Positions 1 through 64,000 of a stretch of DNA of 64,000 bases are shown here, one piece after another (within the stretch, counting starts at the first letter, position 1; every line of letters begins with the position of its first letter). Source of the stretch: an uncultured Bacteroidaceae bacterium (GTDB lineage: Bacteria > Bacteroidota > Bacteroidia > Bacteroidales > Bacteroidaceae); NCBI GenBank assembly GCA_905233285.1, contig CAJODY010000002.1, forward strand, positions 1 to 64,000, in the 5' to 3' direction. Under the pieces are notes generated by a model, which worked only from the letters and a program-made list of their open reading frames with translations, was not told the origin of the DNA and searched no databases. A program made the position numbers and the translations under genes.

Positions 1-102
1 TGCATCGCCCTTTTGTGCCGCTTTCAGGTATTTCTGTGCCATAGCGGTAACACAGAGGGAAAGAAAAACTGTAGTAATAAAAGTACGTATCATAATCATC
101 AT
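1..102 (-). CDS. N-terminus of exported SEL1/TPR-like repeat protein (partial, continues outside the window)
   Basis: Minus strand from ATG at 102 reads MMIMIRTFITTVFLSLCVTAMAQKYLKAAQKGDA: signal peptide followed by a YLKAAQKGDA-type repeat start. Confidence 0.5.
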   Translation of the reverse strand, partial: MMIMIRTFITTVFLSLCVTAMAQKYLKAAQKGDA

Positions 103-196
103 GGCTTTAGTTAAAACGGGTTTTCTTTATAAATTCGGGTGCAAAGATAGCTAACCGCAGGGTTTTTGCAATTTTTTTTCGACAGTTTTTTCTTAT

Positions 197-1408
197 CTAT
201 TTAATAATGTACGGATAAATACGTCGCGGATTCGGGTTCTCATATTGTGGACCGAATAGCACAGGCTGATATCCGTCCTTGGGGTAGGCCACCACTACGC
301 TATACAGTTTTACAGTACCCTGCGGCACTCTGAATTTCACCTTCCCCATTGTTTTTATATCTGAATAAGTAGCATTGTTGTCTCCATCTACGGCTACTAT
401 ACGATAGGCAAAACCGTCGGAAGGCGACGTTGATTGAATATCGATTATTGACCATTTGCCATTTACAGGTAGGCTACGTACATTCACCCCGTATGTCATG
501 AGCGGTTCCTCGTTGAGCAACTGTCCCGAATACTTGCTGCACATCTCCTTCACCCTCGGGAAGTCGAAAGTGACGAGCCGGCTGTATGCATCGCATATCT
601 CTAGCGCAAACTGCCGCTCGTCGAGTCCGAACATACGCATATAAGTCTGTGCAGGGTCTTCACCTCGTTTACCATTCCTGAACAGGTCGGCTATGACCGT
701 CTTGCCGTGCTTCATGCTCCAATATTCTAATACGTAGGGTGAGTGATATATATTCTCACCTGCAAGGAACGGCAGGTTTGCTCCCTTTACGAATCCTTGC
801 CAATGAAACAGTTCCTCGTCTATCCAGTGCGGATTCACCTGCCACAGCATCCATTGACTCGTCATCTCGAATATGCCTCCTCCTCCCCAGCATTCACCCT
901 CTCCGTCGCTAGATATCTGGCTTTGGAACGAGTGACCTATCTCGTGGGCTATAGCATTGAGCTTACGGTCTTTCACCCTGTTGGGGGCAATCCACAGCGC
1001 ACCTATCGTCTCGTCGTAGTCGCCTCCGTAGGCAGTGCCTTCGAGCGAATAGTTCAGCATAGCCATCATCCTATATTTCTCCGACTTACTGCCTAGCAAC
1101 ACAAACTTGAGCGTGTCGCGGTAATACTTGTAGAATGTTTCCAGTTTCTCTTTCAGATTATTCAAATCGACAGTCATGTCGTGTCCCTCGAGTGCCGGAG
1201 CCTTGCTCAGGTCGTTGCCGAAACCGCGCTCCCAGAACACTACGAAGTTTTCCGTCTTAGCCATGCGCTGGTAGCTCCAGCGGGCCGTGTCGCTCTCAAA
1301 GTGGTTCTCTCTCAAGTCCTTCGGTATGTATATCTCTTTCTCCTGAGCGGGTAGGGTAGCCGTAAACAACGAGAGGAGTGAGAACAGTGTAACTAATTGT
1401 TTTTTCAT
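197..1408 (-). CDS. DUF6055-like secreted putative metalloprotease
   Basis: Signal peptide from MKKQLVTLFSLLSLFTATLPAQ (start trimmed from ORF 197..1495); HEIGHSFQ zinc motif; DUF6055-like sequence. Confidence 0.7.
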   Translation of the reverse strand: MKKQLVTLFSLLSLFTATLPAQEKEIYIPKDLRENHFESDTARWSYQRMAKTENFVVFWERGFGNDLSKAPALEGHDMTVDLNNLKEKLETFYKYYRDTLKFVLLGSKSEKYRMMAMLNYSLEGTAYGGDYDETIGALWIAPNRVKDRKLNAIAHEIGHSFQSQISSDGEGECWGGGGIFEMTSQWMLWQVNPHWIDEELFHWQGFVKGANLPFLAGENIYHSPYVLEYWSMKHGKTVIADLFRNGKRGEDPAQTYMRMFGLDERQFALEICDAYSRLVTFDFPRVKEMCSKYSGQLLNEEPLMTYGVNVRSLPVNGKWSIIDIQSTSPSDGFAYRIVAVDGDNNATYSDIKTMGKVKFRVPQGTVKLYSVVVAYPKDGYQPVLFGPQYENPNPRRIYPYIIK

Positions 1409-1529
1409 GTTAAACGTATGTTTGTTTTTACTATGGGCGCCTTTCGTTGTATCGAAATGTCGGGATGTCGTCATGTCGGTAAAGTCTGGCGCCAAAAAAA
1501 ACGGATAACTTACATTATCCGTTCTGCTG

Positions 1530-1603
1530 CGGTGCGTACGAGACTCGAACTCGTGACCCCATGCGTGACAGGCATGTATTCTAACCTACTGAACTAACGC
1601 ACC
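1530..1603 (-). tRNA. tRNA-Asp(GTC)
   Basis: Minus strand GGTGCGT...CATGC-CTGTCAC-GCATG...TTCGAGT...ACGCACCG: 7-bp acceptor stem, anticodon GTC, T-loop TTCGAGT. Confidence 0.95.
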
Positions 1604-1669
1604 GTTCGTTTTGCGAGTGCAAAGGTGCAAATTTTTGAGGGATATTTTTAAGAAAAAAGCGCGAATTTA

Positions 1670-4600
1670 TCAGTTTCTGCCTCCTCTTCCGCCGCCGAAA
1701 CCACCTCCACGGCCTCCACCGAAGCCTCGTCCTCCTTCTCCTCTGCTTTCACGTTCGCCGAAATCCTCACGCTGATACGCCTCGCGCATCTGCCGTTCGT
1801 TTCTCAGATTCTGTCGTGCATTTCTATCGCCGAACATATTCAGTCGGTACATGAAGTGAATCATGAAGAATGAGTTGATGCTGTTGTTCTCAGAGTCCCT
1901 GCGGCTGTAGGCAGAGATGGTGCGGCTCACGTTTGAGCGTTGGTGCAGTATGTCGTACATTCGCAGACTGATGGTAGCCTGGCGTTGTGCCAGGAAGCGG
2001 TAGCTCAACTGAGCATTCCAGATGAGTTCGTTCGTGTTCATCTCCGATGCTGAATAGCCGCGACGGCTGCTCATCTGTATGTCAGTAGAAAATCCGAAGC
2101 CGTTTTCGAAGTTGCCCGTCGATGAAAGTCCGTATGAGAAGTTGAACGTGTTCTGGTTCGAAGCCTCCACATATTCGCTTGCCGAGCGTGAATACATGAA
2201 GTTTCCGTTTGCCCTGATGTCCCAGTACCCCAGTCGCAGGGTGAGGCTCATCCTCTCGCCCACGCTGGTCTGGTGCACCGTGTTCGTTATCGTTTGTTTC
2301 TGCTGGTATATGTAGCTTACGTGGTTCTGGTATCCGAACGTAGTGTTCGTGTTGAGCATCAGCTTCTCCCAGAACAGTGGAGTGTTGAATCCTGCATTGG
2401 CATTCATCGACCAGTTGCCGTTGATGTTCTCGGGTCGTGTTTTCTGTCCACCGGTTGAGGGGTTATACTCCGTCTTGTTCGTTATGGCATTCAGGGTATT
2501 CGAGAACGACAGCCGTCCGAAGATGCTTTGCTGCGTCTCTTGCAGGTAATTGTTATAGTCGATATTGATATTGTTCGTGAACGACGGCTTCAGGTCGGGA
2601 TTACCCGTTCTGATGTTCAGCGGGTTCGAGTTATCCGTCAGGTTGAACAGGTCGGTCATGTCTGGCTGCTGAGTCTGTCCGCGGTACCTGATGCGCAGCG
2701 TGTGCTGCTTGCTGAAGCGAAAGCGTGCGTTCAGCGTGGGCGATACCCTCCAGTACGACCTCGAGGCCAGCGTGTCCAGTCCCTGATACTGGTATGCCAT
2801 CGTCTGATTCTGCTGCTCTATGCGCACACCGGCACTGATGTTGAGCAGACTCGTGATGTATCGCAGCGAAAACTCCATGTTATGCGTTTTGTTCACGTTG
2901 TCGCTGTATCTCGAGAGCGAGTCCGACAGAAACTCGAAATAATTCGGAGCCAGCATACCGTATTGTCCGTAGTCTTCCCACATCTGCCGACCTATCTCGT
3001 TAATCTTTCCGAAATCGTATGTGTCGCCCTCCGAGTGCCGCTTCTGATAGCCGTAGCTGTAGTTCAGCTGTGCAAACAGATTGCGCATTATGGGTTCCGA
3101 GTACGTCACTCCCACGTTGTAGCTACGGTTATACGACGGAGTATTCCTGTAGCGGTAAGTCAAGTCCAGCGAGTCGTTCCTCTGGTAATAGATAGTATTC
3201 GTGTAGTTGAACGTCTTGCTTTTGCTGCCCGATGTCGAGCCCGACACCCTCAGACTCACGTTTCTTCCGCTTCTTCCGTTCTCCGGTCCCTCGCCGAACC
3301 ACGGGTTGCCCCCCAGTTGCCGGTTCAGCATCACGTTGGCATTCGCGCTGTAGTTCGAGCCGTCGTTCCATGTCTTCCGGTCGCTGCTGTTCACCTTCTT
3401 CGAGTGGTCTATCTTGTCCATTTGGGTCAGCGGGTCGGTTATCTCTTCGCTGTACGGGTCGTCGTTGAACGTAGCCTCCTGTCCGTTGCTGTCCGAGTCG
3501 TTGTCACCGAAAGCGAACGACGGACGCAGCAGTAGGGTAGTCATCGAGTCCGGTTTCCATTCTATCTTAAAATCTCCGTTCAAGTTCCTGTTCTTGCTGA
3601 GGCTCTGATTCCAGCTGTTAGAGTACGATGCCAGGGTTGTCATGAAATTCTGACTGCTGCTCTTAGTCTGCACGTCGTTCTTCCTGCCCGAATAGCGCAC
3701 GTTGCCGCCCACTTCCCATTTATTCAAGTCGAACGCAATGTTCAGTCCCGTCATGTAGCTTGTCGTCACACCGTTATTGCCGCCTCTGCCGCCTCCGCCA
3801 CCAGTCTGGTCGTTTATGTTGTTCCAGTTTCCGATGAGCGAAGCCTGCCGTTTGTCGGTGAATCGGTTTAGCATTAGTCGTCCAGCCCGTCTATTTCTCG
3901 AACCTGCGCCTAGGTCGATGTTTCCGAACCATCCCTTCTTCATGCCCTTCTTTATTCCGATATCGATTACTGTCTCTTCCTCTCCGTCGTCGATTCCTGT
4001 TATGCGGCTCATGTCCGACTGCTTGTCATACGTCTTTATTTTATCGATGATTTCCGTCGGCAGATTCTTCATAGCCATATTCTTGTCCGTTGAGAAAAAC
4101 TCTTTTCCCTCCACCAGAATTTTTTTTACCGTCTTGCCGTTTATCTTCACCGTTCCGTCGTCAGCCACCTCCGCTCCAGGTAACTTGCGTATCAGTTCCT
4201 CCAGCACACTGCCCTCCGGCACCTTGAACGCATCCGCATTGAATATTACCGTATCCTCTTTCACCTCTACCTCCTTCAGTTGTCCCGTCACCACAGCCGT
4301 CTTCAGTTCTATGTTCGAAGGTGTCAGCAGGATAGTACCCATATTATATGTCGCAGCATTTGTTGCCTTCAATTCTATGGCGTGATAGAACGTATGATAG
4401 CCCAGGAACGTAATCTTCACCACATATCGTCCGTCAGCCACATTCTTCAACGTCCAGTTTCCGCTGCCGTTAGCGATGGCACCTGTAATCATCCCCGTCG
4501 AATCGCTCTTTGCCAGAATCACCGTACAGCTCTGCAGCGGCAGTCCCTCCTCCGAGTCCAGCACCCGTCCCGTCAGGTTATGGCGCGACGGTAGCACATT

Positions 4601-4675
4601 CTGTGCCTGCGCAGTTGACAGTCCCGACCCCAAAATCGAGAATATCATCATCAATATGTAAATCCGTAAATCCAT
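1670..4675 (-). CDS. TonB-dependent receptor / outer-membrane beta-barrel protein with CarboxypepD_reg-like N-domain and Gly/Arg-rich C-tail
   Basis: 1001 aa; signal peptide; LTGRVLDSEEGLPLQSCTVILAKSDSTG regulatory domain; plug-like VLEELIRKLPGAEVADDGTVKINGKTVKKILVEGKEFF; C-terminal GGRGFGGGRGGGFGGGRGGRN. Confidence 0.85.
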   Translation of the reverse strand: MDLRIYILMMIFSILGSGLSTAQAQNVLPSRHNLTGRVLDSEEGLPLQSCTVILAKSDSTGMITGAIANGSGNWTLKNVADGRYVVKITFLGYHTFYHAIELKATNAATYNMGTILLTPSNIELKTAVVTGQLKEVEVKEDTVIFNADAFKVPEGSVLEELIRKLPGAEVADDGTVKINGKTVKKILVEGKEFFSTDKNMAMKNLPTEIIDKIKTYDKQSDMSRITGIDDGEEETVIDIGIKKGMKKGWFGNIDLGAGSRNRRAGRLMLNRFTDKRQASLIGNWNNINDQTGGGGGRGGNNGVTTSYMTGLNIAFDLNKWEVGGNVRYSGRKNDVQTKSSSQNFMTTLASYSNSWNQSLSKNRNLNGDFKIEWKPDSMTTLLLRPSFAFGDNDSDSNGQEATFNDDPYSEEITDPLTQMDKIDHSKKVNSSDRKTWNDGSNYSANANVMLNRQLGGNPWFGEGPENGRSGRNVSLRVSGSTSGSKSKTFNYTNTIYYQRNDSLDLTYRYRNTPSYNRSYNVGVTYSEPIMRNLFAQLNYSYGYQKRHSEGDTYDFGKINEIGRQMWEDYGQYGMLAPNYFEFLSDSLSRYSDNVNKTHNMEFSLRYITSLLNISAGVRIEQQNQTMAYQYQGLDTLASRSYWRVSPTLNARFRFSKQHTLRIRYRGQTQQPDMTDLFNLTDNSNPLNIRTGNPDLKPSFTNNINIDYNNYLQETQQSIFGRLSFSNTLNAITNKTEYNPSTGGQKTRPENINGNWSMNANAGFNTPLFWEKLMLNTNTTFGYQNHVSYIYQQKQTITNTVHQTSVGERMSLTLRLGYWDIRANGNFMYSRSASEYVEASNQNTFNFSYGLSSTGNFENGFGFSTDIQMSSRRGYSASEMNTNELIWNAQLSYRFLAQRQATISLRMYDILHQRSNVSRTISAYSRRDSENNSINSFFMIHFMYRLNMFGDRNARQNLRNERQMREAYQREDFGERESRGEGGRGFGGGRGGGFGGGRGGRN

Positions 4676-4843
4676 AAATCCACTTATATGACCATCCGGT
4701 GCTCAAAAGGTTTAATCTTAAAGTCCATTTTTCTCTTGTCTCTGCAAAGTTACGACACGCAATACCCTTAATAATTTTTGGATTGGAATTTAACTTTTGT
4801 TTACATTTGTGGGCTTTATTCAATGTGCTTTTTCCTGAAATTT

Positions 4844-4874
4844 GTTACAATGTTACAATGTTACAATGTTACAA
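4844..4874. repeat. 8-bp tandem repeat (GTTACAAT)~4; left arm of an inverted repeat
   Basis: gttacaatgttacaatgttacaatgttacaa; reverse complement found at 5062-5092. Confidence 0.95.
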
Positions 4875-4976
4875 GCGCATTTTGCTGATTTCGCGCGTAT
4901 TATAGATTAAGAACTATTTGTATTAACCGGTTATTACTAATAGTTTCTTATATATATATAATATAACGTTTAGAGG

Positions 4977-5060
4977 AGCGCTGAACTGAACTTGTCGTTT
5001 AGCCATCATGAACTTGTCGGTTAGCCGTCACGAAAAGCTCAACGCTTAGGAGAAAAGTTT
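4977..5060 (+). repeat. 84-bp dispersed repeat, copy 1
   Basis: Aligns without gaps (about 71/84 identical by eye) to the reverse complement of 25957-26040; contains two ~22-bp GAACTTRTCGBTTAGCCRTCAY units. Confidence 0.9.
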
Positions 5061-5061
5061 C

Positions 5062-5092
5062 TGTAACATTGTAACATTGTAACATTGTAACA
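5062..5092. repeat. 8-bp tandem repeat (ATTGTAAC)~4; right arm of an inverted repeat
   Basis: tgtaacattgtaacattgtaacattgtaaca, reverse complement of 4844-4873. Confidence 0.95.
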
Positions 5093-5302
5093 ATTACAAA
5101 GTGTTAACGTGTGTAAATTTGTGTAAAATTAGCTTATCGCTTACAGCTGACTGCTTACCGTAGTAGGATGTGACTTCGAGGTAAAAACAAAAAATATCGG
5201 TTTGAGTTTGAAAGTTACGAAAAAAACTTTGTATCTTCGCACCTGATATACTATGACATTGAAAAGAACAACTGGGACGCCAGCTGACTAAATCAAACGA
5301 CA

Positions 5303-5386
5303 ATGAGAGCAAAACCTGTTGAAAAAAAAGAAAAGGTAGAGAAGTGCCTTAAAGAGAGTGAGTCGTTGCGATTAAGAAAGATATGA
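5303..5386 (+). CDS. Putative 27-aa leader ORF overlapping the DpnI-like gene
   Basis: ATG..TGA reads MRAKPVEKKEKVEKCLKESESLRLRKI; its stop overlaps the next start (ATGA). Confidence 0.35.
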   Translation: MRAKPVEKKEKVEKCLKESESLRLRKI

Positions 5387-6150
5387 ATTTACGTTTTGAC
5401 ATTTCGTTAGCAGAAGGATATAAAAGTCCAACGCAGATAGCACGTGTGCTGACCGAGGATTGGTTAGCGCGAAATATGTATTGCCCTATCTGTGGCGAAG
5501 TGTCTATTCGCCGTGCAGAACCTAATGCACCTGTGAAAGATTATGTTTGCGAAAAATGCAAATCACAATATGAGTTGAAAAGCAAGAAGACAAAAAGTGA
5601 AAGTTTTCAAGCAACTGTAGCGGATGGTGTTTATCGAACGATGATAGGACGTATCACTTCGCTTGACAATCCCAGTTTCTTTTTTCTGCACTACAACCGC
5701 TATGAAGTTAACAACCTGGTAGTAGTACCCAAATGCTTTTTTACTCCGTCAGTCATAGAGAAAAGAGCGGAGTTGCCAAGTACGGCACGGAGAGCAGGCT
5801 GGGAGGGGTGTAATATTCTTATGAAAGCAATACCGGCGACTGCAAAGATTCCAATAATAAGGAATGGTATGGTACGACCAATCCAAGATGTTGTAACTCA
5901 GTATCAGAAGGTGTATAATCTTCAAACCGACTCTATGAGAAGTCGTGGTTGGTTGATGGATACATTACATCTCATTGAGCGTCTCGACACAACGTTTTCA
6001 CTTGACCAATTATATGCCTTTGAAGATGAACTGAAGCTGAAGCACCCTGATAACAATCATATCCCCGACAAAATACGCCAGCAGTTGCAATTCCTCCGAG
6101 ACAAAGGTTTCATAGAATTTAAAGGTAGAGGAAAATATAAAAAACTTTAA
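5383..6150 (+). CDS. DpnI-family (methyl-directed GmATC) type II/IIM restriction endonuclease; Dam-replacing-like
   Basis: Closely resembles recalled DpnI along its length: ILTEDW/VLTEDW, zinc-binding YCPICG...CEKC, catalytic D...YELKSKK, ARRAGWEGCNI, C-terminal winged-helix end QQLQFLRDKGFIEFKGRGKYKKL. Confidence 0.92.
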   Translation: MNLRFDISLAEGYKSPTQIARVLTEDWLARNMYCPICGEVSIRRAEPNAPVKDYVCEKCKSQYELKSKKTKSESFQATVADGVYRTMIGRITSLDNPSFFFLHYNRYEVNNLVVVPKCFFTPSVIEKRAELPSTARRAGWEGCNILMKAIPATAKIPIIRNGMVRPIQDVVTQYQKVYNLQTDSMRSRGWLMDTLHLIERLDTTFSLDQLYAFEDELKLKHPDNNHIPDKIRQQLQFLRDKGFIEFKGRGKYKKL

Positions 6151-6152
6151 CT

Positions 6153-6770
6153 ATGGATGAAGATAAGAATTTCCTAAGACAGGACAATAACTACCGGACA
6201 TTAAAGGCGTTTAAGAAGGCTGAGTGTATATATGATGTAACGTATTACTTTGCCAATACTTTTCTGAAACCTAACGACCGGACGGTTGACCAGATGATTC
6301 AGGCTGCCCGCTCGGGAAAGCAGAATCTGGCTGAGGGAAATATCGATGGTATCACGTCACGCGAAATGGAGTTGAAGCTGACGAATGTGAACAGAGCATC
6401 ACTTCATGAGTTATTGTTGGATTATGAGGATTATCTGCGTGTACGCGATTTGGAGCAATGGAAATATGACGACCCTCGTTGTGTGCAGACGCGTGACTTT
6501 TGCAGAACTCACCTCGACTCCGCTATTTTCAGAGAGAAGATAAAAGAACGTTCGGATGAAACTATTGCCAACATCGCCATTACGTTAATTCGTCAGTGTG
6601 ATGTACTGATAAAGGGGCTGATTGAATGGAAGAAACGTGATTTCGTTGAGAAAGGCGGTATCAAAGAGGAATTGTACAAGGCAAGAAAGGACTGGCAGAA
6701 GAAAAACGGAGCCTATGGGAAGATACCGTATGAAGGACACGGATATAACGGGGATAATGGGGCAAAATAG
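6153..6770 (+). CDS. Four-helix-bundle protein (IVP/S23-like, four helix bundle suffix family)
   Basis: DRTVDQMIQAARSGKQNLAEGNIDGITSREMELKLTNVNRASLHELLLDYEDYL; paralogous to 44506..45300; starts 2 bp after the DpnI-like stop. Confidence 0.8.
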   Translation: MDEDKNFLRQDNNYRTLKAFKKAECIYDVTYYFANTFLKPNDRTVDQMIQAARSGKQNLAEGNIDGITSREMELKLTNVNRASLHELLLDYEDYLRVRDLEQWKYDDPRCVQTRDFCRTHLDSAIFREKIKERSDETIANIAITLIRQCDVLIKGLIEWKKRDFVEKGGIKEELYKARKDWQKKNGAYGKIPYEGHGYNGDNGAK

Positions 6771-6834
6771 GTTTATGGGGCAATGCCTAATCGGCCTCAA
6801 TCGCCTAATTAACCCATTGAGAAAAATTAGAAAT

Positions 6835-6895
6835 GATCTTTTTTGATCAAAAATATTAAAGAATGATCTTTTCCCATTTATATATTTTTTTGATC
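6835..6895. promoter_or_regulatory. Cluster of four GATC sites upstream of the DpnA-like methyltransferase
   Basis: GATC at 6835, 6845, 6865 and 6892; 14-bp palindrome TTTTTGATCAAAAA at 6840-6853; direct repeat AATGATCTTTT at 6832 and 6862. Confidence 0.75.
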
Positions 6896-7966
6896 TTACT
6901 TTTGCATCCGCTAACGATGCAAATGGATTATCAAGTAACGAGAACGACGGCTTCGTCACGTAGTGTATACGTGGGTGTCTCGTCAGCTCAGAAAGCTGAG
7001 GAGAGAGTCCGAGATCTAAGTCGAGATGACAAGGTCGTACTTGATTATCCTAATCTGAAATATATAGATGGCTATTCAGATAACAAGCAGGGAGTTCAAC
7101 CGTTTTATCGTTCTGCCAATCGTAACTTCAACCTTCTTCATGGCGATACGTTTGAGTTGCTTCCGCAGTTCAAATTCAAGTTCGACATGATATTTGCTGA
7201 CCCGCCTTATTTCTTGTCGAACGACGGAATAAGTGTACAGTCGGGTAAAGTCGTGAGTGTGAATAAGGGGGAATGGGACAGAGGTGGTACGCAGGAGGAG
7301 ATTGACGATTTCAATCGGAGGTGGATTTCCCTTTGCAGGGAGAAACTGAAGGATAATGGCACGATATGGATTTCAGGCACGTATCATAATATTTTCTCTG
7401 TGGCTAATTGTCTAACGCAGTTGGGATTTAAGATTCTCAATGTGATTACGTGGGCAAAGACTAATCCGCCACCAAACGTTTCGTGCCGCTATTTCACGTA
7501 CAGCACAGAGTTCATCATCTGGGCACGGAAGTGTGCAAAGAAGCCGCATTACTATAATTATGAGTTGATGAAGTATCTGAATGATGACAAGCAGATGACT
7601 GATGTGTGGCGACTGCCGGCTATCGTACCTTGGGAGAAATCGTGCGGCAAGCATCCTACGCAAAAGCCATTGGCTCTGTTGAGCCGCATCATAATGGCTT
7701 CAACTAAATCCGGTGCGTGGATTCTAGACCCTTTTGCCGGAAGTTCGACAACTGGCATTGCTGCCAATCTGCTTGGTCGCCGTTTTCTTGGTATCGAACG
7801 CGAACAGGAGTTTGTTGAGATGAGCCGTCTTCGCCGTCTGGAGATTGAGAATCTGGATACGTTCCATAAGTATCGCTCGAAGATTAAGGATGTTGTTCGC
7901 ACGGAGGAACTAGGTGCACAACTTGTGGTTGCCGAGGATGTCCCCGAACTTGATTTACCTTTTTAG
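6863..7966 (+). CDS. DpnA-like beta-class adenine-specific DNA methyltransferase (true start may be 6917 or 6923)
   Basis: Motif IV DMIFADPPYFLSNDGISVQSGKVVSVNKGEWDRGG precedes motif I DPFAGSSTTG; CRYFTYSTEFIIWARK, GKHPTQKP; strong resemblance to recalled M2.DpnII (DpnA). Confidence 0.9.
   Translation: MIFSHLYIFLILLLHPLTMQMDYQVTRTTASSRSVYVGVSSAQKAEERVRDLSRDDKVVLDYPNLKYIDGYSDNKQGVQPFYRSANRNFNLLHGDTFELLPQFKFKFDMIFADPPYFLSNDGISVQSGKVVSVNKGEWDRGGTQEEIDDFNRRWISLCREKLKDNGTIWISGTYHNIFSVANCLTQLGFKILNVITWAKTNPPPNVSCRYFTYSTEFIIWARKCAKKPHYYNYELMKYLNDDKQMTDVWRLPAIVPWEKSCGKHPTQKPLALLSRIIMASTKSGAWILDPFAGSSTTGIAANLLGRRFLGIEREQEFVEMSRLRRLEIENLDTFHKYRSKIKDVVRTEELGAQLVVAEDVPELDLPF
6897..6904 (+). promoter_or_regulatory. 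Bacteroidetes -7 promoter element (TAnnTTTG) for the methyltransferase
   Basis: TACTTTTG, 13 bp before ATG at 6917. Confidence 0.5.
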
Positions 7967-7986
7967 GATTTAAAGAAAACTACATA

Positions 7987-8631
7987 ATGATGGAAGAAGA
8001 AGAATTGAAACGGGCATTTGCTATAATGATAGCGCAAGGGCTGAACCCGCAGCCATTAGAGGAGGACATAGTTGAGTTTGATAATGCTGCACAATGCGGT
8101 GATTTCACTGGGATAGGTGACAGGATGGTGATGATGAAGATTACTTCGTTCATGGTGGTGAAATCCGTTAGGATTCATCGAGTCGATGATAAAACCAATG
8201 AAATAGGATGGCACTGCCCCGATTCAGGGCGGTGCCTTTACTTTTTATCGTATTTTGTTTATGTTGCGGATTTTCTGGAGAATAGAATCCGCCCAGAGGC
8301 TGTCGCCGGGTATCTGGTAGCGGCAGTTGCCTGTAGGAAGGGGTGTGAAACGGGTGACGGCGCTGTCGTCGATGCTGACGGTGCCGCGCTCGGAGAGGAT
8401 GAAGTTCCGGTCGCCTTCGATGGCGTTGATGACGGGAAGGGCATCCCACATCTTCTGACCTGTGTTGCAGTTGCAGCGGAGGTAAACTTGCTTGATGGGG
8501 TTGCGGTCGGTCCACGAGATGTCGGAAATGACCAGTTCGGGACGATATTCGACGCACTGACCCACTTCGCCCGGGGAGAAGATGACATCGACATCGGAGG
8601 GCCAGAGACTGATGAGGGTCTGAGCAAATGA
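7987..8631 (+). CDS. Small hypothetical ORF following the methyltransferase; only the first ~75 codons look genuine
   Basis: MMEEEELKRAFAIMIAQGLNPQPLEEDIVEFDNAAQCGDFTGIGDRMVMMKITSF; ORF then runs through a terminator hairpin (8210-8236) into antisense of the nucleoside hydrolase. Confidence 0.3.
   Translation: MMEEEELKRAFAIMIAQGLNPQPLEEDIVEFDNAAQCGDFTGIGDRMVMMKITSFMVVKSVRIHRVDDKTNEIGWHCPDSGRCLYFLSYFVYVADFLENRIRPEAVAGYLVAAVACRKGCETGDGAVVDADGAALGEDEVPVAFDGVDDGKGIPHLLTCVAVAAEVNLLDGVAVGPRDVGNDQFGTIFDALTHFARGEDDIDIGGPETDEGLSK
8210..8236. terminator. Stem-loop terminator between the methyltransferase region and the convergent nucleoside hydrolase gene
   Basis: GGCACTGCCC-cgattca-GGGCGGTGCC followed by tttacttttt. 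Confidence 0.7.
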
Positions 8632-9282
8632 AATGCCCTGACCGAAATTGTAGCACGCTTCGTTGGCCTTACTGAAGACGCCTCCCTGGATGTAGAGGCA
8701 TTTGACTTTACGGCGTACGAGTTCGACTCCGCTGAGGGGTGAGATGTCGTCGCCCTTGGACTGGAGCAGCTGGGCAAGGCTGCTGACGAAGCCGATGCTT
8801 ATAATGGAAACGGAGCGGTCGGGCTGGGCAACGAGCATGCGTCGGTAGAGCTGCCAGCCGTCTGGCAGTGCATTGTAGTCGGATAGAGTGCGGCTGAAGA
8901 GGAGTTTCCCGCTTTTGTCGGTGTAACGGGGGAGGCTGGTATAGTCTATCCACACTTTGGGGTTCTTGACACCGTTGCGCTCAAGACCGATGGGAAGGTC
9001 GGGGTGGCCGAAGTAGGTGGCCATGACATCGACGCAGGCTGCGTTTTCCGTTCCTTCACGATCGACGATGACTCCGAGCAGCTGACAGCGGTCCTGCTCT
9101 TCGTAGCGGATGAGCATCTCGAGGGCAAAGAGGTCGTCGGTGGAGGAACCGAAGTCGCCGTCGAGGATGACGACGGGGATGTGGGTCGTGTCGCGAGGCG
9201 TTGTCGTTTGCTTACATCCGAGGAGGGAGAGAAGGATGGAGACGCAAAGGAGAAGGGTAAGTGTTGATAGTTTTGTCTTCAT
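8245..9282 (-). CDS. Nucleoside hydrolase lipoprotein (IU_nuc_hydro family)
   Basis: Lipobox LLSLLGC; IPVVILDGDFGSSTDDLFALEML (DxDxxxDD-like motif); overall family match. Confidence 0.85.
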   Translation of the reverse strand: MKTKLSTLTLLLCVSILLSLLGCKQTTTPRDTTHIPVVILDGDFGSSTDDLFALEMLIRYEEQDRCQLLGVIVDREGTENAACVDVMATYFGHPDLPIGLERNGVKNPKVWIDYTSLPRYTDKSGKLLFSRTLSDYNALPDGWQLYRRMLVAQPDRSVSIISIGFVSSLAQLLQSKGDDISPLSGVELVRRKVKCLYIQGGVFSKANEACYNFGQGISFAQTLISLWPSDVDVIFSPGEVGQCVEYRPELVISDISWTDRNPIKQVYLRCNCNTGQKMWDALPVINAIEGDRNFILSERGTVSIDDSAVTRFTPLPTGNCRYQIPGDSLWADSILQKIRNINKIR

Positions 9283-9434
9283 TTTAGATATGTTGGAATT
9301 TTATTTTGCGAAGATACAAAGTTTTTCTTCTTTTCGCAGGAAAGAGATATGTTTTTTTGAAAAATATTGCAAATGTCATTCATATTCTATTACTTTGCAG
9401 TAAAGTCTATAACCAATAACCATTATATAATACT

Positions 9435-10412
9435 ATGAGCAAGATTAAGACTATCGGATTGTTGACCTCGGGCGGTGACGCTCCGGGCATGAATGCCGCT
9501 ATACGTGCCGTGACACGTGCCGGTATTTATAATGATTTCACAGTCAAAGGTATCTATCGTGGCTACGAAGGACTCATCAATGGTGAAATGAAGACGTTGA
9601 CGACAGAGGATGTCAGCGGTATCATCAACCGAGGAGGTACTATCCTGAAGACTGCCCGCTCGATGGAGTTCATGACTCCGGAGGGTATGCAGAAGGCGTA
9701 CGAGACTTGCAAACGTGAGGAGATTGATGCTCTTATAGTCATCGGAGGTAACGGTTCGCTGACCGGTGCCCGCGATTTCGGCATGGAGTTCGACTTCCCT
9801 GTAATCGGCCTGCCGGGTACGATAGATAACGACCTTTATGGTACGGACGCAACCATCGGCTACGACACAACGATGAACACCATCATGGAGTGTGTGGACC
9901 GCATTCGTGATACTGCGAACAGTCACGAGCGCATCTTCTTCGTGGAAGTGATGGGACGCGATGCCGGCTATCTGGCAATGAATGCAGCTCTCGCTTGCGG
10001 TGCCGAGGCGGCTATCGTGCCGGAGGAGGTGACTAACGAGGACCAGTTGGCTGAATTCATGAAGCGCGGTATCCGTAAGTCGAAGAAATCGTGTATCGTA
10101 ATCGTATCGGAGAGTCAGAAGTGTGGCGCTATGTATTATGCTGAACGTGTGAAGAAGGAGTTCCCGGGATTTGACGTACGTGTATCTATCCTTGGTCACC
10201 TGCAGCGCGGTGGAACACCGTCGGCTCGCGACCGTGTGCTGGCAAGCGTACTGGGAGTAGCTGCTATTGAGGCTATCAAGATGGGGCAGCGCAACATGAT
10301 GATTGGAATACACCACAACGATGCTGCCCTCGTGCCCTTCACTGAAGCTATCCGCACGGACAAGTTCTTCGACAAACGATTGCTCGAAGTGCTCAACGAG
10401 TTGAGTATTTAA
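9435..10412 (+). CDS. pfkA: 6-phosphofructokinase
   Basis: [71 protein letters not shown]. Confidence 0.97.
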
Positions 10413-10441
10413 GGAAGGAAACGGAGCACATATACAAAAAG

Positions 10442-10472
10442 AAAGAGGAACTGCCAGGGGCGGTTCCTCTTT
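10442..10472 (+). terminator. Stem-loop terminator after pfkA
   Basis: AAAGAGGAACtGCC-aggg-GCgGTTCCTCTTT. Confidence 0.75.
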
Positions 10473-10496
10473 GCATATAGAGAGTAGGGAAGTGGG

Positions 10497-11507
10497 TTAC
10501 TTGTTGAGTGCGAGTGCTACGTTTACTGCACAAGCTACTGTACATCCTACCATCGGGTTGTTTCCGATGCCGAGGAAGCCCATCATCTCTACGTGTGCCG
10601 GTACGGATGAAGAACCTGCGAACTGTGCATCAGAGTGCATACGTCCGAGGGTGTCGGTCATACCGTAGGATGCAGGACCTGCTGCCATGTTGTCGGGATG
10701 GAGTGTACGACCTGTACCACCACCTGAAGCAACTGAGAAGTATGGCTTGCCTGCAAGTACGCGCTCTTTCTTGTATGTACCTGCTACTGGGTGCTGGAAA
10801 CGTGTCGGGTTGGTTGAGTTACCTGTGATGCTGACATCTACGTTCTCTTTCCAAAGGATTGCAACGCCTTCGCGAACGTCGTCTGCGCCGTAGCAGTTAA
10901 CCTTGGCACGTGGTCCGTCGGAGTATGCCTTTGTCTTCACTACCTTGAGTTCGCCTGTGAAGTAGTCGAACTTTGTCTGTACGTATGTGAAGCCGTTGAT
11001 ACGTGAGATAATCATGGCTGCGTCTTTGCCGAGTCCGTTGAGGATGCAGCGGAGTGGCTTCTGACGTACTTTGTTTGCCATTTCAGCAATCTTGATTGCA
11101 CCTTCTGCTGCTGCGAATGACTCGTGACCTGCGAGGAATGCAAAACACTCAGTCTCTTCGCGGAGAAGACGTGCTGCGAGGTTTCCGTGGCCGATACCTA
11201 CCTTACGGTCGTCAGCTACTGAACCAGGAATACAGAATGCCTGAAGACCGATACCGATTGCCTCGGCTGCGTCAGCTGCGTTCTTGCATCCCTTCTTGAT
11301 TGCGATGGCTGAACCTACTACGTATGCCCATTTTGCATTTTCGAAGCAGATGCGCTGTGTCTCTTCGCATGTCATGTATGGATCGAGACCTGCCTTTTCG
11401 CAAATCTGGTTTGCCTCTTCGATAGAGGAAATGCCGTTTTCGTTGAGAGCAGCGAGAATCTGCTTCATACGACGGTCTTGACTTTCAAATTTTACTTCTC
11501 TAATCAT
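10497..11507 (-). CDS. GGGtGRT family protein
   Basis: Contains ASGGGTGRTLHPDNMAAGPASYGMTDTLGRMHSDAQFAGSSSVPAHVEMMGF. Confidence 0.85.
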   Translation of the reverse strand: MIREVKFESQDRRMKQILAALNENGISSIEEANQICEKAGLDPYMTCEETQRICFENAKWAYVVGSAIAIKKGCKNAADAAEAIGIGLQAFCIPGSVADDRKVGIGHGNLAARLLREETECFAFLAGHESFAAAEGAIKIAEMANKVRQKPLRCILNGLGKDAAMIISRINGFTYVQTKFDYFTGELKVVKTKAYSDGPRAKVNCYGADDVREGVAILWKENVDVSITGNSTNPTRFQHPVAGTYKKERVLAGKPYFSVASGGGTGRTLHPDNMAAGPASYGMTDTLGRMHSDAQFAGSSSVPAHVEMMGFLGIGNNPMVGCTVACAVNVALALNK

Positions 11508-11522
11508 AGTCTGTTTCCTCCT

Positions 11523-12224
11523 TTATTCTTTACGTGGATCAATTGATTTAACAACTCCCTGTTCTGGCTTTGTGCGGCCATAAGTGCCTGTGACACTCTT
11601 GAGTGCTTCGTTGGCATCCATGCCCTTCTTCACTGCTTCCATGAACTTGCCCATGTGAACGTATTCGTAGCCACAAACCTCGTTGTCTGAGTCGAGGAAC
11701 ATCTTTGTGATGTAGCCTTCGGTGAGCTGGAGGTAGCGTGTGCCCTTGAGCTTTGTGCCGTAGAGGGTTCCGCACTGGGATACGAGTCCCTTACCGAGGT
11801 CTTCGAGTCCGGCACCGATGACGAGTCCGCCCTCAGAGAATGCGCTCTGGGTACGTCCGTAAACGATCTGGAGGAAGAGTTCGCGCATTGCTGTGTTGAT
11901 GGCGTCGCAAACGAGGTCGGTGTTGAGTGCTTCGAGGATGGTCTTGCCAGGAAGAATTTCTGATGCCATAGCAGCAGAGTGAGTCATACCTGAACAACCG
12001 ATGGTCTCGACGAGACACTCTTCGATGATGCCTTCCTTCACGTTGAGCGACAACTTGCAGCAACCCTGCTGTGGAGCGCACCAACCGATTCCGTGTGTCA
12101 TACCTGAGATGTCCTTGATCTCTTTTGCCTGAATCCACTTGCCCTCTTCGGGAATTGGAGCCGGTCCGTGGTTAGGGCCTTTGGCAACACAGCACATTTC
12201 TTGTACTTCTTTAGAATAAACCAT
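11523..12224 (-). CDS. NifU-like iron-sulfur cluster assembly scaffold-type protein
   Basis: KLSLNVKEGIIEECLVETIGCSGMTHSAAMASEILPGKTILEAL; paired with the GGGtGRT gene. Confidence 0.8.
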   Translation of the reverse strand: MVYSKEVQEMCCVAKGPNHGPAPIPEEGKWIQAKEIKDISGMTHGIGWCAPQQGCCKLSLNVKEGIIEECLVETIGCSGMTHSAAMASEILPGKTILEALNTDLVCDAINTAMRELFLQIVYGRTQSAFSEGGLVIGAGLEDLGKGLVSQCGTLYGTKLKGTRYLQLTEGYITKMFLDSDNEVCGYEYVHMGKFMEAVKKGMDANEALKSVTGTYGRTKPEQGVVKSIDPRKE

Positions 12225-12302
12225 AAGTCTGAATGTGTTTTTAGTGATTAATAATCAATATCGTAGATACGAATGTTTTGTTGTTTCTGAAAGAATGGAA
12301 AA

Positions 12303-12572
12303 TCAGTCGTCAACGTCGAATTCGATGTCGATAGGCTGGCCTTCCTCGTTGAATTCTACTTTTATTCCGTTGTCGAGCTGTACCTCGTATGTTGTATTGA
12401 AGAGGCTTGACTCCTGCTTTGCATATATGATAACCGCTTCAGGATATGCATTGCCAACATAGGCACGAACCTCTGTCGGCAACTCATCGACAGGCAATAT
12501 CTTCTCGCTATCGCACGACATGAGAAGCGCTGCGCTGAAGAGGACAGTGATAAGGATTTTACAAATTTTCAT
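12303..12572 (-). CDS. Small lipoprotein, PepSY-like (DUF2874-type)
   Basis: Lipobox ALLMSC; LPTEVRAYVGNAYPEAVIIYAKQE...YEVQLDNGIKVEFNEEGQPID. Confidence 0.7.
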   Translation of the reverse strand: MKICKILITVLFSAALLMSCDSEKILPVDELPTEVRAYVGNAYPEAVIIYAKQESSLFNTTYEVQLDNGIKVEFNEEGQPIDIEFDVDD

Positions 12573-12659
12573 ATGTGTCAGTTTTTTCTTAATTAAAATG
12601 TGTCTGCAAAGATATAGAATTAATTTTTTATCTTTTCATTTTTTCATTAATTTATTTAG

Positions 12660-12667
12660 TACCTTTG
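12660..12667 (+). promoter_or_regulatory. Bacteroidetes -7 promoter element TACCTTTG
   Basis: TAnnTTTG match 17 bp before ATG 12685. Confidence 0.5.
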
Positions 12668-12684
12668 CCGAAAATTTTTGTTTG

Positions 12685-13506
12685 ATGAAAAAAATCTATC
12701 CATATCTGACTGTTTTTTTCTGTATTCTGATGTGTTATGCCTGTTCGGAAGGAAATAATCTGCGCAGTATGCAGATAGGCAGGGCTAACGAGGTGCTGAG
12801 GGTAAGTACTGCCGAGCTGAAGGAGCTGCCAGAGGAGTTTGCCAGACCGGATGATGATGAAGAATTGGTATTCGACATGAGTGTGACAGTCGATTCGCTG
12901 CAGTTTGGCGAACAGACTGATTCGCTAGCCTGTACGCTGATAAATAAGTGTATCATCACTCAGTTGCTCGGACAGCCGTCGTATATGACTGTGTCGGAGG
13001 CTATAAGCGGCTTTATAGAGGAGAAAAAGAAGGAGTTTACGTATGAGGAGTATATGGTTACATGCTACGATCACGTAACGGGTACTGTTGATTTGGGACT
13101 GAAGGATGTAATCAATTATACGTTCAGGGAGGATTACTACGGTGGCGGTGCTCATCCCACTCAGATGGTGACTATAAAGCGTTTTGACTTGCAAACTGGT
13201 ACACCTATAGAACTATGGGATGTGTTTGAGGATTCCAACTCAGACTCTCTACGCTTGATGCTGACCCGGAAACTGATGAAAGATCAGGGTGTGAACACTC
13301 TTGAAGAACTGAAGGAGAAAGGCTTCCTTGAGATGGTGGATATGTTCATACCGCAGAATTTCTGGCTTGACAAGGACAGCCTGTCGTTTTTCTTCAACCA
13401 GTATGACATTGCTCCGTATGCCTTGGGACAGATTTCGCTTTCGTTTGGTTATAATGAACTGAAGCCGTATCTGAAACCTATGATAGCAGACAGGGTGAAG
13501 GAGTAG
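12685..13506 (+). CDS. Lipoprotein with DUF4163/DUF3298 (RsiV-like) domains
   Basis: Start trimmed to MKKIYPYLTVFFCILMCYAC; TFREDYYGGGAHPTQMVTIKRFDLQTG and C-terminal LSFGYNELKPYLKP. Confidence 0.75.
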   Translation: MKKIYPYLTVFFCILMCYACSEGNNLRSMQIGRANEVLRVSTAELKELPEEFARPDDDEELVFDMSVTVDSLQFGEQTDSLACTLINKCIITQLLGQPSYMTVSEAISGFIEEKKKEFTYEEYMVTCYDHVTGTVDLGLKDVINYTFREDYYGGGAHPTQMVTIKRFDLQTGTPIELWDVFEDSNSDSLRLMLTRKLMKDQGVNTLEELKEKGFLEMVDMFIPQNFWLDKDSLSFFFNQYDIAPYALGQISLSFGYNELKPYLKPMIADRVKE

Positions 13507-13552
13507 TTTACAGTTTACCGTTTACTGTTTACAGTTTACCGTTTACAGTCTG
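13506..13552. repeat. Interspersed GTTTACCGTTTACTG-type repeat
   Basis: gtttacagtttaccgtttactgtttacagtttaccgtttacag. Confidence 0.9.
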
Positions 13553-13554
13553 GT

Positions 13555-13880
13555 TTATTTTTTCAGTATTTTACGTGTGTTTCCGTTTCGGTCGCGGATA
13601 ATGTAGAATCCACGGCTGAGGGTGGGCTGCTGCAGACCTGCGATGTTGTAGATTCCGGCAGTTCCGTTCCACTGGGCTTCGTCGGCTGATGGTTTGTCGG
13701 TAATCTCTGTGGGGATATAAGTCTGCGGAGTGACGAGCAGACGGTTGTCTGCTATTTGCTTCGTTTCGCCACTAGCTATCTGTTTACCTTCGGAGTTGAA
13801 TATGCGTATGTCCTGCACTTCGTCGCTGACGGAGGTCTGGTCGATGGCAAAATCAAAGTCCTGAAATCGTATTTGACTTC
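13555..13880 (-). pseudogene. C-terminal remnant of a secreted protein (sorting-domain-like tail)
   Basis: Frame opens after TGA near 13880 with no start, reads SQIRFQDFDFAIDQTSVSDEVQDIRIFNSEGKQIASG...GIYNIAGLQQPTLSRGFYIIRDRNGNTRKILKK. Confidence 0.5.
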
Positions 13881-13887
13881 AGGACTT
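13856..13887. terminator. 10-bp perfect inverted repeat downstream of clpB (possible terminator)
   Basis: AAGTCCTGAA-n12-TTCAGGACTT. Confidence 0.5.
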
Positions 13888-13928
13888 GAGTGTATCAGTG
13901 GTTTTAATTAAAACTTTTACACCTGCTG

Positions 13929-16017
13929 TTATTTACTTTCAAACGTGAGATTCTCACCATCGGCACTTACTTCAATCTCCTTTTCACGATCGATTTCTCC
14001 ACTCAGCATCTTCTTCGACAGTTCATTGAGCATTTTCTCCTGAATAGCCCGTTTCACAGGCCTTGCTCCGAATTGCGGGTCGAAACCAACTTTGGCTATG
14101 AGGTCGATAGCTGCGTCGTTGACATGGAGTGAGATTCCGTTGTCGGCTACCATCTTGACTACACGGTCGATTTGCAGTTTGACAATCTGACGTATCTCTG
14201 CCTCGCCAAGCGGTGTGAAGTCGATTATCTCGTCAACTCGGTTGAGGAACTCAGGACGGAAGATGTTCATGAGTGATTCGCGTGGTGCATTGCTCGTCAT
14301 GATTATTATGGTGTTCTTGAAGTTTACGGTACGTCCCTTGTTATCGGTGAGTCGTCCGTCGTCAAGTACCTGGAGCAGCACATTGAACACATCGGGATGC
14401 GCTTTCTCTATCTCGTCGAACAGGACTACTGAGTATGGTTTGCGTCGTACGGCTTCGGTCAGCTGTCCGCCTTCCTCATATCCTATATATCCCGGAGGAG
14501 CTCCTACGAGTCGGCTCACCGTATGCTTCTCCTGATATTCTGACATATCGATACGTGTCATCATCGACTCGTCGTCGAAGAGGTAGTCGGCAAGTGCCTT
14601 TGCCAGTTCGGTCTTACCTACACCGGTAGTACCGAGGAAAATGAACGAACCGATAGGACGTTTCGGGTCTTGCAGACCGGCACGGCTACGGCGTACAGCA
14701 TCGCTTACAGCTTTTATGGCTTTATCCTGACCTATAACTCGCTTATGGAGTTCGCTTTCGAGGTTAAGCAGTTTCTTTCGTTCCGACATCTGCATCTTGC
14801 TGACAGGAATGCCGGTCCAACGGCTTACTACGTCGGCTATATCGTCGCTGGTCACTTCTTCCTTCACCATCGCATTGCCGTCCTGAGCTTCTGCCAGTTT
14901 CTGCTGGATGTTTTTTATATCCTCTTCGAGCCGCTGCAGTTTTCCGTAGCGTATCTCTGCTACTTTGGCATAGTCACCCATACGTTCTGCCTTGTCGGCT
15001 TCGAATTTCAGGTTTTCTATCTGCTGCTTGTCCGACTGAATCTGGTTGAGCAGAGCACGTTCGCCTTCCCACTTCTCTTTCTGCTTCTTCTCGTCGGCTT
15101 TCAGAGAGTCGATGATACGGTTCAGTTCGTCGAGTTTCTCTTTGTCGTTTTCACGCTTTATGGCTTCGCGTTCTATCTCCAGCTGTTTGATTCGGCGACT
15201 CAGTTCGTCGAGTGCTTCAGGCACAGAGTCACGTTCCATCCTCAGCTTTGCTGCTGCTTCATCCATAAGGTCGATTGCCTTATCCGGCAGAAAACGTTCG
15301 GTGATGTAACGGTTTGAGAGTTCGACAGCCGAGATGATAGCCTCATCCTTAATCCTCACTTTGTGGTGGTTCTCATATCGCTCCTTCAGTCCACGAAGTA
15401 TTGATATGCTTGACATCACATCCGGTTCGTCAACCATAACAGTCTGGAACCGGCGTTCGAGAGCTTTGTCCTTCTCGAAGTATTTCTGGTATTCGTCAAG
15501 TGTCGTGGCACCGATGCTGCGGAGTTCACCTCGTGCCAATGCTGGTTTGAGGATGTTGGCAGCGTCCATTGCTCCCTGAGTTTGTCCGGCACCTACCAAG
15601 GTATGTATCTCGTCAATAAACAGTATAATCTGTCCGTTGCTCTTCACTACGGCATTGATGACACCCTTCAGACGTTCCTCGAATTCACCCTGATATTTTG
15701 CACCGGCTATCAGTGCACCCATGTCAAGGCTATAGAGTTGTTTATCCTTAAGGTTGTCTGGTACGTCGCCTCGCAGTATTCGTCCTGCCAGTCCTTCGAC
15801 GATGGCGGTCTTACCAGTACCAGGTTCTCCTATCAGTATAGGGTTGTTCTTGGTGCGTCGCGACAGAATCTGCAGTATTCGTCGTATCTCTTCGTCACGA
15901 CCGATTACCGGATCCAGTTTGCCGTTCTTTGCGAGTTCGATAAGGTTGGTAGCATATTTCTCCAGAACCTCACGCTCGTCTTGTGGTTGATTTTGCTGAT
16001 TGTTGTTGAAGTTCGTT
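13929..16017 (-). pseudogene. clpB: ClpB disaggregase lacking N-domain and start codon (5'-truncated/frameshifted)
   Basis: Both AAA+ modules and middle domain present; in-frame TAA at ~16016-16018 followed by [57 protein letters not shown]; first available ATG is at 15722, after the first Walker A. Confidence 0.75.
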
Positions 16018-16069
16018 TAACAATTCTGCCTCGCTTCGCAAACAATCGTTGTTCCACGGCAAAAACAAA

Positions 16070-16104
16070 CGACAAATCGTCACATCTTGCATGACAATTT
16101 GTCG
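16070..16104. terminator. Hairpin between S41 peptidase gene and clpB
   Basis: CGACAAATCGTCA-catcttgca-TGACAATTTGTCG (12/13 paired). Confidence 0.6.
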
Positions 16105-16135
16105 CTATATTGCTAAAAACTAATAACTAAAGAAC

Positions 16136-17467
16136 TTATTCCCCTTCTTGTTCTTCTTCCTCTTCTTCCGGGAAAATAAGGTCGAGTGCAGCCTTGAGCA
16201 GAGTCTCTTCCTCGTCGCCATACTCTTTCATCGAGAGTAGGTAAGTTGAAGAATTTTCGCTTATTGATGATTGTGGAGAGAATGCTCCATACGAATGGTT
16301 TCCTGTAGCATCGGATACATAGCATACGGCAGGGAAGAGTCTGTGACCATAGCCCTCACCTATGAACTCAGTCATCACGTTCTGTCCCTTAGTTTTTTCT
16401 CCGATGAGTATCACATTATCTTCACCCAGAGTGAGTTGCAGAGCCCTGATGAGCCATTCGGCTGCCCCCTGTGTATAGTTGCTTGTAATAATATAAATAC
16501 GTTGCAGCTCCATACTGCCTACCGACGAGTCGTACTTATATATGGTGTTATTGCCGGAGTAGCGGCTGTTCCATTCGGTCTGTGCAAATACTTCCGACTT
16601 CTTGTCGGTAGGCACTATATAGCTTGCCAGACGGTGGCCCATCTCTACAGTACCGTGATTGCAAAGTCGCAAATCGAGAACCATCTCCTGCGGATTGTCT
16701 GCTTTCAGTGCAGTGAGCTTGGTATCCATGTCGTTCAGGAATATATTACTTGCCGACTGTGTCTCATACGGTTGCGGCACTAAGCGCGTAGCCAGCAGAT
16801 ATGCTACGTTTGTTGCGTCCCTGGTTATGGTTTTTGAACATGGGAAAGCAGGTTCCACAATTGTTTTTGAGGGCTGAAGCGTGACCTTTGTAGTGTCTTC
16901 CCAGTAGTATTCACCAGTCTCCAGAGTGCCAAGGTGGTGGAATATGATTTCGTGACTGGTTCCCTCCTTCAGGTTCTTGGTGGCTACCGATGCCGTCATC
17001 CTTGTGCCGTCCACTTCTGAAATGAAGCAGTTGCGATGTAGTCCGGCTTCTGCGGCTGGTGAACCATTTACGACGTATGTCACTCTGGCAAATGTTCTTG
17101 ATGTGGCTTTTGTGGGGTCGGTGATTGTTGTGAAATCCATGCCGTAGGAATCGAGCCGATTGAAATTGCCACGTTCATAGGGGTCGGTCAGTGCGCTGTC
17201 TATCTGACAATACGACCATGAGTCGTTCTGATTGACCGATTTGGTAATAGTCGAGAAAAACTTTGTGAGGGTATAGAAATACGCCTTGTAGTTTTGTTCT
17301 GGAATCAGGTCGCCCCACAGGTATTTATCCCTCATCTGGTTCATCACCCACGTGTTGTGCTCCGTCAGCTCCTCGTATTCATGACTGCGGTCTTCACCCT
17401 TACATGCCAAAAGGAGTAGGGCGGCAAGCACTACTGCGGTCAGATATTTATATGAGATTTTATTCAT
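16136..17467 (-). CDS. S41 family peptidase lipoprotein (PDZ/C-terminal processing-like)
   Basis: Lipobox LLLLAC; NGSPAAEAGLHRNCFISEVDG (PDZ); EMVLDLRLCNHGTVEMGHRLASYI; TSNYTQGAAEWLIRALQ. Confidence 0.8.
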   Translation of the reverse strand: MNKISYKYLTAVVLAALLLLACKGEDRSHEYEELTEHNTWVMNQMRDKYLWGDLIPEQNYKAYFYTLTKFFSTITKSVNQNDSWSYCQIDSALTDPYERGNFNRLDSYGMDFTTITDPTKATSRTFARVTYVVNGSPAAEAGLHRNCFISEVDGTRMTASVATKNLKEGTSHEIIFHHLGTLETGEYYWEDTTKVTLQPSKTIVEPAFPCSKTITRDATNVAYLLATRLVPQPYETQSASNIFLNDMDTKLTALKADNPQEMVLDLRLCNHGTVEMGHRLASYIVPTDKKSEVFAQTEWNSRYSGNNTIYKYDSSVGSMELQRIYIITSNYTQGAAEWLIRALQLTLGEDNVILIGEKTKGQNVMTEFIGEGYGHRLFPAVCYVSDATGNHSYGAFSPQSSISENSSTYLLSMKEYGDEEETLLKAALDLIFPEEEEEEQEGE

Positions 17468-17933
17468 GATGATATGGTTCGTTCTTTATTATCGTCATTG
17501 CCCTGTATAGCTGTTCGGTGAAGATGAGACGTATCATCTGATGCGAGAAAGTCATCTTCGACACACTGAGCATCTCTTGTTTCCTGTCATAAACGTCCTT
17601 TGCGAATCCGTACGGACCACCGATGACAAATACCAACCGCTTTCCTACGGTCTGCTGACGTTTCTCTATCCAGTCGGCAAAGTCCACGCTTCTCATTTCC
17701 CTACCTCTCTCGTCGAGCAGAACTACATAATCGCTGCTTTGCAACTGCTTCATTATCAGTTCTCCTTCGGCTTGTTTCTGTTGCTCCATGGAGAGCGACT
17801 TTGTATTCTTCAGTTCGGGTATAGTCACCATCTCAAAGGGTACGTAATGCGTCACCCTCTCTGCATAGTCACTGATAAGTGTCGTCAGTTCCTTACCCAC
17901 GGTCTTGCCTACAACAAGCAGCGTTATCTTCAT
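17460..17933 (-). CDS. rlmH: 23S rRNA (pseudouridine1915-N3)-methyltransferase RlmH
   Basis: [63 protein letters not shown]. Confidence 0.95.
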   Translation of the reverse strand: [157 protein letters not shown]

Positions 17934-17939
17934 CTCCTT

Positions 17940-20150
17940 CTATCTCGAAATGTTTTTTATTCCCTTCACAGCCTTCAGCTTCTTTATCAGCTGCTCTATC
18001 TGCTTGTTGTCATCAATCATGACGGTCAGAGTACCCGAGAACAGTCCGTCCTCACTGCTCTGGATGCTTATACCTCGCATCGTGATGTTCTTCTCCTTGT
18101 TGATGACCGACGTCAGGTTGTTTACTATGCCGATATCATCGTTTCCCACAACATGCAGTATTACGGCATACTGGCTGCTTCCCTTACCAGCCCATTGTGC
18201 TCGGATTACCCTGTAGCTCATTCTCTCTTTCAGCCTCTCGGCATTCGGACAGTTAGTGCGGTGTATCTTAATACCTCGGTTTATCGTCACAAATCCGAAT
18301 ACATCGTCGCCGTATATAGGGTTGCAGCACTTGGCAAGTGAATACTCCACACCCTTCACGCTGTTGTCGATGACCAGCACGTCGCCGCTGCTCTGAGCCA
18401 GTTCGTCAGTCACATTCCTTACAAATCCGTCGGCACTTCTGTTCTCCGTCGTGTATTGTGCAGGATTAGCTTCGCGGTCAGTCTGTTCCTTATATTTTTC
18501 TACTATATATCCGCTATCGATTACTCCGTCCGAGATGGCACGGTAGAAATCGTTCATCTGCTTGTATCCCAGCTTCTTCACCATCCTCATCATCGTACCC
18601 TCATCGGGTTCAATCTTGTGGTGCTTGAACTTCCTCTCCAGGTCTTCCTTGGCAAATGCAGCGTTCTTTGCTTCCTGCTCGTGCAGACTCTGTCTTATTT
18701 TATTCCTTGCCTTGGCGGTTACTGCAAAGTTGAGCCAGTCGCGTTTCGGAATCTGCTTGTTCGATGTCAGAATCTCCACCTGGTCGCCACTCTGCAGTCG
18801 GGTATATATCGGAACATTCTTTCCGTTTACCAGACCACCGATACATTTGCATCCTATATTCGTATGAATGTGGAATGCAAAGTCGAGCACCGTTGCTCCC
18901 TTCTGCAGTTTGAATAGGTCGCCTTTCGGAGTGAATACAAACACCTCGTCAGAGTATAAATCAACCTTAAACTGATTGATTAACTGTTCGTCGCTTGTAG
19001 TCTGATTTTCAAGTGCTGAACGTACATCTTTCAGCCATTCCTCCAACTTAGTTCCGGAGTCCTTTACACCCTTATATCTCCAGTGGGCTGCAAGTCCTCG
19101 TTCTGCCACTTCGTCCATCCTCTCCGTACGGATTTGCACCTCTACCCACTTACCTTCCGGACCCATCACCGTGATGTGCAGACTCTCATATCCGTTCGAT
19201 TTCGGCACACTCAGCCAGTCCCTCATTCGTTTCGGGTTAGGGCGGTACATATCAGTCACGATTGAGAACACCTGCCAGCATTCCAGCTTCTCATTTTCCT
19301 TCTTGCTGTCCAGAATCACACGGATGGCAAACAAATCGTATATGCCTTCAAACTGACACTTCTGCTTCTGCATCTTCTGCCATATCGAGTGTATGCTCTT
19401 AGTTCTGCACTTTATGTGGAAATGCAGGTTGGCAGCCTTCAGTTTTTCCTCTATCGGCCCGATGAAATTGGCTATATACCTGTCTCTCGAAGCACGTGTC
19501 TCGTTCAGCTTCTCCTTAATCATGTAATAGACGTCGGGCTTCAGATACTTCAGGCTCAAGTCCTCCAGTTCCCTCTTTATCAGGTACAGACCCAGCTTAT
19601 GAGCCAGTGGGGCATACAGCACACTAGCCTCGTTAGCCACCTTCCGGCGTTCCTCCTCCGTGCCCTTATTCTTTATCTGCCGCATCAGGTTCACCCTGTT
19701 GGCAATGATGATGAAGATGACACGCATGTCCTCGGCAAACGAAAGGATGAGGTCGCGGAAATTCTCCGTCTCCACCACCGGTGTCTTCTGGTATATCTCG
19801 TTCACCTTGTTCAGTCCGGCTACGATGCTTGCCACCTCCTGACCGAACACACGTTTCACCTTCTCCTTGTCCTTCTCCACATAGTTATGAATCATCACAG
19901 CCAACAGACTGGCACGGTTCAGTCCTATCTCCTCAGCCAGTATTACAGCCGTCTGCAAGTCGAAGAGTAGGGGATGCAGCCCGAAAGCGTCGCGTTGCAG
20001 CTGTCCCCTCTCCGCAGCCTGCTGCAGCAGAGTCCTCACGTTGTTCAGGTCTTCAGCCTGAAACGTGTCCTCTGCAATAGATTGCAGACGTTTGAATTCC
20101 TCCCTCAGCAGTTGCTGTTCAGCCGTAGTCAGTCCTGTGCTATTATTCAT
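17940..20150 (-). CDS. RelA/SpoT family (p)ppGpp synthetase/hydrolase
   Basis: HD, synthetase (YDLFAIRVIL...YRPNPKRMRDWLSVPKSNGYESLHITV), TGS and ACT domains; start trimmed to MNNSTGL. Confidence 0.95.
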   Translation of the reverse strand: MNNSTGLTTAEQQLLREEFKRLQSIAEDTFQAEDLNNVRTLLQQAAERGQLQRDAFGLHPLLFDLQTAVILAEEIGLNRASLLAVMIHNYVEKDKEKVKRVFGQEVASIVAGLNKVNEIYQKTPVVETENFRDLILSFAEDMRVIFIIIANRVNLMRQIKNKGTEEERRKVANEASVLYAPLAHKLGLYLIKRELEDLSLKYLKPDVYYMIKEKLNETRASRDRYIANFIGPIEEKLKAANLHFHIKCRTKSIHSIWQKMQKQKCQFEGIYDLFAIRVILDSKKENEKLECWQVFSIVTDMYRPNPKRMRDWLSVPKSNGYESLHITVMGPEGKWVEVQIRTERMDEVAERGLAAHWRYKGVKDSGTKLEEWLKDVRSALENQTTSDEQLINQFKVDLYSDEVFVFTPKGDLFKLQKGATVLDFAFHIHTNIGCKCIGGLVNGKNVPIYTRLQSGDQVEILTSNKQIPKRDWLNFAVTAKARNKIRQSLHEQEAKNAAFAKEDLERKFKHHKIEPDEGTMMRMVKKLGYKQMNDFYRAISDGVIDSGYIVEKYKEQTDREANPAQYTTENRSADGFVRNVTDELAQSSGDVLVIDNSVKGVEYSLAKCCNPIYGDDVFGFVTINRGIKIHRTNCPNAERLKERMSYRVIRAQWAGKGSSQYAVILHVVGNDDIGIVNNLTSVINKEKNITMRGISIQSSEDGLFSGTLTVMIDDNKQIEQLIKKLKAVKGIKNISR

Positions 20151-20248
20151 GTTGCAATAATTTTGCGCAAAAATACCAAATAATTCCCAATTCCCAATTC
20201 CCAATTCCTAATTAATTGCTAACTTTGCACGAAATTTTAATATCTATT

Positions 20249-21448
20249 ATGCCTAAAATCTCTATTCGTGGCACAGAAATGCCCTCATCGCCTATCCGAA
20301 AGCTGGCTCCGCTGGCTGAGGCTGCAAAGCGTCGCGGCGTTCATGTTTACCACCTCAATATCGGACAGCCCGACCTGCCCACACCTCAAGTAGCCATCGA
20401 TGCAATCAAGAACATCGACCGCAAGGTGCTCGAATACAGTCCTTCGCAGGGCTATCGTTCCTATCGCGAAAAACTGGTTCACTACTACGCCAAATACGAT
20501 ATCAACCTCACAGCCGACGACATCATCATCACTTCCGGTGGTTCCGAGGCAGTGCTCTTCTCGTTCCTTGCATGTCTCAATCCGGGTGACGAGATTATCG
20601 TACCCGAACCGGCATACGCCAACTACATGGCATTTGCCATATCTGCCGGAGCCGTCATCCGCACCATAGCTACTACCATCGAGGAAGGATTCTCATTGCC
20701 GAAGGTGGAGAAGTTCGAGGAGCTCATCAACGAGCGTACCCGTGCCATCCTCATCTGCAATCCGAACAACCCTACGGGCTATCTCTATACACGTCGTGAA
20801 ATGAATCAGATTCGCGACCTCGTCAAGAAGTACGACCTCTACCTCTTCTCCGACGAAGTATATCGCGAATTCATCTATACCGGTTCGCCCTACATCTCGG
20901 CTTGCCATCTTGAAGGCATCGAGCAGAACGTAGTGCTCATCGACTCCGTCAGCAAGCGCTACTCCGAGTGTGGTATCCGCATCGGAGCACTCATCACCAA
21001 GAACCCCGAAATCCGTAAGGCAGTGATGAAATTCTGTCAGGCTCGACTCTCTCCGCCACTCATCGGACAGATAGCAGCCGAAGCCAGTCTCGACGCCCCG
21101 GAGGAATACACACGCGAAGTCTATGACGAATACGTAGAGCGACGCAAATGCCTCATCGATGGACTCAACCGCATCCCCGGAGTCTATTCTCCAATCCCTA
21201 TGGGAGCATTCTACACCGTAGCGAAACTGCCCGTTGACGACTGCGAGAAATTCTGTGCCTGGTGTCTCGAAAGCTTCAACTACGAAGGCGAGACAGTCAT
21301 GATGGCACCGGCATCCGGATTCTATACAACCCCTGGAGCGGGCAAGAACGAAGTGCGTATAGCCTACGTACTCAAGAAGGAAGACCTCGTCCGTGCCCTC
21401 TTCGTACTCCGTAAGGCACTAGAGGCATATCCTGGCAGAACAGAATGA
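20249..21448 (+). CDS. Pyridoxal phosphate-dependent class I/II aminotransferase
   Basis: NIGQPDLPTPQ, ITSGGSEAVLFSF, CNPNNPTGYLYTRRE, SVSKRYSECGIRIG. Confidence 0.9.
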   Translation: MPKISIRGTEMPSSPIRKLAPLAEAAKRRGVHVYHLNIGQPDLPTPQVAIDAIKNIDRKVLEYSPSQGYRSYREKLVHYYAKYDINLTADDIIITSGGSEAVLFSFLACLNPGDEIIVPEPAYANYMAFAISAGAVIRTIATTIEEGFSLPKVEKFEELINERTRAILICNPNNPTGYLYTRREMNQIRDLVKKYDLYLFSDEVYREFIYTGSPYISACHLEGIEQNVVLIDSVSKRYSECGIRIGALITKNPEIRKAVMKFCQARLSPPLIGQIAAEASLDAPEEYTREVYDEYVERRKCLIDGLNRIPGVYSPIPMGAFYTVAKLPVDDCEKFCAWCLESFNYEGETVMMAPASGFYTTPGAGKNEVRIAYVLKKEDLVRALFVLRKALEAYPGRTE

Positions 21449-22692
21449 AATTCGATATATTCATAGCACGGAAACTATATTCAGATGACAGTGAGGGCGG
21501 GAAGAGATTTTCTCGCCCTGCTGTTCGCATAGCCCTTGCAGGCATAGCCATCGGTATAGCCGTCATGATTATATCCCTCTCCGTCGTACTTGGATTCAAA
21601 CGCGAGGTAGCCAACAAAGTCACAGGCTTTGCCTCCCACGTCCAGCTCCTTTCCCTTTCCTACGACTCCAACCGTCAGATGCTGCCAGTCATCACCGGCG
21701 ACAGCCTCCTCAGCGTCGTCCGCAGCTTTCCAGATGTTGACCACGTCCAGTCCTTCGCACTGAAGATGGGACTGCTCAAGACCTCCTCCGACTTCTGCGG
21801 CATCACCTTCAAGGGCCTGCCTGCCGACTACGACACCACATTCCTCCATCAGTCGCTCGTCAGCGGTTCCATGCCGCGTCCTTCTGCCGACGGCATACCG
21901 CAGCTCCTGCTGTCGCAGACCACAGCCCGCAAGCTCCAGCTCCGTCAGGGCGACCGCGTCTTTGCCTACTTCCTCTCCAACGAGTCGATGCGTGCCCGGC
22001 GCTTCACCGTCTGCGGCATCTTCCAGACCAACATGACCGAATACGACTCCAACTACGCCATCACCGACCTCGCCACCGTGCAGCGTCTCAACGGATGGTC
22101 GGCAGACGAGACGAGCGGTTATGAAATCACCGTTCGCGACTTCTCTCGGGTCAACGATGTAGCCTTCGACATGGCACTTTCCATCAACAACCGTCCCGAC
22201 CATCGTGGCGTATCCTACGGCGTATTCAGCATTCGCGAACTCGCACCACACACCTTCTCGTGGCTTGCTGTGCTCGACATGAACGTCGTCATGATTATCA
22301 TTCTGATGATATGCGTCAGCATCTTCACCATCGTCAGCGGACTCCTCATCATCATGCTCGACAAGATAAACATGATAGGCACACTCAAATCGCTCGGAGC
22401 CACCGACTTCACCATCCGACGCATCTTCATCTCCTTCTCCGTCATGCTCGTAGGCAAGGGACTCATCATCGGCAACGTAGCTGGACTCCTCCTCTGCTAC
22501 CTCCAGCACTGGTTCCATCTCGTTTCCCTTGATGCGTCCGTCTATTACATCTCCTACGTACCCATACAGCTCAACTATCCCTACATACTCCTGCTCAACC
22601 TTCTCACCATACTCATCACCTCGCTCGTCATCATAGGCTCGTCCCACCTCATAAGTGTGTCAAACCCCACAAAAACCATGCGCTATGAGTAA
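21445..22692 (+). CDS. LolC/LolE-like FtsX-family ABC transporter permease
   Basis: N-terminal FDIFIARKLYSDDSEGGKRFSRPAVRIALAGIAIGIAVMIISLSVVLGFKREV; C-terminal FtsX: IVSGLLIIMLDKINMIGTLKSLGATDFTIRRIFI. Confidence 0.9.
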   Translation: MKFDIFIARKLYSDDSEGGKRFSRPAVRIALAGIAIGIAVMIISLSVVLGFKREVANKVTGFASHVQLLSLSYDSNRQMLPVITGDSLLSVVRSFPDVDHVQSFALKMGLLKTSSDFCGITFKGLPADYDTTFLHQSLVSGSMPRPSADGIPQLLLSQTTARKLQLRQGDRVFAYFLSNESMRARRFTVCGIFQTNMTEYDSNYAITDLATVQRLNGWSADETSGYEITVRDFSRVNDVAFDMALSINNRPDHRGVSYGVFSIRELAPHTFSWLAVLDMNVVMIIILMICVSIFTIVSGLLIIMLDKINMIGTLKSLGATDFTIRRIFISFSVMLVGKGLIIGNVAGLLLCYLQHWFHLVSLDASVYYISYVPIQLNYPYILLLNLLTILITSLVIIGSSHLISVSNPTKTMRYE

Positions 22693-23539
22693 CCCACAGT
22701 CCATAAGCAGCCGGCAGTCCTCGCCCGTAAGCTTTCTGTCCCGTCCTCGCGACGCACACAAAGGCACCATGGGTCATGCCCTGCTCATCGCGGGTCGTCG
22801 GGCCATGGCAGGTGCAGCCATACTGGCATCGCGTGCATGCCTGCGCAGCGGGGTAGGGAAGCTGACCGTAGCCACCCCCTCCTTCAACATACCCATACTT
22901 CAGGTCGCCGTACCCGAAGCCATCATATCCCCGTCGGGCGACGACGCATTCACGCAGCCCCTCCCGACGGCACCTTACCAGGCAGTAGCCATCGGTCCCG
23001 GACTCGGCACCGCCCCCGCTACCGCCTCAGCCGTGCTCTCGCAGATAAAAGAGTGCCACAGCCCGATAGTCGTCGATGCCGATGCCATCAACATCCTGGC
23101 GCAGCATCCCGATGCACTCCCATCGCTGCCCTTCGACAGCATACTCACACCCCATATCGGAGAACTCACCCGGCTCATCGGACCTGCATCCTCAGCCGAC
23201 GAACGCCTCCGACTCACACTCGCGCTCGCCCAGCGCCTACACATATATATAATAATAAAAGGATCCGACACCACCATCTGCTGTCCCGACGGCACGACCC
23301 ACGTCAACACCACCGGCAATGCAGGCATGGCAACCGCAGGCAGCGGCGACGTGCTCACAGGCATACTGCTCGGACTGCTCACCCGAGGCTATACACCTCT
23401 CGACGCCTCACGTCTCGGAGTATTCCTCCACGGACTTTCCGGCGACCTCGCAGCCCAGCGTCTCGGCATGGAAAGCCTCATAGCCTCCGACATCATCGAC
23501 TTCCTGCCTTCGGCATTTCAGCAGATAAGTAAAGAATAA
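22685..23539 (+). CDS. nnrD: ADP-dependent NAD(P)H-hydrate dehydratase
   Basis: HKGTMGHALLIAGRRAMAGAAILASRACLRSGVGKLTV; NTTGNAGMATAGSGDVLTGILLGLL; starts inside end of previous gene. Confidence 0.9.
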   Translation: MSNPQSISSRQSSPVSFLSRPRDAHKGTMGHALLIAGRRAMAGAAILASRACLRSGVGKLTVATPSFNIPILQVAVPEAIISPSGDDAFTQPLPTAPYQAVAIGPGLGTAPATASAVLSQIKECHSPIVVDADAINILAQHPDALPSLPFDSILTPHIGELTRLIGPASSADERLRLTLALAQRLHIYIIIKGSDTTICCPDGTTHVNTTGNAGMATAGSGDVLTGILLGLLTRGYTPLDASRLGVFLHGLSGDLAAQRLGMESLIASDIIDFLPSAFQQISKE

Positions 23540-23573
23540 CCCCGATAGAACCAATAAATAAACACATTACAAT

Positions 23574-24629
23574 ATGAAAAAGTCAATCTTTTCCCTCCTG
23601 CTACTTTCAATGGTCAATGGTCAATGGTCAAAGGCCAACGCTCAAGTCAGCGACTTCCGTCCCGGAATAGTAGCCGACGGAGTGAACTACGCACTTCCAC
23701 GCACAGGCATCCGTGCCGACGTCACAGTACACAAAATCACCTACACCCCGGGCGAATTCTCCCGCTATGCAGAGCGCTACCTCCACATGCAGAACGTCCA
23801 GACCGAGGCGCAGACCTACTACGAAATCGGCAGCATCAACATCTACCAGTACGGCGAACCCGACACACTCAAATACTTCACCGTCAAGCTCAAGGACAAG
23901 ACCATCGCACCGCTCCTTCAGCTCACCGATGCCGGACTCATCGTTGCCATCAACACCAACGTACCGTCATCCACTCCTGCGGTGCCCCGACCCACTTCTA
24001 CCCGCAACCAGTTGAACGGTCGCCAGTACTTCACCTCCGAGATACTTGCAGCTGCGTCCTCTACCAAGATGGCCGAACTCGTGGCACAAGAGATAATGGA
24101 CATACGCGAAAGCAAAAACGCCATCCGTCGCGGACAGGTAGAATCCATGCCTAAGGACGGAGCATCCATGCGCATCATACTCGGCGAACTCGACCAGCAG
24201 GAAGCAGCACTGCTCCAGCTCTTCACCGGATGGCGCGACACCACCACCCACACCGAGTCCTACAGCATCATGCCCGATGCCGATATCCAGAAGACTGTCT
24301 TCTTCCGCTTCTCCTCCAAACTCGGACTCCTCGACGACGATGACGTAGCCGGTGCACCATACTACATCAGCATACGCGACCAGCACAGCGTGCCACTGCC
24401 CACCGAAGCAGAACTCAAGAAACGTAAAGTCGGAGGCATCGTCTATAACATGCCGAGCGTAGCCAACGTGAAGATATTCTCAGCCAAAGAGACCATCTAC
24501 GACCGCGACCTCCCATTCCCGCAGTTCGGCACACTCGACGTCCTTGCACCCACACTCTTCGGCAAAGACGCCACCACATCCGTTGTCTTCAATCCTGCCA
24601 CAGGAACCATCCAGCAGATAAACAAATGA
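23574..24629 (+). CDS. DUF4831 family exported protein
   Basis: Signal peptide MKKSIFSLLLLSMVNGQWSKANAQ; GVNYALPRTGIRADVTVHKITYTPGEFSRYAERYL. Confidence 0.8.
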   Translation: MKKSIFSLLLLSMVNGQWSKANAQVSDFRPGIVADGVNYALPRTGIRADVTVHKITYTPGEFSRYAERYLHMQNVQTEAQTYYEIGSINIYQYGEPDTLKYFTVKLKDKTIAPLLQLTDAGLIVAINTNVPSSTPAVPRPTSTRNQLNGRQYFTSEILAAASSTKMAELVAQEIMDIRESKNAIRRGQVESMPKDGASMRIILGELDQQEAALLQLFTGWRDTTTHTESYSIMPDADIQKTVFFRFSSKLGLLDDDDVAGAPYYISIRDQHSVPLPTEAELKKRKVGGIVYNMPSVANVKIFSAKETIYDRDLPFPQFGTLDVLAPTLFGKDATTSVVFNPATGTIQQINK

Positions 24630-25738
24630 ACTACAAAATACAGAACACCCAATCCGGCACCCTCTGCCGCTACTCCCACTTCTCTCCCGAAGGCGGGCTG
24701 GCAGAAGTCCATGCCATGATTACAGTCGAGGGTAGGGAAGACAGCTTCTCCGGTCAGTGCAGCCGTCTGCTCTCAGCCGTCCGCGAGCTCGAGGCCCAGC
24801 CCCTGATGCAGGGCATGCAGCTCGTGATGCGCCGCTTCTTCCTTTCCGACGCCATCAACCAGGCATCAGCCATCGACGACCCACGTCCCTGCACCACATC
24901 CTTCATCGGACAGTCGCCCCTCGACGGCAGCAAAATAGCAGCGTGGTACTACTACGTAGGTCCGCAGGCACAGGTGACCTCCCGTGCCGACACCACCATC
25001 GTCAGCCATGCAGGCCGCAAACACATCTGGAGCCACGCGCAGCTCTCCACAGCCGAGACATCCTACGACCAGGCACATAGCATCATCTCCCACTACGAGA
25101 CCTTCCTCGGCACCCACGGAGCCACCATGGAGCGCAACTGCATACGCACCTGGTTCTTCGTCAAAGATGTCGATACCCAATACCGCGGACTCGTGCTCGC
25201 GCGTCGCGAACTCTTCGAGCGCATGGGCATGAACTCCCAGACCCACTACATCGCATCCACAGGCATCGGCGGTTGTCCCATCCAGCCCGCCTCCCTCGTC
25301 CAGATGGAGAGCTACGCCATAACCCCCAAAGCCACGCAGCGCTACCTCTACGCACCTACCCACCTCAACCGCACCTACGAATACGGAGTCACCTTCGAGC
25401 GCGGCGTAGTCCTCGACCTCGACGACCGCCACGTATGCTACATCTCCGGCACCGCCTCCATCGACAACCACGGTAAGGTAGTCCACGTAGGCGACGTGAA
25501 CGCCCAGGCTCACCGCATGTGGGAAAACGTAGAGACCCTCCTCCTCGAAGGCGGCATGACCTACGACGACGTCGTCCAGATGATCGTCTATCTGCGCGAC
25601 CCTGCCGACTACCCACTCGTCAAGCGCCTCTACGACGAGCGCTTCCCCTCCACACCCCGAGTAATAACCCTCGCTCCCGTTTGCCGTCCCACATGGCTCG
25701 TCGAAATGGAAGTGATAGCAGTAAGAAAAAATGGCTAG
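24626..25738 (+). CDS. RidA/YjgF-like family protein (extended, ~370 aa)
   Basis: C-terminal RidA-like YISGTASIDNHGKVVHVGDVNAQAHRMWENVETLLLEGGMTYDDVVQMIVYLRDPADYPLVKRLYDERFP. Confidence 0.75.
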   Translation: MNYKIQNTQSGTLCRYSHFSPEGGLAEVHAMITVEGREDSFSGQCSRLLSAVRELEAQPLMQGMQLVMRRFFLSDAINQASAIDDPRPCTTSFIGQSPLDGSKIAAWYYYVGPQAQVTSRADTTIVSHAGRKHIWSHAQLSTAETSYDQAHSIISHYETFLGTHGATMERNCIRTWFFVKDVDTQYRGLVLARRELFERMGMNSQTHYIASTGIGGCPIQPASLVQMESYAITPKATQRYLYAPTHLNRTYEYGVTFERGVVLDLDDRHVCYISGTASIDNHGKVVHVGDVNAQAHRMWENVETLLLEGGMTYDDVVQMIVYLRDPADYPLVKRLYDERFPSTPRVITLAPVCRPTWLVEMEVIAVRKNG

Positions 25739-25940
25739 CGACGACGAAATACTATACGCCATAATGAATGGCATCTCCTTCTCCGGAGCAAAACGCGAGA
25801 AGCGTGAAGACCCCAACAAAGTAAAGACCAAAGCTCGCGGAAAACAATACCACACCGGAGCCCACGGCTCTGGTGCAGCCAAACATAAGGCCGAAATACG
25901 CCAGAACGTGAAGAACCGTGCCTCGCAAAGGAAAAAGTAG
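25731..25940 (+). CDS. Small basic hypothetical protein (69 aa)
   Basis: Overlaps end of RidA-like gene; K/R-rich C-terminus; stop just before an 84-bp repeat. Confidence 0.5.
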   Translation: MASDDEILYAIMNGISFSGAKREKREDPNKVKTKARGKQYHTGAHGSGAAKHKAEIRQNVKNRASQRKK

Positions 25941-25956
25941 CTTTCCGATATTGTTA

Positions 25957-26040
25957 AAAGTTCTCTCCTAAGCGTTGGATGTTTCATGAGGGCTAAGCGA
26001 TAAGTTCGTGACGGCTAAACGATAAGTTCAGTTCAGCGCT
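25957..26040 (-). repeat. 84-bp dispersed repeat, copy 2 (inverted relative to 4977-5060)
   Basis: Ungapped alignment of reverse complement to 4977-5060, about 71/84 identical. Confidence 0.9.
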
Positions 26041-26076
26041 TTGAAAAACTTAATAATCTAATAACAAATAAATGGT

Positions 26077-26616
26077 ATGAAAAAGACTGTATTGATTTTT
26101 GTGGCGCTCATGGCGATAGGTATGGGTGCATACGCTCAGAAGGGCATGAAAGCAAAGAAGGTATTGGTGACTTATTTCTCAGCAACGGGAGTGACGAAGG
26201 CTGTGGCTCAGCAGCTGGCTGAGGTGGCTGATGCGGATTTGTATGAGATTACTCCGGTGCAGCTTTATACGGCGGATGACCTGGACTGGAGGAATAAGCA
26301 GAGCCGAAGCAGCGTGGAGATGAAGGATAAGGGTTCACGTCCTGCTATAAAGGGCTCGGTGAAGAATATGCAGGGGTATGAGACTGTGTATATCGGTTTC
26401 CCTATATGGTGGAATACATGCCCTAGGATTATAAATACTTTTATTGAGGCTCACGACCTGAAAGGGAAGGCTGTAATCCCGTTTGCCACTTCGGGCAGCA
26501 GTTCTATCAGCAATTCTTGCTCTGACCTGAAGCGGACTTATCCGAATATCGACTGGAAGGAGGGTAAGCTGCTGAATGGCGCTACGAAGCAGGATTTGGA
26601 AAAGTGGGTTAAGTAA
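26077..26616 (+). CDS. Flavodoxin family protein with signal peptide
   Basis: KKVLVTYFSATGVTKAVAQQLAEVADADLYEITP; YETVYIGFPIWWNTCPRIINTFIE. Confidence 0.9.
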   Translation: MKKTVLIFVALMAIGMGAYAQKGMKAKKVLVTYFSATGVTKAVAQQLAEVADADLYEITPVQLYTADDLDWRNKQSRSSVEMKDKGSRPAIKGSVKNMQGYETVYIGFPIWWNTCPRIINTFIEAHDLKGKAVIPFATSGSSSISNSCSDLKRTYPNIDWKEGKLLNGATKQDLEKWVK

Positions 26617-26618
26617 GG

Positions 26619-26660
26619 TTTACCGTTTACTGTTTACCGTTTACTGTTTACTGTTTACTG
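26619..26660. repeat. Interspersed GTTTACCGTTTACTG-type repeat
   Basis: gtttaccgtttactgtttaccgtttactgtttactgtttact. Confidence 0.9.
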
Positions 26661-26704
26661 CTTACGGGTTAAGGACTTACATCTTACATCTGACTTCTGA
26701 CTTC

Positions 26705-28546
26705 TTATTTCTGACCGAAGAGGCGTTTGATGAGGTCGGGACGTCCGATGCGGCGCAGTTCGTTGATGATCTGTTGCTGCTGGTCGCGTTTGTACCAGAA
26801 GAAGAACTGGCGCTGGGCTAGTTTGTCGCGCTGACTGCGGGCTGAGTAGATGGGTTGGAGTGTGTAGGGGTGGTAGCCGGTGTACCATGTCTCGGTGGCT
26901 ACGGTCATGGGGGTGGGGGTGAAGTCCTGCACCTGTTCGAGGTGGAAGTCGAGCGATTTGGTGATGATGGCCAGTTCTGCCATGTCGGCTGCGGTGCTGC
27001 CGGGATGACTGCTGATGAAGTAGGGGATGAGCTGCTGGCGCAGGTGATGGCGCTGACAGGTGTCGTCGAAGATGCGCTTGAAGTCGTAGAAGAGACGGAA
27101 GGGTGGTTTGCGCATGATGGAGAGGACGCTGTCGGAGGTGTGCTCGGGGGCTACTTTGAGGCGTCCGCTGACATGACGGGTGATGAGTTCTTCGGTATAT
27201 TGACGGTTGACGCGGTTGATTCGCTCGTCGCCTGTGTCGTGGAGCAGGAGGTCGTAGCGTATGCCGCTGCCTATGAAGCTTTTCTTTACGGCTTTAATTG
27301 CATCTACTGCATGATAGATGTCGAGTAACTGACTATGGTCGGTGTTGAGATTCTTGCATACTGAAGGATGGATGCAGGATGGGCGTTTACACTTATGACA
27401 GATGTTGAGGTCGCGTCCGTGCATGGCGTACATGTTGGCTGAGGGACCGCCGAGGTCGGAGATGTAGCCGTGGAAGTCGGGCATGCGGGTTATCTGCTCC
27501 ACTTCGCGTAGGATGCTTTCTTTGCTGCGCGAGGTGATGAATTTGCCCTGATGGGCTGAGATGGTGCAGAAGGCACAGCCTCCGAAGCAGCCTCGGTGGA
27601 GGGTGACGGAGTGTTTTATCATGTCGTAGGCAGGGATGCGCTTGCCCCGGTATTTGGGATGGGGCAGACGGGTGTAGGGCAGGTCGAACGACTGGTCGAG
27701 TTCGGTCTGACTCATGGGCTGGTAGGGCGGATTGACTACGAGCCAACGGCCATCAACCTGCTGGAGTATGCGCTGTGCGTCGTATTTGTTTGATTCTTCT
27801 TCGATGTGCCGGAAGTTCTCGGCCTGGGCCAGTTTGCTGCGCAGACATTCCTCGTGGCTGTGGAGCACGATGTCGTCGGGGCGTATGCCGCGTGGTATCT
27901 CGCGTTCGTCCATGAGCATGACGGTCTGCCGCTGGGGGTGGCGCATCATGAGGTTGCGGAAGAGGGTGACGTCGATTTCGCAGTCTTGTTCCATGAGCAG
28001 ACGGACGATGGAGGTGTTGTTTTTCTCACCCATGCCGTAAGTGAGGAGGTCGGCTCCGGAGGTGTAGAGTATGGAGGGCAGGAGACGGTCTTGCCAGTAG
28101 TCGTAGTGGGTGAGTCGGCGCAGGGAGGCTTCGATGCCTCCGATGAGTACGGGTACGTCGGGGAAGAGCTGTTTGAGTATCTTGGTATAGACGATGGTGG
28201 GGTAGTCGGGGCGCAGGTCGGTGCGTCCGTCGGGTGAGTAGGCGTCTTCGCTGCGCAGGCGCCGGTTGGCTGTGTATTTATTGACCATGGAGTCCATGCA
28301 GCCGGGCGATACGGCAAAGAAGAGGCGTGGGCGCCCCAGTTTCTTGAAGTCGCGGAAGTCGCCGTGCCAGTCGGGTTGTGGCACTATGGCTACGCGCAGT
28401 CCCTGGGCTTCGAGCACACGACCGATGACTGCGGCACCGAAGGAGGGGTGATCGACGTAGGCATCGCCTGAGAAGAGGATGACGTCGAGTTGGGTCCATC
28501 CGCGCTGCTCGCATTCTTTCTTGGTGGTGGGCAGGAACTGTAGCAT
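26705..28546 (-). CDS. YgiQ family radical SAM protein
   Basis: N-terminal FLPTTKKECEQRGW; radical SAM CFGGCAFCTISAHQGK; HPGSTAADMAELA. Confidence 0.93.
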   Translation of the reverse strand: MLQFLPTTKKECEQRGWTQLDVILFSGDAYVDHPSFGAAVIGRVLEAQGLRVAIVPQPDWHGDFRDFKKLGRPRLFFAVSPGCMDSMVNKYTANRRLRSEDAYSPDGRTDLRPDYPTIVYTKILKQLFPDVPVLIGGIEASLRRLTHYDYWQDRLLPSILYTSGADLLTYGMGEKNNTSIVRLLMEQDCEIDVTLFRNLMMRHPQRQTVMLMDEREIPRGIRPDDIVLHSHEECLRSKLAQAENFRHIEEESNKYDAQRILQQVDGRWLVVNPPYQPMSQTELDQSFDLPYTRLPHPKYRGKRIPAYDMIKHSVTLHRGCFGGCAFCTISAHQGKFITSRSKESILREVEQITRMPDFHGYISDLGGPSANMYAMHGRDLNICHKCKRPSCIHPSVCKNLNTDHSQLLDIYHAVDAIKAVKKSFIGSGIRYDLLLHDTGDERINRVNRQYTEELITRHVSGRLKVAPEHTSDSVLSIMRKPPFRLFYDFKRIFDDTCQRHHLRQQLIPYFISSHPGSTAADMAELAIITKSLDFHLEQVQDFTPTPMTVATETWYTGYHPYTLQPIYSARSQRDKLAQRQFFFWYKRDQQQQIINELRRIGRPDLIKRLFGQK

Positions 28547-28567
28547 GGTCTCTGGTATTGTATGAGT

Positions 28568-31414
<2,847 letters not shown>

Positions 31415-31431
31415 TGTATGAGGAGGGGGGG

Positions 31432-32715
31432 TTATTTGTTTTGTGGATAAATGATGCGTTGGAACCCTACGAGTTTGTCGTAGCGTTCGCCGAAGGGACG
31501 GTTGTAGATGTATATCCAGTATTCGTTTTCGGTCTGGTAGAAACTGCCTTCGACAGGAATGGTAGAACCTGCTGTCTCGCCGTCGTAAAGGAAGAGGTAT
31601 TGGTAGTTGTACGACCCTTGCTTCAGTGGCTTCACGATTTCGTAGCAGTGGTCGATGGTATTGTATGTCAGTCGGTTATCCTCGGTGAGGAGACCGTTAG
31701 TAAGGTCGCCGTTGAGGTATATGTCGCCACCGGCAATGGGTGGTGTGACGAGACGGAAATGGGTGTAGAAATAGTCGCTCTCGCTGTCGTTTTCCACGTT
31801 CTTGCCGTTTCGAATCCAGTAGCGTCCGTCCTGGTCTTTATCGAAGAGGTAACGCTGACGACGGTTGTCGTCGAAGAGTGTGGCATGATAGTAGGGAGCA
31901 TGGTACGACATACTGAATACCCGCATGGTGGGTACGTATTCGTCGAGAATTTCAAAACGACGGTATTCGTTTCCTCCCTCGAAGATGAGCTTTTTGTTGT
32001 GGGTATAGACAAGTTCACCGTTGCGCATGTAAGTGGGTCGGATGTCGGTGACGCAGTTGTCCCAACGTCGGTTCTGCATGATGACGGGGTAGAAGTCTTC
32101 GATGGGATTCTGCACATGGTAGCCAAGGTAGTTGACTGTGAAATCGAGCTGCTGATGGGAATCCCAGGTGTCGATGTCGGTATTTCCGCTTACTTCCATC
32201 CGGATGCTGACATGGGGTTCGAGTATGGAAAAGAATGCTTGAGCTACGAGTTCGTCGTCGTTGTCATCATTGATGATGTCGATGCGGTAGTTGCCCGGCA
32301 GTTTCAGTTGTACCTCATTATTGGGAATACGGAATGAGTAGTGGTTGTATTCCATCGTGGTGTTCATGGATACTATGTAATCCTCGATGCGCTGTCCGTT
32401 GAAGCCGTCCATGTATTCGCTGGGGATGAGGTCGCTCTCGGTCCAGTCGGCATTGCAATGGATGATGTTGTATTCGTAGCGCACAAAGCTGTGCTGGAGG
32501 TCGTCGAAGGAAATCTCGATGAAGCTGCTGCCACCGTAGAGCATGACGGGTGGTTCGCCCCATTCGCCGTTGAGTTTCACCTGAAGGGTCTTGATGTTGG
32601 AGACCAGCGGGGTGGTGATTTGGGCACTGACCATCGACCATTGACCATTGAGAATTAAGAGCTGAAATATGAGGAAGAGTATGAGTGAAAGGTGTATCTT
32701 ACGCATTTTCTCCAA
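31432..32715 (-). CDS. DUF5103 domain protein (type IX secretion plug-like)
   Basis: Signal peptide ..LLILNGQWSMVSAQ; IKTLQVKLNGEWGEPPVMLYGGSSFIEISFDDLQHSFVRYEYNIIHCNADW. Confidence 0.85.
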   Translation of the reverse strand: MEKMRKIHLSLILFLIFQLLILNGQWSMVSAQITTPLVSNIKTLQVKLNGEWGEPPVMLYGGSSFIEISFDDLQHSFVRYEYNIIHCNADWTESDLIPSEYMDGFNGQRIEDYIVSMNTTMEYNHYSFRIPNNEVQLKLPGNYRIDIINDDNDDELVAQAFFSILEPHVSIRMEVSGNTDIDTWDSHQQLDFTVNYLGYHVQNPIEDFYPVIMQNRRWDNCVTDIRPTYMRNGELVYTHNKKLIFEGGNEYRRFEILDEYVPTMRVFSMSYHAPYYHATLFDDNRRQRYLFDKDQDGRYWIRNGKNVENDSESDYFYTHFRLVTPPIAGGDIYLNGDLTNGLLTEDNRLTYNTIDHCYEIVKPLKQGSYNYQYLFLYDGETAGSTIPVEGSFYQTENEYWIYIYNRPFGERYDKLVGFQRIIYPQNK

Positions 32716-32783
32716 TAATTTTCTGCAAAGCTACAGATTTTTGACAATTCCTGCGTACCTTTGCGCGATAAATTATGTAGGAA

Positions 32784-34373
32784 ATGATGCAAAAGGTAAT
32801 TGAGATTAAGGATGGAATAGCCAGAAATCCTGTGTTCAGGTTCCGCAGTCCGATAAATTTCGAGGTGAATGCCGGTGAACATATAGCCATAGTGGGTGAG
32901 AACGGTGGAGGAAAGAGTATGCTTGTGGATATCATCACTGGTGCTCATCCGCTGCTGCCGCTGAACGACGTGAAATATGATTTCCGTCCGTCGAAGGCTA
33001 AGATGGTGAGCGATAATATAAAGTATATGTCGTTTCGCGATTCGTATGGTACTACCGACGGCACGTATTACTATCAGCAGCGCTGGAACCAGAACGACAT
33101 AGACGAGACTCCACTGGTAAAAGATTTGCTCGAGGAGTCGTTTCGCATTGCTGAGACAGGACTGACGAGGAAGACGAATTTCGACAAATTCCTGGTGCGT
33201 GATGAGAGTGACGAAGAGAGAGAAAAACGACTTGCAGAGGAGGAGAATGACCGACGGGAGATGCACCGCGAACTGGAGAAGGTGAGACGCAGACTGTATG
33301 AAATGTTTCATCTAGAGATACTTGAAGATAAACATATTATCATGCTGAGTTCCGGAGAGTTAAGAAAGTTTCAGATGACTAAGACGCTGATGACGAATCC
33401 GAGAGTTCTGATAATGGATAATCCCTTCATCGGACTGGATGCCGGAGCCAGGAAACAGCTGCATGACTTTCTGAAGATACTGACAGATGAGACTCAGATT
33501 ACGGTGATTCTCGTGTTGTCGAAAAGTGATGATATTCCGGAGTTCATTACTCATGTCTATAGGGTGAAGGATATGGAGGTGATGCCGAAGCAGACTCATG
33601 AGGAATACCGGCAGTCGGCTCCGAAAGTGCCACAGCAGATGCTGTCGGACGAGAAACGCAGAGCCATCCTGTCGTTGCCTTCACAGCCGGTACCTGCTAC
33701 TGAAGACGGGGTGATTCTGCAATTCTGCGATGTGAATATCAGATACGGAACGCGAACCATACTGAAAGACCTGAACCTGACGATTAGGAACGGGGAGCGA
33801 TGGGCGTTGTCGGGAGAAAACGGTTCGGGTAAATCGACTCTGCTCAGTATTGTATGTGCCGACAATCCTCAGGCTTATGCCAATAATATCGTACTCTTTG
33901 GACATAAGAGGGGTTCGGGAGAGAGTATCTGGGACATAAAACGGCATATCGGGTATATCTCGCCAGAGATGCACAGGGCTTTCCAAAGGGATATTCCGGC
34001 AATCGACATCGTGGCTTCGGGACAGAGCGACATGAACGGACTATATGTAGTTCCCAAGACTCAGGCAGAGAGGGAGAAGTGTCTGTTCTGGATGAATATA
34101 TTCGGGGTGGAGAAGTATGCCGACACTACATTCCTGAAACTCTCGTCGGGAGAACAACGACTGGTATTGCTGGCAAGGGCTTTCGTAAAAGACCCTTCGC
34201 TGCTGATACTCGACGAACCCCTGCACGGACTGGATTTGCCGAACCGCAAACTGGTTAAGGAAGTGATTATGGCCTTCTGCGAGAGGAAAGAAAAAACACT
34301 CATCATGGTGACTCACTATCAGGAGGAATTGCCGAATTGCATCGACCATTCTATTTTCCTGAAACGGAATTAA
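32784..34373 (+). CDS. Tandem ABC ATP-binding protein (ModF/PhrA-like)
   Basis: Two ATPase modules: GENGGGKSMLVDI...LSSGELRKF and GENGSGKSTLLSI...LSSGEQRLV..LLILDEPLHGLD. Confidence 0.85.
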   Translation: MMQKVIEIKDGIARNPVFRFRSPINFEVNAGEHIAIVGENGGGKSMLVDIITGAHPLLPLNDVKYDFRPSKAKMVSDNIKYMSFRDSYGTTDGTYYYQQRWNQNDIDETPLVKDLLEESFRIAETGLTRKTNFDKFLVRDESDEEREKRLAEEENDRREMHRELEKVRRRLYEMFHLEILEDKHIIMLSSGELRKFQMTKTLMTNPRVLIMDNPFIGLDAGARKQLHDFLKILTDETQITVILVLSKSDDIPEFITHVYRVKDMEVMPKQTHEEYRQSAPKVPQQMLSDEKRRAILSLPSQPVPATEDGVILQFCDVNIRYGTRTILKDLNLTIRNGERWALSGENGSGKSTLLSIVCADNPQAYANNIVLFGHKRGSGESIWDIKRHIGYISPEMHRAFQRDIPAIDIVASGQSDMNGLYVVPKTQAEREKCLFWMNIFGVEKYADTTFLKLSSGEQRLVLLARAFVKDPSLLILDEPLHGLDLPNRKLVKEVIMAFCERKEKTLIMVTHYQEELPNCIDHSIFLKRN

Positions 34374-34442
34374 TCAAAAATGTCAACTGTCAATGGGTAT
34401 TTCTCAATTATTTATCGTATCTTCGCGAAAAATTTTAAAAAA

Positions 34443-36197
34443 ATGGAAATAGCAAACAATAACGAGCAGCAGCAGTATGAGTCAGTCAGTTTTGTAGAAG
34501 AGATACTGCGCAAGGATTTGGCAGAGGGTAAGAACGGAGGCAGAATGCAGACCCGTTTTCCGCCGGAACCCAATGGTTATCTGCATATAGGACATGCAAA
34601 GGCCATTGCACTGGATTTCGGTATGGCAAAGAAATACGGTGGTGTGTGCAATCTGCGTATGGACGATACCAATCCGCAGAAAGAGGACACGGAATATGTA
34701 GAGGCTATAAAACGCGACATTGAGTGGCTCGGATTCAAGTGGGGAAATATTCTGTATGCTTCCGACTATTTCCAGCAACTTTGGGACCTTGCCGTGGCTC
34801 TGATTAAGTCGGGTAAGGCTTATGTTGACGAACAGACCAGCGAACAGATAGCAGAACAGAAGGGTACTCCGACTCAGCCGGGGCAGAACAGTCCGTATCG
34901 TGACCGTCCGGTGGAGGAGAGTCTCCATCTGTTTGAGCAGATGAACAGCGGGCAGATGGAACCGGGAAAGATGGTGCTGCGTGCAAAGATAGATATGGCT
35001 AGTCCGAATATGCATTTCCGCGACCCAATCATGTATCGTGTTCTCAATATGCCGCACTGGCGTACGGGTTCTAAATGGAACGCTTATCCGATGTACGACT
35101 TCACTCATGGACAGTGTGACTACTGGGAAGGAGTGACTCACAGCTGGTGTACACTGGAGTTTGTAAGTCACCGTCCGCTCTACGACCTCTTTGTCGATTG
35201 GGCAAAGATAGAGGGTGGGGACGACAAACCACTTGACGACAACCGTCCACGACAGACTGAGTTCAATAAACTGAACCTCACACATATACTGTTGAGTAAG
35301 CGTAATCTGCTGATACTCGTGAACGAGAAGATTGTGAATGGATGGGACGACCCACGAATGCCGACTATCTGTGGATTCCGTCGTCGTGGTTACAGTCCGG
35401 AGGGTATCCTCAGCTTCATCGATAAGATAGGATATACGAAGTTTGATGCCCTGAACGAGATGTCGCTTTTCGAAAGTGCAGTACGCGAGGACTTGAACAA
35501 ACGTGCTCAGCGTGTAAGTGCCGTGCTCGACCCTCTGAAACTGACTATAACCAATTTCCCGGAAGGGGAGACAGAAGTATATGAGGCACAGAACAACCCA
35601 GAGAATCCTGACGACGGCACTCATGAGATAGAGTTCAGTCGTAATCTGTGGATTGAACGCGAAGACTTCATGGAGGATGCCCCGAAGAAATTCTTCCGTC
35701 TGGGACCGGGTAAGGAAGTGCGTCTGAAGAATTCGTACATCATCCGTTGTTCGGAGAATCCGGAGGAGTGTATCGTGAAGGATGGCGAAGGCAACATCAT
35801 CGAGGTGCGTGCCGAACTCGTTCCCGACACAAAGACTGGACAGGCCAATTCGAACATGAAGATAAAGGGAAAGACCATCCACTGGGTGAGCCGTGAACAC
35901 TGCATCGAAGCCGAAGTAAGGAACTACGACCGTCTGTGGCTTGTGGCTAATCCGCGTGATGAAATTGCCAACTACTCGAAGGAGCATGATGATGTGCGTG
36001 GTATCGAGGCAATGCGTCCGTTCCTCAATCCGCAGAGTCTGGAGGTGAAGAAAGCATATGTGGAGAAATGGTTGCAGACTCGCAAACCGCTCGACTATCT
36101 GCAGTTCCAGCGTATAGGTTATTATAATGTGGATCCTGATTCCACTCCGGAGCATCTGGTCTTCAACCGTACGGTTGACCTGAAAGCCTCTAAATAA
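34443..36197 (+). CDS. glnS: Glutaminyl-tRNA synthetase
   Basis: RFPPEPNGYLHIGHAKAIALDFG; LSKRNLLILVNEKIVNGWDDPRMPTICGFRRRGY. Confidence 0.96.
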   Translation: MEIANNNEQQQYESVSFVEEILRKDLAEGKNGGRMQTRFPPEPNGYLHIGHAKAIALDFGMAKKYGGVCNLRMDDTNPQKEDTEYVEAIKRDIEWLGFKWGNILYASDYFQQLWDLAVALIKSGKAYVDEQTSEQIAEQKGTPTQPGQNSPYRDRPVEESLHLFEQMNSGQMEPGKMVLRAKIDMASPNMHFRDPIMYRVLNMPHWRTGSKWNAYPMYDFTHGQCDYWEGVTHSWCTLEFVSHRPLYDLFVDWAKIEGGDDKPLDDNRPRQTEFNKLNLTHILLSKRNLLILVNEKIVNGWDDPRMPTICGFRRRGYSPEGILSFIDKIGYTKFDALNEMSLFESAVREDLNKRAQRVSAVLDPLKLTITNFPEGETEVYEAQNNPENPDDGTHEIEFSRNLWIEREDFMEDAPKKFFRLGPGKEVRLKNSYIIRCSENPEECIVKDGEGNIIEVRAELVPDTKTGQANSNMKIKGKTIHWVSREHCIEAEVRNYDRLWLVANPRDEIANYSKEHDDVRGIEAMRPFLNPQSLEVKKAYVEKWLQTRKPLDYLQFQRIGYYNVDPDSTPEHLVFNRTVDLKASK

Positions 36198-36210
36198 TAA
36201 ATAATGTGAT

Positions 36211-37695
36211 ATGCCACAGGACGACTATTTCGACAGTGAAGAATTCCTTGAACTTCTCGGTGCTTATGAGACATCGGTTGAGGACGGTACTGTGCCATAT
36301 CTCGATATAGACGACTATGCAGATATAGCCGACTATTATATGAATGCCGACAAGCCTTCGGAGGCTATCAACTGTGTGGAGAAGGGTCTGAGTATATATC
36401 CCGATGAACAACAGTTGCTGCTGGTGAAGTCTGGTGCCCTCATCTACCTACATCGTTTCAATGAGGCTGACGAGATAGTGCGTTCTGTAACGACGGAAAA
36501 TAACGACAAACTGTATCAGGAGGCACAGCTTCAGTATGCCTACTATGGCAATACGGAGAGGGCAGAGGAGATGTTTACCGACTGGATAAAAGGTGAACGT
36601 GAATTTGCCATAAACGAAGAGGAAGATGACATTCAGCGTGAGGAATATATCCGCGACAGCTATATCCATGTCATTACTTCGTTCATCGAACTGTCTCACG
36701 AACATACATACGATGAGGAACTCGTCAAGCGTTGGGTGGAACTCTATGTCGTCAACTTTGCTCCTCTCGGAGAATATGACAGCGACCTGATACTGGCCGA
36801 CACCGTCCGCAGCGAATGCCTTTACGATATGGTGGTAAAGGTATATACCAGTCTGCTTGAGACCGACCCTTACATCTCTCACGGTTGGACTGTACTGGCT
36901 GCTGCCCAGTTCACCTGCAACCAAATCGACGATGCTCTTGAGTCGGCAGAGTTTGCACTTGCTATCGATCCGAACGATCTCGACTCTATCCTTACCAAAG
37001 CCCATTGTCTGCTGAGTAAGGAATGCTTTGCAGAGGCTATTCCTGTGTTTGAGGATTATCTGAAACGTACTCATGAGAGCAGTCAGCATCTTGCTCTTGC
37101 TTCCTGCTATGCTGAGACAGGAAATACCAAGGCTGCGATGCGCAGTCTGCAGAAGGCAGAGATATACTATAACCGTTATACAGCTGACAAGGAATATTAT
37201 GCTTCGGCTTGTTTCGAGATGGCAGAACTTTATTTCACCCTCGGCAAACTGGATATGGCACGTATTCATATCGACCGTGCCATCAAGAATGCTCCCGAAC
37301 AGGTGGAGTACAACCTGCTTAATGCCACACTCATGCTTGCTGAGGGTAACTTCCTCGAAGCCCTGCCTCAGTTCATACGTTATCTCGAGACTCAGGAAGA
37401 TGTGGTTGGAGCATTACTGAAAGTGGTGGCACGACTCATTGCATTCAGTCTTGACACTGTTGCACTCGAACTGCTCGACATCGTGGAGCGTGCTCCGGAT
37501 ATCTACGACGGCATCGAGCAGATTTATCCGTATAAGGCACTTATCTATCTGCGTCAGAAGGATTATAAGCTTACATCCCGTTACCTGAATATGGGTAAGG
37601 AGAAATGCCGCGAACTGACTCAGTGGATTTTCAACGATTACATACCGCAGGGTATGTCGCTCGACCGCTACTGCGAACTGATGGCAAGCAGATAG
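36211..37695 (+). CDS. Tetratricopeptide repeat protein
   Basis: Repeated TPR-like motifs (EAINCVEKGLSIYPDEQQLLLVKSGALIYLHRFNEA; GNTKAAMRSLQKAEIYY). Confidence 0.8.
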   Translation: MPQDDYFDSEEFLELLGAYETSVEDGTVPYLDIDDYADIADYYMNADKPSEAINCVEKGLSIYPDEQQLLLVKSGALIYLHRFNEADEIVRSVTTENNDKLYQEAQLQYAYYGNTERAEEMFTDWIKGEREFAINEEEDDIQREEYIRDSYIHVITSFIELSHEHTYDEELVKRWVELYVVNFAPLGEYDSDLILADTVRSECLYDMVVKVYTSLLETDPYISHGWTVLAAAQFTCNQIDDALESAEFALAIDPNDLDSILTKAHCLLSKECFAEAIPVFEDYLKRTHESSQHLALASCYAETGNTKAAMRSLQKAEIYYNRYTADKEYYASACFEMAELYFTLGKLDMARIHIDRAIKNAPEQVEYNLLNATLMLAEGNFLEALPQFIRYLETQEDVVGALLKVVARLIAFSLDTVALELLDIVERAPDIYDGIEQIYPYKALIYLRQKDYKLTSRYLNMGKEKCRELTQWIFNDYIPQGMSLDRYCELMASR

Positions 37696-37723
37696 ATATT
37701 TGTTTAAGCAGTAAGCTGAACCA

Positions 37724-39301
37724 TCAATTTCCGATTGACAGTTTTCTTGTGTTTTTCTTTATGATGTTATAGGCAGAGTAGATACCCAGTTCTCCTGCTT
37801 TCGAGAGGTCTATGATAGCACCCTCTGTCTGGTCGCTGAGCAGTTTCAGCAATCCGCGGTTATAGTAAGCCTCGGCAAATGTAGGATTAGTCTTTATGGC
37901 TGTATCGAGCATAGCTATAGCCTCTTGGATGTTTCCGTTCTGAGCCATATCGTAGGCTTTGTTGAAATATTGGAGTGCGTCGTCCGGTCCTACTTCGCTA
38001 TACAGTTTCTTGGTCTTCTCAAGTGGTTTTATCAGAGTAGTCTCCACATTGCGGTTCTGTACTTTTCCGCGTATTTCGCTTGTATATTGTTTTGTTACTT
38101 CTTCGTCGTCGGCAACAACCAGACTCTGATAGTCGTCGATGTTCTTCTCCGATTGCTTTCTGGTCTTGTTCTTCTGTCGTGACGTTGCAGTAGTATAACC
38201 ATACCGGTGGGCTATTTCCTCCTTCAACACATGTTCCTCGTCCTTCCTTGCACCGTTCATATCACCAATCTTCCTCTTTGCAGCAGCTCTGCGCTGATAG
38301 CCGTAGAGGAACTTCGGATACTCGTTTATTACCGTAGTATAGTCGCGAATAGCTTCGGCATACTCTCCAATGTTGTCGAGTAGGGTAGCGCGGTTGAAGA
38401 TAGCCATCATGTCGTCGGGGTCTTTCTCGATGATGAAGTTGAAATCCTCGATAGCCAGATTATCCTCACCCACATTGGCACGCAGCAGTCCTCGGTTATA
38501 GTGTCCGATGAAGTTGTTGGGGTCAATCGACAGAGCCTGGTCATAGTCCTGCATAGCTCCACGATAGTTGTTCTGGTGATAGCGGCACAGAGCCCTGTTG
38601 ATATAGTTGCCTGGGTGTTTGGGTTGCAGTCTCAAAGCTTCGTCGAGCCGTTCCTCCGCTTCCTTAAACTTCTCACGAGTCATCAGCATCAGTGCTTTCG
38701 TACTCAACGACGGCACATTATACTTATCCACTTCCAGAGCCTTGTCAATCAGTTTCTCGGCTTCGACGGTATCTTTCTCAGCCATCTTTATCTGACACTT
38801 TATGCCGTAGCTCTCGGCATGTTTCGGCCATCGTTTCAGCATCTGGTCACAGATGGAGTCAGCTTCGTTCAGTCGCTCCATTTGCAGATAGCAGATAGTA
38901 AGGTTATGCCACAGTGAGCGGTTTCCCGGTTCCATCTCCACAGCCTTCGTATAGTCTTCGACAGCAGTTGACAACTTGCCGAGTTTTATTCTCGACAATC
39001 CTCTCACCTGGTAGCTGTTCGGGAAGAAAGGATTTCTCTCTATAGCCCTCGAGCAATCAGCTTCCGCACCGGTATAGTCGTCGAGATAGAATTTAGCTAA
39101 TGCCCTGTAGAAATACGGTTCGTAGAGATAAGGCTTCGCATTGATGACCAGATTGAAATACTGAATAGCCAGCACATAGTCGTCGAAATAGATTGCATTC
39201 CGACCTACATCAATCATTCTTGTCGTATTTATCTGTGCCTTCAGAGGCGACAGCGACAAGAACGACACGAGCAGATATATGACTATTTGTTTGGCTTGCA
39301 T
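37724..39301 (-). CDS. Exported tetratricopeptide repeat protein
   Basis: Signal peptide; many TPR motifs (NYRGAMQDYDQALSIDPNNFIGHYNRGLLRA). Confidence 0.85.
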   Translation of the reverse strand: MQAKQIVIYLLVSFLSLSPLKAQINTTRMIDVGRNAIYFDDYVLAIQYFNLVINAKPYLYEPYFYRALAKFYLDDYTGAEADCSRAIERNPFFPNSYQVRGLSRIKLGKLSTAVEDYTKAVEMEPGNRSLWHNLTICYLQMERLNEADSICDQMLKRWPKHAESYGIKCQIKMAEKDTVEAEKLIDKALEVDKYNVPSLSTKALMLMTREKFKEAEERLDEALRLQPKHPGNYINRALCRYHQNNYRGAMQDYDQALSIDPNNFIGHYNRGLLRANVGEDNLAIEDFNFIIEKDPDDMMAIFNRATLLDNIGEYAEAIRDYTTVINEYPKFLYGYQRRAAAKRKIGDMNGARKDEEHVLKEEIAHRYGYTTATSRQKNKTRKQSEKNIDDYQSLVVADDEEVTKQYTSEIRGKVQNRNVETTLIKPLEKTKKLYSEVGPDDALQYFNKAYDMAQNGNIQEAIAMLDTAIKTNPTFAEAYYNRGLLKLLSDQTEGAIIDLSKAGELGIYSAYNIIKKNTRKLSIGN

Positions 39302-39837
39302 TTATACGAAGCGCTGAACTTATTCTTTGTCATTGCCACCAGTTTCGACTTCAGCATCTGCTTGCGAAGCGGTCCCAGATGGTCGATGAACATTTTTCCG
39401 TCGAGGTGGTCGTTTTCGTGCTGAATCACCCTTGCAGGGAAATCATCGAACCACTCCTCATGCTCTTTGAAGTCCTCGTCCAGATAATTAACGAGCACCC
39501 TCTTCGGACGTTTCACGTTCTCGTGTATTCCAGGAACTGAAAGACATCCTTCCTCGTACGATACCTCCTCTTCGCTTTCCTCCACAATCTCGGGGTTGAT
39601 GAAAGTCTTCAGATAACCCTTATATTCGGGATGGTCTTCGCTCAGACAGTCAAGGTCTACGATGAACAGACGCATCGACAGTCCTACCTGTGGTGCAGCC
39701 AGTCCTACGCCTTCCGACTTCCTAAGCGTTTCGAACATATTCTGTATCAGTTCCTTCAGCTTTGGAGTTCCTTCCTCCACTTCTTCAGCAACCTTTCTCA
39801 GTACCGGTTGCCCGAAAATGTACATTGGTAAAATCAT
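39283..39837 (-). CDS. def: Peptide deformylase
   Basis: GVGLAAPQVGLSMRLFIVD, EEGCLSVPGI, RVIQHENDHLDGKMFIDHL. Confidence 0.96.
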   Translation of the reverse strand: MILPMYIFGQPVLRKVAEEVEEGTPKLKELIQNMFETLRKSEGVGLAAPQVGLSMRLFIVDLDCLSEDHPEYKGYLKTFINPEIVEESEEEVSYEEGCLSVPGIHENVKRPKRVLVNYLDEDFKEHEEWFDDFPARVIQHENDHLDGKMFIDHLGPLRKQMLKSKLVAMTKNKFSASYKCKPNK

Positions 39838-40253
39838 ATTCTTAGTTTTTTGTATTCCATATAATCCTGCAGGATGATGGTGGCAGAAATCTTATCCACC
39901 AGTCCTTTGTCCTGTCGTGCTTTCTTTCCTATGCCGCTGTCGAGCATTGTCTTGTGAGCCAGTACCGAAGTGAAGCGTTCGTCATATAACTCTACGTTTA
40001 CCTCTGGAAACAGTTTCTTCAGTCTGTTCACGAACGGAGCGATTCTCTTCATGTTCTCCGAATCGTCACCGTCCATCTGTCTGGGATAGCCCACAACGAT
40101 TGTCTCCACTTGCTCCTTCTGCATATATCCCACGAGCCACTGTTCCAACTCCCTCGTCTCCACAGTATCCAGTCCTCCGGCTATAATCTGCAACGTGTCC
40201 GTCACAGCTATTCCGGTTCTCTTCTTCCCGTAGTCTATTGCAAGTATTCTCAT
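39834..40253 (-). CDS. ruvX: Holliday junction resolvase YqgF/RuvX
   Basis: MRILAIDYGKKRTGIAVTDTLQIIAGGLDTV; VGYPRQMDGDDS; YDERFTSVLA. Confidence 0.93.
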   Translation of the reverse strand: MRILAIDYGKKRTGIAVTDTLQIIAGGLDTVETRELEQWLVGYMQKEQVETIVVGYPRQMDGDDSENMKRIAPFVNRLKKLFPEVNVELYDERFTSVLAHKTMLDSGIGKKARQDKGLVDKISATIILQDYMEYKKLRI

Positions 40254-40257
40254 ATTA

Positions 40258-40291
40258 GTTTACCGTTTACTGTTTACCGTTTACTGTTTAA
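40258..40291. repeat. Interspersed GTTTACCGTTTACTG-type repeat
   Basis: gtttaccgtttactgtttaccgtttactgttta. Confidence 0.9.
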
Positions 40292-40295
40292 TCCT

Positions 40296-43200
40296 TTAAT
40301 ACCACTTTATAGAGCTTGAATACGAGCTCTTCTTGTCATACTTCAGCGCATCGGTCAGCACACTTGCCTTTGCCCTAAGCGTTATGTTATATGAAGTGAA
40401 CGTACCGAACACCAGTCCGCACGACATATCGAAACAGTGCATATCGCGTGATATGTTGACTGTCGTCATTGAAATCTTGTGCATGTTGAAGTCCCATCCC
40501 GACGATGCACTCACGTTCCATCCCGATGCCAGTTTTATACTGCCCGAGAAGTTCAGGTTATGGGTGAACTTATATGGATAGCGCATCGTCTTTATGTTGA
40601 TGTCGGCACTTCTGTCCTCAGCCATCGATATACCATACGAGATGCTGAACGACCAGGGAAGGTTGAACTTCATATATCCGTCTTCGTCCAATCCGCTTGT
40701 GTCGGCTTGTTCGTTCTTCTTCCTTCGGCGGCTCTTGAAGTCCGACTGCTGCTCCTTGGGTTGCTGGTCGTCGCTCACTTCCTCTTCTTCGCCGTTCTTT
40801 TCCTCCTCTTCTTCCTCTAGTTTCTTCTTGCCGAACAGCTTGTCAATCTTTTCCTTCAGTTTCTTTATACTTTGGTTGTTGAACGAATAGGATATGTTCT
40901 TGCTCATACCCTGGAAACGTCCGAATCTGCCATACGACCACTCCGTCCTGTCGCCCACCACTACGTTGCCGTTCTTGTCAAATTCGTATGCATACGTAGC
41001 GAATACCGCATTCAGGTTGAAGGTGACCTTACCCCATTTCAACCTGAGTCGTGTGTTCAGATTACTCCACGGTTGTCGTTGGGCAGCCATGTTATATCCT
41101 ATGTTCGCACCCAGTTCGTCGATGATGCTTATCTTTCTCACTCCCGACGTGTCGCGGTCCGACTTAATCTTCATCTCTATATTGTTCGACATATCGAACG
41201 TTACGCTTCCCGTCTTTCCTATTCCTGGCACACCGTACATCGAACCCTGATAGGGTGAATACTGAACTACTGTCACGTTGCCTTGCAAGTCCGTCTTTGT
41301 GTATGTGTCGTAATATCCCCACATTGGGTCACCGAAGTCGGGGGCATAGCTCAGGTTTATCGTTGGTGAGAATACGTGGCGCACCATCTGAATCTTTTCT
41401 CCGAAAATCTTCTTGTTCGGTTTGTAGAAACCATACACCTTCGTGTTGAACGCCAGACTCATGTTGAAGTCAAACACACGGTTGAAACCCCATATCGTGT
41501 CTCTCACTACCTGCTGTTTCTCTGTGTCCCAGTCCTGGTTTACCTTATGTGTGTACCATCGTGACGTGTAGTTCACCGATGGAGTAATGTTGAGATAATT
41601 AAACAGGGTGAACGACGCACTTATAGGGATGCTGTGCCTCATACCGTTGCTCCAGTCCTTTATCAGGTTCGACTTCAGCAGCTGGCTTTCCTTCGTCGTG
41701 ATGCTGTTCGACAACGCTCCGGTATATGACATTGCGATTTTCTCGTACCATCTGTCCTTACCTGCAGCCTTCTTTCGTTTGAAGGGGTAGAAGCGGCTCA
41801 GCGAGATAGACAACGTCGGCAACGTCATGGCAATAGTCGAGTCCCTCATGTTCTGCGTCACGTTCATTGACGTTGCAATCGACAGACCTATCTTCGGCCA
41901 CGAGTGCGAATAGCTGACAGATGATGTTCTTGTACTCTGCGAATACGAAGTAGGGTTATAGAGCGACGACAGGTTGTTCTTTTCGTAGCTCTGTGTGGCA
42001 AAGTTCACACTTGCTCCGAACGAGCTGTTCGGACTTGCCTTCGGGTCTTGCTGGTGGCTCCATTGCAGCTTGAAGTTCTTCACTACGCTGTAGTCCGGCA
42101 TATTCTTTTCGCCTTCCTTCGTCACCTGATAGTTGAAATAGAAATTGCCCGAATACTTATACCTCTTCCTGTATGTCGATTGTGCTCCCAGACCCCACGA
42201 ACCCTTTGTGTAGATTTCGCCCGTCAGTCTGAGGTCTATATTGTCGTTTATGGCGAAATAATATCCACCGTCTCTCAGGTAGAAACCACGGGTCGATTCG
42301 TCACCATACGACGGCATGATGAGTCCCGACGAATACTTGCTCGTAAACGGGAAATAGGCAAACGGTATGGCGAGGGGTAGGGGAACGTCCTCGATTACCA
42401 GCCATGCAGGTCCAGAGAACACACTCTTTCCCGTGTGCACCTTTGCTCGGCTCAGAGCTATGTAGAAGTGGGGATGCTCCTCGTCGCAGGTTGTATATCG
42501 TCCGTGTCTCAGATACAGTTCGTCTTCCTGTCCCTTCTTCGACTCGTCGCTCGTCAGGTATCCGTCCTCCTGTTGCGTATATACATTCGTGATGAAACCC
42601 TTCTTCGTCTTGAAGTTATACGACATCGTCTCCGATTCATACGTGTCGTCGCCCTCCTTGAATATCGGAGTGCCGTATAGCTTTCCGAGCGAGTCCGTCG
42701 CACCGATTGCGTGTACAATCGAGCTGTCCATATTCATCTGAATCTCTTCCGACTTCAGTTCGATGTTCGTATAGTTCACCTGCGCATCGCCATACAGGAA
42801 CGCATTCTTGTCACCCATTATGAATACCACCGAGTCCGCAGCCGTATAGGCCACAGGAGCATCCAGAGCGCTCTCCTTCTTGCTCGCATTTATAGAATCC
42901 TGCACAGCAGCAATCGAGTCGTTCCATTGCACAGCCTTCCTCACCTTTTTACTCTCATACACATCAATCAGCGAGTCCAGAGCCACCAGCGACAGCGAAT
43001 CCATCTTCGCCACGCTGTCAGCCGAAATCCCCAGTTCCTTCAGAATCCGCTCCGATAGCCTTGCCACCGAATCCGCCTTAGTGTCTATTTCGTTGAGCGA
43101 ATCTCCCCTCTCATTATAGAGAGGGGTTGGGGGTGAGACCGTTAGCGAATCTCCCTGTGAGCTGTCGTTCCGTAAACTATCTTTTTGTAAACGGTAAACT

Positions 43201-43355
43201 GTAAACGGTAAACTATCCCCCCTTAAACTATCTTCCTCAGAAACCGCAACTCCCCTCTCGTTGGGGAGAGGGGCTTTGTGTGAGGCTGTCAGAGCTACTG
43301 AAAGCGTAGCAATGCACAGCAGAACAGCGAAGATTATATATGTTTTAAGTTTCAA
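40296..43355 (-). CDS. LptD-like LPS-assembly outer-membrane protein
   Basis: OstA-like N-domain (ADSVVFIMGDKNAFLYGDAQVNYTNIELKSEEIQMNMDS); LptD barrel; final SSIKWY. Confidence 0.88.
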   Translation of the reverse strand: MKLKTYIIFAVLLCIATLSVALTASHKAPLPNERGVAVSEEDSLRGDSLPFTVYRLQKDSLRNDSSQGDSLTVSPPTPLYNERGDSLNEIDTKADSVARLSERILKELGISADSVAKMDSLSLVALDSLIDVYESKKVRKAVQWNDSIAAVQDSINASKKESALDAPVAYTAADSVVFIMGDKNAFLYGDAQVNYTNIELKSEEIQMNMDSSIVHAIGATDSLGKLYGTPIFKEGDDTYESETMSYNFKTKKGFITNVYTQQEDGYLTSDESKKGQEDELYLRHGRYTTCDEEHPHFYIALSRAKVHTGKSVFSGPAWLVIEDVPLPLAIPFAYFPFTSKYSSGLIMPSYGDESTRGFYLRDGGYYFAINDNIDLRLTGEIYTKGSWGLGAQSTYRKRYKYSGNFYFNYQVTKEGEKNMPDYSVVKNFKLQWSHQQDPKASPNSSFGASVNFATQSYEKNNLSSLYNPTSYSQSTRTSSVSYSHSWPKIGLSIATSMNVTQNMRDSTIAMTLPTLSISLSRFYPFKRKKAAGKDRWYEKIAMSYTGALSNSITTKESQLLKSNLIKDWSNGMRHSIPISASFTLFNYLNITPSVNYTSRWYTHKVNQDWDTEKQQVVRDTIWGFNRVFDFNMSLAFNTKVYGFYKPNKKIFGEKIQMVRHVFSPTINLSYAPDFGDPMWGYYDTYTKTDLQGNVTVVQYSPYQGSMYGVPGIGKTGSVTFDMSNNIEMKIKSDRDTSGVRKISIIDELGANIGYNMAAQRQPWSNLNTRLRLKWGKVTFNLNAVFATYAYEFDKNGNVVVGDRTEWSYGRFGRFQGMSKNISYSFNNQSIKKLKEKIDKLFGKKKLEEEEEEKNGEEEEVSDDQQPKEQQSDFKSRRRKKNEQADTSGLDEDGYMKFNLPWSFSISYGISMAEDRSADINIKTMRYPYKFTHNLNFSGSIKLASGWNVSASSGWDFNMHKISMTTVNISRDMHCFDMSCGLVFGTFTSYNITLRAKASVLTDALKYDKKSSYSSSIKWY
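43105..43126. repeat. Interspersed hairpin CCCCTCTC-n6-GAGAGGGG inside the lptD-like CDS
   Basis: cccctctcattatagagagggg, part of SPPTPLYNERG-encoding stretch. Confidence 0.85.
43187..43214. repeat. GTAAACGGTAAACT repeat inside the lptD-like CDS
   Basis: gtaaacggtaaactgtaaacggtaaact; encodes SLPFTVYRLQ. Confidence 0.9.
43252..43273. repeat. Second interspersed hairpin CCCCTCTC-n6-GAGAGGGG inside the lptD-like CDS
   Basis: cccctctcgttggggagagggg; encodes APLPNERG. Confidence 0.85.
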
Positions 43356-43511
43356 AGCGTTCGGTTGGATGTTCTACCCCGTAAACGGTAAACTGTCAAC
43401 GGTAAACAAAAATCGGTACAAAATTACGCAATATTCGCCAATAAATCCTCATCAAATCAGATTATTTAACCTCACATGCACATTATTTAAGGAAAACCCG
43501 CCGTTTCTTTT

Positions 43512-43548
43512 GGCTATTTGAAAAATAGCCGTTATTTTTGCATGCAAA
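43512..43548. promoter_or_regulatory. Promoter/operator of the toxin-antitoxin operon: two perfect palindromes around a TAnnTTTG element
   Basis: GGCTATTT-gaa-AAATAGCC (43512-43530); TATTTTTG (43533-43540); TTTGCATGCAAA (43537-43548). Confidence 0.65.
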
Positions 43549-43561
43549 TAAGAATGGAATT

Positions 43562-43810
43562 ATGACAGCCATACAGATGAATGCAGAAATACTGCGCAAC
43601 ATGAGCATCATTGCTGAAGACGAGAACCTGATGAAGCGTGCTGCAAGATACTTGCGCAAGCTAGTAGCAGAAAAGAAACCAGACCCCACACTAATGACAG
43701 AGGCTGAATTCTTTTCAAAAATCGAGCATGCCGAACAGCAGATAGCTGAAGGTAAAGGTATAACTTTTACCAATAAAAATGATATGAATACTTGGCTTAA
43801 CTCTCTTTGA
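43562..43810 (+). CDS. Antitoxin of a YoeB-type toxin-antitoxin module
   Basis: MTAIQMNAEILRNMSIIAEDENLMKRAARYLRKLVAEKKPDPTLMTEAEFFSKIE; 4-bp overlap with toxin ORF. Confidence 0.7.
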   Translation: MTAIQMNAEILRNMSIIAEDENLMKRAARYLRKLVAEKKPDPTLMTEAEFFSKIEHAEQQIAEGKGITFTNKNDMNTWLNSL

Positions 43811-44083
43811 TTATATATGCCATTACCTATGCTCCTGAAGCAAAAGAAGGACTTGCAAGGTTGAAACGCAGTGAGCCAGCGGCTTTCCAGAAAGCCGTTA
43901 AGCTATTGAACGAGTTAGTGGAACATCCTCGTACGGGCACAGGGCATCCTGAACAGTTAAAGGGAAACTATTCTGGAAAATGGAGTCGAAAAATCACAAA
44001 AAAAGCATAGGCTCATCTACGAAATCTTTGAAACCGAAGTATATGTGGATGTCCTTTCAGCTTACGGGCACTACGATGACTAA
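43807..44083 (+). pseudogene. Txe/YoeB-family toxin with +1 frameshift at a poly-A run
   Basis: YAITYAPEAKEGLARLKRSEPAAFQKAVKLLNELVEHPRTGTGHPEQLKGNYSGKWSRKITKK then, in the other frame, HRLIYEIFETEVYVDVLSAYGHYDD*. Confidence 0.85.
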
Positions 44084-44181
44084 TAAAACTCTTTTATTCA
44101 AGGTTAATCTTGAATAATGATATTACGCCTATTTACTGCCGAAGTAAATACATTCTTTCTCCTAAGTTTTTTCTCTTCCAC

Positions 44182-44295
44182 GTCTCAGTCTTAACAAAAA
44201 ATCGCGAGGGGAATAAAAATAATCCCTAGGGGATTTTTATTAATCGCGAGGGTATTTTTAAAAATCCCGACGCGATTTTTTCCTGTTACTGAGAC
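44182..44295. repeat. 114-bp nested inverted repeat / multibranch hairpin
   Basis: GTCTCAGT (44182-44189) pairs ACTGAGAC (44288-44295); AAAAAATCGCG (44196-44206) pairs CGCGATTTTTT (44271-44281); central CCCTAGGG. Confidence 0.85.
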
Positions 44296-44421
44296 ATGAC
44301 AAAGTATTCCCATACGTGAGAAAGTATTATGAGTGAGGAGGGCATGCTCCGTCATATGGCAAATCTCCTGCTCAACATAAAAAAATGAACGGATTTATTT
44401 TGTACATCTCGTGCTTATCAG

Positions 44422-44429
44422 TATCTTTG
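44422..44429 (+). promoter_or_regulatory. Bacteroidetes -7 promoter element TATCTTTG
   Basis: TATCTTTG, with TTTTGTA about 20 bp upstream as a -33 candidate. Confidence 0.55.
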
Positions 44430-44441
44430 CAGAGTAAACAT

Positions 44442-44486
44442 CTATAGTACCTATAGCAACTATAGAGCCTATGGAAACTATAAAGA
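44442..44486 (+). repeat. 9-bp tandem repeat (CTATAGNNN)x5 in the leader of the four-helix-bundle gene
   Basis: ctatagtac ctatagcaa ctatagagc ctatggaaa ctataaaga. Confidence 0.95.
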
Positions 44487-44505
44487 ATATTTAAACCTAA
44501 CAGCT

Positions 44506-45300
44506 ATGGAAGACGACAAACCGAGAAATGGCAAGGATGAGGAATGTAAACCAAAAACTCCAAGCATTTTTCGAAATGTGCCTAAATGGCAAGACTTGCG
44601 ATTCTATCAGAAGTCGGAAGTATTGTATCAGATGACAGTCGTTTTCTGCGAGCGTTTTCTACCTAAACATGGCGACCGAACTGTAGATCAGATGGTACAG
44701 GCGGCGCGTTCAGGCAAACAAAATATAGTAGAAGGTTCGGAAGATGGTAAGACCTCGACTGCAATGGAGGTCAACCTACTCAACGTAGCACGTTCAAGTA
44801 TCGGTGAACTGCGTCAGGATTACGAGGATTTCCTGAAAGCCCGCCATCTGAAAATATGGACTCCTGACGATACACGATTCCAACCCATGCAGGACTTTAC
44901 TCGAAATCACAACTCCCTTAGTGACTACGAACCATATTTTCAGCAATGGACTGCTGAGGAGATGGCTAACGTGGGGTTGACCTTGTGCTATCAGGTTGAT
45001 GTTATGATGAACAAATACTTGAAGGGCGTTGAGGAAATCTTCATCAAGGAGGGAGGCGTTAAGGAGCGTATGCACAAGGCTCGCACGGACTACCGACGTC
45101 AGCAGGACGAACGTATGGCTGAGTTGGAACGTACGTTACCACTACTACAAAAGCAGCTCGCAACTGCCCAGGATGAAGCTGCTCAATGGAAAGCCGCCTA
45201 TGAAGACTTGAAGCAACGTGCTCTTAAAGCTTACAATCAGCAGCAAGAGGAAATACAGGAACTTAGGAACAGACTGGATGCAAAGCAAGAAATGGCTTAG
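44506..45300 (+). CDS. Four-helix-bundle protein with C-terminal coiled coil (paralogue of 6153..6770)
   Basis: GDRTVDQMVQAARSGKQNIVEGSEDGKTSTAMEVNLLNVARSSIGELRQDYEDFLKARHL. Confidence 0.8.
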   Translation: MEDDKPRNGKDEECKPKTPSIFRNVPKWQDLRFYQKSEVLYQMTVVFCERFLPKHGDRTVDQMVQAARSGKQNIVEGSEDGKTSTAMEVNLLNVARSSIGELRQDYEDFLKARHLKIWTPDDTRFQPMQDFTRNHNSLSDYEPYFQQWTAEEMANVGLTLCYQVDVMMNKYLKGVEEIFIKEGGVKERMHKARTDYRRQQDERMAELERTLPLLQKQLATAQDEAAQWKAAYEDLKQRALKAYNQQQEEIQELRNRLDAKQEMA

Positions 45301-45445
45301 TTTCAAAGTTTCATTGTTTCGGACTATTTTCAAAAAAACATTGAATATTTTGTAGAGTTCAAAAATAATCATTTACTTTGCCGATATAAATCAAAACAAT
45401 GAAAATGAAAACATAACACCATAAACTAAGGACATAGACTGGACG

Positions 45446-45628
45446 TCCACTTTTTACAGATGCTCAGGCCTTACCTCCGTCACAGCCTTAAACCCGACTC
45501 CGGTTGCTATTACTCAACATGTATTCACAAACCAAACGAAAGCCACATTGTATGTGCCAAAGGGAAGCCTGTCTGCTTATCAGGCAGCTGACTATTGGAA
45601 AGAATTCAAGAAGATAGTGGAGAAATAG
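45446..45628 (+). pseudogene. 3' remnant of a BspA-like leucine-rich repeat surface protein
   Basis: Reads STFYRCSGLTSVTALNPTPVAITQHVFTNQTKATLYVPKGSLSAYQAADYWKEFKKIVEK* with no start. Confidence 0.75.
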
Positions 45629-45723
45629 GTAAATAGTGAAGGTAGGCAACGAGACTTTCAAGGTCAGCCTGTAATACATTAATAAATATGACACCCTGAT
45701 TCAGGGAGTCATAGTAAACAAAA

Positions 45724-45756
45724 CAGGGCATAGTCGCAAAACGCGACGATGCCCTG
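45724..45756. terminator. Bidirectional stem-loop terminator
   Basis: CAGGGCATagTCGC-aaaac-GCGAcgATGCCCTG, T-rich on both sides. Confidence 0.8.
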
Positions 45757-45777
45757 CTGTTTTTGTTATTCAAATAA

Positions 45778-46314
45778 TCACTCGAAAATCTTTGCCCATG
45801 AGAGGAAACGTTCGGTGCCGTCGTTGCCGAATTTCAGAAGGCTGCGACAGGCTTCTTCTACTGTCTTTTCGCGTTCGAGTTTTGTCTTCGAGAAGAATTT
45901 GTCGGCATAGCAGATAATCTTTTCTTCAATAGTTTCGGGAAGGAAGTCCTGTGGGGGTAGGGGCAGTCCCTGTTTTTCGATATCTTCTTTCGTTATTCCT
46001 GCTCCGGTATGACGTTCGCAAACGCGGGCATGACGTGGAAAACCTTCTTTCCTGAGAAGTTCTGCTCCGAGTATTCCGTGCTTTATATATGGCTCAGTAC
46101 CAAAGCAATAGATGCCGGGGGCGTTGCATAGGAAGATACCGAGGTCGTGGAGCATAGCAGCCTCAAGGACAAACTGACGGTCGGCACCTAATTCGGGATG
46201 TGAATCTACTATCGAGAGTGCTTTGCGGGTTACTAACTCCGAGTGGGTCACGAGAATGTGACGCTGCTCATTGTCCTCAGGATAGTATTTTCTAATGCAT
46301 AATTCGTAATTCAT
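45778..46314 (-). CDS. HD domain phosphohydrolase
   Basis: ILVTHSELVTRKALSI..LEAAMLHDLGIFLCNAPG; IICYADKFFSKT. Confidence 0.85.
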   Translation of the reverse strand: MNYELCIRKYYPEDNEQRHILVTHSELVTRKALSIVDSHPELGADRQFVLEAAMLHDLGIFLCNAPGIYCFGTEPYIKHGILGAELLRKEGFPRHARVCERHTGAGITKEDIEKQGLPLPPQDFLPETIEEKIICYADKFFSKTKLEREKTVEEACRSLLKFGNDGTERFLSWAKIFE

Positions 46315-46380
46315 AATTCATAATGTTTGGTTTGCTGTGCAAAAGTAGAATAAAAAGTTGAAAAATTAAAGAATTGAATG

Positions 46381-46388
46381 TACCTTTG
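46381..46388 (+). promoter_or_regulatory. Bacteroidetes -7 promoter element TACCTTTG (valS)
   Basis: TAnnTTTG match upstream of ATG 46454. Confidence 0.5.
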
Positions 46389-46453
46389 CAGGAATTTTAA
46401 ACAATATGACTCTCATTATGCATTCTGCATTATGAATTATGAATTAAACCAAG

Positions 46454-49192
46454 ATGGAATTAGCAAGTAAGTACTCTCCGCAGGAGATAGAGAAGAAGTG
46501 GTATCAGTATTGGATTGATAATAAGTTGTTCGCCAGCAAACCTGACGGACGCGAACCTTATACTATCGTTATTCCGCCACCAAACGTGACAGGTGTGCTC
46601 CACATGGGACACATGCTGAACAATACGATTCAGGACATTCTGATTCGTAAGGCACGCATCGACGGAAAGAATGCCTGCTGGGTGCCGGGTACCGACCACG
46701 CTTCGATTGCTACTGAGGCAAAGGTGGTGAACCGACTCGCAGAACAGGGCATCAAGAAACGTGACATCACTCGCGAGGAGTTTCTGAAACATGCATGGGC
46801 TTGGACCGACGAACACGGAGGCATCATCCTGAAGCAGCTGCGCCGACTGGGTGCATCGTGCGACTGGGACCGTACGGCGTTCACTATGGATGAGAAACGT
46901 AGCGAATCAGTTCTGAAGGTGTTCGTTGACCTCTACGACAAAGGTCTCATCTATCGTGGACTGCGTATGGTGAACTGGGACCCGAAGGCTCAGACCGTGC
47001 TCTCGACCGAGGAGGTAATCTATCGCGACGAGAAGAGCAAACTCTACTATCTGAAATACTACGTTGCCGACCCCGAGAACCTGACTTCAGTAGGCAGTAA
47101 GGTGTCAATCGACGAGATGGAGAAGGAAGGTAACGTAATCCATAAGGATTCGAAAGGATACTATGCCGTTGTGGCAACTACCCGTCCTGAAACTATCATG
47201 GGTGATACAGCAATGTGTATCAATCCGAAAGACCCGAAGAACCAGTGGCTGCGCGGACATAAGGTAATCGTTCCGCTGGTGAACCGTGTGATACCTGTAA
47301 TCGAAGACCGCTATGTTGACATCGAGTTCGGTACAGGCTGTCTGAAGGTTACTCCGGCTCACGACGTGAACGACTATGCTCTGGGCAAGACTCACGGACT
47401 GGAGACTATCGATATCTTCAATCCGGACGGAACGTTGAGCGAGGCTGCAGGACTCTATGTTGGTATGGATCGCATGGATGTAAGAAAGCAGATTGCCAAG
47501 GACCTTGCCGATGCCGGACTGCTGGAGAAGGTTGAGGACTATGATAATAAAGTAGGTTATTCCGAGCGTAATCAGGATACAGCCGTAGAACCACGTCTCT
47601 GCAAGCAATGGTTCCTCAACATGCGCCACTTTGCCGACATCGCCTTGCCACCGGTACTCGAAGGCAAGATTAAGTTCTACCCGACTAAGTATGTAACCAC
47701 ATATCGCAACTGGCTCGAGAATATTCAGGACTGGTGTATCAGTCGTCAGCTTTGGTGGGGACACCGCATTCCGGCTTACTTCATCGCCACAGCAGAGGAC
47801 GAAGAGGAGAAGTTCGTTGTAGCTCTCACCAAGGAAGATGCTCTCACCAAGGCTCAGGAGAAGTATGGCAAGGACATCACGATGGATATGCTCACTCGAG
47901 ATGAAGATGCCCTCGACACATGGTTCTCATCTTGGTTGTGGCCAATCTCGCTGTTCGACGGAATAAACAATCCGGGCAACGAGGAGATAAAGTATTACTA
48001 TCCGACTGCCGACCTCGTAACTGCTCCCGACATCATCTTCTTCTGGGTAGCCCGTATGATTATGGCTGGAGAGGAATACATGAAGGATGTACCTTTCCGA
48101 AATGTATATTTCACAGGACTGGTACGTGATAAACTGGGACGTAAGATGTCGAAGTCGTTGGGTAACAGTCCCGATCCACTCGGACTCATTGACCAGTACG
48201 GTGCAGACGGAGTTCGTATGGGTATGCTGCTCTCTGCTCCGGCTGGAAACGATATTCTGTTCGACGAACAACTCTGCCAGCAGGGTGCGGCTTTCTGCAA
48301 TAAGATATGGAATGCGTTCCGTCTCGTTCAGGGATGGCAGGTTGACACTAAACTGCCACAGCCGAAGGAGAACGAAAGTGCGGCACGATGGATGGAAGCC
48401 AAGATAAAGGCTGCATACGCAGAGATTAACGACCTCTATAAGAAGTATCGTCTGAACGAGGCTTTGATGTCAGTATTCAAACTGTTCACCGACGAGTTCT
48501 CGGGATGGTATCTCGAAATGATAAAGCCTGCATATCAGGCACCAATCGACCAGAAGACATTGGACGACACTTTGCTGTTCTTCGAACAACTGATGAAGAT
48601 AATACATCCGTTCATGCCGTTCATCACTGAGGAACTTTACCAGCACATCGCAGAACGTAAGGAAGGGGAGAGCATTATGGTAAGTCCGCTCATCCTCAGC
48701 GCTCCGACCAAGGAGGAAAAAGCACTCTGTGCAGACTACGAAGAGGTGAAGCAGATTATCTCAGGTGTACGTGCCGTTCGTCAGAGCAAGAACATCTCGC
48801 CACGCGAACCACTCACCCTCGAGGTGGCTCAGACCGACGGAAAGAACATTACCAATTGTGAGGCTCTTGCTGCTACTGTAAAGAAGATGGCTTCGCTCAC
48901 AGATATTAAATATGTGGAAGCAAAGAGTGACGGCACATCGGCATTCATGATTGGAACGACTGAGTATGCCGTAGAGCTGGGTGGACTCATTGACACAGAG
49001 GCTGAACGCCAGAAGCTGGAAGCCGAACTGAAACACCTGCAGGGATTCCTCGTCGGAGTGAAGAAGAAACTCTCGAACGAACGCTTCGTAGCTAATGCTC
49101 CGGCACAGGTTGTCGAACTGGAACGCAAGAAGCAGGCTGATGCCGAATCAAAGATTGCTACCATCACAGAAAGCCTTGAGAAATTGAAATAA
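46454..49192 (+). CDS. valS: Valyl-tRNA synthetase
   Basis: [39 protein letters not shown]-terminal coiled coil. Confidence 0.97.
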
Positions 49193-50605
49193 ATGGGTTT
49201 AACCAAGGATGAACTTCTGCTGTTAGTCAGAAAAGGTGCAAGAAGTATGTCGTGGCAAGAGAAGCTGCGACTTACTTTTTTGTTGAGTCTGCCTGCTATT
49301 ATGGCGCAGATTTCAACTGTTGCCATGCAGATAATCGACGTGGCAATGCTCGGACGCCTTGGTACCCAACAGGCTGCATCCGTAGGCATCGTATCTACTA
49401 CCATCTGGTTGCTTGGCGGACTGTGTACTGCCTTCGCCAGCGGATTCTCTGTTCAGGTAGCCCACCGGGTAGGTGCCGACGACCTACAGGGAGCACGAAA
49501 CATAGTGCGACAAGGAATGACCGCCGGACTGCTTTTCGGACTTCTGCTTACGTTCGTCGGACTCTCCATTGCCCCACACCTACCTCTGTGGTTGGGAGCC
49601 GATGAGGCTATCCGTCATGATGCTTCGGAATATCTCAGCGTCGTAGCCTTGGCTCTTCCTGTACTACTCCTGAATACGCTTGCAGCCGGATGTCTGCGCT
49701 GTTCGGGAAACATCAAGGTACCCAGTATGCTGAATGCCCTGATGTGTGTACTTGACGTGCTCTTCAATTATTGCTTTATATTCATCCTCGACATGGGAAC
49801 ACTTGGTGCGGCGCTCGGTACGTTTGCTGCTTTCATCGTTTCCATGATATTGATGACCTGCTACCTCGTAGGCTATGACCAGCGTCTGCGTTTTTCACTC
49901 GACAAGTCGGCTACGAGTTTCCGTCCAACAGCCGAGGCACTCCGTAACGCTTTCGTCATAGGTTCGCCGATAGGATTGGAAAGGGGAGTGATGTGCGGAG
50001 CACAGATAGCCGTAACCAGCATCATCGCTCCGATGGGACCTGTATCCATTGCTGCCAATACGTTTGCTATAGAAATCGAAGGACTATGTTATATGCCCGG
50101 TTATGGTATTGCCGAGGCTACTACCACACTCGTCGGACAGAGTGCCGGAGCACGACGTAAGGACCTTATGCGCAGTTTTGCATGGATGGCTATGGGGATG
50201 GGAATGTCTGTAATGGCGCTGATGGCTGTACTGATGGCTGTGTTCGCTCCCGAGATGATGAGCCTGGTTACTCATGACAGGGAAGTCATCACCTTGGGTA
50301 CTGATGTGCTGCGTATCGGAGCATGGGCAGAACCGATGTTTGCAGCCAGCATCGTGGCATATGGAGCCTTCGTCGGTTCGGGACGCACGCTCATTCCGAG
50401 TCTGCTCAATCTTGGCAGCATCTGGATTGTCCGCCTCTCGCTGGCTTTTACACTCGCTCCACTCATGGGACTCCGAGGAGTATGGGTAGCAATGTGTATC
50501 GAATTGTGTTGGCGTGGAGCAGTACTCACTCTGCGTCTCTTCGGTCGCAGCTGGAGTCAGGAAAGTATTGACGAAGTTAAAGAAGAAGTAAAAATAAAAG
50601 TATGA
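49193..50605 (+). CDS. MATE family multidrug efflux transporter
   Basis: 12-TM pattern; LPAIMAQISTVAMQIIDVAMLGRLGTQQAASVGIVSTTIWLL. Confidence 0.9.
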   Translation: MGLTKDELLLLVRKGARSMSWQEKLRLTFLLSLPAIMAQISTVAMQIIDVAMLGRLGTQQAASVGIVSTTIWLLGGLCTAFASGFSVQVAHRVGADDLQGARNIVRQGMTAGLLFGLLLTFVGLSIAPHLPLWLGADEAIRHDASEYLSVVALALPVLLLNTLAAGCLRCSGNIKVPSMLNALMCVLDVLFNYCFIFILDMGTLGAALGTFAAFIVSMILMTCYLVGYDQRLRFSLDKSATSFRPTAEALRNAFVIGSPIGLERGVMCGAQIAVTSIIAPMGPVSIAANTFAIEIEGLCYMPGYGIAEATTTLVGQSAGARRKDLMRSFAWMAMGMGMSVMALMAVLMAVFAPEMMSLVTHDREVITLGTDVLRIGAWAEPMFAASIVAYGAFVGSGRTLIPSLLNLGSIWIVRLSLAFTLAPLMGLRGVWVAMCIELCWRGAVLTLRLFGRSWSQESIDEVKEEVKIKV

Positions 50606-51456
50606 TGGAACTGATAAAGAAGAAAGAATTTGGCGGCGAACGCCCCTTGTATGCTTCTCACAATCTTCGACTCGAAGATGTGACAATCCATGTGGGTGAG
50701 TCATCGATAAAAGAAAGTAGTAATATAGAAGCAGAGAGATGCACGTTTGAAGGGAAGTACGTATTCTGGGAAACGGACGGATTCTCAGTCAATAACTGCT
50801 ATTTTGCCGAGAGTGCACGCAGTAGCATGTGGTACTCGCGCAACTGCCGAATGCGTAACTGTCGTGTAGATGCTCCGAAGCTCTTCCGCCGAATGGACGG
50901 AATTGACGTGGAAGATACTGACTTTCCCAACGGAGAACAATACCTGTGGGACTGCCGCAATATACGCATGAAGAACGTGAAGATTGAAAACTGCGATTAC
51001 GCCTTCATGCACTCCGAAAATATCCGTCTTGAGAATTATCGTCAGGAGGGAAACTACGCATTCCAGTATGCCAGAAACGTAGAGATACATAATGCCGTCA
51101 TCAATTCCAAGGACTCGTTCTGGGAGTCGGAGAACGTGACCATCTACGATTCTGAAATCAATGGCGAATACCTCGCGTGGTACGGCAAAAACATACGACT
51201 GGTTCGCTGTCATCTTACAGGCGAACAACTCCTTTGCTATGTCGATGGACTAATACTCGAGGACTGCACCTTCGGCAGCGATGCCAACCTGTTGTTCGAA
51301 TATTCTACAGTCAACGGAAATATCAAGGGACATGTACACAGCATAAAGAACCCGACGAGTGGTACGATAAGGGTAGGAGGTTCAGTCGGTGAACTCATTT
51401 GGGATGAGAATCAGAAGGCTCCTGCCAATGCTAAAGTAATAATCGAGAAGAAATGA
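50602..51456 (+). CDS. DUF3737 family protein (beta-helix-like)
   Basis: KKEFGGERPLYASHNLRLEDVTIHVGESSIKESSNIEAERCTFEGKYVFWE... Confidence 0.88.
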   Translation: MMELIKKKEFGGERPLYASHNLRLEDVTIHVGESSIKESSNIEAERCTFEGKYVFWETDGFSVNNCYFAESARSSMWYSRNCRMRNCRVDAPKLFRRMDGIDVEDTDFPNGEQYLWDCRNIRMKNVKIENCDYAFMHSENIRLENYRQEGNYAFQYARNVEIHNAVINSKDSFWESENVTIYDSEINGEYLAWYGKNIRLVRCHLTGEQLLCYVDGLILEDCTFGSDANLLFEYSTVNGNIKGHVHSIKNPTSGTIRVGGSVGELIWDENQKAPANAKVIIEKK

Positions 51457-52628
51457 AATACGACTTTGATTTGCAGATTGATAGACGTGGTACCAACTGC
51501 GTGAAATGGGACGAGTTCGACGACTCCGATGTTATCCCTCTTTGGGTAGCTGACATGGATTTTGAGACTGCTCCCTGCATCATGGAGACAGTGAGAAAGA
51601 GAACGGAACACGGCTGTTTCGGTTATACCCACGTACCCGAGTCGTTCTATCAGGCAACCATCGACTGGTTCCGTCGTCGTCACGGATGGACTATTAACCG
51701 TAGTTCGTTCATCTACACCAGCGGAGTGGTTCCGGCTCTGTCGGCTATCGTCAAGGCATTAACCAGTCCGGGTGATAAGGTGCTCATTCAGACTCCCGTC
51801 TATAATTGTTTCTTCTCCAGTATCAGGAACAACGGATGCATAGTTGTCGAGAACGAACTCCTGCAGGGCGATACCGTTTCCATAGACTGGGAACAGTTTG
51901 AGAGCCAATGTGCTGACCCTGCCGTGAAAGTGTTCATCCTCTGCAATCCTCACAACCCTGTAGGCAGGGTATGGACACGCGATGAACTACTCCACATGGG
52001 CAATATATGCATGAAACACGGGGTGTTTGTAGTGAGTGATGAGATACACTGCGAATTCGTCTATTCCAAGACTGCTCCATATACACCTTTTGCATCGCTG
52101 AGCGATGAATTTGCCCAGCATTCCGTAGTATGTGTGTCGCCAAGTAAAGCTTTCAACATAGCCGGACTGCAGATAGCCAATATCATAGCTCCTGACGATG
52201 AGGTGCGTCAGCGCATTGACCGCGCCATCAATCAGAACGAAGTGTGTGATGTAAATCCCTTCGGAGTCATTGCCCTGCAGGCAGCATACAGCAAGGAAGG
52301 GGAGGAGTGGCTCGATCAGCTCTGCGGATACATCCACGAGAACTACCTTATGGCTCGTCAGATGCTTAATGAGCATCTGCCACAACTCCGAATCAATCCG
52401 CTCGAAGGCACCTATCTCATGTGGGTAGATATCCGTAGTCTGGGAATGACCTCAAAACAGGTGAGCGACATGCTCTTCCGTAAAGCAAAAGTGTATGTTA
52501 ACCCAGGCTCTATGTACGGCGAAAAGGCTGGCGAAGGTTACATCAGAATCAATCTGGCAACTCGTCGCAGCCTTTTACGTGAAGGGATAAATCGCATCAT
52601 TAATGCGATTAGCTACAAAGGTCTTTAA
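51453..52628 (+). CDS. MalY/PatB-family pyridoxal phosphate-dependent C-S lyase/aminotransferase
   Basis: YDFDLQIDRRGTNCVKWDEF...VIPLWVADMDFETAPCIMETV; CNPHNPVGRVWTRDEL; SPSKAFNIAGLQIANI. Confidence 0.9.
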   Translation: MKYDFDLQIDRRGTNCVKWDEFDDSDVIPLWVADMDFETAPCIMETVRKRTEHGCFGYTHVPESFYQATIDWFRRRHGWTINRSSFIYTSGVVPALSAIVKALTSPGDKVLIQTPVYNCFFSSIRNNGCIVVENELLQGDTVSIDWEQFESQCADPAVKVFILCNPHNPVGRVWTRDELLHMGNICMKHGVFVVSDEIHCEFVYSKTAPYTPFASLSDEFAQHSVVCVSPSKAFNIAGLQIANIIAPDDEVRQRIDRAINQNEVCDVNPFGVIALQAAYSKEGEEWLDQLCGYIHENYLMARQMLNEHLPQLRINPLEGTYLMWVDIRSLGMTSKQVSDMLFRKAKVYVNPGSMYGEKAGEGYIRINLATRRSLLREGINRIINAISYKGL

Positions 52629-52631
52629 TCC

Positions 52632-52976
52632 TTAAACCTTATTATTTTTATCTGGGAAAATGACGGCAGGCTTCCATTTCTTAGCCTCCTCAAAATCCAT
52701 CGTGGCATAAGCCATGATGATTATGACGTCGCCAATCTGCACCTTACGTGCCGAGGCACCGTTCAGACAGATGCATCCACTGCCGCGCTCACCCTTGATG
52801 ACATACGTATCAAGTCGTTCGCCGTTATTATTATTGGCAATGTGCACCCTTTCTCCCTCAATAATATTTGCAGCGTCCATCAAATCCTCGTCGATGGTGA
52901 TGCTACCCATATAGTTCAGGTTCGCTTCCGTCACTGTGGCACAGTGAATTTTCGATTTCAGTACCTCTACCAGCAT
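52632..52976 (-). CDS. panD: Aspartate 1-decarboxylase
   Basis: [57 protein letters not shown]. Confidence 0.97.
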
Positions 52977-52977
52977 A

Positions 52978-53826
52978 TTATTTGTAGTTTATATTATCAA
53001 TCAGTCGTATAGGGGTCTTTCCGCAGAATACCGTGATGCATCCCTGCACATGCTCCGCATCCTTCCAGTCCTTGATGCTTGCCAGAGTCGCTGCATCTAC
53101 TATTTCGTAATACTGCACCTCCAGTCCCTTTACAGCGTTAATCTCGTCGATAGTCCACTGCTTCGTTTCCTCTACTGTGTGGTTCTTGGCATAATTCACA
53201 CTTGCTTTCAGAGCCTTATAGATATTCGGTGCAATCTGACGTTCGTCGGCAGCCAGCAACGTATTTCGGCTCGACAGAGCCAGTCCGTCGTTTTCCCTCA
53301 CGATAGGACACGGACTGATATTCAGTCCAGGGAAATGTTCCGCAGCCATAGCCCTTATCACAGCAATCTGCTGGAAGTCCTTCTCGCCGAAATAAGCATG
53401 AGTAGGCTGTGTGAACTCAAACAGCTTGCTCACAATCTGGCACACTCCATTGAAATGTCCCGGACGGAACGCACCTTCCATAACCGTATCGGTAGGAGGA
53501 TAGCTGAATGTGCGCGTATCGGGTTCCGGATAAACCTCCTCAGCTGTAGGTGCGAACATAATCGTAGCACCGAGCGACGAGAGCAAATCCCTGTCAGCCT
53601 CGAAAGTACGTGGATAATTAGCCAAGTCATTCTTATCGTTAAACTGAGTCGGATTCACAAACACGCTGACGATTGTCACGTCGTTCTCCTTTACCGAGCG
53701 CTCTACCAACGATGCATGTCCACGATGCAGAGCACCCATCGTAGGTACCAGTCCTATTGTCTTTCCAGCACTTTTCAGTGACTGGACTTTTACTTTCAAA
53801 TCTGCTATTTTGTTTATTACTTCCAT
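52978..53826 (-). CDS. panC: Pantothenate synthetase
   Basis: [50 protein letters not shown]. Confidence 0.97.
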
Positions 53827-53913
53827 GTTTGTGCGTAATAATTAAACATTCAGCCTTAGCTGAAATCGGGTGCGAAGGTACGACAAACCGAGCGAACTAC
53901 CAAACAAACCCGT

Positions 53914-55344
53914 TTATTTCTTTTCTATCTTGTTGACTATCAAAATAAGTGCGCTTCCAAGTATGCCGGCAGAGAGTGAACCGAGCAATACTGCAATCTT
54001 TCCACTGGAGCGGAGTGTCTCGGTAGTTGCCGGTTCCAAGTCGCCGAACGAAAGAGTATCGACAAAAATTGACATTGTAAATCCGATGCCACCCAGACAA
54101 GCAACGGCAAACAGCATCTTCCATGATGCTTTCTCGGGCATTGCGCCGATTTTCGATTTTATTGCTACCCAACTGGCAAGTGTGATACCGAGAGGTTTTC
54201 CGAGGAGGAGTCCGAAGTATATTCCCATACCAACGAAACCTGCACCGGCGATGTCTGGCAGAGCTTGGAAGATGTTGAAGAAACTGATGTCGGGAACTTC
54301 AACACCGGCATTGGCAAGTGCAAAGACTGGCATTACGAAGAAGTTGACAAACGATGCCAGAGCATGCTCCAGTCGGTAACTCATGCCAATGGTGTCGTTT
54401 GTAATACAACTCAGACGGCGCAGACAATGGCGTTGAAGTCCGTTAGGGAATTTCTCGTCGTCGATAGAGTCGAAGGTATCAAGACGGTATATGTATTTCC
54501 TTACGTTACGTTTCAGGAATGCTTTGCTGAAGCGCGCATCCATCGGGATGAGGAATGCCATTACTACGCCCGACATGGTTGCATGAATGCCGGAGTAGTA
54601 GAACAGGAACCAGATGGCGATGGCAGGAGCCCAGTAGTAGGACAGACGTTTTTCTCCCAGTTTGTTCATGGCAATAACTATGGCAATCAATACCAGTGCT
54701 ACGAGCAGAAGTTGTCCGTCGATTTCACCTCCATAAAAGAGTGCTACGACGAGTATGGCTCCGAGGTCGTCTGCAATGGCAAGTGCCGTAAGGAATATCT
54801 TCAGCGATACGGGTACTCGGTTGCCGAGTATTGACATGATACCTATGGCAAAGGCGATGTCGGTAGCCGTCGGGATTCCCCATCCTCCGACAGTTGTGGT
54901 GCCTGCATTGAAAGCTGTGAATATCAGGGCAGGGAAGAGCATACCTCCTGCGGCAGCAATGACCGGCAGTATGGCTTTCTTAACGCTCGACAGTTCACCG
55001 AAGAGTATCTCACGCTTTATCTCAAGTCCGACGGTGAAGAAGAAAATCACCATCAGGATGTCGTTGATGAATTTCTCAAGTGTCATATCCTTCGGGAAAG
55101 TCCAGTCGATGGGTCTTATGCCCGTAGTGGGTTCGATAGGACTCTTTATCGATATTGACAGGTCGGTTTCGAGTATGGCATGATAGGCTTCTTTAGTAAA
55201 AGGCAGGTTGGCTAGCAGCATAGCTATGACCACACATACCAGCAGTGTCACACCGCCAGCCCATGGCTGTTTCATGAAGTTCATGCGCGACTGGTGCATG
55301 ATGTGCAGATTCTTGTTCCAAGAGTAAGTGGGAATGAGTTTCAT
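53914..55344 (-). CDS. nhaA: Na+/H+ antiporter NhaA
   Basis: WGIPTATDIAFAIGIMSILGNRVPVSLKIFLTALAIADDLGAILVVALFY; FALANAGVEV. Confidence 0.97.
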   Translation of the reverse strand: MKLIPTYSWNKNLHIMHQSRMNFMKQPWAGGVTLLVCVVIAMLLANLPFTKEAYHAILETDLSISIKSPIEPTTGIRPIDWTFPKDMTLEKFINDILMVIFFFTVGLEIKREILFGELSSVKKAILPVIAAAGGMLFPALIFTAFNAGTTTVGGWGIPTATDIAFAIGIMSILGNRVPVSLKIFLTALAIADDLGAILVVALFYGGEIDGQLLLVALVLIAIVIAMNKLGEKRLSYYWAPAIAIWFLFYYSGIHATMSGVVMAFLIPMDARFSKAFLKRNVRKYIYRLDTFDSIDDEKFPNGLQRHCLRRLSCITNDTIGMSYRLEHALASFVNFFVMPVFALANAGVEVPDISFFNIFQALPDIAGAGFVGMGIYFGLLLGKPLGITLASWVAIKSKIGAMPEKASWKMLFAVACLGGIGFTMSIFVDTLSFGDLEPATTETLRSSGKIAVLLGSLSAGILGSALILIVNKIEKK

Positions 55345-55346
55345 AT

Positions 55347-56249
55347 TTATTTGTTCTTTAAGCTTTTCTTATATTCTTTGGGCGTTATACCAGCCACTCG
55401 TTTGAAGAAACGGTTGAAACTGATAAGGTTCTGAAACTGCAATTCCTCAACAATTTCTGCCGATGACATATGCTGTACGCTCATCAATGTCTTAGCGTGA
55501 TGCACCACATATTCACCAATCCATTGCGATGCATTCTTCTGACTGTAGGTCATAGATACTGACGACAGGTATTTGGGAGTGACATTCAGCAGATTGGCAT
55601 AGAAGTTTACGGAGCGTTCCTCGCTGGCATGCTTATTCAGAGCATCAAGGAATTTCTGGAACAAGGTGTACTGTCTCGAGGTCTTGTTCACTTGTGCGCT
55701 CTCGGTCTTTCTGTTTTCAAACAGTTGTATGTTGTTTATAAGTAGTGCATTCAGATAACTTCTCACCACAATCATCTTGTATTCATAGTCAGCTCGCACG
55801 CATTCTTTCTTCAGTTCGGTGTACATGAGCTGATAAATCGACATCTGCTCCTCAGTGCAGTTGTTGACAACGAAGTATTTCTCGTGAAGAGTCCGGTCGA
55901 AGTTGATATATATATCTTCGAATGTTTTCTGCAGAATGTCGGGATAGATAATAAACATTATGAAACGGCAATCGTCAGAGGCACTTTTGAACAAACCTTC
56001 CGAATTCGGTAGGGTGGTAAGCACCTGACCTCCGTTAACTTCTACTTCCGTTCCGTTTATCAGTGCTTTCAGCTTTCCTTGCATCACAAAGCAGATTACC
56101 ATTTGTTCTATTATCACTGGCTCATACGTATTGAGAGCCGACAATGGATTGATGCTGCCGTAGTTGTTGAGTAAGACCAGTTCTCCGGGAATCACACCTG
56201 TCGATTCGCTCGGTTCGCGTGAAAGTAAGTCTATATTGGGTATTGGCAT
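55347..56249 (-). CDS. AraC-family transcriptional regulator
   Basis: C-terminal HTH: LLNVTPKYLSSVSMTYSQKNASQWIGEYVVHHAKTLM...FQNLISFNRFFKRVAGITPKEYKKS. Confidence 0.88.
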   Translation of the reverse strand: MPIPNIDLLSREPSESTGVIPGELVLLNNYGSINPLSALNTYEPVIIEQMVICFVMQGKLKALINGTEVEVNGGQVLTTLPNSEGLFKSASDDCRFIMFIIYPDILQKTFEDIYINFDRTLHEKYFVVNNCTEEQMSIYQLMYTELKKECVRADYEYKMIVVRSYLNALLINNIQLFENRKTESAQVNKTSRQYTLFQKFLDALNKHASEERSVNFYANLLNVTPKYLSSVSMTYSQKNASQWIGEYVVHHAKTLMSVQHMSSAEIVEELQFQNLISFNRFFKRVAGITPKEYKKSLKNK

Positions 56250-56250
56250 G

Positions 56251-57150
56251 CTAGATTATGTTTTTTCGGTTGTGCTTAGACTGATATTCAAAAGGGGACT
56301 CTCCCGTTACTCGCTTGAAAAACCTGCCAAAGAAACTCTGGTTGGGAAAGTTATAGTGGTCGCTGATTTTCTTTATGTTTGTATTGTTTGAGTACAGTGC
56401 CTGCTTTATTCTGCTTGCTACGTAATTGTCAATCACAGACGAAGCAGTTTCGCCGGTATAGTGAATGACTATCGCAGACAGGTATTTAGGTGATATGCCA
56501 GTCTTTTCGGCATAGAACTGTACTGAACGTTCTTTCTTGTAATACAGACTCAACTGATTCAGAAATTTCTCAAAGAAAGACCATCCTTTAGCGTTGTCCC
56601 CATGATAAATCATGGTTTCCGGCTTTGCGTACGAATACAGATGGGCAATGAAAGCTGTGGTAAAAGCTCTTAGTGCCATCTCCTTCATATTGTAATTGTT
56701 ACGGTCTTGTTCGATGCGCAGCAGATGATAGTCGTCAAGTAGGATTCCTGCCTGATATTTTTCTATGTGGAAATGGTGAGCTGTGTAGTATCTGACACCC
56801 ACACTGGCTCCTATCATGCTATGCTCATATATGTCCTCGATAATTTCATTCTTCACGACTATGCAGAACATTATGCATCTCGATTCCAGAAACTCGTAAC
56901 TGACATACGGAGTCAGCACCAACACTTCGTTGGATTTCACTTCTAGCAGCTTATTGTTCACCGCCATGTGCAGTGTGCCATACAAAACCACAATCATGCA
57001 CGAGTGGTCTGAATCATATATTTCAGAATACGTTGATACCTGCGGTTCGGTTTTCACATCCAGATTGTCCAGAATTGCATATCTGTCTTGAAACGACCTG
57101 AAACGCAATCCTGCAACTTCCGATTCGGTTAGCAATATGTCTTTCTTCAT
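56251..57150 (-). CDS. AraC-family transcriptional regulator (tandem paralogue)
   Basis: C-terminal HTH: KTGISPKYLSAIVIHYTGETASSVIDNYVASRIKQAL...NFPNQSFFGRFFKRVTGESPFEYQ. Confidence 0.88.
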   Translation of the reverse strand: MKKDILLTESEVAGLRFRSFQDRYAILDNLDVKTEPQVSTYSEIYDSDHSCMIVVLYGTLHMAVNNKLLEVKSNEVLVLTPYVSYEFLESRCIMFCIVVKNEIIEDIYEHSMIGASVGVRYYTAHHFHIEKYQAGILLDDYHLLRIEQDRNNYNMKEMALRAFTTAFIAHLYSYAKPETMIYHGDNAKGWSFFEKFLNQLSLYYKKERSVQFYAEKTGISPKYLSAIVIHYTGETASSVIDNYVASRIKQALYSNNTNIKKISDHYNFPNQSFFGRFFKRVTGESPFEYQSKHNRKNII

Positions 57151-57686
57151 GGTTCGGATATAGAGTCAGAAGCAGCGCGGAATATCAGTGTCGTCGCACC
57201 GATAGTTATGATGTCTCCGTCCGATAAAACTACTCTGTCTCTGTCTTTTAGAATTTCGTTCATATGAAACGTGCCGGTATCGCTTGGTGCATCGCGCAGC
57301 ACACACTGCAGCTTTCCGGCCTTCGTTCTTTTTACTGTTATGCAGCAATGGTAAGTGTCGATACTAGGGTCACGTGTCTCTATGGGTTTGTTTATATTTG
57401 TTCCCTGTACATATCTGCCAAACTCATTTTCGCCCAAGTCCAGGGGAATCACCTGTTTATATGTAAACACATTCTCCACTACGGTCACACTGCCAAAGTC
57501 TTTCTTGTAGGCATTCTCGTCGAGAGTCTTTTCCTCGTGCTTCTCCGACATCTTTGACTTGCCGATTCTGATGCCGAACTCCTTATTGCAGTGACTGCAC
57601 ACAAATACAAGCGACTGTCCGTCGCTGTATCTCGTCTCGTCAAATACAATGTAGTTGTCGCATTTCGGACACTTGACTCTCTTCAT
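57147..57686 (-). CDS. FHA domain protein with N-terminal zinc ribbon
   Basis: CPKCDNYIVFDE...CSHCNKEFGI; FHA-like NEFGRYVQGTNINKPIETRDPSIDTYHCCITV...DRVVLSDGDIITIGATTLIF; 4-bp overlap with downstream AraC gene. Confidence 0.82.
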   Translation of the reverse strand: MKRVKCPKCDNYIVFDETRYSDGQSLVFVCSHCNKEFGIRIGKSKMSEKHEEKTLDENAYKKDFGSVTVVENVFTYKQVIPLDLGENEFGRYVQGTNINKPIETRDPSIDTYHCCITVKRTKAGKLQCVLRDAPSDTGTFHMNEILKDRDRVVLSDGDIITIGATTLIFRAASDSISEP

Positions 57687-57838
57687 TTTTTTATCTACCT
57701 TTGCTTACTAGCCTGCAAAGGTACAAACCCAAACAGTAAAAACAAAAAAAATCGAAGTGAAAAATGAAAAAAAATAAGACATATTATTCACTTTTTAAAT
57801 AATTGAAAAATCAGAATGGGAAATTACGAATAAATTAC

Positions 57839-57846
57839 TACCTTTG
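57839..57846 (+). promoter_or_regulatory. Bacteroidetes -7 promoter element TACCTTTG (pheT)
   Basis: TAnnTTTG match 34 bp before ATG 57881. Confidence 0.5.
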
Positions 57847-57880
57847 CACTCGTTTTACACATAACTAATTTTAGTAGGAC

Positions 57881-60409
57881 ATGAATATATCATACAAATG
57901 GTTGAAAGAGTATGTCGATTTCGACATGTCAGCCGATGAAGTAGCAGCAGCGCTTACAAGCATAGGTCTTGAAGTTGAGGCAGTTGAAGAGGTGCAGACC
58001 ATCAAGGGCGGACTGCAGGGACTCGTAGTCGGAAAGGTGCTCACTTGCGAACCCCATCCTGACAGCGACCACATGCACGTCACTACGGTTGACGAGGGTA
58101 ATGGAGTCGTTGAGCAGGTAGTCTGTGGTGCTCCCAACGTTGCAGCAGGTCAGAAAGTCATCGTGGCACAGCTGGGTTGCAAACTTTACGACGGCGACAA
58201 GGAATTTGTCATCAAGAAATCCAAACTGCGCGGTGTAGAGTCAAACGGCATGATATGTGCAGAAGATGAAATCTGTATAGGAACCAGCCACGAAGGCATC
58301 ATCGTACTTCCCGACGATGCAGTTGTAGGTACTCCTGCAGCACAGTATTACGGACTCGAGAGCGATTATGTCATCGAAGTAGATATCACCCCAAACCATT
58401 CCGATGCCTGCAGCCATTGGGGCGTTGCCCGCGACTTCTACGCATGGCTTCGTCAGCACGGACACAAAGCTCAGCTTCGTCGTCCCGATGCCGATGCCCA
58501 GTTTGCAGCGCTGCCTAAGTCACAGTCCATGCCTTTTGCTGTCGAGGTTGAGGCTACCGAAGCCTGTCCCCGCTATTGTGCAGTCAGCGTCAAGGGCTGT
58601 GTGGTGAAGGAAAGTCCGAAGTGGCTCAAGGATGCACTCACTACCATCGGACTTCGTCCCATCAACAACATCGTTGACATCACCAACTACATAATGATGG
58701 CATTCGGACAACCGCTCCACTGCTTTGACGCTGATATGGTCGAAGGTGGTAAGGTGGTAGTAAAGACAATGCCTGAAGGTACACCGTTCGTCACTCTCGA
58801 CGGAGTTGAACATAAACTCTCCGACCGCGACCTCGCCATCTGCAATGCAACGGAACCTATGTGTATTGCAGGAGTATTCGGTGGAAAAGGTAGTGGAACA
58901 TACGAGACAACTACCAACGTACTCTTCGAGTCAGCCTACTTCCACCCAACATGGATTCGTAAGTCGGCACGTCGTCACGGACTCCAGACCGATGCCAGCT
59001 TCCGTTTCGAACGTGGCATCGACCCTGCCGGACAGCTCTATGCACTCAAATATGCAGCTTGTCTTGCAGTCGAACTGGCAGGAGGTGAAGTGGCAATGGA
59101 CATAGTAGATGTAAAGAACGACACACTTCCTCAGAATCCCGTCATCGACGTCGAATACAAGTATGTTTCCGACCTCATCGGACGCGACATTCCTGTTGCT
59201 ACTCAACACAGCATACTTACCGACCTCGGATTCCGCATCCTCAGCAGCAGCGATACATCCATGCAGCTCGAGGCACCGGCCTTCCGTGTCGATGTACGCC
59301 GTCCTTGCGACGTAGTCGAGGAGATACTCCGCATCTATGGCTACAACAACGTAGAGATACCTATGCAGCTCAAGTCGTCGCTCACAACAAAGGGTGAACT
59401 CGACCGCAGCAACAAACTGCAGAACCTCGTAGCCGAACAGCTCGTCGGAGCCGGATTCCATGAGATACTCAACAACAGCCTTACCAAGACATCCTATTAC
59501 GACGATGGAGTGACATTCCCGTCCGACCATCTCGTACGACTCATCAATCCGCTCTCTCAAGACCTCGGAGTGATGCGTCAGACCCTGCTCTATGGTGGTC
59601 TCGAAGTCATCTCACACAACACCAACCGAAAGATGCCCGACCTCCGACTCTTCGAATTCGGCAACTGCTACTACTTTGCTCCTGAGAAGAACCAGCCCAA
59701 GCAGGATGCCGACGGCAATCCGCTCTCAGCCAGTGATGAGTCGTCGAAGACCATCCTCGCAGCCTATAGCGAAGACTATCATCTCTCACTCTGGCAGACC
59801 GGTCGTCGTGTCAGTGGCAACTGGGCACACAAAGACGAGGAATCCACAGTATATGAAATAAAGGCATACGTGCTCAACATACTCAGCCGACTCGGAGTTC
59901 CGATGGGAGCACTGGTATTCAGCCAGCAGAAGAGCGACATCTTTGCAGTCTCTACCGTCATCTCCAACCGCGGCGGTAAGCAGATAGCACAGTTCGGAGT
60001 AGTAAGCCATCGTCAGACCAGCCGTTTCGACATCGATGCACCAGTCTTCTATGCCGACATCAACTGGACAAACCTCATGCGACTCATCCGCAAGGGTAGC
60101 GTAAGCTACTACGACATACCTAAGTATCCGGCAGTGAGCCGCGACCTCGCACTCCTGCTCGACACGAATGTTGAGTTTGCACAAATCGAACAGGCAGCCT
60201 ACAACGTAGAGCGCAAACTGCTCAAGGAAGTCAGCCTCTTCGACGTTTATGAAGGAAAGAACCTGCCCGAAGGCAAGAAATCCTATGCAGTCAACTTCAT
60301 CCTCCAGAGCGAAGACAAGACACTCAACGACAAAGCCATCGAAGCAGTAATGCAGAAAATCGAACAGGCAGTAGTATCCGCAACCGGAGCAACAGTCCGT
60401 GGTAAATAA
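57881..60409 (+). CDS. pheT: Phenylalanyl-tRNA synthetase beta subunit
   Basis: MNISYKWLKEYVDFDMSADEVAAALTSIGLEVEAVE; VDITPNHSDACSHWGVARD; B3/B4, B5 and FDX-ACB regions. Confidence 0.97.
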   Translation: MNISYKWLKEYVDFDMSADEVAAALTSIGLEVEAVEEVQTIKGGLQGLVVGKVLTCEPHPDSDHMHVTTVDEGNGVVEQVVCGAPNVAAGQKVIVAQLGCKLYDGDKEFVIKKSKLRGVESNGMICAEDEICIGTSHEGIIVLPDDAVVGTPAAQYYGLESDYVIEVDITPNHSDACSHWGVARDFYAWLRQHGHKAQLRRPDADAQFAALPKSQSMPFAVEVEATEACPRYCAVSVKGCVVKESPKWLKDALTTIGLRPINNIVDITNYIMMAFGQPLHCFDADMVEGGKVVVKTMPEGTPFVTLDGVEHKLSDRDLAICNATEPMCIAGVFGGKGSGTYETTTNVLFESAYFHPTWIRKSARRHGLQTDASFRFERGIDPAGQLYALKYAACLAVELAGGEVAMDIVDVKNDTLPQNPVIDVEYKYVSDLIGRDIPVATQHSILTDLGFRILSSSDTSMQLEAPAFRVDVRRPCDVVEEILRIYGYNNVEIPMQLKSSLTTKGELDRSNKLQNLVAEQLVGAGFHEILNNSLTKTSYYDDGVTFPSDHLVRLINPLSQDLGVMRQTLLYGGLEVISHNTNRKMPDLRLFEFGNCYYFAPEKNQPKQDADGNPLSASDESSKTILAAYSEDYHLSLWQTGRRVSGNWAHKDEESTVYEIKAYVLNILSRLGVPMGALVFSQQKSDIFAVSTVISNRGGKQIAQFGVVSHRQTSRFDIDAPVFYADINWTNLMRLIRKGSVSYYDIPKYPAVSRDLALLLDTNVEFAQIEQAAYNVERKLLKEVSLFDVYEGKNLPEGKKSYAVNFILQSEDKTLNDKAIEAVMQKIEQAVVSATGATVRGK

Positions 60410-60443
60410 AAAAATAGTAAATAGTAAAATAGAAAATAACAAT

Positions 60444-61175
60444 ATGGGACGCGCATTTGAATTTAGAAAAGCCCGCAAACTGAAGCGTTGGGGCAACATG
60501 GCAAAAACATTCACACGACTTGGCAAACAGATAGCAATAGCAGTGGCAGAAGGAGGACCCGATCCTGACAACAATGCCCATCTGCGTGCAGTCATCGCCA
60601 CCTGTCGCCACGAGAACATGCCAAAGGATAACATCGACCGTGCTATCAAGAACGCCATCGGCAAAGACAAGTCAGCATGGAAGAGTGTAACCTACGAAGG
60701 ATACGGACCTCACGGCATCGCAGTTCTCGTTGATACCCTTACCGACAACACCACACGTACCGTAGCCGACGTACGTTCAGTGTTCAACAAGTTCAGCGGA
60801 AACATGGGTACCACCGGTTCCCTTTCCTTCCTCTTCGACCACTACAGCATGTTCACCTTCAAGAAGAAGGCCGACATGGACATGGACGAATTCATCCTCG
60901 AAGCCATCGAATATGGTGTCAACGACGAATTCGACGAGGAATATGACGAAGAGAAAGACGAAACGACCATCACCATCTATGGCGACCCCAAGCAGTTCGC
61001 ACAGATACAGAAATACCTTGAAGACAACGGCTACGAAATCACAGGTGCCGAATTCACCTACGTGCCTAACGACCTCAAGGACGTTACCGACGAACAGCGT
61101 GAGACACTCGACAAGATGGTAGAGCGTCTTGAAGAGTTCGACGACGTGCAGAACGTATATACCAATATGAAGTAA
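60444..61175 (+). CDS. YebC/PmpR family transcriptional regulator/translation factor
   Basis: MGRAFEFRKARKLKRWGNMAKTFTRLGKQIAIAVAEGGPDPDNNAHLR. Confidence 0.93.
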   Translation: MGRAFEFRKARKLKRWGNMAKTFTRLGKQIAIAVAEGGPDPDNNAHLRAVIATCRHENMPKDNIDRAIKNAIGKDKSAWKSVTYEGYGPHGIAVLVDTLTDNTTRTVADVRSVFNKFSGNMGTTGSLSFLFDHYSMFTFKKKADMDMDEFILEAIEYGVNDEFDEEYDEEKDETTITIYGDPKQFAQIQKYLEDNGYEITGAEFTYVPNDLKDVTDEQRETLDKMVERLEEFDDVQNVYTNMK

Positions 61176-61204
61176 GATGGCTGAAGTAAGAAGGAAGATG
61201 TAAG

Positions 61205-61630
61205 ATGGCTGATGTAAGATGGCATAAGTGCAGCATGGGGTGGGGGCTTCTCTTAGTCCTTCTTTCCCTTGTCTCTTGTCAGGAGAGTCGTCTCGACCGC
61301 ATTGAGCGTGAGGCAAAAGACTACACCCTGCGCAACTGTCCGCGTCGTATCGACGTCATCACCACACTCGACAGCGTCGTCTTTCGCAACGACGGTTCGC
61401 TCGATTACATCTACTACTACACCGTCAGTCTCGACAGCCTGCTACTTGCAGAGTTCAACCGTCATGCTGCCGACATCGAAGAGAAAACGCTCCACAGCCT
61501 TCGTAACAGTATTGAACGCGATGTGCGTGAAATAAGGGATGCCGGACTCCACATTATTTATATATATAAAGACAGTGTGACAGGCAAGCCCCTTCAGACA
61601 TTCCGATTTACTAAAGAACAGTATCAATGA
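61205..61630 (+). CDS. Small lipoprotein, hypothetical (start likely 61235)
   Basis: MGWGLLLVLLSLVSC lipobox; downstream Ser/Asp-rich unknown. Confidence 0.6.
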   Translation: MADVRWHKCSMGWGLLLVLLSLVSCQESRLDRIEREAKDYTLRNCPRRIDVITTLDSVVFRNDGSLDYIYYYTVSLDSLLLAEFNRHAADIEEKTLHSLRNSIERDVREIRDAGLHIIYIYKDSVTGKPLQTFRFTKEQYQ

Positions 61631-62382
61631 GCAACGCACTGATATTCGCTGCCGGACTCGGCACCCGACTCCGTCCACTCACCGACACCATGCCCAAGGC
61701 AATGGTGCCCGTTGCAGGTCGTCCGCTCCTTCAGATACTCATCGAGCGGCTCGTTGCTGCCGGCATCACCGACATCGTAGTCAACGTCCATCACTTCGCC
61801 CAGCAGATTATCGACTTCCTCACCACATCCGACTTCGCTCGCTCCCTCTCCGGAGTGCACATCCAGGTGTCCGACGAGTCCGACCTTCTGCTCGAGACGG
61901 GTGGGGGACTCAAACGTGCAGCTGGTCTCTTCGCCGACAAGAGTCCTATACTCGTCCACAACGTCGATATACTCTCCGACCTCGACCTGCGCTCTTTCTA
62001 CACTTCGGTAGTGCAGCGACAGGGCAGTCCTACCACGCTCATCGTCTCGCAGCGCAACACACAGCGCTACCTCCTTGCCGACTCCGACTCCCGTCTTGTC
62101 GGTTGGACCAACATAGCTACAGGCGAAGTCAAGAGTCCGTACCCCGACCTCGATGTTGAGAGTTGCACCAAAGTGGCATTCTCCGGCATCCACGTCTTCA
62201 ATCCCTCCCTGCTTCCATACATGGAGCAGTGGGAAGGTCGTTTCTCGCTCATCGACTTCTACCTCTCCATCTGCGACCGCCAGCCCATCTACCTGCAGCA
62301 GCAACCCGACCTCCATCTCATCGACGTCGGAAAGCTCGACACGCTGGCAGTTGCCGAACAGTTCCTGCAAAATCAAAACTAA
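61627..62382 (+). CDS. Sugar-nucleotide nucleotidyltransferase (MurU/NTP_transferase-like)
   Basis: NALIFAAGLGTRLRPLTDTMPKAMVPVAGRPLLQILIERLVAAGI. Confidence 0.92.
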   Translation: MSNALIFAAGLGTRLRPLTDTMPKAMVPVAGRPLLQILIERLVAAGITDIVVNVHHFAQQIIDFLTTSDFARSLSGVHIQVSDESDLLLETGGGLKRAAGLFADKSPILVHNVDILSDLDLRSFYTSVVQRQGSPTTLIVSQRNTQRYLLADSDSRLVGWTNIATGEVKSPYPDLDVESCTKVAFSGIHVFNPSLLPYMEQWEGRFSLIDFYLSICDRQPIYLQQQPDLHLIDVGKLDTLAVAEQFLQNQN

Positions 62383-62391
62383 CAGCATAAA

Positions 62392-64000
62392 ATGAATCAG
62401 AAAATCATCATCCTCGACTTCGGTTCACAGACCACACAGCTCATCGGACGTCGCATCCGTGAGTTGAACGTCTTCTGCGAAATCATGCCGTACAACCGAT
62501 TTCCTGCCGACGACCCCGACATCATCGGAGTCATCCTTTCCGGTTCGCCCTACAGCGTATATGACAAGGAAGCCTTCAAGGTAGATTACAGCCAGTTCCT
62601 CGACCGTTGGCCGGTGCTCGGCATCTGCTATGGTGCACAGCTCACAGCCGAGACCTTCGGTGGTAAAGTGGAACCAGCCGGCACACGCGAATACGGACGT
62701 GCCAACCTCAAATCGTTCGAGGCAGCAAATCCCCTCTTCCGTGGTTTCGACCAGGGCAGCCAGGTATGGATGTCCCACGGCGACACCATCACACGTCTGC
62801 CGCAGGACTACCGCGTCATCGCATCTACCGACTCCGTTGTCAATGCAGCCTTCCAGGCCAACGACCGCAAAGTGTGGGGCGTGCAGTTCCATCCCGAGGT
62901 GTTCCACTCCGTTCAGGGTACACTCCTTCTGAAAAACTTCGTAGTCGATATATGCGGAGCGCGTCAGGACTGGAGCCCTGCCTCCTTCGTTGACCAGACC
63001 GTCAGCGAACTGCGCGAGCAGCTGGGCGACGACCGTGTCATCCTCGGACTCTCCGGCGGTGTTGACAGTTCCGTAGCAGCTGTACTGCTCAACCGTGCCA
63101 TCGGCAAGAACCTCACCTGCATCTTCGTCAACAACGGACTGCTCCGCAAAAACGAATTTACCGATGTGCTCCGCGACTACGAATGTCTCGGACTCAACGT
63201 TGTCGGAGTCGATGCCTCACAGAAATTCTACAGCGAGCTTGCAGGAGTATGCGAACCCGAACGCAAACGTAAGATAATAGGAGCAGGTTTTATAGATGTA
63301 TTCGAAGCCGAAGCAAAGAAGATAGACGGAGCACGCTGGCTTGCCCAGGGTACTATATATCCCGACCGCATCGAGTCGCTCAACATCACCGGTAAGGTCA
63401 TCAAGAGCCACCACAACGTAGGTGGACTGCCCGAGAAGATGGGCTTGAAACTCTGCGAACCCCTCAAGTGGCTCTTCAAGGACGAAGTGCGCCGCGTAGG
63501 TCGTCAGCTTCAGATGCCCGAACACCTCATCACTCGTCATCCGTTCCCGGGCCCCGGACTTGCAGTCCGCATCCTCGGCGACATCACACCCGAGAAGGTG
63601 CGTGTCCTTCAGGAAGCCGACGACATCTTCATCCGCGGCTTGCGCAACTGGAAGGTGAAACTCTCGGGCGAAGAAGCTCGCAAGGTGCTTGCAGCCGGTG
63701 TTCCTGCCGACATGCACGACGGTGAGATAGAAGTATCGCTCTACGACCAGATATGGCAGGCAGGAGCCATCCTCCTCTCCGACGTCAAGTCCGTAGGAGT
63801 CATGGGCGATGAGCGCACCTACGAAAACCCCGTAGCCCTGCGTGCCGTTACCAGTGCCGATGCCATGACAGCCGACTGGGCAAAACTCCCTTACGACTTC
63901 CTTGCCGAAGTGTCCAACAGCATTATCCGCGGAGTCAAGGGCGTCAATCGCGTCTGCTACGACGTCTCCTCAAAACCACCGGCAACCATCGAATGGGAAT
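62392..64000 (+). CDS. guaA: GMP synthase (glutamine-hydrolysing), truncated by window end
   Basis: Starts ATGAATCAGAAAATCATCATCCTCGACTTCGG ([28 protein letters not shown]); ATP-PPase [13 protein letters not shown]. Confidence 0.96.

Follow-up and report, generated by a model that had tools for sequence, protein, structure and literature searches.

The window analysed here, a stretch of 64,000 nucleotides from an uncultured Bacteroidaceae bacterium, encodes on one strand a methyl-directed nuclease and an adenine methyltransferase (MTase), separated by a small gene and a cluster of GATC sites. The locus comprises the following features:

5383..6150, + strand: methyl-directed nuclease of the DpnI family (255 aa) that retains its catalytic and methyl-pocket residues
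6153..6770, + strand: four-helix-bundle suffix protein (TIGR04258), 205 aa, between the DpnI and MTase genes
6835..6895, + strand: GATC array with sites at 6835, 6845, 6865 and 6892, spacing kept in homologous loci
6897..6904, + strand: TACTTTTG, which fits the Bacteroidales -7 box TAnnTTTG; the box is kept in aligned upstream regions
6917..7966, + strand: adenine methyltransferase of the DpnA type, DpnD-like at its N-terminus; motif IV DPPY at 7199-7210

The original prediction correctly recognized both the nuclease and the MTase, but it overlooked the four-helix open reading frame between them, the GATC array, the DpnD domain, the nine-fold avoidance of GATC in the window, and the likely origin of the locus as a converted DpnII locus. 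The four-helix protein is also encoded at one other DpnI locus (L109) and at L130, a locus of c4, a second nuclease described below; it is absent from the remaining paired loci and is probably a passenger.

The DpnI-like identity of the 5383-6150 product was borne out by matches to Pfam DpnI (7e-70) and DpnI_C (4e-31) and by its PADLOC assignment as a methyl-directed restriction endonuclease (4e-91); NCBIfam yielded no match. The PDB structures of DpnI (4esj/4kyw) align with it end to end (E 8e-74, 47% identity to the S. pneumoniae enzyme), and both the PD-(D/E)XK catalytic domain and the C-terminal winged helix are present at full length. The catalytic residues D53, E64 and K66 are retained, as are the Leu, Arg and Trp of the methyl pocket (residue roles, that is, catalytic D/E/K and a pocket formed by Trp, Leu and Arg, are taken from PMC4117772). 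At the 66 alignment columns with 95% or higher conservation among 55 homologues, the window protein does not deviate, and a dN/dS of 0.06 between the window and L109 indicates purifying selection on DpnI. By its sequence, the nuclease looks alive: catalytic death, considered in the original prediction, is not what the retained residues and conserved columns suggest, and recognition of a different mark is somewhat disfavoured because the methyl pocket is intact.

The MTase matches PF01555 (4e-61), carries the DPPY and DPFxGSxTTG motifs of beta-class N6-adenine MTases, and shows no deviations at 104 conserved columns. In the PDB, it matches CcrM and proteins of H. pylori that bear the label 'DpnA'. 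Among plasmid-borne relatives of the DpnA type, the best is the MTase encoded by the Lactococcus plasmid pSRQ700 (56.6% identity), the gene of which is flanked by those for a DNA adenine methylase and a type II restriction endonuclease; we take this to be the GATC system LlaDCHI. The DpnA-like assignment thus stands, but the start originally placed at 6863 does not: codons 1 to 18-20 of that reading frame consist of array and promoter sequence, relatives begin at the equivalent of 6917/6923, and this is probably the real start.

In relatives, most loci of this MTase family that lack DpnI have, upstream of the MTase, a gene for a DpnM-type protein (26 loci) and one for a DpnII-type nuclease (18 loci; PF04556, 7e-95), in the order DpnM-DpnII-DpnA of a GATC system. 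The catalytic core of the window MTase is 80% identical to the best operon DpnA, and its target-recognition stretch is 82% identical. The core of the DpnI-linked MTase of L081 is 93% identical to a DpnA from a DpnM-DpnII-DpnA operon, and for the c4-linked MTase of L130 the figure is 91%, with no differences in the target-recognition stretch. In the phylogenetic tree, the DpnD-fused cores do not group together but are interspersed with those of operon DpnAs; its well-supported branches require a minimum of six changes of label. Given this operon context, the common cores and the clustering of GATC upstream of the gene in a GATC-poor window, the predicted GATC specificity of the MTase is well supported. 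Conversely, a different MTase target, one of the ways out of the conflict that had been considered, is disfavoured because the core, including the target-recognition stretch, is common to DpnM-DpnII-DpnA operons and the GATC array in the promoter is conserved. The logic of a conflict between a methyl-directed nuclease and an adjacent GATC MTase holds.

GATC occurs 26 times in the window, against 247 expected (0.11 of expectation), and four of these 26 sites lie within the 61 bp immediately upstream of the MTase (chance about 4e-5). Other words are also depleted in the window, namely, CTAG (0.23 of expectation) and GGCC (0.27). A special adaptation to the pair was considered as the cause of GATC avoidance and rejected, because DpnII, DpnI-only and c4 loci avoid GATC similarly; furthermore, L091 contains a DpnI-MTase pair without such avoidance.

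The Bacteroidales -7 box has the consensus TAnnTTTG. The regions upstream of 16 distinct fused MTases share the consensus AA.TGATC.tttTGATCA..aA..TTAaA...TGATC, usually followed by a fourth GATC and then by a TAnnTTTG-like box; sites 2 and 3 are present in 16/16 regions, and sites 1 and 4 in most. Cognate sites thus lie in the promoter of the MTase gene, an arrangement of the CfrBI kind, before all 16 fused MTases. Short DpnA genes, which lack the array, have one GATC among 28 upstream regions. In a search of 397 genomes by spacing only, the array was found, within the family of the window, before fused MTases or within GATC-system loci, and chance matches were also obtained in genomes outside this family. 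At three DpnII loci (L136, L144 and L202), a stand-alone small DpnD gene is preceded by the array. At L203, an array of the same spacing (an AGATC variant) precedes an unrelated 116-aa open reading frame with a four-cysteine motif, with another nuclease-like open reading frame and DpnI downstream. By this comparison, with L203 as an exception, the array appears mostly to travel with DpnD.

Relatives of the window MTase contain PF14207 (DpnD/PcfM) at the N-terminus. In the window, the DpnD-like region (approximately 6923-7070) is the most diverged of 16 and falls short of the PF14207 profile at E 0.1, even though it can be aligned with matching homologues; the control catch may therefore be altered here. 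PF14207 is represented in 18 of the 297 relative genomes, and most copies lie in GATC loci, where they are fused behind DpnI or c4, stand alone with the array before DpnM, or stand alone adjoining DpnI or c4, as in the plain DpnI-DpnD order of L260 and L261. Our literature search retrieved no description of DpnD function. The comparison points to DpnD, together with the conserved candidate control element, as the common thread of the loci where writer and destroyer are both intact.

The gene order of the window is co-conserved in relatives. DpnI is followed by an intact DpnA-type MTase at nine loci (the window, L079, L080, L081, L083, L090, L091, L109 and L200), and c4 occurs instead of DpnI with an intact fused MTase at five loci (L130, L140, L142, L146 and L199). 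At all 14 paired loci, the MTase begins with a DpnD/PcfM-type domain, which has diverged in the window, and is preceded by a conserved promoter-like GATC array. The locus search reached close relatives, and most of the loci come from metagenome assemblies; L091 belongs to the isolate Prevotella cerevisiae DSM 100619. DpnD-fused MTases are intact in 14/15 cases versus about 1/18 for unfused DpnA (Fisher p ~3e-7), a contrast that was noticed before it was tested, between partly non-independent loci at which fused genes were recognized partly via their intact reading frames. The unfused DpnA genes downstream are truncated, lacking either DPPY or the N-terminal half (L068-L071, L073, L075-L077, L098, L101 and others). 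In those c4-linked or unlinked pairs of fused MTases that are close enough to measure, dN/dS is 0.09-0.11.

Many loci contain, upstream of DpnI or c4, N-terminal pieces of DpnM with varying cut points (about 50 to 240 aa), and some of the remnants are near-full-length but devoid of the conserved C-terminal motif. None of the DpnI and c4 loci examined retains DpnII. Near the window locus, there is no match to DpnII (PF04556), and DpnM was not found in the G000 assembly, although its absence is not certain because this assembly is about 90% complete; the window system thus appears to lack the combination of DpnM and DpnII nuclease that defines a DpnII-type restriction-modification system. A 27-aa leader (MRAKPV...) before the window DpnI was considered as a DpnM scar but is unconvincing, being missing from L109, and, with no convincing scar in the window itself, its history is read from relatives. 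The window and L109 share 86% DNA identity from DpnI to the array and diverge within the MTase. One genome (G089) seemed to carry both DpnI and DpnII, with a complete DpnM-DpnII-DpnA operon elsewhere in the genome, but it is not a counter-example because its DpnI (L159) is a pseudogene with three in-frame stops; such decay fits the view that DpnI and DpnM are incompatible.

The c4 protein combines a HARE-HTH-like region with a weak match to type II restriction endonucleases. It was considered as a conventional restriction endonuclease that would reveal the target of the MTase. This reading was set aside: no intact DpnM or DpnA-type MTase was found in 14 c4 genomes, and two c4 genomes contain a c4-DpnD pair. 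For the same reasons, c4 looks like a second methyl-directed nuclease, the lack of such MTases being what a modification-dependent enzyme would lead one to expect. This assignment is tentative: in one genome (G352), c4 adjoins a DpnA-like MTase of 43% identity, and in another (G151), c4 and a DpnM-DpnA pair are on separate contigs. It has been suggested that HARE-HTH domains recognize modified DNA, with cytosine the more likely site of the modification (discussed in PMC11037411).

Taken in comparison, DpnI or c4 stands in the place of DpnII, DpnM is lost or truncated, and DpnA is intact almost only if fused to DpnD behind the array. The recurrence of the pair in many relatives, with both genes intact and the MTase behind a common control region dense in GATC, suggests a controlled device rather than an accident. 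Of the ways out of the conflict considered in the original prediction, the array, the DpnD fusion and the recurrence favour a conditional or tightly regulated pair. We give roughly even chances to a converted DpnII-type system in which the retained GATC MTase is kept in check by the DpnD/GATC-array unit. DpnI would have taken over the position of DpnII at a DpnII locus, and the MTase would still methylate GATC. The array/DpnD unit, through operator methylation or DpnD binding, would hold the MTase off or at a very low level while the nuclease is active, so that the chromosome would stay free of doubly methylated GATC. Less certainly, release of control upon infection or entry of DNA could lead the MTase to mark GATC in both invader and host, and the nuclease could then destroy the marked DNA of both; this last part is speculative and modelled on McrBC. 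The outcome would be that a nuclease of methylated phages only comes to act on any GATC-containing DNA, or becomes a suicide switch. The fuller proposal, put forward tentatively, is a target-writing defence in which DpnI or c4 and a conditional GATC MTase operate under a DpnD/GATC-array switch with DpnD as the regulator; methylation would be switched on by infection or by DNA entering the cell, and the nuclease would then destroy either the marked DNA or the cell as a whole. The physiological role would be abortive infection, marking of invaders or switching.

The main rival explanation is that the MTase acts on single-stranded DNA, like pneumococcal DpnA, so that no doubly methylated GATC would arise on the chromosome and there would be no real conflict; the enzyme would then serve uptake or conjugation, or mark single-stranded invaders. 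DpnA does methylate single-stranded DNA and is competence-induced in S. pneumoniae (PMC3573125), and it is the double-strand enzyme, DpnM, that is lost at DpnI and c4 loci, with the fused DpnA kept. This explanation nevertheless seems doubtful to us: a single-strand preference alone does not predict that unfused DpnA is broken at these loci too, the GATC array is left unexplained, and unmethylated incoming DNA in a DpnI host needs no protection from DpnI. Drift of the MTase to another target, or inactivity despite its intact motifs, would also remove the conflict. The moderate identity of the window core and target-recognition stretch to the best operon DpnA (80% and 82%), the divergence of its DpnD domain, and the presence of other specificities in the beta-class family, such as that of CcrM, leave room for such drift, but it is unlikely in view of the unbroken conservation at the 104 columns, the 93% identity of the DpnI-linked L081 to operon DpnA, and the GATC kept in the array.

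Two further explanations fare worse. The pair could be a transitional relic, in which a recent recombination brought DpnI into a DpnII locus and the MTase, silent or weak, is being lost, a scenario in keeping with the truncated DpnA and DpnM at many DpnI loci and with the close similarity of the window and L109 that ends within the MTase. It is very unlikely, however, given that many species have fused MTases that are intact and preceded by conserved arrays, and given the low dN/dS of the measurable c4-linked and unlinked fused pairs. Equally improbable is a phase-variable switch, by which cells would alternate between nuclease-on and MTase-on states. GATC clusters serve methylation-dependent switches such as pap and agn43, and upstream of DpnI there is a perfect 32-nt inverted repeat of TGTTACAA octamers (4842-4873 and 5062-5093, with a 188-nt spacer), which may represent an invertible segment or a repetitive element; the repeat unit is present at two further places in the assembly. 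Yet the repeat was not found at homologous or other paired loci and was thus rejected as a conserved switch, and promoter-like TATCTTCG lies near 5233, between the repeat and DpnI.

The predicted converted DpnII-type system under DpnD/array control combines traits of several known systems. The S. pneumoniae DpnI cassette (dpnC-dpnD) likewise joins a DpnI nuclease with an accompanying DpnD-type domain, and L260 and L261 show the same plain order; in the window, in contrast, the DpnD-like domain forms the N-terminus of a DpnA-type MTase whose gene follows a GATC array, and pneumococcus keeps DpnI and DpnII as alternatives. Systems of the DpnII/LlaDCHI type (DpnM, DpnA and DpnII nuclease) share the DpnA core, the locus position and, through remnants at related loci, DpnM, but here DpnM is broken and DpnII is replaced by a nuclease of the opposite methyl dependence. 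A 2024 survey of winged-helix N6-methyladenine-dependent nucleases (PMC11037411) dealt with DpnI-like PD-(D/E)XK-wH enzymes and the same question of conflict with GATC MTases. It reports that adjacent 6mA MTases are frameshifted and that, of more than 1000 proteins, fewer than 100 present a potential conflict, and it mentions expression control as one potential solution; here, unlike in those cases, the adjacent MTases are intact, recurrent and accompanied by a candidate control element. CfrBI and LlaDII, cited in PMC3874152, are precedents for control through recognition sites located in the promoter of the MTase gene itself; the window shares the cognate site in the MTase promoter but differs in having several sites in a fixed array, the link to DpnD, and a methyl-directed nuclease as the partner. 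McrBC kills cells whose genome becomes methylated (PMC2614495), which shows that a methyl-specific nuclease can kill its host once an MTase is active, but there the MTase is foreign, whereas here it is encoded beside the nuclease. Our literature search, thin on subscription journals, found no description of a DpnD-DpnA fusion or of the GATC array. Methyl-directed nucleases are thought to need the absence of a matching MTase; here, writer and destroyer are intact together in many species, and the role of DpnD becomes directly testable.

A second TIGR04258 four-helix-bundle suffix protein is encoded in the window at 44572-45102. Such proteins have several copies in the assembly (the copy on contig C62 is 80% identical) and are common and mostly unlinked in relatives. 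At many loci without an intact MTase (L067-L077, L209-L214, L217, L219, L223 and L225), DpnI or c4 is followed by a small open reading frame (MTEYIFYTTEGFTQ...), which has no confident family match and is possibly a counterpart of DpnD.
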